Shown here: positions 1 through 40,100 of the stretch, in pieces
Numbering within the stretch: the stretch's first letter is position 1
Layout: each line of letters begins with the position of its first letter
DNA from: Rhodophyticola sp.
GTDB taxonomy: Bacteria > Pseudomonadota > Alphaproteobacteria > Rhodobacterales > Rhodobacteraceae
Direction of reading: 5' to 3'
Assembly (NCBI GenBank): GCA_028279315.1
Contig: JANQNZ010000288.1
Coordinates: forward strand, 1-40,100
DNA length: 40,100 nucleotides
Program-made: the position numbers and the translations under genes
Notes under the pieces: generated by a model
Database searches by the model: none
What the model was told of the DNA's origin: nothing
What the model saw: the letters and a program-made list of their open reading frames with translations, nothing else

Positions 1-251
1 CCAACCAACTCGGTCCCTTCGGTCACATGCAGCATCGGGTAAGGCGTCATCTGCACCACACCGGTCAGCGTCTGACGCCCGAAATCGAAGCGGAACTGGC
101 CCGGGCCGGGATCGTCTTGGGTGCTGCTGACGCCCCAACTGAAGAGTGCGAAGACCCAGACCAGGACGGCAGCGACCAGAAGCAGGAAGGCACGCTGACC
201 CTTGGGCGCAGGCAGATAGCCGACGAAGAAAGGGCGGTTGGGATCGGGCAT
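1..251 (-). CDS. Partial CDS (runs off the window edge): putative membrane-anchored protein, N-term MPDPNRPFFVGYLPAPKGQRAFLLLVAAVLVWVFALFSWGV...
   Basis: Manual reverse-strand translation from ATG at 251 is open to the window edge; one clear TM segment; lies 22 nt downstream of the next operon gene. Confidence 0.7.
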   Translation of the reverse strand, partial: MPDPNRPFFVGYLPAPKGQRAFLLLVAAVLVWVFALFSWGVSSTQDDPGPGQFRFDFGRQTLTGVVQMTPYPMLHVTEGTELV

Positions 252-273
252 GTGAGCTGCTCCTTTCGTCAGG

Positions 274-1320
274 TTAAGCCGGGACCGGCTCGACATAGGT
301 GCCGGGCGGGTTTGCCTCGCTGCGGACAAAGACGGCGCCATCGACAAGCTTGAGGTCGTAAGTCGGCACCTTTTCGGTAAACGGTGCGGGCGAGCGGCCG
401 GTGGTGACGTCATATTGAAACCCGTGCCAGGGGCAGGTGACCAGACAATCGATGATCCGGCCTTCGCCCAAGGGGCCGTTTTGGTGGGCACAGGCGTTGG
501 AGATGGCTGAGAGCTTTCCGTCCTGCCGGAAGACGGCGACCCGCTCGCCACTGGCCAAAATGCCGATATGGCCAAAGCCTTCACGCACATCGTCGGCCTG
601 GCAGACCTGCTCCCACCCGGGCTCGCCCGCCTCTGCCGCGGCATCCCCGCCGCCGCCGCGTTCTTTCAAGGCAACCGCCACATGGAGCAGGACAACCACG
701 CCCGCCGCCGCACCGAAACTGGCGATCATCACCGGCGATTGCGCGTCTTGCAAAACCCCAAGCGCCACATGGCCGACCAAAGCGGCATAAGCTGGGTAGA
801 CCAGGAAATGCAGCGCTTTCCAGACGCGCGGCGTCAGGAATTTCAGCCAGAAATCATGGCTGGTCAGCGCCATCACCCCCATGACCAGCAGCGCAAACAG
901 CCCTAGCCATTCAAACGGGAAGCCCCGGAGCCGCGTCACGGACGTGTTGGAGGACAAAAGCGCCTCATAGGTGTTGATCGGCGTGAAGGAGAAATACCAG
1001 TCCAACACAAAAAACGCATGGGTGAGCGCGATGAAAAACGCCATCACGCCGAAATGCCGCCGGTTATAGAGAAGCGGCAGGAAGCGCGTGTCTAACCGCG
1101 CCAAAGGGCCAATCATCAGGATGATGGTCAACATGAAGAAGGCGCAGGCGCCAAAGGCGCGGGCATTGCGGATTTGCGGGTTGATCGCCCGGTTGTGGTT
1201 CAGGACATCGGGCGCGATGAAGATGAAGATCCACAGGAAAAGCGCCACCGCAACCACCATGATCGCGTCATAGACCCACTTATTCGGGTTCCATTGGACG
1301 GGAATGTATTTGACGCTCAT
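274..1320 (-). CDS. Ferric-reductase-like transmembrane domain protein fused to C-terminal Rieske [2Fe-2S] domain
   Basis: Start MSVKYIPVQW at 1320; multiple TM helices; Rieske motif CAHQNGPLGEG...CPWHGFQYDVTTG near the C terminus. Confidence 0.85.
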   Translation of the reverse strand: MSVKYIPVQWNPNKWVYDAIMVVAVALFLWIFIFIAPDVLNHNRAINPQIRNARAFGACAFFMLTIILMIGPLARLDTRFLPLLYNRRHFGVMAFFIALTHAFFVLDWYFSFTPINTYEALLSSNTSVTRLRGFPFEWLGLFALLVMGVMALTSHDFWLKFLTPRVWKALHFLVYPAYAALVGHVALGVLQDAQSPVMIASFGAAAGVVVLLHVAVALKERGGGGDAAAEAGEPGWEQVCQADDVREGFGHIGILASGERVAVFRQDGKLSAISNACAHQNGPLGEGRIIDCLVTCPWHGFQYDVTTGRSPAPFTEKVPTYDLKLVDGAVFVRSEANPPGTYVEPVPA

Positions 1321-1694
1321 TCCGAGACCTCCTGAGGTGGGGAAAGGAGGACCGGCGCGGTCAGATCCGATTGGCTTTGCCGCGCCAGCATCGCGGCGAT
1401 GAAGATCAGCGGGACCGCCACGGCCATCACCATCCAAGCGCGCCCGTGAAAGCGCCGCTGCGGGCGGTGGCGGAGGGGCCAGGCATCGCGCCCGGTCTCC
1501 AACAGCCACCAGCGCCAGAGGACAATGGGCCAGATCAGGATCACACCCGGCGCCACAAGAGGGCGGAAGACATAAGCCCCGCGGGCGTCCTCATCGATGC
1601 GTCCAACGCCGATGGTCAGGAACACCACCGCAACCGCGACGCCGATCCAGACCCAAATTCCGGCCAATTGCACCAAAAGCGCGGCAAGTGTCAT
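1317..1694 (-). CDS. Small membrane protein (about 3 TM segments), unknown function
   Basis: ORF overlaps both neighbours by 4 nt (ATGA-type coupling); hydrophobic segments. Confidence 0.75.
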   Translation of the reverse strand: MTLAALLVQLAGIWVWIGVAVAVVFLTIGVGRIDEDARGAYVFRPLVAPGVILIWPIVLWRWWLLETGRDAWPLRHRPQRRFHGRAWMVMAVAVPLIFIAAMLARQSQSDLTAPVLLSPPQEVSE

Positions 1695-3301
1695 TGCACC
1701 CCCCCGTACTCAATACCGGAGAGGTCCGCCATTTCGCGTTTCCAGGTGGTTAGATCGGTGGCCGAGAATTTTGACAGATGGTCATGGCCGCAGGCGCGCG
1801 CCATCACGGTCATCAGATGGGTGCTGGCCTCAAAGAAATTGGCCAGGCGCTCTGCGGATTTCTCCACCACCAGACGGCTGACCAGATGCGGTTTCTGGCT
1901 CGCGATCCCTACGGGGCAATTATTGGTGTGGCAGGCGCGCATGGCGATGCAGCCGATGGCCTGCATCGCGGCGTTTGAAACCGCAATGGCGTCCGCCCCA
2001 AGCGCCATGGCCTTCACGAAATCCGCCGGTTTGCGCAAGCCCCCGGTGATCACCAGCGAGACATCCCGGCGCTCCCGCCGGTCCAGATGTCGCCGGGCAC
2101 GGGCCAGCGCCGGGATGGTGGGGACGGAGATATTGTCGCGGAAGATGATCGGCGCCGCGCCGGTGCCGCCGCCGCGCCCGTCGAGGATGATGTAGTCGAC
2201 GCCCACCTCCAGTGCCGCGTCGATATCATGCTCGATATGCTGCGCCGAAAGCTTATAGCCGATGGGGATGCCGCCGGTCCGGTCCCGCACCTCATCGGCG
2301 AAACTTTTGATATCAGAGGGGTTCGTCCATTCCGGGAAGCGGGGGGGTGAAATCGCGTCTTGGCCCGTCTCCAGCCCCCGGACCTCAGCGATTTTGCCTT
2401 TCACCTTGGCGCCGGGCAGATGCCCGCCGGTGCCGGTTTTGGCGCCCTGACCGCCTTTGAAATGGAAGGCTTGGACGTTCTGAAGCTTGTCCCAATCAAA
2501 CCCAAACCGGGCCGAGGCGAGTTCGTAGAAATAGCGCGAATTGGCCTCTTGCTCCTCCGGCAGCATCCCGCCTTCGCCGGAGCAGATACCGGTGCCGGCC
2601 ATCTCGGCACCCAAAGCCAGGGACACTTTGGCGGGTTCCGAGAGCGCCCCGAAAGACATGTCCGACACAAAAAGCGGGATTTTCAGGTGGAGCGGCTTCT
2701 GGGCGTTGGGGCCGATCACCACATCGGTCCCCACCGCATCTTCATCCAGAAGCGGCGCGCGGTGGAGTTGGGCGGTCAGGATCTGGATATCGTCCCAGGA
2801 CGGCAGCTGATCGCGCGGCACACCCATCGCGTCGACCACGCCGTGATGCCCGGTCTGTTTCAAGCCACTTCTTGCATAAGATTGGATCAGGCCACTATGG
2901 GGCTCCTCCTCCGTCCCGTGGGAGGTGTCGGCGTAAAGGCCCAGATAGGCGTCCCGGTTGAAGGGCTGCGGGTTCTTCTCGGCCCAGGTATTGATCTCAT
3001 CGGCATCGACACAGATGTCATCGCCTTCAACCCAAGAGGCGAATTTCGGCAGCGCCTCGTCATTGGCGTATTCCGAGACGCCCGTGTCCAGCCGGTAGTC
3101 CCAATCATGCACCCCGCAGATCAGGTTCTTGCCGCGCACAAACCCATCGGCCATCAGCGCGCCGCGATGCAGGCAGCGGCCATAGAAGACCGAGATTTCG
3201 TCGTCAAAGCGGACAACAACCAGATCGACCTCCCCCACCAGGGCATAAGCCGGGGACCGGTCGGGCAGATCCGAGAGTTTGGCGACAACGGTTTTGGTCA
3301 T
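1691..3301 (-). CDS. Rieske [2Fe-2S] domain fused to glutamate-synthase-like FMN-binding domain
   Basis: N-term CLHRGALMADG...CGVHDWDYRLDTG Rieske motif; C-term GltB-like segments (GGQGAKTGTGGHLPGAKV, ILDGRGGGTGAAP) and 3Fe-4S-type cysteines CIAMRACHTNNCPVGIA. Confidence 0.9.
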   Translation of the reverse strand: MTKTVVAKLSDLPDRSPAYALVGEVDLVVVRFDDEISVFYGRCLHRGALMADGFVRGKNLICGVHDWDYRLDTGVSEYANDEALPKFASWVEGDDICVDADEINTWAEKNPQPFNRDAYLGLYADTSHGTEEEPHSGLIQSYARSGLKQTGHHGVVDAMGVPRDQLPSWDDIQILTAQLHRAPLLDEDAVGTDVVIGPNAQKPLHLKIPLFVSDMSFGALSEPAKVSLALGAEMAGTGICSGEGGMLPEEQEANSRYFYELASARFGFDWDKLQNVQAFHFKGGQGAKTGTGGHLPGAKVKGKIAEVRGLETGQDAISPPRFPEWTNPSDIKSFADEVRDRTGGIPIGYKLSAQHIEHDIDAALEVGVDYIILDGRGGGTGAAPIIFRDNISVPTIPALARARRHLDRRERRDVSLVITGGLRKPADFVKAMALGADAIAVSNAAMQAIGCIAMRACHTNNCPVGIASQKPHLVSRLVVEKSAERLANFFEASTHLMTVMARACGHDHLSKFSATDLTTWKREMADLSGIEYGGVQ

Positions 3302-3315
3302 AAATCCCTCATGTC

Positions 3316-4530
3316 TTAAGTCAGCCCTTTTATGGGCTTTGCTTGTCGTCCGATCCGGTTGGCCGCGGGGGAAGCGGTGATGCCGTGAAGAACGGCACTG
3401 ATCACCACGGTGGTGAAGGCGATCAGAAGGATTTCTTCGCCATGGGTCAGCCGGTCAAAATCCCGCAGGACCAGAAGCGCAAAGAGTGCTGTGGCCAGGC
3501 CCCGGGGCCCGAACCAGCCCAGGAACAGCTTCTCACCCGGCGCGGTGCCGGTTCCGGTCAGGGACAGCCAAATCGCCAGCGGCCGGGCGATGAAAAGCGA
3601 GGCCAGGATCAGGATCAGCCAAACCGGCTGGATATGAGCGAGCCCGTCGAAACTCAGTGTCAGGCCAACGGTAAGGAAGGCGAGGAGGACCAGAATTTGC
3701 CCCTCCGTCTCCATGAATTCCAGGATGAAGGGGTGGCGTTCCCCCATCACTGCGCCAAAGCAGAGGCCTGCGGCGAAGGCGGCCAGAAAGCCGTTTCCGC
3801 CCAATTCCGTAGCCAGAAGATAGGCCAGACCGGCAAGCGCCAGGACGCCGATCCCCTCAAACAGGTCATTGCTGAGCCCGGTCGCCAATGCCCGATGCAT
3901 CAACCATCCGCCGCCCGCGCCGACCGCGCAGCCGACCAAAGCCCCGAGGCCCACCTGTTGGCTTGTGAACACCACCCAACTGGACTGCACCCCGTCATGA
4001 ATGCCCGCCACGGCGAGGCACCCAAAGAACAGGATGGCGGGCAGGGCCAAGCCGTCATTGATGCCGCTTTCCATGGTGAGCGCCGTGCGGATGCGCTCCG
4101 GCACCTTGGGATTCGTCACCACGGCTTGGCCGAGCGCCGCATCCGTGGGCGCCAGGATGGCGGCCAGAAGGGCGACCTCCCAAACCGGCCAATCGGGCAG
4201 AAGCGGGCGGGCGATGAGATAGCCGATCAGGATCATCAGCGGCATACCCAAGACCAGCATCCGCGCCGCCTGTCCCACGCCCGGGCGGTCGCCGCGCTTC
4301 AGCCGCATCATGGCGGCGTCCGCGAAAAGGACGACAACCAAGGTGAACTCCGCCAGAAGATGCAGGAATTCTTCGGCCTGATGCATGTCCGGCGCGTCGA
4401 AGAACAGCGTCGCGCAGAGGCCCATGGCCAGAAAGACCATGGGCGGGGTGATAATCCCCTCGGCCAGGCGGCGTGCCACAAGCGCATAGCCAAAGGTCAG
4501 CGCGGCCAGGGTGAGGAGCGACAGGTCCAT
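3316..4530 (-). CDS. Cation:proton antiporter, NhaP/CPA1-like
   Basis: Polytopic membrane protein with ILAPTDAALGQAVV and GNGFLAAFAAGLCFG motifs typical of Na+/H+ antiporters. Confidence 0.85.
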   Translation of the reverse strand: MDLSLLTLAALTFGYALVARRLAEGIITPPMVFLAMGLCATLFFDAPDMHQAEEFLHLLAEFTLVVVLFADAAMMRLKRGDRPGVGQAARMLVLGMPLMILIGYLIARPLLPDWPVWEVALLAAILAPTDAALGQAVVTNPKVPERIRTALTMESGINDGLALPAILFFGCLAVAGIHDGVQSSWVVFTSQQVGLGALVGCAVGAGGGWLMHRALATGLSNDLFEGIGVLALAGLAYLLATELGGNGFLAAFAAGLCFGAVMGERHPFILEFMETEGQILVLLAFLTVGLTLSFDGLAHIQPVWLILILASLFIARPLAIWLSLTGTGTAPGEKLFLGWFGPRGLATALFALLVLRDFDRLTHGEEILLIAFTTVVISAVLHGITASPAANRIGRQAKPIKGLT

Positions 4531-4561
4531 CAGCCGCAGCCCCCTATGGCCGGGCCACGCA

Positions 4562-6544
4562 TCAGATCAGCTCCATATCCGTCATGATTTCGACAAGCGC
4601 GGGGCCGTCATGGGCCAGGGCTTCAGCCATCGCCTCATGGATCTTGTCGGCCTCGGTCACCTTCACCCCATGGCCGCCGCAAAGCCGCGCGAACGTGGCG
4701 AAAGAGGGGTTCACGAGGTCGGTTTGCCAGACAGGGAATTCGCCCGCCCGCTGCTCTTTGGTGATTTTGCCAAGCTGGCCGTTGTTCAGAAGGATATGGG
4801 TGATGTTCATCCCGTATTTGACGGCGGTCGTGAACTCCATCGCGTATTGGCCAAACCCGCCATCGCCCGAGATCGAGATCACCTTGCGCCCGGCATAATC
4901 CGGCTCTTCCTGGGTGGCGGCCCAGGCCCCGATGGCCGCAGGCAGCGCAAAGCCGATGGAGCCGAGATAGCCCGACATCAGCACCCGCTGGCCTTTGGTC
5001 TCAAAGTACCGCCCGAAGGAATAGGTGTTGTTGCCCACATCAACGGCGATGACTGCGTCCTCGGGGCAAAGCTCGGTCAGGGCTTTGAACACCGCCGCCG
5101 CGCCCAGGCCTTTGCCCGCGTCATCGGTCAGGCGGCTTTCCTTCTCCGCTCGCCAGATGCGCCAGCGGTCCGCGATCTCGGCAGCTTGGTCTTCGGCATC
5201 GGTGGGGCGTGTCAGCCCCTCTTGGACCGCGTCGCAGAACGCCCCGATCTCGCCCCAGATCGGCAGGGCCACGGGGTGGAATTTGCCAAGCTGCGCGCGG
5301 TCGAAATCGACCTGGATGATCGGTTTGCTGGGTTCGATCCCGGTATGGTTCGAGAACGAGGAGCCAAGCGTCAGGATCAGATCGCATTCATTCATGAACC
5401 AGGACGCAATCGGCGTGCCGGAGCGGCCGAGCACACCGGCGGCATAAGGGTGGCTGTCGGGGATCAGGCCCTTGCCTTTGAAGGTGGTCACCGCGGGTGC
5501 TTTCAGGGCCTCCACCAGGGCCATCACCTTATCCATGCTCTCCACTGCGCCGTGGCCGATGACGATGAAAGGCCGTTTGGCTTCGGCAATCATTTCGCGG
5601 GCGCGGGCCAACTCGCTTTCGGCAGGCGTCACAACCGGTCGCGCCAGCCGCCCTTCCGGGCTTTGCGCGGGCGCGTCCGAGGGAACGGTTTGCACATCAT
5701 CGGGGAAGACCAGATGGGCTACGTCGCGCTCAATGATCGCCGATTTGCAGGCCAGAGAGGCCAGTTCTGCGTGGTTTGAGGTGGTCAGAACCGGCTGCGA
5801 GAACTCCGCGACGGGCGCGAAAGCGGCCAGAAGGTCGATGTCCTGAAACGCGCCGGGCCCGAAAACCTGGGTCTGCACCTGGCCAGTCAGGGCCAGCACT
5901 GGCGCGCGGTCGACCTTGGCATCCCAGAGCCCCGTGATCAGGTTTGTGGCACCAGGGCCCGCGATGGTCAGGCAGGCCGCGGGTCGCCCGGTGAGCTTGC
6001 CATAACCTGAGGCTGCAAAGGCCGCCGCGCCTTCATGACGGATGCCGATATAGCGCATCGTGCCATCCGCCGTCTGCCGCCGGATCGCGTCGGCCAGGCC
6101 CAGATTGGAATGCCCCACCATGCCGAAGACCGCCTTAATGCCCCAGGCCGAAAAGGTCTCAGCCATCACATCGGTGACGCTGCGGGTATGGGGCGGCTCT
6201 GGCGCGAGGCCGACAAAGACCTCGCCATCCTCCAGCTTGACCGGAAAAAGCTCTTGGCCCGTGTCTTCATGCCCACCCGGGGGTGCGCCGGTCAGCGGGT
6301 CGAAATCCCAGCCATGCCAGGGGCAGCGGATCCAGCATTGCCCCTCGACACCTTTCTCAATGGAGCCTTCGCCAAGCGGCCCGCCCTGATGCGGGCAGCG
6401 GTTGTCCATCGCCGCCCATTGGCCGTCGAAATGCGACAGGCAGATCGAGGTGGTGCGCGCCGTCACCGTCATCACCCGGCCTTCGGGCAATTGATCGGCA
6501 TCCGCGACCTTGATCCAGTCCAATCCCTCAGTGGTGTCCGTCAT
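4562..6544 (-). CDS. Rieske [2Fe-2S] domain fused to thiamine-pyrophosphate enzyme (acetolactate synthase/pyruvate oxidase-like)
   Basis: N-term CPHQGGPLGEG...CPWHGWDFDPLTG Rieske motif; then RHEGAAAFAASGYGKLTG and a TPP motif GDGGFGQYAMEF...ILLNN. Confidence 0.92.
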   Translation of the reverse strand: MTDTTEGLDWIKVADADQLPEGRVMTVTARTTSICLSHFDGQWAAMDNRCPHQGGPLGEGSIEKGVEGQCWIRCPWHGWDFDPLTGAPPGGHEDTGQELFPVKLEDGEVFVGLAPEPPHTRSVTDVMAETFSAWGIKAVFGMVGHSNLGLADAIRRQTADGTMRYIGIRHEGAAAFAASGYGKLTGRPAACLTIAGPGATNLITGLWDAKVDRAPVLALTGQVQTQVFGPGAFQDIDLLAAFAPVAEFSQPVLTTSNHAELASLACKSAIIERDVAHLVFPDDVQTVPSDAPAQSPEGRLARPVVTPAESELARAREMIAEAKRPFIVIGHGAVESMDKVMALVEALKAPAVTTFKGKGLIPDSHPYAAGVLGRSGTPIASWFMNECDLILTLGSSFSNHTGIEPSKPIIQVDFDRAQLGKFHPVALPIWGEIGAFCDAVQEGLTRPTDAEDQAAEIADRWRIWRAEKESRLTDDAGKGLGAAAVFKALTELCPEDAVIAVDVGNNTYSFGRYFETKGQRVLMSGYLGSIGFALPAAIGAWAATQEEPDYAGRKVISISGDGGFGQYAMEFTTAVKYGMNITHILLNNGQLGKITKEQRAGEFPVWQTDLVNPSFATFARLCGGHGVKVTEADKIHEAMAEALAHDGPALVEIMTDMELI

Positions 6545-6862
6545 GTTTTCCCTCGCTCATCCGCTGGGCCAAATATGAGCCACGTGCGCGGGCAATGCCC
6601 CGCTTTGGGCCAAGGCGTCTTGTCGGGGGAGGGTTGCCGCCACCACCGATTCTCATTCTCTGTCAGGCTAAGCGTACTCTCTTGCGGGCCAAACTAGCGC
6701 CCCCTCAAGATACTGTCAGATCGCCGCAGGGTGAGCGGATAAAGGCGCCTGGACCCGTGGAAGTGGCTTGCGTCACATCAAAAAACGGGAATCGGTGTGG
6801 CCCGCCAAAGCGGTTTTCACGAATTCGTGAGCATGGGGTCTGTAAGCGGGCCGCGCGCCTGG

Positions 6863-8113
6863 TTAGGAAAACGCCTGAAGCCCGGTTTGGGCGCGGCCCA
6901 GGATCAGCGCGTGGACATCGTGCGTACCTTCATAGGTGTTCACGGTTTCCAGGTTCTGGGCGTGGCGGATGACATGGTATTCGGCCATAATCCCGTTGCC
7001 GCCATGCATGTCGCGGGCTTGGCGCGCGATGTCGAGCGCCTTGCCGCAATTGTTGCGCTTCATCAGGCTGATGATCTCGGGCGCGCAGCTGCCGTCGTCC
7101 AGCATCCGGCCCGCGCGGAGGGCGCCTTGCAGGCCAAGCGCGATCTCGGTCTGCATATCGGCGAGCTTTTTCTGGAACAGTTGCGTCTGCGCCAAAGGCC
7201 GCCCGAACTGCACCCGGTCCAGCCCGTATTGCCGCGACCGGTGCCAGCAGTCTTCGGCGGCCCCCATGGCGCCCCAGGCAATCCCGAACCGCGCACGGTT
7301 GAGGCAGCCGAAGGGGCCCTTCAAGCCTTCCACACCGGGCAGAAGCGCGTCTTCGCCGACTTCGACATCCTTCATCACGATCTCGCCCGTGACCGAGGCG
7401 CGCAAGGACAGCTTGCCGCCGATCTTAGGCGCGCTCAGGCCCGCCATGCCCTTTTCCAAGATGAAGCCGCGGATCTTGCCGCCATGGGCCTCGGATTTCG
7501 CCCAGACCACGAAGACATCGGCGATGGGGCTGTTCGAGATCCACATCTTGGCGCCGTTCAGGACATAGCCGCCATCCGTCTTCTTGGCGGTGGTCTTCAT
7601 GCCGCCCGGGTCGCTGCCCGCATCGGGCTCGGTCAGGCCGAAGCAGCCGATCAGCGTGCCGGCGGCCAGACCGGGGAGGTATTTCTGCTTCTGCTCTTCG
7701 GTGCCGTAAGCGTGGATCGGGTACATCACGAGGGAGGATTGGACCGACATCATCGAGCGATACCCGCTGTCGACGCGCTCAACCTCCCGCGCGACGAGGC
7801 CATAGCTGACATAGCCCGCGCCAAGCCCGCCATAGGCCTCGGGGATGGTGACGCCCAGAAGCCCCATTTCCCCCATTTCGGCAAAGACTTCGGGTTCGAT
7901 GACCTCATCGAGATAAGCCTCGGACACGCGCGGGAAGAGCTTGTCTTGCGCATAAGCCCGCGCGCTCTCGGCGATCATCCGCTCCTCTTCGCTCAACTGA
8001 TCGGTCAGGTGGAACGGATCGGCCCAATCGAACGGGGCAAGCGAAGGCCCGGTATGGCGTGTTTGTCCGTCTGGCATGGTCTCTCCTCCCCCGCGCGGCT
8101 TGGTCGTGGCCAT
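6863..8113 (-). CDS. gcdH: Acyl-CoA dehydrogenase, probable glutaryl-CoA dehydrogenase
   Basis: Strong ACAD family sequence incl. [21 protein letters not shown] and [42 protein letters not shown]. Confidence 0.85.
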
Positions 8114-8205
8114 TACTCACCATTCATCCCGGCGGAGGTCAATGGTGGGGCCGAGCGCACGAGCAACCGTGATTCTATTTCGCCCCCCGGGAATGAAGCT
8201 GAAGG

Positions 8206-8280
8206 CGTAGGGCGGGACTTGTCCCGCCACCCGTCCCAGACCGGAACTCGTAGGCGTGGCGGGACAAGTCCCGCCCTACG
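8206..8280. repeat. REP-like pair of inverted 24-bp units (cgtagggcgggacttgtcccgcca ... tggcgggacaagtcccgccctacg)
   Basis: Perfect 24-bp inverted repeat 8206-8229 / 8257-8280; each arm is itself palindromic (ggcgggac-tt-gtcccgcc). Confidence 0.9.
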
Positions 8281-8298
8281 GATGACCCAAACGCCTGC

Positions 8299-9822
8299 TC
8301 AATCCCCGTCGGCAACCCCTTCGGCCCGGTCTCGGGCACGGCGCGCGCGATAGCTTGGCAACAGCACCAGAAGCAGCGCGATCACCAGAAGCGCCAAGGT
8401 CATCGGGCGCTCCCAGATGAAGCTGACGCCTTCATAAAGCTGCATCGCGCGGGAGAAGTTGTTCTCCAGAAGCGGCCCCAGAATGAAACCGATCAGAAGC
8501 GGCGCCAGGGGATAATCGGCAAAGCGGAAGATGGTCGCCGTGACCCCAAGGCCGACCAGAAGCAGAAGCTCGGTCGCGTTGTTCTGCCCGATATAGGCCC
8601 CCATCAGCGTGAAGAAGAGGATGAAGGGGATCAGGTAGTTCCGCGGCACCGCCAGCACTTTGGCGATATAGGGGATGAGCGGCAGGTTCAGGATCAGAAG
8701 CACCAGATTGCCCAGATACATCGAGATGATGACGGCCCAGAAGATCTGCGGCTCATCCACCATCAGGCGGGGGCCGGGGCTGACATTGAGCGCAATCAAC
8801 GCGCCCAACAGGATCGCCGTGGTGCCGGAGCCTGGGATGCCAAGCGTCAGAAGCGGCACGAAGGACCCGGTTGAGGCGGCGTTATTGGCGCTTTCGGGTG
8901 CGGCCACGCCTTTGATGGCGCCTTTGCCGAATTGCTCCTGCTCTTCCTTGGGCGCGATATTGCGTTCGACCGCATAGCCCAGGAAGGACGCGATGGTCGC
9001 CCCCGCACCGGGCAGAACGCCGATCAGGAAGCCTTGGATCGATTGCCGACCGATCACGGGGGCGATGGATTTCGCCTCTTCCCTTGTGATCCGAAGTTCT
9101 TTGATCTCGCCCTGCTCGCCACCCTCAGCGGTTTTGGAGCGGTTCGGGTCGAGCACCAGATAGATCGCCTCAGGCAACGCAAACATGGCCATGGCAAGCG
9201 TGATGAAGCCGATGCCCGATTGCAGGTCCATGATCCCCATGGTGAAGCGCGGCGCGTTGAACAGCACACCTTCGCCAACCGTGGCCAGCATCAGGCCCAG
9301 AAGCGTCATCAGAAGCGCCTTGCTGACCTGGCCCGTGCCCGCGAAGGCCGCGATGGCCGAGAGGCCCACAACCATCAGCGCAAAATACTCTGCCGAGTGG
9401 AAGAGGAGCGCGACCGAGGCGAGCGCCGGCGCGAAGATCATCAACAAGACCGCGCCGATGGTGCCGCCCGCAAAAGAGGAGATCGCGGCCACCGTCAGCG
9501 CCTTGCCCGCCTTGCCCTGTCGGGTCAGCGGGTAGCCGTCGAAACTGGTCGCCACGGTGGACGCGACCCCCGGCGCGTTGATCAGGATCGAGGAGGTGGA
9601 GCCGCCAAAGACCGCCCCGTAATAGACGCCTGCCAGCAGGATCAGGGCCGCCGATGGATCGCCGATGGTGATCGCCACCGGGATCATGATGGCGATGATC
9701 GACATCGGCCCGAGGCCCGGCAGCATTCCGATAAAGGTGCCGATTAGACAGCCGCCGATGACCATCAGGATGTTGGTGAGTGAGAAGGCCGTCGTCAGGC
9801 CGATCATGAATCCTTCGAGCAT
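8299..9822 (-). CDS. tctA: Tripartite tricarboxylate transporter large permease TctA
   Basis: ~507-aa polytopic protein with GMLPGLGPMSIIAIMIPVA and GIPGSGTTAILLGAL motifs; start placed at MLEGFMIG. Confidence 0.92.
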   Translation of the reverse strand: MLEGFMIGLTTAFSLTNILMVIGGCLIGTFIGMLPGLGPMSIIAIMIPVAITIGDPSAALILLAGVYYGAVFGGSTSSILINAPGVASTVATSFDGYPLTRQGKAGKALTVAAISSFAGGTIGAVLLMIFAPALASVALLFHSAEYFALMVVGLSAIAAFAGTGQVSKALLMTLLGLMLATVGEGVLFNAPRFTMGIMDLQSGIGFITLAMAMFALPEAIYLVLDPNRSKTAEGGEQGEIKELRITREEAKSIAPVIGRQSIQGFLIGVLPGAGATIASFLGYAVERNIAPKEEQEQFGKGAIKGVAAPESANNAASTGSFVPLLTLGIPGSGTTAILLGALIALNVSPGPRLMVDEPQIFWAVIISMYLGNLVLLILNLPLIPYIAKVLAVPRNYLIPFILFFTLMGAYIGQNNATELLLLVGLGVTATIFRFADYPLAPLLIGFILGPLLENNFSRAMQLYEGVSFIWERPMTLALLVIALLLVLLPSYRARRARDRAEGVADGD

Positions 9823-9826
9823 CGGC

Positions 9827-10324
9827 TTATCCTCCCACCAAGAAGCCTGGCAGCGGGCGCAGGAAGATCCCCAACACCCCATCGACCAGATACCAGATGA
9901 AGCCCGCCGCCAGGATCGACACGATGGCCATCATCAGAAACCGCCGCTCCCCCAGGATGAAACTGCCGACGGTCAGAAACAGAAAGGTCGAGGCGAGAAA
10001 CCCCAAAGGCCTAAGCAGGAGGGCATAGGCGATCATCAACCCGATCAGCATCAGCGCCTGGCCGACCTTGTATTCATGCAGCCGCGCCAGATTGATATCG
10101 GCGGCTTCGGTTTTCTGCGGGCCTTTCTCCAACCCCAGAATGATGATCAGCGTCATCAGAATGGCGCCCACAACCAGAACCTTGGGGAAGCTCGACGGCC
10201 AGATCGGCGCGCGCCGCATGATTGGGGGTAAGGCATCGTCCATGGTGAAGAAAGCTGCGTAGCCATAGGCCAGGCATATGAGCAGGACCACAATTGCAAT
10301 CCAACGATCTAGGGCCACCGTCAC
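9827..10324 (-). CDS. tctB: Tripartite tricarboxylate transporter small permease TctB
   Basis: Small 4-TM protein between tctA and tctC; GTG start at 10324. Confidence 0.88.
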   Translation of the reverse strand: MTVALDRWIAIVVLLICLAYGYAAFFTMDDALPPIMRRAPIWPSSFPKVLVVGAILMTLIIILGLEKGPQKTEAADINLARLHEYKVGQALMLIGLMIAYALLLRPLGFLASTFLFLTVGSFILGERRFLMMAIVSILAAGFIWYLVDGVLGIFLRPLPGFLVGG

Positions 10325-10353
10325 ACCCTCCCCTCGTGTCTTTATAATTGATC

Positions 10354-10379
10354 GGTCCGGGCCTCAGGCGGCCCGGACC
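10354..10379. other. Perfect 10-bp stem hairpin between tctC and tctB (possible mRNA stability/attenuation element)
   Basis: ggtccgggcc-tcaggc-ggcccggacc. Confidence 0.7.
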
Positions 10380-10402
10380 TGTGTCATGTTACAGCAGGGC
10401 GC

Positions 10403-11389
10403 TTAGAGGAAGCCCAGCTCACGCATGAGATCGCCGATCACCTGTTCCTGCTCTTCCAGGAAGGCGCGGAACTCATCGCCGGAATTGTGGATGTTGACCC
10501 AGCCGTTCCGGGCGCGGACTGCTTCCCACTCGTCGGTCTCATACATCGCTTCCAGCGCGCCCTGATAGGCCTCAAGCCGATCCGCTGGCAGGCCCGGGGC
10601 GGCGAAGAAGCCGCGCCAGTTGACGAAAACGGTCTCGTTGCCCTGCTCCATCATGGTCGGCGCGTCGGGGAAGGTATCCACCCGCTCTTCGGCGGTCACG
10701 CCGATGATCCGCACCTCGCCTGCACGGGCCAGTTCGACGGCCTCTGAGAACCCAGTGGAAATCGCCTGCACCTCACCCGACAGAAGCCCGGCCATGGCCG
10801 CCGCGCCTGCGTCATAGGGCACATAGCTCAACTCAATCGGGTCGCCGCCGCCGGCCTGAATGATCATCGCAGCCACCAGGTGGTCCATGCCGCCCGGCAC
10901 CGAGCCGCCGCCGATGGCGACACTGCTGGCATCGGCGTTGAACGCGCCAACCAGGTCGTCGAGGCCTTCGATATCGCTGTCGGCTGCGACCACAAGCGAC
11001 GCGTAGTCACCGATCGTGCCCGCCACCAAGGTCAGATCGCGGAAGTTCTGCGGGAAGACGCCGGTCAGCGAGCGGATCACGATGGGGGTGGAGTTCACCA
11101 TCAGCGTGCCGTGGTTCGATTCGGCATTCTCGATAATATACCCAATCGCCCGGCCGCCACCGCCGCCGGACATATTCTCATAAGACGCGCTGCCGACAAT
11201 GCCCGAGCCGGTCAGGGCCTCGCCCGTGCCGCGCGCGGTGCCGTCCCAACCGCCGCCGGCGCCGCCGGGGATCAGGAAGTGGATGCTGTCGACCATCTGA
11301 TGGCCATCGGCAAAAGCCGGTGAGCCGAAGCTGAGTGCCGCAGCCGTCACGGCCACCGCCGCCCGGCGGGTCAGTTTGAAAAGCGTCAT
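10403..11389 (-). CDS. tctC: Tripartite tricarboxylate transporter substrate-binding protein TctC
   Basis: Signal peptide; FLIPGGAGGGWDGTARGTGEAL and following Bug/TctC-like sequence. Confidence 0.92.
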   Translation of the reverse strand: MTLFKLTRRAAVAVTAAALSFGSPAFADGHQMVDSIHFLIPGGAGGGWDGTARGTGEALTGSGIVGSASYENMSGGGGGRAIGYIIENAESNHGTLMVNSTPIVIRSLTGVFPQNFRDLTLVAGTIGDYASLVVAADSDIEGLDDLVGAFNADASSVAIGGGSVPGGMDHLVAAMIIQAGGGDPIELSYVPYDAGAAAMAGLLSGEVQAISTGFSEAVELARAGEVRIIGVTAEERVDTFPDAPTMMEQGNETVFVNWRGFFAAPGLPADRLEAYQGALEAMYETDEWEAVRARNGWVNIHNSGDEFRAFLEEQEQVIGDLMRELGFL

Positions 11390-11440
11390 TTGGATCCTCC
11401 CTTATGTGACGTTTTCTTGTCTTTTTATGCGCTTACCCCC

Positions 11441-11941
11441 TCACGGACCAAGCGGTTCTTTTGCGACCAGTACACCGTCTTCGTCGCAATAAATGCAATG
11501 TCCCGGTTCAAAAAGGACATTACCAAAGGCCACTGGAACGTCCAGCGCGCCGATCCCGGTCTTTGAGCTGCGCACAGGCGTCGTGCCCAAGGCTTTGATT
11601 CCAATGTCAATTTCTGTAAGGCGCGCGGCATCGCGGATCGCCCCGTTGATGATGATCCCGGCCCAGCCATTGTCGCGCATCAGGCCCGCATTGATATCAC
11701 CAAGCAGCGCGCTTCGCATCGAGCCGCCGCCGTCAAGGACAATCACCGCTCCCTCGCCAGGGGTCGAATAGAGGGCTTCTTGTAGAAGTTTTGTGTCTTC
11801 CATCGTGACGCAAGTGCGGATCCGGCCCGCAAATTGGCGCCGCCCGCCGAAATCCTGAAAGGGCAGTATCACTTGGCGGACGGCGTCGGGGTGGGCGTCG
11901 TTCAGATCGGTCGTGGGGTGGGGGGTGAGGGCCTGGCTCAT
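11441..11941 (-). CDS. RraA-family protein (HMG/CHA aldolase-like)
   Basis: GSMRSALLGDINAGLMRDNGWAGIIINGAIRDAARLTEIDIGIKALGTTPVRS is RraA-fold signature. Confidence 0.88.
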   Translation of the reverse strand: MSQALTPHPTTDLNDAHPDAVRQVILPFQDFGGRRQFAGRIRTCVTMEDTKLLQEALYSTPGEGAVIVLDGGGSMRSALLGDINAGLMRDNGWAGIIINGAIRDAARLTEIDIGIKALGTTPVRSSKTGIGALDVPVAFGNVLFEPGHCIYCDEDGVLVAKEPLGP

Positions 11942-13086
11942 GCGGCGTCCTCCTCCAATCTCGCAGGATAGAGCACCGCGCCTTCCATGATCCGGCGTTG
12001 GGTACGGAAGGTGGTGGCTGAGATCGCGACGGGGCCTGAGGCGGTGGTCTCAACTTTGGCCTCAACCGGCAGGATGCCTGAGGGGTTGCCGATGCGAAGC
12101 GTCCCCGTCGCCCCGTCGCCCTCTGCCACCAGAGAGCCGGGGATATTTGCGGCCACGGCCACACACATGCCGCCGGTGAGCGTGATGGCCCGGTGGAAAT
12201 TGCCCATGGAGATCAGTCGGACGCTCACGTCATGAGTCTCCGGGCGATAGCTCCGCCCATCCAGCGCGGTGAACGGTGCAGGCGGGGCGATGATGGCGAC
12301 CTTTGGGTTGGAGAGCGGCACGGCCTCGGGCGTCTCGGCCAAACCCATCGCGACCCCACCCGCCCGGCGGATTGCGTCGAGTGTCGTCATCAGGTCCCTG
12401 TCGGCATCGAGGTCTTGCGGCGCCTCGTTTGCGGTTCGGTTCAGGTCCTTTGCCCGGACAAAAACCACCGGGTTCGCGGCGTCGATCAGGGACGCCTCGA
12501 TCTCGCCCACACCGTCGACCTGCAACCGATCGACAGCCTGCCCGGTCGGCAGCAGCTGGCCCGTCGCCGCACCGCCGGGCTCCAGAAAATCCAACGCCAC
12601 TTTCGCGCCGGTGCCGCCCACGCCTGGGATTTCGAAATCGCCCTCTTCCACGGCTTGGCCGCCTTCGACCGCAAACCGCGCGTGGTAGATTTGGCGTGTA
12701 TTGGTGTTGTGAATGCGGACCAGCGCCTCGGGGGCCTCCGCCGTCACCAGCCCTTCGGCCAAGGCAAAGGGCCCGACAGCCGAGGACATATTCCCGCAGG
12801 TGGAGCCGTAATCGGCCACCGGGTCGCCGACTGCGATCTGCACGAAGGTATAGTCCACATCCGCCTCTGGATGGGTCGACGGCTCCACAATCACGACCTT
12901 GGAAACCGATGACAACCCGCCCCCCATCCCGTCCAGCTGACGCCCGTAAGGGTCCGGGCTGCCTAAGACATGCAGGAAGATCCGATCTCGCGCAGCGCGA
13001 TCTTTGGGCAGATCGGCCCCGTTCAGCATCACCGCTTTCGAGGTCCCGCCGCGATAAAATGCCGCCCGGAGACGCCGGGGGTGCAT
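11938..13086 (-). CDS. prpF: PrpF-family isomerase/tautomerase (2-methylaconitate isomerase or 4-oxalomesaconate tautomerase-like)
   Basis: FYRGGTSKAVML, DPYGRQLDGMGGGLSSVSKVVIV, YGSTCGNMSSAVGPFA motifs; start/stop overlaps with both neighbours. Confidence 0.85.
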   Translation of the reverse strand: MHPRRLRAAFYRGGTSKAVMLNGADLPKDRAARDRIFLHVLGSPDPYGRQLDGMGGGLSSVSKVVIVEPSTHPEADVDYTFVQIAVGDPVADYGSTCGNMSSAVGPFALAEGLVTAEAPEALVRIHNTNTRQIYHARFAVEGGQAVEEGDFEIPGVGGTGAKVALDFLEPGGAATGQLLPTGQAVDRLQVDGVGEIEASLIDAANPVVFVRAKDLNRTANEAPQDLDADRDLMTTLDAIRRAGGVAMGLAETPEAVPLSNPKVAIIAPPAPFTALDGRSYRPETHDVSVRLISMGNFHRAITLTGGMCVAVAANIPGSLVAEGDGATGTLRIGNPSGILPVEAKVETTASGPVAISATTFRTQRRIMEGAVLYPARLEEDAA

Positions 13087-15668
13087 CAGGCGGCCTCCTG
13101 CTTGAGGAACGCCCGGAACGCGCGGGGCAGAAGCCCGCCTTCGGCAAAGGTCTGGCGTTCGGCGTCGTTGTAGAGGCGGAGGTCAAGCGGCAGGGTCTCC
13201 GTGTCGCCATCCGTGCGGTGGATGGTCAGGGTCGCCCCCGTCAAATCCTCCGCAAGGGCGATATCGAAGGTTTCGGAGCCGTCCAGCCCTAGGGTTTTGC
13301 GCGTCACGCCTTCGGGGAAGCACAAAGGGGCAATGCCCATATTCACAAGGTTGGAGCGATGGATACGCTCGAAGCTCTCGGCGATCACGGCGCGGATGCC
13401 GGCCAGCCAAGGCGCCTTGGCTGCCGTGTCGCGGGACGACCCGCAGCCATATTCCTTACCGCCGATCACAACCAGACCCTGGCTGCGTGCGAGATAGGTT
13501 TCGATGGCTTTGAAGATCGAGGTCACGGTGTCCTCCGGCTGCACCTTGGTCCAAGACCCTTCTTTCTCCGGCACCATCTCATTCCGGAGCCGGTAATTCG
13601 CGAAGGTGGAGCGGATCACCACATCGGAGCACCCACGCCTTGTCCCGAAAGAGTTGAAGTCGTGCGGCTCCACCCCTTGGGCGATCAGGAACTGCCCGGC
13701 CTCGCTGTCACGCGTGATGGTGCCGGAGGGGGAGATGTGATCGGTCGTCACCGAATCCCCCAGGATGACAAGCGGGCGGAGGCCTTTAAGCGGTGCCCGC
13801 CCGGTGTTATCGGCGGTGATGGCCGCCACAAAAGGCGGGAAACTGACATAGGTGGACGGGACCCAATCATAAGCGCCGCTGTCGACCTGCATCTCATTCC
13901 AATGGGCGTTTACGTCCCCGATAGCCTTGTAATTGCTGAGGAAATCCTCAGGCGTGAGGTGGGCCTCGATGATCGCCTGCACCTCCTCTTCCTGGGGCCA
14001 GAGATCGGATAGGAAGACCGGATTGCCGTTGCTGCCCGCCCCCAAAGCCTCAGTCGTGATGTCTTTCAGGATCGTCCCCATCAACGCATAAGCCACGACC
14101 AACGGTGGCGAGGCCAGCATGTTGCGGGAGGCCAGCGGATGGATACGGCCCGCGAAATTGCGGTTGCCGGAGAGGACCGCGACGCCTTTGATGTCATGGG
14201 TCTTAATCGTGGCCTCATGTTCCGGGCGAAGCGGGCCCGACATCCCGTTGCAGGTGGAACAGGAAAACGCCGCCACCTCAAACCCAAGGGCATCAAGCGC
14301 GGTTTGCAGCCCGCTTTCGGCCAAATACCGCGCCACAACGCGAGAGCCGGGGGCGAGGGAGGTTTTCACATGGGGTTTCACGGTCAACCCCTTAGCGACC
14401 GCATTCTGCGCGATCAGCCCGGCCAGAACCATGTTGCGCGGGTTCGCTGTGTTGGTGCAGCTTGTGACCGCCGCGATGATCACATCGCCATCGCCGAGAT
14501 CGTGATCGGTGCCTTCGACCGGCACCCGGCGCGCGGCCTCCCCCTCTGTAGCCAGCGTATCGGTCGCCTTGGCCAGATCAATCCGCTGTTCGGGCCGTGC
14601 AGGCCCCGCGACGGAGCGGCCAATGGCGCTGAGGTCAAGCGGGATCACCGCGTCATATTCGATGCGCGTATCGACATCCTCGGCCCACATCTGTTGCGCG
14701 CGGGCATAAGCCTCGGCCCGGGTCGTGTGATCCGCGTTGCGACCGGTTTCGCGCAAATACCGGATGGTGTTGGCATCGACAGGGCAGAAGACGCAGGTAG
14801 AGCCGTATTCGGGTGACATATTCGCGATGGTCGCGCGGTCGGCCACGGTGAGGTGGCGATAGCTTGGCCCGAACAGTTCGACGAACTTGTCGACCACGCC
14901 GAAAGCGCGCAGCTTTTCGGCCACGACCAGCGCGATATCTGTGGCGGTGATGTCGTGGGAAGGGGCGCCGGTGACCTCCAGCCCGATGACGTGCGGCACA
15001 TTCACCGGCGTCGCCTCGCCAAACATAATCGCTTCGCCTTCCAGCCCGCCAATGCCCCAGCCGAGAACACCAAGGGCGTTGATCATGGTGGTGTGGCTGT
15101 CGGTGCCCAGATTGGTGTCAGGGATCAGAAGAGTGGGGTCTTGGGCGTCGGGCAGGACGGTATGGCCCAGGTATTCCAGGTTCACCTGATGCATGATGCC
15201 GCCGCCCGGGGGGATCACACGCAGATTGTCAAACCGGGCTTCGCAGGCTTTGAGGAAGGCGAAACGCTCGCGGTTCACCTCAAACTCGCGGTCCATGTTC
15301 TTGGTGAGCGCGAATTTCTCGGCCCAATGGTTGATGGTCATGGAGTGGTCGATGACGAGGTCGACGGGCAGGCTCATATCCACCTGGGATGGGTCTCCGC
15401 CCTCGGCGGCGAGGGCCGAGCGCATGGCCATCATGTCGACCAGAAGCGGCAGGCCGAGCATATCTTGTAGAAGAAGCCGCGCAGGCCGGAACGGCACCGC
15501 GGCGCCACTCCGCGCGGCCACATCGGCGATGGCTGCCCCATCCGATTGTCGCGCGGCGTTTTCTGCGAGGACACGCAGGGAATAGGGGAGGGTGGAAAGC
15601 TGCCGACCAAGCGGCCCGGCATAATTCGTGGCGTCATAGGCAGTTCCGGCTATGCGATAGCTCTCCAT
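13086..15668 (-). CDS. Aconitase/2-methylisocitrate dehydratase-family protein (AcnA/AcnD-like)
   Basis: LGTDSHTTMINALGVLGWGIGGLEGEA, TSCTNTANPRNMVLAGL, CSTCNGMSGPL; start placed at MESYRIAG (15668). Confidence 0.88.
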   Translation of the reverse strand: MESYRIAGTAYDATNYAGPLGRQLSTLPYSLRVLAENAARQSDGAAIADVAARSGAAVPFRPARLLLQDMLGLPLLVDMMAMRSALAAEGGDPSQVDMSLPVDLVIDHSMTINHWAEKFALTKNMDREFEVNRERFAFLKACEARFDNLRVIPPGGGIMHQVNLEYLGHTVLPDAQDPTLLIPDTNLGTDSHTTMINALGVLGWGIGGLEGEAIMFGEATPVNVPHVIGLEVTGAPSHDITATDIALVVAEKLRAFGVVDKFVELFGPSYRHLTVADRATIANMSPEYGSTCVFCPVDANTIRYLRETGRNADHTTRAEAYARAQQMWAEDVDTRIEYDAVIPLDLSAIGRSVAGPARPEQRIDLAKATDTLATEGEAARRVPVEGTDHDLGDGDVIIAAVTSCTNTANPRNMVLAGLIAQNAVAKGLTVKPHVKTSLAPGSRVVARYLAESGLQTALDALGFEVAAFSCSTCNGMSGPLRPEHEATIKTHDIKGVAVLSGNRNFAGRIHPLASRNMLASPPLVVAYALMGTILKDITTEALGAGSNGNPVFLSDLWPQEEEVQAIIEAHLTPEDFLSNYKAIGDVNAHWNEMQVDSGAYDWVPSTYVSFPPFVAAITADNTGRAPLKGLRPLVILGDSVTTDHISPSGTITRDSEAGQFLIAQGVEPHDFNSFGTRRGCSDVVIRSTFANYRLRNEMVPEKEGSWTKVQPEDTVTSIFKAIETYLARSQGLVVIGGKEYGCGSSRDTAAKAPWLAGIRAVIAESFERIHRSNLVNMGIAPLCFPEGVTRKTLGLDGSETFDIALAEDLTGATLTIHRTDGDTETLPLDLRLYNDAERQTFAEGGLLPRAFRAFLKQEAA

Positions 15669-15757
15669 CGCGGCATCCCCTCTTTCGCAATGCCCTTCTG
15701 CTAGACAATGCCCGCCTCTCCACACAAGATGCGCGCGACGCCGTTTCACCAGAGGGA

Positions 15758-16429
15758 ATGCGCATGGCCACACGTACCGAATCCGTCGAACGGGCGATGT
15801 CGATCCTCTCTGCCTTCTCAACGCAGCAACCGACCATGAGCCTGGCGGAACTGGCCGAAGAAACCGGCTTGCATAAAAGCACGATCCTCAGGCTCACGAA
15901 CTCGCTGTCGATCTACGGGTTCATCCAGCGGGATGCGGAGGGCCGGTTCAGCGTCGGGCCAAGCGTCTGGCGCCTGGCCTTGATCTTCCGGCGCGATTTC
16001 ACCCGGCGCGAACATGTGGCCCCGGCGCTGCGGATACTCGCGGAAGCCACGGGTGAGACCGCGTCTTTCTATGTGCGGGCGGGCAATGAGAGGGTTTGTT
16101 TATACAGAGAAAACTCCCCGAACCTTATGCGGTATCATGTGGAGGAGGGGATGCGGCTGAAACTCTCCACCGGCGCCTCCGGTCTGGTTCTGCGCTATTT
16201 CTCGGGTGAGGATGTGGGGGATTTGAGCGTCTTCAACGCAAATGGCACCGCGATGTCGGTCGGGCAGACAAACCCCAACATCTCCTCGGTGGCCACGCCG
16301 GTCTTTTCAGCGGCGGGGGAGTTGAAAGGAGCGTTGACGGTCTCAGGCCTTGTGGATCGCTTCGACGCGGCGGCGCGGGCGCAAGTTGTGCCGCTTCTGG
16401 AAAGCCTGGCACGGTCGCTGTCGGAGTAG
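15758..16429 (+). CDS. IclR-family transcriptional regulator
   Basis: HTH TMSLAELAEETGLHKSTILRLTNSL plus IclR effector domain; divergent from the aconitase/Tct operon. Confidence 0.9.
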   Translation: MRMATRTESVERAMSILSAFSTQQPTMSLAELAEETGLHKSTILRLTNSLSIYGFIQRDAEGRFSVGPSVWRLALIFRRDFTRREHVAPALRILAEATGETASFYVRAGNERVCLYRENSPNLMRYHVEEGMRLKLSTGASGLVLRYFSGEDVGDLSVFNANGTAMSVGQTNPNISSVATPVFSAAGELKGALTVSGLVDRFDAAARAQVVPLLESLARSLSE

Positions 16430-16533
16430 CGGCGCGTTCTCTCTGATGAAACACCGGGCGCCTGTCTTGTTGGACTTTGGTCCCAGGCGTAGAGAGAAGT
16501 AACAAAGACCTGATGACCTAGCCGGAGCTGCAC

Positions 16534-17409
16534 ATGCTCACCCATGAGATCAACAAAGCCTTCCGCGCCCGCCTGGCCCAAGGTGGCGCGGTCCTGATGC
16601 CCGGCGCGGCCAATGCCTTGGCGGCACGAGTGATTGATGGGTTAGGGTTCGAGGCGCTCTACATCTCTGGCGCGGGGTTGACCAATACTTATCTGGGGAT
16701 GCCCGATCTGGGCTTTATCTCACTGCCCGAAATCGCGCAGCACACCGCCGCGATCCGCAACACCACCGATCTACCGATTGTCGTGGATGCCGATACCGGG
16801 TTCGGCAACGCGCTGAACGTCCATCACACGGTGCGGATGTTGGAGCGCGCGGGCGCCAGTGCGATCCAGCTGGAGGATCAGGTAAACCCCAAGCGCTGCG
16901 GGCATTTTGCGGGCAAAGACGTGGTTGATCTGGCTGAGGCGCGGTCCCGGATCAAAGCGGCGGTGGATGCCCGGACCGATCCGAATTTCCAGATCGTGGC
17001 CCGGACCGATGCGCGGGCGGCCCAGGGTCTGAATGCCGCGCTCGACCGTGCGGCGGCTTTTATCGAGGATGGTGCCGATATCACCTTTGTTGAAGCGCCG
17101 CAGAGCGTGGACGAAATCCGCGCGATTCCCGACCGGCTGTCGGGGACACCGCAGCTGATCAACCTGGTGGTTGGCGGCAAGACCCCGATTGTCGATCTTG
17201 CGGAGCTTGATCAGATGGGCTTTGGCCTGGTGCTTTATGCGAATGTCGCGTTGCAGGGGGCGTTGAAAGGCATGTCGGATGCGTTGAGCCTGTTGAAGCA
17301 GGATGGACGGATGGATGAATCCGGGCCGGTGGCGAGTTTCGAGCTTCGGCAGTCCTCGGTCCTGAAAGACCATTACGACGCGCTGGAGGCACGCTACGCG
17401 GAGGACTGA
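16534..17409 (+). CDS. Isocitrate lyase/PEP mutase-family C-C lyase (methylisocitrate lyase/2,3-dimethylmalate lyase-like)
   Basis: VVDADTGFGNALNVHHTVRMLERAGASAIQLEDQVNPKRCGHFAGK with KRCGH catalytic motif. Confidence 0.88.
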   Translation: MLTHEINKAFRARLAQGGAVLMPGAANALAARVIDGLGFEALYISGAGLTNTYLGMPDLGFISLPEIAQHTAAIRNTTDLPIVVDADTGFGNALNVHHTVRMLERAGASAIQLEDQVNPKRCGHFAGKDVVDLAEARSRIKAAVDARTDPNFQIVARTDARAAQGLNAALDRAAAFIEDGADITFVEAPQSVDEIRAIPDRLSGTPQLINLVVGGKTPIVDLAELDQMGFGLVLYANVALQGALKGMSDALSLLKQDGRMDESGPVASFELRQSSVLKDHYDALEARYAED

Positions 17410-17579
17410 GCGGTTTCGCCATAGGGTGACAAGGACCCAAGACCGCCTGCGTTGACACCGCTTGGCGGTGTTGCGACAGTTGCGGCTGAACAGACCGACC
17501 AGGCCCCCCGAATGACCCAAAAATCAAGAGTCTCCGCGCCGATCCCGGGTCGGCGCAGCCTGAGGGAAGGCGGCTTGGG

Positions 17580-18284
17580 GTGAACGACATTGTCGAAGGC
17601 CTCGCCGCCGCGTTCTGGTTGATCGTCACGGCAGATGCAGAGCTGATTGAGATCAGCCTCCGCTCGCTCCAGGTGACACTGACAGCACTTCTGATCGCTG
17701 GTCTGATTGGCTTTCCCCTTGGCGCCTGGCTTGCGGTGCAGCGGTTCCGCTATCGCCGGGCAACCATCGCGGTTTTGAACGCGCTGATGGGGTTGCCGCC
17801 GGTGGTTGTGGGGCTGATTGTCTATATCCTGCTGTCGCGATCCGGGCCGTTTGGGGTCTTTGGCCTTCTCTTCACGCCAACCGCGATGATCATCGCCCAG
17901 GTGATCATCATCACGCCGCTTGTGGCCTCCATCACCCATCAGGCGATGCGGGAGCTATGGGCGGAATATCACGATCTTTTAATCTCGCTTCACGCTACGA
18001 AATGGCAGCGCATCTGGACGTTGATCTGGGATGGGCGCCGGGCGCTTCTGACCGCGGCTTTGGCTGGGTTTGGGCGCGGAATAGGCGAAGTTGGCGCAAT
18101 CATGATCGTGGGCGGGAATATCGACAATGCGACCCGGGTTCTGACCACGGCCATCGCCTTGGAGACCGGGCGAGGGGATTTCGCGCTGGCCCTCGGGCTG
18201 GGCTTTGTCCTGATCGCGCTGGCGATAGGGGTCAGCGTCGTGACCCATTGGCTGGGCCGGACCGAGCGGGAGGGGCGCTGGTGA
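17580..18284 (+). CDS. tupB: Tungstate ABC transporter permease TupB
   Basis: GTG start; inner-membrane permease with EVGAIMIVGGNIDNATRVLTTAIALETGRGDFALALGLG characteristic of TupB. Confidence 0.85.
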   Translation: MNDIVEGLAAAFWLIVTADAELIEISLRSLQVTLTALLIAGLIGFPLGAWLAVQRFRYRRATIAVLNALMGLPPVVVGLIVYILLSRSGPFGVFGLLFTPTAMIIAQVIIITPLVASITHQAMRELWAEYHDLLISLHATKWQRIWTLIWDGRRALLTAALAGFGRGIGEVGAIMIVGGNIDNATRVLTTAIALETGRGDFALALGLGFVLIALAIGVSVVTHWLGRTEREGRW

Positions 18285-18994
18285 CCTCGATCCTGCCCAT
18301 CACGCTCACAGGCGCTGAGGTGCGGCGCAAAGGGCGGACGATCCTGGGGCCCGTTAATCTGACCCTAGAGGGGCAGGGGCTGACCATTGTTCTGGGCCCG
18401 AATGGCGCGGGCAAGACGACGCTTCTGAAGGCGCTTCATGGGTTGGAGCGGTTAAGTTCGGGCCGCTTGTCGCAAAATCTGCCGCCCGAGGCCGCGCGTA
18501 CGCGCCAGGCCTATGTGTTCCAAATTCCCATCGTCCTGCGCCGAAGCTTGCGGCAGAACCTGGCCTATCCGCTCCAGTTGCAGGGGGTGGCCAAGGCGGA
18601 GATTGCCGAGCGGGTGGAGGCTTGGGCGGCGCGGATCGGGTTGGACCACCTTTTGGACAGCCAAGCGACCCGGCTTTCGGGTGGTGAGCGACAGAAACTA
18701 GCCCTGGCCCGGGCGCTGATCTCGGGTCCCGATCTGCTGTTTTTGGATGAGCCCTGCGCCTATCTCGATGGCCGGTCAACGCGCGAGATTGAGGCGATCC
18801 TGACCGAGGCGCGGGATGCGGGGACGCGGATTGTGATGGCCACCCATGATTTGGGCCAAGCGCGGCGTCTGGCGACCGAGGCGATCTTTGTTCTTGGCGG
18901 GAAAATCCACGATAGAGGCCCCGCGCCCGGCTTTTTCGCCAACCCAAACCGCCCGGAAACCCGGGCCTATTTCGACGGAGATATCATCGAATGA
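18281..18994 (+). CDS. tupC: Tungstate ABC transporter ATP-binding protein TupC
   Basis: Walker A GPNGAGKTT, signature LSGGERQK, Walker B LLFLDEP; GTG start overlaps tupB stop. Confidence 0.85.
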   Translation: MTSILPITLTGAEVRRKGRTILGPVNLTLEGQGLTIVLGPNGAGKTTLLKALHGLERLSSGRLSQNLPPEAARTRQAYVFQIPIVLRRSLRQNLAYPLQLQGVAKAEIAERVEAWAARIGLDHLLDSQATRLSGGERQKLALARALISGPDLLFLDEPCAYLDGRSTREIEAILTEARDAGTRIVMATHDLGQARRLATEAIFVLGGKIHDRGPAPGFFANPNRPETRAYFDGDIIE

Positions 18995-19797
18995 CTGTGC
19001 GGCTTCTGACGATCTTGACCGCGATTTGGTTGGCCGGGGTTGCCCAGGCAGAGACCATGCGGATGGCGGTGACAACCTCGTTCCATAATTCGGGGCTAAG
19101 CGATGTCCTCTTGCCCGCGATTGAAGAGGATCTGGGGCTTGAGGTGCAGCTTTTGGTTGTGGGGACGGGTCAGGCAATCCGGCTGGGCGAGGCGGGCGAT
19201 GTGGACGCCATTCTGGTCCATTCCCGAACCGCGGAGGAGGCATTTGTCACCGGCGGCTACGGCACGCACCGCCGCGAGATTATGTATAACGATTTCGTTC
19301 TGATCGGCCCGTCGGATGATCCAGCGGGGAGCGCGGGGGCGGAGACGGCGGCGGGGGCCTTGCAGATGATTGCAGAGGCGGAGGCCGCCTTTGTCAGCCG
19401 CGGCGACGACAGCGGGACCCATAAGGCAGAGTTGGCGATTTGGGACAGCGCGGGGCTTGGGCCCGAAGGCTTTGGCCGCTGGTACAACGCCGTTGGGGCC
19501 GGGATGGGGGCCAGTCTGAATACCGCGGCGGGGCTCGACGCCTATATCCTGTCGGATCGGGCAAGTTGGTTGAATTTCGGCAATCGCGGGGAGCTCGCGA
19601 TCCTCTTTGAGGGCGATCCGGCGCTCTTCAATCAATATGCCTATCTGCCGGTGAACCCGGATCGGCACCCGCATGTCGAGGCGGAGCACGCTGCGGCGCT
19701 GGAGAATTGGCTGACAAGCCCGCGCGCGGCGACGTTGATCGATGGGTATGAGATCGGGGGCGAGGGGTTGTTTGTGTTCAATGCGGTGGGGGAGTGA
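18991..19797 (+). CDS. tupA: Tungstate ABC transporter substrate-binding protein TupA
   Basis: Signal peptide; VTTSFHNSGLSDVLLPAIEEDLGLEVQLLVVGTGQAIRLGEAGDVDAILVHS. Confidence 0.88.
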   Translation: MTVRLLTILTAIWLAGVAQAETMRMAVTTSFHNSGLSDVLLPAIEEDLGLEVQLLVVGTGQAIRLGEAGDVDAILVHSRTAEEAFVTGGYGTHRREIMYNDFVLIGPSDDPAGSAGAETAAGALQMIAEAEAAFVSRGDDSGTHKAELAIWDSAGLGPEGFGRWYNAVGAGMGASLNTAAGLDAYILSDRASWLNFGNRGELAILFEGDPALFNQYAYLPVNPDRHPHVEAEHAAALENWLTSPRAATLIDGYEIGGEGLFVFNAVGE

Positions 19798-19892
19798 AGG
19801 GGAAGGTGATCCGCGTCGGTATGATGATCTTGGTCGCCCAGTTGGACGTCACGCCGAACGCCGGTCTTTCTACGTCCCCCGCCCGGAATCAA

Positions 19893-20043
19893 GCCGAAGG
19901 CGCCGGGCATCGACAGGCCGCCCGGGCGGTCTGGCGATTTGGCTGAGTCTGGGTGCGGAGATTGGAGCGAGGAGGGGCTTGGCGGGGATAAAGCGCTGCC
20001 GCTCAATCGTAAGATCGCCAGCCCTCGGCCTGTCGATGCCCGG
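19893..20043. repeat. Dispersed 151-bp palindromic repeat, copy 1
   Basis: Ungapped alignment to 36619-36769 with 17 mismatches counted by eye; 18-bp inverted repeats at 19903-19920 / 20026-20043. Confidence 0.9.
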
Positions 20044-20108
20044 TTTGTGCCGCGCTTTGGGCGAGGCAAGCCCAATTAGCCTCGCCCAATACCGTCGGCA
20101 TCTCTTAC

Positions 20109-22307
20109 CTAAGCCGCCTTCGCTTCGGGCCCAAACCGCCCATAGAAGCTCTGCCCTTTCTTCGCCATATCGCGCAAGACGTCCGGCGTGGTGAACCGGT
20201 CGCCATAAGCCTCGGTCAGCGCATCACAGCGCTCAGTCGCATATTCCGCACCCAGAATGTCGAGCCAAGAGAACGGGCCACCCGACCAAGGCGCAAAACC
20301 CCAACCCAGGATCGCGCCGACATCGCCCTCGCGGATATCCATCAGCACGTCTTCTTCCAGAGCACGGACGGCTTCCAGCACCTGCACGAAGAGCAACCGG
20401 TGCTGGACCTCGGTCAGATCGGGTTGCTCCTCGGCCACCGGAAACTTCTCGCTCAAACCGTCCCACAACCCCTGGCGTTTGCCCTTCTCGTCATAGGCAT
20501 AAAACCCGGCATTGGATTTCCGGCCCAACCGGCCCTCATCCGCCATCCAGAAGATCACCTCATCCGAGGTGTCGTCATAAGCCTCGCCCATCGCGGCCTT
20601 GGTGGCCTTGGCGATCTTCACGCCCAGATCGATGGAGGTTTCGTCAGTCAATTGCAGCGGCCCAAGGGGCATGCCCACCAGCTTCGCGGCATTCTCGATC
20701 AAGGCGGGCGCCACACCCTCCTTCACCATACGGATGCCTTCGTTGATGTAAGGGATGATGCAGCGGTTGGCGTAGAAGAACCGCGCATCGTTGACGACAA
20801 TCGGCGTCTTGCGGATTTGGCGCACGAAATCGAGCGCTTTGGCCACCGCCACATCGCCGGTTTGCTTCCCTTTGATGATCTCCACCAGCATCATCTTGTC
20901 GACGGGAGAGAAGAAATGGATGCCGATGAACTGCTCGGGCCGGGCGGAGGCTTTGGCCAATTCCGTGATCGGCAAAGTTGAGGTGTTGGTGGCGAAAATC
21001 GCGTCCGCGGGGATCACGGCCTCGGCCTTGGCGGTGACCTCGGCTTTCACGCCCACATCCTCAAACACCGCTTCGACGATCAGATCGCAGCCCTCCAGTG
21101 CGGCATAATCGGTGGTGGGCGTGATCCGGCCCAAGACTTGCGTCTTTTTCTCTTCGGTCACGCGTTTGCGCTGAATGCCTTTGTCGAGCAGGCCTTCGGA
21201 ATAGGCTTTGCCTTTCTCCGCGGCCTCTTGGGCATTGTCGATCAGCACCACCTCGATCCCGGCATTGGCCGAGGCATAGGCGATCCCGGCCCCCATCATG
21301 CCTGCGCCCAGAACGCCCACCTTCTTGACCTTTTGGTCGTCCACAGCAGGGCGGTTCGCGCCTTTCTCCAATGCCTCTTTATTGATGAAAAGCGAGCGGA
21401 TCATGGCCGATGACGAGGGGTTCATCAGCACGGAGGTGAACCAGCGCGCCTCGATTTGCAGCGCCGTGTCGAAGGGCACCAATGCGCCTTCATAGACCGC
21501 CGAGAGGAGCGCCTTGGCCGCCGGATAGACACCTTTGGTCCGCCCGTTGATCATGGCGCTCGCGCCCACGAAGGTCATGAACCCTGCGGGGTGATAGGGC
21601 GCGCCGCCGGGCATTTTCCAGCCCTTTTGATCCCATGGCTTCACGATATCGGCGTCGCCCGCGGTCAAGACCCACTCTTTGGCCTTCGCCAGAAGTTCAT
21701 CCGCGGGCACAACTTCATCAATCAGTTGCGCCGATTTCGCTTTGGCTGGATTGAGGCTGCGGCCTTCCAGAAGCACGGGCGCCGCGGCCATGGCACCGAC
21801 CATGCGGGAATAGCGCATGGTGCCGCCGCCGCCCGGGAAGATGCCGACGAGGATTTCAGGCAGGCCGATCTTGGCTTTGGGATTGTCGGCCATGAAACGG
21901 CGATGGCACGCGAGCGCAATTTCGGTTCCGATCCCCATACAGGTGCCGGTGATGGCGCAGGCCACGGGTTTGCCGCCTTTATTGGTCTTGGGGTCCATCC
22001 CGGCACGTTCCAACCGGCGCAGGATGCGATGGCCGTTCATGGTAAAATCGAAAAGACCCTGGGCCGGATCATCGCCCGACTCCTCGCGGATTTTGGCAAG
22101 CGTGTTGAGATCCATGCCGCCGGCAAATGTCTCTTTGCCAGAGGTGATGACGATCCCCTTCACAGCCTCGTCCCCAAGCGCGTCATCGATCAGCGTCTCG
22201 ACGGTGGCAAAGGCCTCCCGCGTCAGCACATTCATCGATTTGTCTTTCACATCCCAGGTGATGACAGCGACGCCATCGGCGCCTTTTTCCATCGTGAAAT
22301 CAGTCAT
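20109..22307 (-). CDS. Bifunctional enoyl-CoA hydratase/3-hydroxyacyl-CoA dehydrogenase (FadB/FadJ-like)
   Basis: Crotonase N-term domain; KKVGVLGAGMMGAGIAYASANAGIEVVLID Rossmann motif; HFFSPVDKMMLVEII. Confidence 0.93.
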   Translation of the reverse strand: MTDFTMEKGADGVAVITWDVKDKSMNVLTREAFATVETLIDDALGDEAVKGIVITSGKETFAGGMDLNTLAKIREESGDDPAQGLFDFTMNGHRILRRLERAGMDPKTNKGGKPVACAITGTCMGIGTEIALACHRRFMADNPKAKIGLPEILVGIFPGGGGTMRYSRMVGAMAAAPVLLEGRSLNPAKAKSAQLIDEVVPADELLAKAKEWVLTAGDADIVKPWDQKGWKMPGGAPYHPAGFMTFVGASAMINGRTKGVYPAAKALLSAVYEGALVPFDTALQIEARWFTSVLMNPSSSAMIRSLFINKEALEKGANRPAVDDQKVKKVGVLGAGMMGAGIAYASANAGIEVVLIDNAQEAAEKGKAYSEGLLDKGIQRKRVTEEKKTQVLGRITPTTDYAALEGCDLIVEAVFEDVGVKAEVTAKAEAVIPADAIFATNTSTLPITELAKASARPEQFIGIHFFSPVDKMMLVEIIKGKQTGDVAVAKALDFVRQIRKTPIVVNDARFFYANRCIIPYINEGIRMVKEGVAPALIENAAKLVGMPLGPLQLTDETSIDLGVKIAKATKAAMGEAYDDTSDEVIFWMADEGRLGRKSNAGFYAYDEKGKRQGLWDGLSEKFPVAEEQPDLTEVQHRLLFVQVLEAVRALEEDVLMDIREGDVGAILGWGFAPWSGGPFSWLDILGAEYATERCDALTEAYGDRFTTPDVLRDMAKKGQSFYGRFGPEAKAA

Positions 22308-22430
22308 GTCGGTCCTCTTTTCTGTCTCTGTCGCAGGGCCTTTGGCTTTGCGCCATTGGCACCCGGCGGATGTCTTTCAACCTGTTGGGGATCGGGGCCT
22401 TGCCAATCCCTTTGCCTTTGGGGCCGCGCA

Positions 22431-22898
22431 TCAGGCGGTCCCGCTTTCCAAAACCTCGCCGTTCCGATCCGTCAGGACCCAATGGCCGTCGGCGTCACGC
22501 CGCCGGGCCCGGCCAAGGTCCGGGTAATGCACGACATCGCCTTTCGCCCGCGTTCCGACGACCAGATATTGGCAGGGCGCGTCCGAGCGGTTGTGGAGCA
22601 TATGGCCATTGGCTTCCCCCGCCTTCCAGGTCACCGCATCGCCGGGTCGAAGTGGCGTCTCGCCGGTCTCTTCAATCAGCACAGCCTCGCCCGCGACCAT
22701 CCAAAGGAACTCATCCTCTGCCTCATGCCAATGCCGGTCAGAGGAGCGTGCGCCGGGCGCCAATGTCTCCAAGGCAACCCCGAATTGGGTCAGCCCACCG
22801 GCATCGCCCAAGGCCAGCCGTTCATAGCCGCCGAGCGCATCTTCCCCGCGGCTGACGACGTGCTCGGGCAGATCGCGGATATCAATCTTCGGCATCAT
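22431..22898 (-). CDS. Cupin domain protein
   Basis: HWHEAEDEFLWMVAGEAVLIEETGETPLRPGD...NGHMLHNRSDAPCQYLVVG double cupin motif; start MMPKIDIRD. Confidence 0.85.
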   Translation of the reverse strand: MMPKIDIRDLPEHVVSRGEDALGGYERLALGDAGGLTQFGVALETLAPGARSSDRHWHEAEDEFLWMVAGEAVLIEETGETPLRPGDAVTWKAGEANGHMLHNRSDAPCQYLVVGTRAKGDVVHYPDLGRARRRDADGHWVLTDRNGEVLESGTA

Positions 22899-23364
22899 CA
22901 CCCCCGGGGTCTTTTGCGGTGTCTTCCGGCAGCTCGGCATGGGGCGGGACCTTTGGCATCAAAACGGGCCAGGTCACATTGGCAATGGCATTGACCGAGG
23001 CGGCAACGCGCCAAACACCACCCTGCCGCTCAAACACAAACCGGTTGGGGTAAGGCGGCACCAGGTGGTTGGCGTTGTGCAGGATATGGGTTGTGTGCTC
23101 CCCGGAAATCCGGTCGGGGCCATCAAACTCGGCGTGATCGACGAGGCGGATATAATTCGTGACCTTGTGGGCCTTCAGCGAGTCCGAATAGCCCTGAAAG
23201 CTGCGCCTCAGCTCCTCTTCATTCTCCATCGTCAATGTGCCTGAGAGGGTCTGCATCACATGGGGCAGCATGATATGGGGCAGGAATTTCTCGAAATCGC
23301 CTTCCAACAGCGCATCCGACAGGATGTCCAGAAGCTCCTGATAGATATCGGTCGCGGAACTCAT
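22882..23364 (-). CDS. NTF2/SnoaL-like protein, paralogue of 23361-23810
   Basis: ~160 aa; shared layout with downstream paralogue (DRISGEHTTHIL / DRITGKHRTYIL). Confidence 0.7.
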   Translation of the reverse strand: MSSATDIYQELLDILSDALLEGDFEKFLPHIMLPHVMQTLSGTLTMENEEELRRSFQGYSDSLKAHKVTNYIRLVDHAEFDGPDRISGEHTTHILHNANHLVPPYPNRFVFERQGGVWRVAASVNAIANVTWPVLMPKVPPHAELPEDTAKDPGGDDAED

Positions 23365-23810
23365 GACGTCCGATCCCGACCGCGCATGAAGCGCGGGCTG
23401 ACGACGGTGCAGGTCTTGTTTTCCACATGGGCGCGCAGCTCGGTGGCCATCCAGTGCCCGTCCACCCGCTCCATCACCATGTCATTCACATAAGGCTCAA
23501 TCACATAACGCCCGCCACGCAGGATATAGGTCCGGTGCTTGCCGGTGATCCGATCGGGGTTATCCGGGTCGACCTCAGCCTCTGTGCAGATGCGGTGATA
23601 GTCCAAGGCCCCCATGCGTTGCAGATACGCCCGAAAATCTTCGACCACGGCGCAAAGCTCCTCCGCCGTTCTGACGAGCATGCCTGCATCGGCGGTGTAC
23701 ATCTGATTGGGCAATTTGAGATGCTGAAGCACGGTGGCACAGTCCTTGGTCCAGACCGCGCGCGAGACGATATCGAGGTTCAACTGATAGATCTCGCGCG
23801 CATCCGTCAT
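23361..23810 (-). CDS. NTF2/SnoaL-like protein, paralogue of 22882-23364
   Basis: ~149 aa; 4-nt overlap with the next gene. Confidence 0.7.
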   Translation of the reverse strand: MTDAREIYQLNLDIVSRAVWTKDCATVLQHLKLPNQMYTADAGMLVRTAEELCAVVEDFRAYLQRMGALDYHRICTEAEVDPDNPDRITGKHRTYILRGGRYVIEPYVNDMVMERVDGHWMATELRAHVENKTCTVVSPRFMRGRDRTS

Positions 23811-23816
23811 ATGGGT

Positions 23817-25031
23817 TCAGACCCTTTCGATGATCGTCGCCGCCCCCATCCCTGAGGCAACGCAAAGCGTCGCAAGACCGGTGCCTTTGCCGGTCCGCTC
23901 CAATTCATCCAGAAGCGTCCCCAAGATCATCGCACCCGTGGCCCCAAGCGGGTGCCCCATGGCGATCGCCCCCCCATTCACGTTGACCTTATCATGATCG
24001 GCGTCAAAGGCTTGCAGGAAACGCAAAACGACGGAGGAGAAGGCTTCGTTCACCTCGACGAGGTCGATATCGCCGATCTCCATCCCGGCCTCAGACAGGA
24101 TCTTCTGGGTCGCGGGCACAGGACCCGTCAGCATGATCGTGGGATCGGTGCCGATCTTGGTTGTCGCTTTGATCCGCGCCCTCGCGGTCAGCCCGTATTC
24201 CTCCCCAAAGGCTTTGTTACCGATCAGAACCGCTGCGGAGCCATCAACAATGCCCGAGGAGTTGCCCGCATGGTGCACGTGATTGATCGCCTCCAGATGC
24301 GGGTATTTCATCAGGGCCACCTGGTCGAAGCCCGGCATGACCTCTCCCATCTCTTTGAAGGAGGGGTTAAGCGCGCCAAGCGCCTGCATATCGGTGCCCG
24401 GGCGCATATATTCATCGCTGTCGAGGATCGTCAGACCGTTCTGATCCTTGACCGGAACAACGGATTTTGCGAAACGCTCCTCTTCCCAGGCCTTCGCGGC
24501 GCGGTTCTGGGATTCCACCGCATAGGCATCCGCATCATCGCGGGAGAAGCCGTATTCGGTGGCGATGATATCGGCGGCGATGCCTTGGGGGACGAAATAG
24601 GTGTCCATGGCAATCGAGGGGTCGACAGCGATTGCCGCGCCGTCGGATCCCATGGCGACCCGGCCCATCATCTCCACCCCGCCGGCGATATAGGCATTGC
24701 CAGCACCGCCCCGCACCTGGTTCGCGGCGAGGTTCACGGCCTCTAGCCCACTGGCGCAGAAGCGGTTGATGGCGAGGCCGGGGATCGACTCGTCGAGGTC
24801 CGAGGCCAGAACAGCGGTCCGCGCCAGACAGCCGCCTTGTTCACCCACTTGCGTGACATTGCCCCAGATCACGTCTTCGACCGCATGGCCATCGAGATTG
24901 TTCCGCTCTTTCAGGCTGTTAAGCGTGAAGGCCGACAGACGTGCCGAGGTCACCTCATGCAGGCTCCCATCTTTGCGGCCTTTGCCGCGGGGGGTGCGGA
25001 TTGCGTCGTAGATATAGGCGTCGGTCATCAT
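23817..25031 (-). CDS. Acetyl-CoA C-acyltransferase (thiolase)
   Basis: INRFCASGLEAVNLAANQV active Cys region, NVNGGAIAMGHPLGATGA, CVASGMGAA. Confidence 0.93.
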   Translation of the reverse strand: MMTDAYIYDAIRTPRGKGRKDGSLHEVTSARLSAFTLNSLKERNNLDGHAVEDVIWGNVTQVGEQGGCLARTAVLASDLDESIPGLAINRFCASGLEAVNLAANQVRGGAGNAYIAGGVEMMGRVAMGSDGAAIAVDPSIAMDTYFVPQGIAADIIATEYGFSRDDADAYAVESQNRAAKAWEEERFAKSVVPVKDQNGLTILDSDEYMRPGTDMQALGALNPSFKEMGEVMPGFDQVALMKYPHLEAINHVHHAGNSSGIVDGSAAVLIGNKAFGEEYGLTARARIKATTKIGTDPTIMLTGPVPATQKILSEAGMEIGDIDLVEVNEAFSSVVLRFLQAFDADHDKVNVNGGAIAMGHPLGATGAMILGTLLDELERTGKGTGLATLCVASGMGAATIIERV

Positions 25032-25678
25032 GTCTGCTCCCGTGTGTCTTGGCCCACGGTTGGCGCGGGCAGAAGGTCATAAGGGTGTTTCCAGCCGGGC
25101 GTTGCCGCGATGCGGTCCAGCCAGCGGTCGATATTGGGGTAATCGGCCCGGTCGAAACTGAAAGGTTCGGGGTAATAGAGATAACCCGCGCAAGAGATAT
25201 CGGCGCAGGTCAGGTGATCTGTCGCCAGCCAATCGCGGCTGGCAAGCTCCCCATCGAGCACGGTCAGCGACGCTTTCAGGCGCCCGGAGAGAAATCCGAT
25301 GGCCCCGGGGTCGCGTTTGTCTTCCGGGATGAAATTCATCAGGAATCGAAGCGGCCCGGCCATGCCCGAGACTTTCTGATTGTCGAAAATCGTCCAGCGC
25401 AGGATGTCGCGGGCCTCCGCCGGGGTGTTGCCGCCAAGCTTGCCCGTGGTCTCCATCACCCAATGCTGGATCACACCCGATTGGGTGAGGGTTTCTGTGC
25501 CGGTGTCCAAAACCGGGACCTCGCCCATGGGGTTCAAAGCGCGGAATTCGGGCGCGCGGGTTTCGCCGTTGAAGAAATCGACAAAGCGCGCCTCCCACGG
25601 CACGCCGGCCAATTCGAGCGCCAGCGCGGCTTTGTAGGCGTTTCCGCTTTCGGCGAAGCAGTAGAGGGTAATGGTCAT
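25028..25678 (-). CDS. Glutathione S-transferase family protein
   Basis: MTITLYCFAESGNAYKAALALELAGVPWEARFVDFFNGE GST N-domain. Confidence 0.88.
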   Translation of the reverse strand: MTITLYCFAESGNAYKAALALELAGVPWEARFVDFFNGETRAPEFRALNPMGEVPVLDTGTETLTQSGVIQHWVMETTGKLGGNTPAEARDILRWTIFDNQKVSGMAGPLRFLMNFIPEDKRDPGAIGFLSGRLKASLTVLDGELASRDWLATDHLTCADISCAGYLYYPEPFSFDRADYPNIDRWLDRIAATPGWKHPYDLLPAPTVGQDTREQT

Positions 25679-26394
25679 GGGCGAACACTTTCGATATCGG
25701 TGATGTTGAGCCGCGTTTCCAGGCTCACAAACCCGTCCGGCAGATCGAAAATGACCGTCACCGGGCACCATCTGTCGCCGCAGGGGCGGTCCCATTCGGT
25801 GGCGTCGAAAGGTGAGGGCGGCGAAACCAGTGCCGGGCGTGATGCGCGGACCAGCGAGAGGGTGTAAGGCAGCCAATCGTCGAGAAAAAGCGCCATTCCG
25901 GTCTGCCGGTCCTCTGGAAAGGCGGCCGCAGCGCGCCATTCCAACCTGCAATTCATGCGCGTTTCCCCGGGGCTCAGCCAAATCGTTGGGTGCCCGTTGT
26001 CCTCATCCGCGTCGATCGACCCGGTGGGCGACAAGACCTGGGGCCCGTCGGTGGCAGGCTGGATTTCTCCAAAGAGGTAGGGAGACTGCGCATAGGCCGC
26101 GAACCCCGGTGGCATCACGTCATCAAGCGGCGCGCCGCGTTCCAGCCCCAGGCAGACATTGCGAAACATCCTGAGAATGAGGATCAGCCCCAACTCATGG
26201 CTGACCGGCTGAGCCACGGTCCCATGCCGGTCCGTGCTCAGATCCGCATAGCCCTGAACATCGGCAAAGATCTCTGCCGCGCGGGGGTGCGGCTCCGGGC
26301 CCGGCCCGGCCGATCCAAACTCAAAGGAACTCTGGCCGTGGGCCGGAACGGCAAGCGCAAGCACTAAGGCAGGTGCCAGACCGCGCAACATCAC
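25675..26394 (-). CDS. Predicted secreted/periplasmic protein, unknown function
   Basis: Signal peptide MMLRGLAPALVLALAVPAHGQ; 4-nt overlaps with both neighbours. Confidence 0.75.
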   Translation of the reverse strand: MMLRGLAPALVLALAVPAHGQSSFEFGSAGPGPEPHPRAAEIFADVQGYADLSTDRHGTVAQPVSHELGLILILRMFRNVCLGLERGAPLDDVMPPGFAAYAQSPYLFGEIQPATDGPQVLSPTGSIDADEDNGHPTIWLSPGETRMNCRLEWRAAAAFPEDRQTGMALFLDDWLPYTLSLVRASRPALVSPPSPFDATEWDRPCGDRWCPVTVIFDLPDGFVSLETRLNITDIESVRP

Positions 26395-26603
26395 CGTTTC
26401 CGCTCTTCAAGCTCGGAGTTGAAGATGCGGATGCGGGCCACGAAATTCTCCTCATTGATCACGCTTTTCCAGTTCTCGAACAGGAAAGACAGGAACTCCC
26501 CTTCATCCAGCCCGGCGTCCTCCGACAGTTTCCGCATCCGGCGGAATGCATCCTCACTCATCGCCAGGTTCGGGCGGCGGGTCAGGCGAAGGCGTTTGGG
26601 CAT
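26391..26603 (-). CDS. Small (70 aa) charged protein, unknown
   Basis: Position in operon and coupling to the downstream gene. Confidence 0.6.
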   Translation of the reverse strand: MPKRLRLTRRPNLAMSEDAFRRMRKLSEDAGLDEGEFLSFLFENWKSVINEENFVARIRIFNSELEERKR

Positions 26604-26627
26604 GTCCTAATCCTTCCCGTTTGGCGC

Positions 26628-28406
26628 TCAGAAATTCGCGGCGTCCAGCGCCATGACCGGCTCGGCCCCGGTCTGGATGCGGGCCAGATGGGTCGCGGTC
26701 ATCGGCAGTTGCCGCTTCATGTAGAACCGCCCGGTGGCCAGCTTGGTCTCATAGAAGTCGGGATCGGAGGTGCCTCCGTCAAGCGCCGCTTGGGCGGCTT
26801 TCGCCATCTGCGCCCACATCAGCCCCAGGCAGACATGCCCAAAGAGATGCATGAAATCGTAAGAGCCCGAGAGCGCATTGTTGGGGTTCTTCATGCCTTC
26901 GGCCATGAAATACATCCCCGCCGCTTGCAGGTCTTTCGACGCGGCTTTGAGCGGATCGAGGAAATCGGCCTTCAGCGCCTCATCGCCTTCATTCTCTTTG
27001 ATGAAGCCCTTCACCAGGTCGAAGAAGGCCAGGACATGTTTGCCGCCGTCTTGGGCCAGCTTCCGGCCCACAAGGTCCAGCGCCTGCACCCCGTTTGCGC
27101 CTTCATAGATCATCGCGATCCGCGCATCCCGGGTGAACTGCGACATGCCCCATTCTTCGATATAGCCGTGGCCGCCATAGACCTGTTGGGCCTGAACGGT
27201 CATGTCATAGCCCTTATCGGTCAGGAAGCCTTTGATGACCGGCGTCAGAAGCGAAATCAGCCCGTCCGCATCGGCATCCTTGCCCCGGTGCGCCCGGTCG
27301 ATCAGGGTTGCGCCCCACAGAAGGAAGGCGCGGCCGCCCTCAGCAAAGCTTTTCTGCTCCATCAGGCTGCGGCGGATATCGGGGTGCACGATCAGCGGAT
27401 CTGCGGGACCGTCGGGGTTTTTCACGCCCGTGACATCGCGCCCTTGCAGCCGGTCCTTGGCGTAATCGAGCGCGTTCTGGAACGCGACCTCGGCCTGGGC
27501 CAGGCCTTGCATCCCCACACCAAGCCGCGCCTCGTTCATCATCGTGAACATGGCGCGCATGCCTTTGTGCTCTTCCCCTAAGAGATACCCGGTCGCCTCG
27601 TCATAATTCATCACACAGGTGGAATTGCCGTGGATGCCCATCTTCTCTTCGATCTTGCCGCAGGCAACCCCGTTGCGCGCCCCAAGCGATCCATCCTCAT
27701 TCACCAGGAATTTCGGCACGATGAAAAGCGAGACGCCTTTGATCCCCTCGGGCGCGCCGGTGATCTTGGCCAGGACCAGATGCACAATGTTCTCGGCCAT
27801 GTCGTGCTCACCCGCCGAGATGAAGATCTTCTGACCGGTGATCTTATAGGAGCCATCACCCTGGGGCTCGGCCTTCGTGCGCATCATGCCAAGGTCGGTG
27901 CCCGCATGAGGCTCGGTCAGGTTCATGGTGCCGGTCCAATCGCAGGAGACCATGTTCGGCAGATAGGTGTCTTTCTGCTGATCAGTGCCATGGGCCAGAA
28001 TGGCCGAGGCCGCGCCGTGGGTCAGGCCCTGATACATGGTGAAGGCCTGGTTTGCGCCCGAGAACATCTCACCCACAGCGGTCCCGATCACCACCGGCAT
28101 ATTCTGCCCACCATATTGCTCCGGCATATCCAGCCCAGGCCAGCCACCTTCTTTCATCTGCTCAAAGGCGTCTTTGAAGCCCGTGGGCGTCCGCACCACA
28201 CCGTTTTCCAACACGCAGCCCTCGGTATCGCCGACGACATTCAAGGGCGTCAGCACCTCTGAGGCGATCTTGCCCGCTTCCTCCAGCACCGCGGCGGTGA
28301 AATCCGGTTCGATCTCGTCATAGCCGGGCACATCCTGGCCGGTGACGTTCAGCACCTCATGCAGCAGAAATTGCATGTCTTTGGTGGGGGCGGTGTAGCG
28401 GGGCAT
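26628..28406 (-). CDS. Acyl-CoA dehydrogenase, large (~590 aa) FadE/DmdC-like subfamily
   Basis: [63 protein letters not shown]. Confidence 0.92.
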
Positions 28407-28448
28407 CTTCTGTTCGTCCTTCTGAGGCGTTGGCGTCTTTGGGGCGGC

Positions 28449-28871
28449 TTATTCGGCGGCGTCTTTATGACCGGTGATATGTGTCAGCATGTCTTCGACC
28501 AGACTGATCTGCGATTTCAGATCATTGATGGCGAGGTCCAGTTCCGCGCGTTGGCGTTCCATGTCGGCCAGCCGTTCGGCAGCGACGTCCAGCGTGCGGC
28601 TGAGCTGCGTCGCCTGTTGGTCGCCCGCATAATAGAGGTCGAGCAACTGCCGGATTTCCTCCAGCGAAAAGCCGAAGCGCTTCCCGCGTAGGATCAGCTT
28701 TAACCGCGCCCGGTCGCGCCGGGTGAAAAGGCGCTTTTGCCCTTCGCGGATCGGAAACAGCAGCTCTTTGGATTCGTAGAAGCGCAAGGTGCGGGGGGTT
28801 ACGTCGAACAGGTCGCACATCTCACGGATGGTCATCGTATCTTGGGTCATCGGCTCATTCGCTTGCGTCAC
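28449..28871 (-). CDS. MerR-family transcriptional regulator
   Basis: TIREMCDLFDVTPRTLRFYESKELLFPIREGQKRLFTRRD HTH. Confidence 0.92.
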   Translation of the reverse strand: MTQANEPMTQDTMTIREMCDLFDVTPRTLRFYESKELLFPIREGQKRLFTRRDRARLKLILRGKRFGFSLEEIRQLLDLYYAGDQQATQLSRTLDVAAERLADMERQRAELDLAINDLKSQISLVEDMLTHITGHKDAAE

Positions 28872-28924
28872 AGATCGGGTCTTTCCCGGAATTGCGGATT
28901 CGGATCGCCTTCTACAAGAGAAGC

Positions 28925-28938
28925 TTACGTTGACGTAA
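28925..28938. promoter_or_regulatory. Candidate operator TTACGT-TG-ACGTAA upstream of MerR gene
   Basis: Perfect palindromic arms; resembles the LiuR-type MerR operator as I remember it. Confidence 0.55.
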
Positions 28939-29040
28939 ATGGAACGTCACGTCACTTTTCCGTTGACGAAAGGTTACCGAAGCTGACGCGACGTCAGACG
29001 CAATTTTGTGAGGTGGTGATGGGTGTCCGCCAGACGCGGA

Positions 29041-29412
29041 TCAGGAGGCCGAGCCAGCCGTTGCATCGCGGAGCGATCTCAACTCGGCGATGACCTCGTC
29101 CAGCTCTCTGCGGCGCTGGTCCAGTTCCTCCAATTGCCGGTCGGCCATCTCGAGCCAAGCCTGGTTCTGGGTGTCGCCTTCGGGGTCAGCGTCATAAAGC
29201 TCCAGCCATTGCCGGATTTCCTCCAGCGAAAAGCCGAAGCGGCGGCCGCGGAGGATCAGGGTCATCCGGGCGACCTCTCGCGCGCCATAAAACCGGGCGC
29301 GGCCTTCGCGCTCGGGCGCCAGAAGTTCGATATACTCATAATGGCGCAAGGTCCGGGGCGTGACCTCGAACCGCGCACACATCTCTTTGAAATTCAGCCT
29401 CTCCTGGGCCAT
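29041..29412 (-). CDS. MerR-family transcriptional regulator, paralogue
   Basis: NFKEMCARFEVTPRTLRHYEYIELLAPEREGRARFYGAREVARMTLILRGRRFGFSLEEIRQWLELY; very similar to 28449-28871. Confidence 0.92.
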   Translation of the reverse strand: MAQERLNFKEMCARFEVTPRTLRHYEYIELLAPEREGRARFYGAREVARMTLILRGRRFGFSLEEIRQWLELYDADPEGDTQNQAWLEMADRQLEELDQRRRELDEVIAELRSLRDATAGSAS

Positions 29413-29570
29413 GGCCGTCCTCGAATGGTCTCATGACGCGACGTTATTTTTGCATGAGGGCCGCGCGGAATGCAAAGCCCTGTTGCCCCTTGCCTTCCGG
29501 GACAGGGCGCGGGAAAGCTGGTGTATGGGCGCCCTTTGCCCGGCTTGAAACGTGACGGATTGAGACAGCC

Positions 29571-30017
29571 ATGACGCAACAGGACAAGGCCCGCATCGCC
29601 CGACAATTCATTGAGGCGATCCCGTTCTCCAAAGCTCTGCAAATGCAGTTGGATGAGATGGGCGACGGGATCGCGGTGATCTCCATGCCTTATGATGATC
29701 GGCTGGTGGGGGATCCGAAGACCGGCGTGATCCATGGCGGCGCGGTGTCGGCCTTAATGGACACATGCGGCGGGGCCGCGGTGATGAGCCATGCCGAGGC
29801 GCCCGTGGGCAGCGCGACAATTGATCTGCGGATCGACTATATGCGCCCGGCGACGCCCGGGCAGCGGATCACGGCGCGGGCGGAGTGCTATCACATGACC
29901 CGCAGCGTCGCCTTCGTGCGCGCCCAGGCCTTCGACGCGGACGAGACACGCCCCGTGGCCGCCGCAACAGGGACCTTTACGGTCGAACAGGCCAAAGACG
30001 CGGAGGTGCGTCCATGA
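29571..30017 (+). CDS. PaaI-family hotdog thioesterase
   Basis: GVIHGGAVSALMDTCGG hotdog motif. Confidence 0.88.
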   Translation: MTQQDKARIARQFIEAIPFSKALQMQLDEMGDGIAVISMPYDDRLVGDPKTGVIHGGAVSALMDTCGGAAVMSHAEAPVGSATIDLRIDYMRPATPGQRITARAECYHMTRSVAFVRAQAFDADETRPVAAATGTFTVEQAKDAEVRP

Positions 30018-30523
30018 GCCGCCCGCGCCCGGAGCCTGTTCATCTGGTCAAACAGCGGCGCGATGCGGCGCTGGCCGCACTGGTCGGGGGTGTGCCCTAT
30101 ATCGCCATGATGGGGATCAGCTTTGACCGCCGGGGGGATGAGCTGACCGCCGTTCTGAACTATGACGACAAGCTGATCGGCAATCCGCTTCTGCCCGCGC
30201 TTCATGGTGGCGCGACGGCCTCGTTTCTGGAGACGGCGGCGATTGTGGAATTGAGTTTTCAGCTTCTCTGGGATGAGATCGAAAACGGGCGGCTCGACGC
30301 TGACAGCCTGACGCCCGAGACCTTGCCGCGCCTGCCGAAAACCATTGATTTCACGGTGGATTATCTGCGCTCGGGCCTGCCGCGGGATGCGTATGCGCGG
30401 GCGCGGGTGAACCGGTCTGGCCGGCGCTATGCCAGTGTGCATGTGGAGGCCTGGCAGGACAATCGCGACCGGCTGTTTGCCCAGGCCACAGGCCATTTCC
30501 TGATGCCCGCGCGGCCCGGATAG
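30014..30523 (+). CDS. Hotdog thioesterase-like protein, second of tandem pair
   Basis: ALHGGATASFLETAAIVELSF; ATG overlaps the preceding stop by 4 nt. Confidence 0.8.
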   Translation: MSRPRPEPVHLVKQRRDAALAALVGGVPYIAMMGISFDRRGDELTAVLNYDDKLIGNPLLPALHGGATASFLETAAIVELSFQLLWDEIENGRLDADSLTPETLPRLPKTIDFTVDYLRSGLPRDAYARARVNRSGRRYASVHVEAWQDNRDRLFAQATGHFLMPARPG

Positions 30524-30525
30524 GG

Positions 30526-31851
30526 ATGCAATCCACCACGGACCCGGCCCAGCCCCTCAGCCACCGCCGGGTTCTGAAAATCGCGCTGCCCATTGTCCTG
30601 TCGAACGCGACCGTCCCGATCCTGGGCGCCGTCGATACCGGTGTGGTCGGCCAGATGGGGGAGGCCGCGCCGATCGGCGCCGTCGGCATCGGGGCGATCA
30701 TCCTGACCTCGGTCTATTGGATTTTCGGCTTCTTGCGGATGGGGACAGTGGGCCTGACAGGCCAAGCGCTCGGCGCGGGTGACGGGGCAGAGGTCTCGGC
30801 CATCCTCTCCCGGGTTTTGATGATTGCGGGGGTTGCGGGGGCGGCTTTGATCCTCTTCCAGGACGCGATCTTCTGGGCCGCGTTCCAGATCGCGCCGGCA
30901 AGCGCTGAGGTGGAGGGGCTGGCCCGGGATTACATGGCGATCCGCATCTTCTCCGCCCCCGCGGCGATTGGGATCTACGGGTTGACCGGCTGGCTGATCG
31001 CGCAGGAGCGCACAACCGGCGTCTTGGTCCTGCAACTGGGGATGAACGGCCTCAATATCGGGCTGAGCCTCCTGTTTGTTCTGGGGTTTGGCTGGGGTGT
31101 CGAAGGTGTGGCCCTTGGTACCTTCCTGTCGGAATGGGTTGGGTTTGCGATCGGGATGTGGCTTTGCCAAAACGGGTTCCGCGGCACGGCCTGGCGGGAT
31201 TGGAGCCGGGTCTTTGACCGGGTGCGGCTTTGGCATATGGCCACGGTCAACACTGATATCCTGATCCGCTCAGTGATCCTGATGGCGGGGTTCACCTCAT
31301 TCTTGTTTATCGGGTCGGATTTCGGGGATGTGCCGCTCGCGGCCAATCAGATCCTGATCCAGTTCATGTATATCACGGCTTATGCGATGGACGGGTTCGC
31401 CTTTGCCGCGGAGGCGCTGGTGGCCCAAGCCTTCGGGGCGAAAGACCGGGCAGGGGTTCGGCGAAGCTCTGGCATGACAAGCGCGTGGGGCCTCGCGGTT
31501 TGCGCTGGGATGGCGCTTGGCTTTGCGCTGATCGGCGGCTGGATGATCGATGTGATGACAACGGCAGAGGAGGTGCGGGTCGAGGCGCGGGTCTATCTGC
31601 CGTGGATGGTGGCGGCACCCTTGATCGGCTGCGCGTCTTGGATGCTGGACGGGATTTTCATCGGCGCCACGCGCAGCCGGGATATGCGGAATATGATGGT
31701 CCTGTCGGGTTTGATCTATGTGGTCGCGCTGTGGCTCCTAATCCCACCCTTTGGCAATCACGGGCTTTGGGCGGCGCTGCTGATCTTCTTTGCAGCACGA
31801 GGGGCGACTTTGGCGGCGCGTTATCCGGCGTTGGAGCGGGCGGCGGGGTAG
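30526..31851 (+). CDS. MATE family efflux transporter (DinF-like)
   Basis: ~441 aa, 12-TM-like, ALPIVLSNATVPILGAVDTGVVGQMG N-term. Confidence 0.9.
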   Translation: MQSTTDPAQPLSHRRVLKIALPIVLSNATVPILGAVDTGVVGQMGEAAPIGAVGIGAIILTSVYWIFGFLRMGTVGLTGQALGAGDGAEVSAILSRVLMIAGVAGAALILFQDAIFWAAFQIAPASAEVEGLARDYMAIRIFSAPAAIGIYGLTGWLIAQERTTGVLVLQLGMNGLNIGLSLLFVLGFGWGVEGVALGTFLSEWVGFAIGMWLCQNGFRGTAWRDWSRVFDRVRLWHMATVNTDILIRSVILMAGFTSFLFIGSDFGDVPLAANQILIQFMYITAYAMDGFAFAAEALVAQAFGAKDRAGVRRSSGMTSAWGLAVCAGMALGFALIGGWMIDVMTTAEEVRVEARVYLPWMVAAPLIGCASWMLDGIFIGATRSRDMRNMMVLSGLIYVVALWLLIPPFGNHGLWAALLIFFAARGATLAARYPALERAAG

Positions 31852-31856
31852 GGGCG

Positions 31857-31899
31857 CGTTTTCTTGCAAGAAAACGGGCCGGAATTTTGCAAAATTCCG
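31857..31899. repeat. Two adjacent perfect 20-bp palindromes
   Basis: cgttttcttgcaagaaaacg (31857-31876) and cggaattttgcaaaattccg (31880-31899). Confidence 0.92.
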
Positions 31900-32091
31900 T
31901 TTGCTTTGGGCAAGGGGCGCTCCCGCCCCATTCGGCCTTTGGCCTGCATGGGTTGGGCGTGGCGCGGCTTTGCCGCGCGGGTGGCGGTTTTTCTTTGGCC
32001 GTGGTGCCGGGTTTTGCGGGTGGGGATTTTCTGCCGAGAGGCCATTTGCGGGCAAGTCTGCCGCAAACAGGCCTGTCCGATTGTCGCGGTG

Positions 32092-32165
32092 TGAGTCGCG
32101 CCCCGCGTCAAGGACAAGCCGCTTCGCGGTCAGCTTCGCTGATCCTTGACCCGGGCCCCGACTCA
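32092..32165. repeat. Cloverleaf-like inverted repeat: 23-bp outer stem enclosing two small hairpins
   Basis: tgagtcgcgccccgcgtcaagga ... tccttgacccgggccccgactca (3 mismatches) enclosing ccgcttcgcgg and tcagcttcgctga. Confidence 0.8.
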
Positions 32166-32215
32166 CGGGGCTTTGGGCCGCCTCCGGCGGGCGTATTTGG
32201 GGAAAGATGAAGAGG

Positions 32216-33268
32216 TCAGAGCCAGCTATTGCAGTCGGTGCCGATGGCGGCGGCGATGTTGGCATGGCCGTCTTGAGTGAGGAGATGGTCGAGATCGTGG
32301 GCAATTCGGGCGGCGAGGCTGAGCCCGCCATAGACAAGCCCGGTATAGAGCTGCACGGCGGACGCGCCGGCTTTTATTTTCGCGTAAGCCTGTTGGGCGG
32401 AGGCCACGCCGCCCACGCCGATCAGGGGCAGTTGGCCTTGGGTCAGGTCCGAGAGCCGCGCGAGGACGCGGGTGGACCGCTCGAAAAGCGGTTGACCGGA
32501 AAGACCGCCTTTCTCCTCCCGGTGGCGGCTTTGGAGGCCGGTCCGGTCAAGCGTCGTGTTGGTGGCGATGATCCCAGAGAGGCCGGAAGTCAGCGCCACC
32601 TCGGCCACGTCCTCAAGCTCTGCGTTGCTCAGATCGGGGGCGATCTTTAGGAAGACGGGGACCGGGGTGATGAGCGCGGCGCGGGCCTCCATCACACCCG
32701 CCAGAAGCGCCGATAACGCGGCTTTGCCCTGGAGGTCGCGCAGGCGTTCGGTGTTGGGCGACGAGACATTGACGGTGGCGAAATCGATATGCGGGCCACA
32801 ATGGGTCAAGACGGCGGCGAAATCGGCGGCGCGGTCAGCGCTGTCTTTGTTGGCGCCGAGATTGAGGCCAATGGGAACGGTGCGGGGGCGGGCCGCGAGG
32901 CGGGCGGCAATCACCTCCATCCCCTCATTGTTGAAGCCGAAGCGGTTGATTGCGGCTTGATCCTCGCTCAGCCGGAAGAGGCGCGGCCTTGGATTTCCCG
33001 GCTGCGGGCGCGGGGTGGCGGCGCCGACCTCCAGGAACCCGAACCCGGCTTGGGCGAGGGGCTGAAGGGCTTCGGCATTTTTGTCGAACCCCGCCGCAAG
33101 CCCGATGGGGTTGGGCAGGGTCAGCCCGGCGATTTCGGTCTGCAAGCGGGGTGAGGTCACGGGGCCGGGGTGTGCCGTTAGCCCGGATTTCAGCGCAGTG
33201 ATGGCGAGGGTATGCGCCCGCTCCGGGTCCATCCGGTGCATGAGCGCCAGGCCAAGCCGTTCCAGCAT
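32216..33268 (-). CDS. pyrD: Dihydroorotate dehydrogenase (quinone)
   Basis: [68 protein letters not shown]. Confidence 0.95.
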
Positions 33269-33606
33269 CAGGCCAAATCCTCAGGGAAGATGTGTTGGCC
33301 GTTTTCGAGCGGGAGAGGTTTGTGCCAAACCACCTGATCCAAACGCAGCGGCCCGTAGAGATGCGGGAAGAGCGCGCCGCCGCGGGACGGTTCCCATTTC
33401 AGGGCGCCGCCCAAGGTCTCCGCGTCATAGGCCAGCAGGAGCAAGCCCTCGACGCCCGCGAAATGCTTCGCAGCGGTCTCGGCGGCTTCGCCGGCGGTCG
33501 AGAAATGCACATAGCCATCGGTGATATCGATAGGCGCGCCTAAGGTCTCGCCCGCCTCTTGCAAAGCGGTCCATTCCTCTGGCCGCAGGATTTTGTAGAT
33601 CAGCAT
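33268..33606 (-). CDS. DUF952-family protein
   Basis: [51 protein letters not shown]. Confidence 0.85.
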
Positions 33607-33730
33607 GGCCCCTCCTGACCCGCGCGCCGACCCCCCGTCAAGTGTCACCACGGCGTCACGCAATTCGCTTTACTTGCCCCGGGCGGCCCGCCAATCTGCT
33701 CGGGTCAATAACAAACGGGGAGTTTTCATC

Positions 33731-35335
33731 ATGCTCGCGAGAATTCTAGGCTCGACCGCGATGCTGGGGGCCTTGGCCATGGCCGCGCCCGCCGCTGCCG
33801 AGACCACATTGCACATCCTTCATATCAACGATCTGCACAGCCGGATTCAGCCGATCAACCGGTTCGATTCGACCTGTAACGCCGAAGATGACGCGGCAGG
33901 GGAATGCTTTGGCGGCGTGGCCCGCGTGGCCACCGCCATCAACGATCTGCGCGCCGAGTTGGCGGGCGAGAACGTCCTGGTCATGGATGCAGGCGATCAG
34001 TTCCAGGGTTCGCTGATGTTCACCACCTATCAGGGCGACGCAGCGGCAGAGTTCATGGAAGCCATTGGTTTCGACGTCATGGCCTCAGGCAATCATGAAT
34101 GGAACAATGGCCCCGCCGGGTTTGCCCGGTTCCTGAACCAGGTCAGTTTCCCAGTGATCGCCGGCAATCTGGATGTGAGTCAGGACGCGGATGTGGGTGA
34201 GTTGATCGGCGATACGCTGGTTCTTGATGTGAACGGAATGCAGGTTGGCATCGTCTCTGCCCTTGCCACCGATACGGTGGAGACCTCCAGCCCCGGGCCC
34301 AATGTGATCTTCACCGATGAGATCGAGGCCATTCAGCATGACGTGGACGCGCTGACCGAACAAGGGGTCGAGGTCATCGTTGCGCTCACCCATGTGGGCT
34401 TGCCCGACGACATCCGGATTGCGGAGGCGGTGACCGGTCTCGACGTGATCGTGGGCGGGCATTCGCACACCTACCTCTCCGCCGATGATCCCGACCGCCA
34501 GGGCGCTTATCCCACCTGGATTTCAAACCCCGAAGGCACAATGGTGCCGATTGTCCAGGCCTATGCCTATTCGAAATATCTGGGTCATCTGACCGTGACC
34601 TTCGATGATGCGGGCAATGTGGTTTATGCCGATGGCAACACCATGCTGCTCGACGCCTCCGTCACGCCCGATCCGGAAATCGCGGCGCGCGTCGCGGAAC
34701 TGGCCGGGCCGATTGAAGCGGCGATGGCCGATGTGGTGGGGGAGACCTCCGAATTCATCGAAGGCGACCGCAGCGTCTGCCGCGCCATGGAATGCTCCAT
34801 GGGCAATCTGGTGGCCGATGCGATGCTGGAACGCGTGCGCGACCAAGGCATCCATGTGGCGATCCAGAATGGCGGGGGCCTGCGTGCGTCCATCGACGCG
34901 GGCGAGGTGACCATGGGCGAGATCTTCACGGTGCTTCCGTTCCAGAACACACTGGCGACCTTCCAACTGACCGGCGCGGATATCATCGCCTCACTTGAGA
35001 ACGGGGTCAGCCAGGTCGAAGACGGGGCCGGGCGGTTCCCGCAAGTGGCGGGGATGCGTTATAGCTGGAACCCCGCTGGTGAGCCGGGCAGCCGCATCAC
35101 CTCGGTCGAGATCGAAGGGGATGGCGGGTTCGCGGCGATTGATCCGGACGCGACCTATGGCGTTGTCTCCAACAACTTCATGCGCCGCGGCGGCGATGGT
35201 TATGCGCTGTTCCGGGATAATGGCCAGAACGCCTATGATTTTGGCCCGGGGCTGGAGCAGGTGGTGGCCGATTACGTCTCGGCGAATTCGCCCTACACGC
35301 CCTATACCGACGGACGGGTCAGCGAGGCGCAGTAA
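33731..35335 (+). CDS. 5'-nucleotidase/metallophosphoesterase (UshA-like), secreted
   Basis: Signal peptide; LHILHINDLHSRIQP, VMDAGDQFQGS, GNHEWNNG, VGGHSHTYL, QNGGGLRASI. Confidence 0.92.
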   Translation: MLARILGSTAMLGALAMAAPAAAETTLHILHINDLHSRIQPINRFDSTCNAEDDAAGECFGGVARVATAINDLRAELAGENVLVMDAGDQFQGSLMFTTYQGDAAAEFMEAIGFDVMASGNHEWNNGPAGFARFLNQVSFPVIAGNLDVSQDADVGELIGDTLVLDVNGMQVGIVSALATDTVETSSPGPNVIFTDEIEAIQHDVDALTEQGVEVIVALTHVGLPDDIRIAEAVTGLDVIVGGHSHTYLSADDPDRQGAYPTWISNPEGTMVPIVQAYAYSKYLGHLTVTFDDAGNVVYADGNTMLLDASVTPDPEIAARVAELAGPIEAAMADVVGETSEFIEGDRSVCRAMECSMGNLVADAMLERVRDQGIHVAIQNGGGLRASIDAGEVTMGEIFTVLPFQNTLATFQLTGADIIASLENGVSQVEDGAGRFPQVAGMRYSWNPAGEPGSRITSVEIEGDGGFAAIDPDATYGVVSNNFMRRGGDGYALFRDNGQNAYDFGPGLEQVVADYVSANSPYTPYTDGRVSEAQ

Positions 35336-35354
35336 CCCTCTGACGACACAGATG

Positions 35355-35391
35355 AAAGGGCCGGTCCAAGGACACTTGGACCGGCCCTTTT
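35355..35391 (+). terminator. Rho-independent terminator downstream of 5'-nucleotidase
   Basis: Perfect 16-bp stem aaagggccggtccaag-gaca-cttggaccggccctttt. Confidence 0.9.
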
Positions 35392-35506
35392 GCTGCTATG
35401 CAGAAATGTCATGGCGGGCTTCGAAAAGCGTCAATTGTGGATTCCGTTAGCGCTACCATATTGGGGCCATCGAGACACATACATGACTCAAGAAAGGAGC
35501 TGCACA

Positions 35507-35671
35507 ATGACCTCGATTATTTCCCGCATGCGCGACGCTGCACAGAAACGTGCGGCCTATTACCGGACCGTGGATGAGATCGAACGGATGCCGCTGGACG
35601 TGGCCCTTGACCTCAACATCTACCGGGGCGACGCCCATAAGATTGCCTATAAGGCCGTCTACGGGGCGTAA
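35507..35671 (+). CDS. Small DUF1127/YjiS-like protein (54 aa)
   Basis: MTSIISRMRDAAQKRAAYYRTVDEIERMPLDVALDLNIYRGDAHKIAYKAVYGA; RBS aaaggagc. Confidence 0.75.
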   Translation: MTSIISRMRDAAQKRAAYYRTVDEIERMPLDVALDLNIYRGDAHKIAYKAVYGA

Positions 35672-35733
35672 GGCGTTCCGAGGCGCCATAAGCGCACTTT
35701 CCCACCGATGTCGCCCGCACTAGGCTAAGGCCC

Positions 35734-36399
35734 ATGTGCGGGCGTTTTGTTATCAAACATCCAGAAGACGAGATGGCGCGGCTGTTCGAAGGGCTGCCGT
35801 CAAACGATGTGCCCGTGGGGCCGAGATACAATATCTGCCCCACGGACACGGTTGGTGTGGTGACATCAGAGGATGGCGCCAGACGTTACCGGGCAATGCG
35901 GTGGGGGTTCTTGCCTCATTGGTATAAGTCTGAGACTCAGGGCCCGCTCTTGATCAACGCCCGGTCTGAAACGATTGCCGAAAAGCCTGCCTTTCGCGCG
36001 GCCTGCCGCGCCCGGCGGTGTTTGATCCCGGCGACGGGGTTCTACGAATGGACCAAGGATGACGAAGGCAAGCGCTTGCCCTGGTATATCCATGCGAAAG
36101 ACGACACCCCCCTGGCCTTTGCCGGTGTTTGGCAAGATTGGGGGCCTGAGGACGCCCGGGCGCCGACCTGTGCCATTGTCACCTGCGCTGCCGGGCCGGA
36201 GATGTCGGCGATTCACCACCGGGAGCCTGTGACGATCGCGCAAAAGGATTGGCCGCTCTGGCTGGGGGAGGCGGGCAAAGGGGCCGCGGTTTTGATGACG
36301 GCAGCGCCAGACGGGTGGTATGATAGCTTCCGCGTCGACCCCAAGGTCAATTCCAACCGCGCGGAAGGCCCGGATTTGATCCTTCCTTTGGCGGCATAA
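35734..36399 (+). CDS. SRAP-domain protein (SOS response-associated peptidase, YedK/HMCES-like)
   Basis: MCGRFV start with catalytic Cys2; NARSETIAEKPAFR; RCLIPATGFYEW. Confidence 0.95.
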   Translation: MCGRFVIKHPEDEMARLFEGLPSNDVPVGPRYNICPTDTVGVVTSEDGARRYRAMRWGFLPHWYKSETQGPLLINARSETIAEKPAFRAACRARRCLIPATGFYEWTKDDEGKRLPWYIHAKDDTPLAFAGVWQDWGPEDARAPTCAIVTCAAGPEMSAIHHREPVTIAQKDWPLWLGEAGKGAAVLMTAAPDGWYDSFRVDPKVNSNRAEGPDLILPLAA

Positions 36400-36427
36400 C
36401 GGCTAATACCCTTCGACCAAACAGAAA

Positions 36428-36456
36428 AAAGGGCCGCGAGAAAAGCGGCCCCTTTC
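36428..36456. terminator. Likely terminator hairpin after SRAP gene
   Basis: aaagggccgc-gagaaaa-gcggccccttt. Confidence 0.6.
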
Positions 36457-36618
36457 AAGTCCAGGGAGGATTATTGTGTGCAGCCTGCTCGATTTTTTGG
36501 TCTTTTTGTCGCTGCTATGGAAACGATAGCCAGGAAAAAGGGCGGAAATAAGGCAATCGGAAACGGATCGGCTTGGCACCCGCATCCCTCCGTTCTGCAT
36601 CCCCTGCCCGAGTAGTGC

Positions 36619-36769
36619 GCCGAAGGCGCCGGGCATCGACAGGCCGCCCGGGCGGTCTGGCGATTTGGTTGAGTCTGGGTGCTTGGATCGGAGCGAGGCC
36701 GGATTTGGCAGGGATAAAGCGCTGTCGCTCAGCCGTTGGATCGCCAGCCCACGGCCTGCCGATGCCCGG
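36619..36769. repeat. Dispersed 151-bp palindromic repeat, copy 2
   Basis: See copy 1; first 50 bp identical between copies. Confidence 0.9.
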
Positions 36770-36804
36770 CTTGCGTTGCGCAATTTGGCTCCAAGGTTGC
36801 TCCC

Positions 36805-37767
36805 TCAGCGCGTTGAGATCGGATCGCCGCTCAGCCCGCCATCGAACCCGTCCCGCAGGAGACGTCGGCGTGACCCAAGCTCTTCCGGCACGACATAGCC
36901 CGCGCGGGCGCGGAACCGTCCGTCATAGGGGCCGAAATAAAGCGTTCGGGCCGCCGCAAAGGGCGCCAGGTTCAGGTCCCGCGCAAAGCTGTGGCCAAGC
37001 CCTGCAATTCGGAAGCCCGGGTTCTCGCGCACGGGCTCCAGGAACCCTTCCACCGAAAGCTGGCGCATCCCAACGGGCGCAACCGCAAACCGCCCGCGAT
37101 CGAGCTGCGCGGCCATGAAACGCGTCCCATCGTGGCGCCCGAAGGCGGTGGCGTATTCGCCTGTTGCCGGGCGGGCAGCGGCCCCGGGGGGCTGAACCGG
37201 AACCCCCTCGATCAGGAGCCCCGTCGGCCCGCCCCGTGCCACAACCCCCGCAATCATGTCGGTGCCTTGCGTGACAGCCGGATCGACACGGCTGGCGATC
37301 AGACCTGACGGTGACCAGATGCCGCTGACCACAGCCCGCGTGCCGAATGTCAGATCGCCAATCATCCCCGGCTCAGGCCGTACCGGCGCCCCGTTCACCG
37401 TAATCGCGCCATCCGGCCCAAGCGCGACAGGCCCAACCAGGGGGTAAGAGAACTGCACGCTGCTCGCCACATAGCGGTCCGCCGACCGGTTCGACAGGAT
37501 GGTCAGCGGCGCGCCCACGGCGATGTCGCTTTCCGAGATCGGCCCGAAGGGCGACAGGAACTGCGTCGCGCTGGTTAGTTCCACACGCAACCCGTTCACC
37601 ATCAGGCTGCCGAAATCGGTCAACAGCCCGACGATGCCGGTGCCACCAATCCCGCCTTCAAACGGGTCATTGCTGGCCCGGCTCACAATCGCCGGTGTGG
37701 CGACGCAACCGGTCAGCAGGCTGCTGCCCATCAAACCCAAGAGATATCTGCGTTTTATCGGCGTCAC
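36805..37767 (-). CDS. Lipoprotein, DUF5666-like
   Basis: GTG start at 37767 avoids overlap with the upstream gene; lipobox LLTGC; repeated OB-like beta segments. Confidence 0.75.
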   Translation of the reverse strand: MTPIKRRYLLGLMGSSLLTGCVATPAIVSRASNDPFEGGIGGTGIVGLLTDFGSLMVNGLRVELTSATQFLSPFGPISESDIAVGAPLTILSNRSADRYVASSVQFSYPLVGPVALGPDGAITVNGAPVRPEPGMIGDLTFGTRAVVSGIWSPSGLIASRVDPAVTQGTDMIAGVVARGGPTGLLIEGVPVQPPGAAARPATGEYATAFGRHDGTRFMAAQLDRGRFAVAPVGMRQLSVEGFLEPVRENPGFRIAGLGHSFARDLNLAPFAAARTLYFGPYDGRFRARAGYVVPEELGSRRRLLRDGFDGGLSGDPISTR

Positions 37768-37771
37768 TGGT

Positions 37772-38611
37772 TCAGGTTCCTTCAGGGTCGTCTGTCTCGG
37801 CTCGGGCGCGATCTTCGCGGTAGAAATAGACGCCAAACCGGTAGCGTTGCGAGTTGTCGGGCGTGTCACGGTCGGCCTGCTGCCGCGCGCCGCTCTCGCG
37901 ATTGATCTCTTCCAGCATCGTCTGACTTAAGGACCGGGCTTTCTGTTCGATCTGATCGACAGAGCCCTCGGTCAAGCGATTATAGAAGACCGCGCGTTCC
38001 AAAAACGGGGGATCCTCGGCCATCAGGTTCTCCGCCGCGGCGGCCAGGTGATCGCCCACATTGGACGCGAAGAAAACGATCTTGTGGTCGGAGGAGGAGG
38101 GGCCAAGCACCGCCTCTTCGGCAATCCGGAAAAGCCCATCCTTGCCTTCGGTCACCAGGCTCTGGCGCAGAAGCTCATCCAGCACCGTGCGCGGGCGGAT
38201 ATCGCGGCTGATATCGCGGACCAAAGCCTCGAAATTCGGACCTTCGCCACCGGCGCGGGGCAGGGGCAGGGGGGTGCCGCTCTCGTCTTGGTAATCGGGC
38301 CGGGCGAGCCATTGGCCAAGCACCGTGGCAAAGGCGGCGGATTTGCGGCGCGAGGCCTCCCAGGTCTCACCATCATCGGCCAGGATGTCGTGGACATCCC
38401 GGCGATGGACCCCGGTCAGCAGGCTGATCCGGCTTTGCGTCGGTGGTTTGTCGTCGAGGCGGAATTCGTCATGCGCCACCTCCACATAGACCTTTTTGAG
38501 CAGCCGATAGAAGGCGGGTGCCGTCACCCCACGGGCAATCAGCATCCGCGCCAGGGGCCGCACAAGCCCTTGGAGCACACGCAGGATCGGGTCTGGATCG
38601 GTCGCTGCCAT
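37772..38611 (-). CDS. DUF6502-like protein
   Basis: RVLQGLVRPLARMLIARGVTAPAFYRLLKKVYVEVAHDEF...SRISLLTGVHRRDV, winged-helix-like N-term. Confidence 0.75.
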   Translation of the reverse strand: MAATDPDPILRVLQGLVRPLARMLIARGVTAPAFYRLLKKVYVEVAHDEFRLDDKPPTQSRISLLTGVHRRDVHDILADDGETWEASRRKSAAFATVLGQWLARPDYQDESGTPLPLPRAGGEGPNFEALVRDISRDIRPRTVLDELLRQSLVTEGKDGLFRIAEEAVLGPSSSDHKIVFFASNVGDHLAAAAENLMAEDPPFLERAVFYNRLTEGSVDQIEQKARSLSQTMLEEINRESGARQQADRDTPDNSQRYRFGVYFYREDRARAETDDPEGT

Positions 38612-38763
38612 GAGGGCGAAAATATGCGCAGTGGAATTTTTTTCCACATATTTCTTGACCGAGGCGGGCACCGCGACATTTCATGGCGTGTAAAAAATAC
38701 ACACGAATCTCTCGTGACCAGTCGCGAGGGGCCCTTAAGATCCAACAGCGAGGAGAAATCACC

Positions 38764-39261
38764 ATGGATCGTCGGACTGTTTTGAAACTTGGCGTGGTCG
38801 CGGGCGGCTCGGCCCTTCTGTCGGGCTGCGTCGCCGCCACCGCAACCGGAGAGGCCGATATCGTCGACACCGCCGTCGCCGCAGGGTCCTTCACGACGCT
38901 TGTCGCCGCGGTACAGGCGGCGGGGCTGGTTGATACGTTGAAAAGCCCTGGCCCCTTCACGGTGTTTGCGCCCACCGATGATGCCTTCGCGGCCTTGCCC
39001 GCGGGGACCGTCGACAGCCTGCTACTGCCGGAAAACCGCGATCAACTGACCAGCATCCTGACCTATCACGTGGTCCCAGGCACCTTCCCGGCCTCCAGCC
39101 TGGTCGGCCAGCGCGGGCGTTTGGTGACCGTGCAGGGCCAAGGCCTGCATGTGGACGGCACCAATGGTGTGCGGGTCAACAGCGCGAACGTGATCACGCC
39201 AGATGTCTTTGCCTCAAACGGGGTGATCCATGTGATCGACAGCGTGCTTCTGCCAAGCTGA
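38764..39261 (+). CDS. Fasciclin (FAS1)-domain lipoprotein
   Basis: Lipobox [55 protein letters not shown]. Confidence 0.93.
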
Positions 39262-39306
39262 TCCAAAGGGCAGGGCGGGCTTCGGCAGCGACCCCGCCGC
39301 CCAAAG

Positions 39307-39350
39307 GCGATGGCCGAGGCGCAGCTCCCCAGGACTGCCTCGGCCATCGC
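39307..39350. terminator. Hairpin between convergent genes (fasciclin and ABC ATPase)
   Basis: gcgatggccgaggc(g)cag ... ctgcctcggccatcgc; no long U tract. Confidence 0.55.
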
Positions 39351-39369
39351 GGGTATCTGCCAAGGGCGC

Positions 39370-40098
39370 CTATGCGGCGCTCCGTTCCGGTTGGTCCAAA
39401 TCCGCGGTCCGTTTCGTTCGAAGGAGGATTGTGTCCTCAAGCCGCGCAGCGACCGACCTTTCCGAGGTCACGATCAGCGCCGCCGTACCGCTCGCCGCGA
39501 AATGGTCGAGGAGCAAGGACAGCGCTCCGGCGTCAAACCCAATCTCATCCCCATCGATCAACGCCACATCCGGCTTGGACAACAGCCCGCGCGCCAGAAG
39601 CACCCGGCTGCGTTCCGAAGCGGTCAGGTTGCGGCGCCCTTCGGCCACCTGGCCGTCCAGCCCGCCAAGCCGCTCGGCTGCCGCGGTCAGATCGGCCTTC
39701 TCCAACACCGCCATAATCTCCGCGTCCTTTGGGCTGCGTCCGATGCCAAGCGTCACCTCGCGGCGCAGCGAGCCTCTTAGTGTCGGCGCATGTTGCCCAA
39801 GATAAAGGATGCGGCCCGAGCTGAACGCCGCGGGGCGGGCGCCGAGGACGTTGATCTTTCCCTCCTCCGGCGCGTCCTCAAATCCAGCAAGCAGCAGAAG
39901 CAACCGGCTTTTGCCGCTGCTTTCCGGCCCGTCGAGGCGCCGCGCCACCCCTTGCGGCAGGGTGAGGTCAATCGGGTGAAGCCCGGGCAAGCGTAGGCCC
40001 GACAGCTCAATCGCGGGGGCCGTCGGGTCCGGTTGGGCCTTGGCTATGACCGGCATCCGTGGGGTCGAGAGGGCCGCGTCGAGTTTCCGCGCCGCCAC
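39370..40098 (-). CDS. ABC-type ATP-binding domain protein, degenerate signature and H-loop; N-terminus likely continues beyond the window
   Basis: Walker A GPESSGKS; NLTASERSRVLLARGLLSKPDVALIDGDEIGFD; ALIVTSERS. Confidence 0.7.
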   Translation of the reverse strand: MAARKLDAALSTPRMPVIAKAQPDPTAPAIELSGLRLPGLHPIDLTLPQGVARRLDGPESSGKSRLLLLLAGFEDAPEEGKINVLGARPAAFSSGRILYLGQHAPTLRGSLRREVTLGIGRSPKDAEIMAVLEKADLTAAAERLGGLDGQVAEGRRNLTASERSRVLLARGLLSKPDVALIDGDEIGFDAGALSLLLDHFAASGTAALIVTSERSVAARLEDTILLRTKRTADLDQPERSAA

Positions 40099-40100
40099 GC

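Follow-up and report, generated by a model that had tools for sequence, protein, structure and literature searches.

Gene content of the locus

The window, i.e. the whole stretch of 40,100 nucleotides that was analyzed, represents contig C298 from its base 1 onward, in a draft genome of 3.3 Mb. Six co-directional genes on the minus strand, spanning positions 6544-3, were found in the order R-TPP, CPA1 antiporter, R-GltS, SM1, FRR and SM2:

4562..6544, minus strand: R-TPP, a Rieske domain plus a pyruvate-oxidase-type TPP enzyme, 660 aa (Pfam, PDB match, AF2/Foldseek, conservation in 92 homologues)
3316..4530, minus strand: CPA1/NhaP-type cation:proton antiporter, 404 aa (Na_H_Exchanger, 130 bits)
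1691..3301, minus strand: R-GltS, a Rieske domain plus an FMN/[3Fe-4S] glutamate synthase domain, 536 aa (Pfam, GltS alignments)
1317..1694, minus strand: SM1, a small membrane protein, 125 aa (about three TM segments; overlaps R-GltS by 4 bp)
274..1320, minus strand: FRR, a six-TM diheme ferric-reductase-type protein with a C-terminal Rieske domain, 348 aa (Pfam, topology; overlaps SM1 by 4 bp)
3..251, minus strand: SM2, truncated at the contig end (full-length homologue at L033:5156-5920, 254 aa)

Read from the sequence in gene order, neighboring genes are separated by 31 and 14 bp, then overlap twice by 4 bp (ATGA), and lie 22 bp apart at the last junction. As the contig begins at window base 1, the SM2 gene (3-251) is incomplete. 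A genome of the same genus (G003, locus L033) carries R-TPP, antiporter, R-GltS, SM1, FRR and a full-length SM2 (254 aa) followed by SM3 (84 aa), and hence the complete operon consists of seven genes, SM3 being the seventh. The six genes described in an earlier note on this DNA are thus as tightly spaced as it had claimed (overlaps or gaps of at most 31 bp), but one short of the intact operon. Several roseobacter-type loci, as well as G060 and G312, have the same seven genes with R-TPP at the opposite end. A promoter and terminator scan upstream of R-TPP found nothing, and the upstream acyl-CoA dehydrogenase gene (6863-8113) was rejected as an operon member, since it is outside the conserved set.

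The Rieske domains of R-TPP, R-GltS and FRR scored 60.3, 45.7 and 61.0 bits, respectively, in Pfam (cut-off 20.3), and the partner domains were identified as TPP_enzyme_N/M/C, Glu_synthase and Ferric_reduct. The CxH and CxxH ligands did not vary, wherever present, in 92 (R-TPP), 54-55 (R-GltS) and 43 (FRR) homologues, which excludes a chance motif match; the [2Fe-2S] clusters of all three proteins are accordingly assigned, from sequence, as putative Rieske clusters. The three fusions that the note had proposed, to a TPP enzyme, a GltS-like enzyme and a ferric-reductase-like protein, are therefore borne out, as are its NhaP-type antiporter and its small membrane proteins (SM1, with about three TM segments, and SM2, with one). 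Out of a total of seven Rieske domains in the whole 3.3 Mb genome, three lie within this 6.5 kb. Identity between the three Rieske families is 19-31%, compared with 56-69% within a family and 22-28% to the Rieske domains of dioxygenases. An origin of the three copies from one duplication was rejected, as they are about as distant from each other as from dioxygenase Rieske domains. Most likely, judging from these identities, the three domains were separately acquired, which points to selection for one cluster type on three partners.

Distribution and co-occurrence of the gene set

By scanning an R-TPP alignment against 84,980 species genomes, we confirmed at least 571 relatives, the best 80 of which, 60-75% identical over the matched length, were retrieved. 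Bacterial hosts include members of the Alpha- and Gammaproteobacteria, Acidobacteriota, Gemmatimonadota, Planctomycetota, Myxococcota, Verrucomicrobiota, Rhodothermales, Campylobacterota and Nitrospinota, together with one Thermoleophilia bin. The gene set spans at least ten phyla, archaea included, with haloarchaea carrying part of it. Full-length R-TPP homologues (53-60% identity) occur on haloarchaeal plasmids and on one Mycobacteroides abscessus plasmid. In Halorarius R-TPP is followed by an antiporter, with R-GltS 4 kb further on, while Salinirubellus and Halorubrum plasmids hold both R-TPP and R-GltS. Hosts are mostly marine or saline among the retrieved loci, a set that is ranked by identity and hence biased.

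Across the retrieved and relative loci there were 60 with R-GltS, 44 with FRR, 43 each with SM1 and with SM2, 29 with the antiporter and 19 with SM3; gene orders and strands were shuffled both among loci and across phyla. Certain neighbors suggested functions that were rejected. SoxBCD/YZ-like genes adjoin the operon in one genome only (L038), so that a Sox link is not general; znu/zur-like genes, recognized by eye, adjoin it in both L033 and L034, in an arrangement that differs each time and was treated as chance; and a role in anti-phage defense found no match in PADLOC.

Out of 289 alphaproteobacterial genomes, 13 had R-TPP, 8 R-GltS and 15 FRR, and seven had all three. Fisher p values for co-occurrence were 4e-10, 3e-7 and 2e-9 and stayed at or below 3e-5 with same-genus genomes merged, a correction made at genus level only, with deeper phylogeny uncorrected. 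In a further sample, which comprised 329 Pseudomonadota genomes, R-GltS was present in all five genomes with R-TPP versus 6 of 324 without it, these six all being from one gammaproteobacterial family. Outside the Alphaproteobacteria, 22 of 26 R-TPP genomes had R-GltS, about half of these 22 genes falling outside the retrieved R-TPP locus; FRR was found in nine of the 26, and all nine had R-GltS. The three genes were on different contigs in G183 and G287 and scattered over approximately 65 kb in G069 and G203. The note's suggestion of a linked set could have failed on a lack of co-conservation, and it did not, as the set recurs across phyla and beyond adjacency. R-GltS and FRR were both missing from 6 of the 13 alphaproteobacterial R-TPP genomes and FRR from 17 of the 26 others, counts that may include missed genes, given that 3-7 candidates were scored per genome and that some genomes are incomplete.

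The most conserved core is consequently the R-TPP/R-GltS pair, near-obligate outside the Alphaproteobacteria, and the same counts make FRR-SM1-SM2(-SM3) its frequent membrane partner. With so many R-TPP genomes devoid of FRR, the latter cannot be the universal electron partner. Mantel correlations of the R-TPP, R-GltS and FRR distances were 0.83, 0.85 and 0.70, values to which we attach little importance, as any co-inherited genes would be expected to correlate.

Features of the encoded proteins

R-TPP has its Rieske ligands (C50/H52 and C74/H77) at the N terminus, and contains all of the TPP-enzyme N/M/C domains, the catalytic Glu and the TPP motif. The closest PDB match of its TPP part was PoxB, followed by C. 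glutamicum PQO and AHAS, and the AF2 model (pTM 0.84) likewise had PoxB and PQO as top Foldseek matches, with 27-28% identity to PoxB in the fold alignment. The alignment covers PoxB residues 5-528 of 572, where R-TPP ends, and consequently there is no counterpart of the PoxB membrane-binding tail. Glu171, Phe233-Gln234 and the Asp of GDG are invariant across 92 sequences. At the position of Glu597, PoxB likewise has a Glu whereas AHAS has a Gln, which, together with the first rank of PoxB/PQO, makes an acetolactate synthase the less likely identity. Further invariants are specific to the family, namely His145 (Asp in PoxB, Gly in AHAS), at a position that we take, from general knowledge of the enzyme class, to adjoin the TPP aminopyrimidine, as well as Lys593 (Phe in PoxB) and Lys596. 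As His145 and Lys593 depart from PoxB, the substrate may differ from pyruvate. R-TPP is homologous to redox as well as non-redox TPP enzymes, and the homology of its FAD-type middle domain suggests that it binds FAD. FMN_red/flavodoxin proteins are found near R-TPP in G060.

The Rieske ligands of R-GltS (C43/H45 and C62/H65) are also N-terminal. Among its homologues, no variation was found in the [3Fe-4S] cysteines C451/C457/C462, in Gln and Lys within the QGAK motif or in a downstream Arg, while the GltS motif GEGGQ reads GTGGH, both replacing residues, Thr and His, being invariant. A glutaminase (class II amidotransferase) domain is absent from R-GltS and from the recurrent neighbors. Ten related proteins have two CDGSH domains in place of the Rieske domain; this tandem CDGSH-glutamate synthase is the published type 5 CISD (PMC3174974), the fusion also appearing in PMC5859297. 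In the tree of the catalytic core, the CDGSH forms and one domain-less protein make up one group nested inside the Rieske forms, with SH-aLRT support of 81-94, under the starred level. This nesting of [2Fe-2S] CDGSH cores among Rieske forms supports a role in electron transfer, and the swap is the strongest argument from sequence that the N-terminal domain may carry electrons. No R-TPP was found in the sampled Pseudomonadota genomes whose sole match was the CDGSH-GltS form. Neighbors of the CDGSH-GltS genes include GST-family proteins, hemerythrin and a ferric-reductase protein with a SIP flavoprotein.

FRR has six predicted TM segments with both termini inside, which places the C-terminal Rieske domain (C277/H279 and C296/H299) in the cytosol. 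The pairs His89/His171 and His101/His184 are predicted to form two stacked heme sites, and heme and Rieske ligands alike are invariant in 43 homologues. SM1 accompanies FRR in nearly all loci; it belongs to no family in Pfam or NCBIfam, and SM2 to none in Pfam. SM2 consists of one TM helix and an outer region modeled as two OB-like barrels (AF2, pLDDT 87), with a motif C-x15-C-x3-C/His whose three Cys and one His are invariant in 42 sequences. The motif matches no known family, a Foldseek search against PDB gave no match at E < 0.001, and the only sequence matches in PDB were rejected as implausible. FRR-SM1-SM2 also stands alone in other genomes. On Rhizobium plasmids and in G069 its neighbors are a TPP enzyme lacking Rieske, a CoA transferase, OpgC and a TPR protein; in G276 a Rieske-FMN_red fusion, and thus one more Rieske flavoenzyme, comes after FRR.

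The antiporter shows the Na_H_Exchanger domain over its full length, and its best NCBIfam match is a potassium/proton antiporter, under the curated equivalog cut-off. The family was present at 22 of 65 well-flanked R-TPP loci, nearly always on the same strand. It is thus a frequent neighbor that may contribute to charge or pH balance in the module. A K+ channel gene lies nearby in Halorarius, and FMN_red/flavodoxin proteins adjoin the M. abscessus antiporter.

Proposed role and comparison with known systems

The reading that we prefer, with a probability of about one half, is that of a conserved redox module in which the Rieske domains link soluble flavoenzymes and, with FRR, a membrane cytochrome b. 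R-TPP would be a PoxB/PQO-like enzyme with a Rieske domain added and the C-terminal membrane/quinone anchor lost; it would probably decarboxylate a 2-oxo acid on TPP and pass the electrons via FAD to its Rieske cluster. R-GltS, the usual partner, would be an FMN/[3Fe-4S] oxidoreductase using its Rieske cluster as an electron port. Where FRR occurs with SM1, SM2 and SM3, electrons would enter at the cytosolic Rieske domain and pass two b hemes, towards an outer-face acceptor that may be the Cys/His site of SM2 or a quinone, the antiporter offsetting charge or pH. FAD binding, electron direction, substrates, partner contacts and the part of the antiporter are all presumed in this scheme. The wiring of two soluble enzymes to a membrane cytochrome, as envisaged in the earlier note, fits the anatomy found here, although FRR is missing in many genomes with both R-TPP and R-GltS. 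Also to be counted against an electron link is that Rieske domains may serve regulatory or structural purposes.

A more far-reaching version is put forward tentatively. The set might represent an unrecognised respiratory-type system, in which Rieske domains are the common plug on unrelated flavoenzymes (FAD/TPP, FMN/[3Fe-4S] and FMN reductase), each acquired separately and exchanging electrons, in FRR genomes by way of a Rieske-cytochrome b complex dedicated to this task, with SM2 as a new periplasmic metal-site subunit.

Electrons could also, though this seems rather unlikely, flow in reverse, from quinol over the FRR hemes to Rieske, and drive a reduction on R-GltS, e.g. in quinone or electrophile detoxification, the antiporter then serving as Kef-type systems do in defense against electrophiles. 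Such a flow would agree with the neighbors of the CDGSH-GltS sister listed above, the FMN_red/flavodoxin proteins near R-TPP and the M. abscessus antiporter, the K+/H+ antiporter-like neighbor and the Halorarius K+ channel gene. These neighbors differ between loci, however, the electrophile substrates are hypothetical, and a POX-like R-TPP would be basically an electron source.

We find it improbable that the Rieske domains, rather than carrying electrons, sense redox state or oxygen and so gate each enzyme. FAD on R-TPP does rest on homology, and on a non-redox TPP enzyme the domain could only be regulatory or structural, but both the tandem CDGSH swap on the GltS core and the fusion of Rieske domains to several flavoenzymes and a cytochrome fit electron transfer better. 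There is little to expect, too, from a salt, pH or osmotic module in which the enzymes produce glutamate or another counter-ion and the antiporter sets K+/Na+. The mostly marine or hypersaline hosts among the retrieved loci, the adjacency of the antiporter and the GltS fold would suit it; yet the antiporter is found at only one third of the loci, and R-GltS has no glutaminase and an invariant Thr and His at two GltS motif positions. Least probable is shared regulation of unrelated redox genes that travel together and exchange no electrons, which the stand-alone occurrence of single component genes in some genomes would allow, but which sits poorly with three separate Rieske acquisitions inside one co-conserved set and with R-TPP and R-GltS co-occurring without adjacency over many phyla.

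If the electron-linking module that we prefer is real, it would provide a route of 2-oxo acid oxidation bypassing both the pyruvate dehydrogenase complex and the quinone-linked PoxB, make Rieske domains interchangeable connectors, and give a likely context to Rieske- and CDGSH-linked glutamate-synthase-like enzymes (type 5 CISDs). Spread as it is over at least ten phyla including archaea, the set is present in many genomes, annotated there in generic terms (e.g. "thiamine pyrophosphate-binding protein", "glutamate synthase-related protein" or "hypothetical protein"). The note had allowed for a pathway already named, and no name for the gene set was found in the open-licence literature, Pfam, NCBIfam or PADLOC, a description elsewhere being possible. 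The previously known parts are only the Rieske-ferric-reductase architecture, mentioned in passing (PMC3591440), and the CDGSH-GltS fusion (PMC3174974, PMC5859297).

Compared with known systems, the TPP part of R-TPP has its best sequence and fold match in PoxB (E. coli pyruvate:ubiquinone oxidoreductase) and PQO (C. glutamicum), and shares with them the catalytic Glu, the FQ motif and the PoxB Glu aligned at Glu597. Unlike these, it has an extra N-terminal Rieske domain, no C-terminal membrane-binding tail, and two residues particular to its family, His145 and Lys593, in the region of the active site. The antiporter is of the same family as the Kef/CvrA-type potassium:proton antiporters, but falls below the equivalog cut-offs and showed no ligand-gating domain. 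R-GltS resembles the synthase domain of glutamate synthase (GltB) in its FMN-type fold, [3Fe-4S] cysteines, GAK Lys and downstream Arg, and differs in the Rieske domain, the lack of a glutaminase and the change from GEGGQ to GTGGH. Its catalytic core is approximately 70% identical to that of type 5 CISDs, which also have an N-terminal His-ligated [2Fe-2S] unit, but as a CDGSH pair where R-GltS has Rieske. Lastly, FRR shares the six-TM core and two heme His pairs in TM3/TM5 with the ferric reductase domain superfamily (MsrQ/YedZ, NOX, FRE; PMC3591440), whereas it carries a Rieske domain where the long forms of NOX and FRE have FAD/NADPH domains, and is accompanied by SM1 and SM2, often also SM3, in a conserved set.

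Neighbors of the TPP enzymes and the membrane complex

FRR, the ferric-reductase-type diheme membrane protein with a C-terminal Rieske domain, and the small membrane proteins SM1 and SM2 encoded beside it were found adjoining a Rieske-less TPP enzyme:
L138, 6881-15856
L150, 1704-11074
L151
In genome G069 and in Rhizobium plasmids, this enzyme, a CoA transferase, a TPR protein and OpgC are the neighbors of the membrane complex, for which the neighborhood is a second TPP-enzyme context. Another fusion immediately follows FRR:
L130, 6257-7384, Rieske-FMN_red fusion
Its FMN_red part has the NADPH-dependent FMN reductase fold, and homologs occur on the Methylocystis plasmid NZ_CP107559 (69%) and in genome G174.

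R-TPP, the pyruvate-oxidase-type enzyme with an N-terminal Rieske domain, is repeatedly flanked by DUF5996 (PF19459) proteins and by others whose Pfam-level resemblance to these is weak or nil; the type is possibly an accessory protein:
L117, 13287-14147
L082, 9141-10004
L087, 12011-12889
L099, 10364-11107

Variants of the glutamate synthase core

These loci carry variants of the FMN/[3Fe-4S] GltS core:
L149, 5887-8028, Pseudoalteromonas protein without the N-terminal [2Fe-2S] domain
L041, 6532-10729, tandem-CDGSH variant between GST-family proteins and a hemerythrin as flanking neighbors
The former has a C-terminal extension resembling, by eye, a formylglycine-generating/sulfatase-modifying domain. 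The L041 neighborhood is a possible lead to quinone chemistry. Its GST-family proteins have the appearance of glutathionyl-hydroquinone reductases.

Elsewhere in the window

8648-8775 (+), Ruegeria cis8 sRNA (Rfam RF02646, 117.9 bits)
8299-17409, TctABC-type uptake, RraA-like, PrpF-like, aconitase-like and isocitrate-lyase-family genes, read by eye
The sRNA lies antisense inside gene 8299-9882, TctA on by-eye reading. On the same kind of reading, the genes at 8299-17409 resemble a cluster for taking up and processing tricarboxylates.
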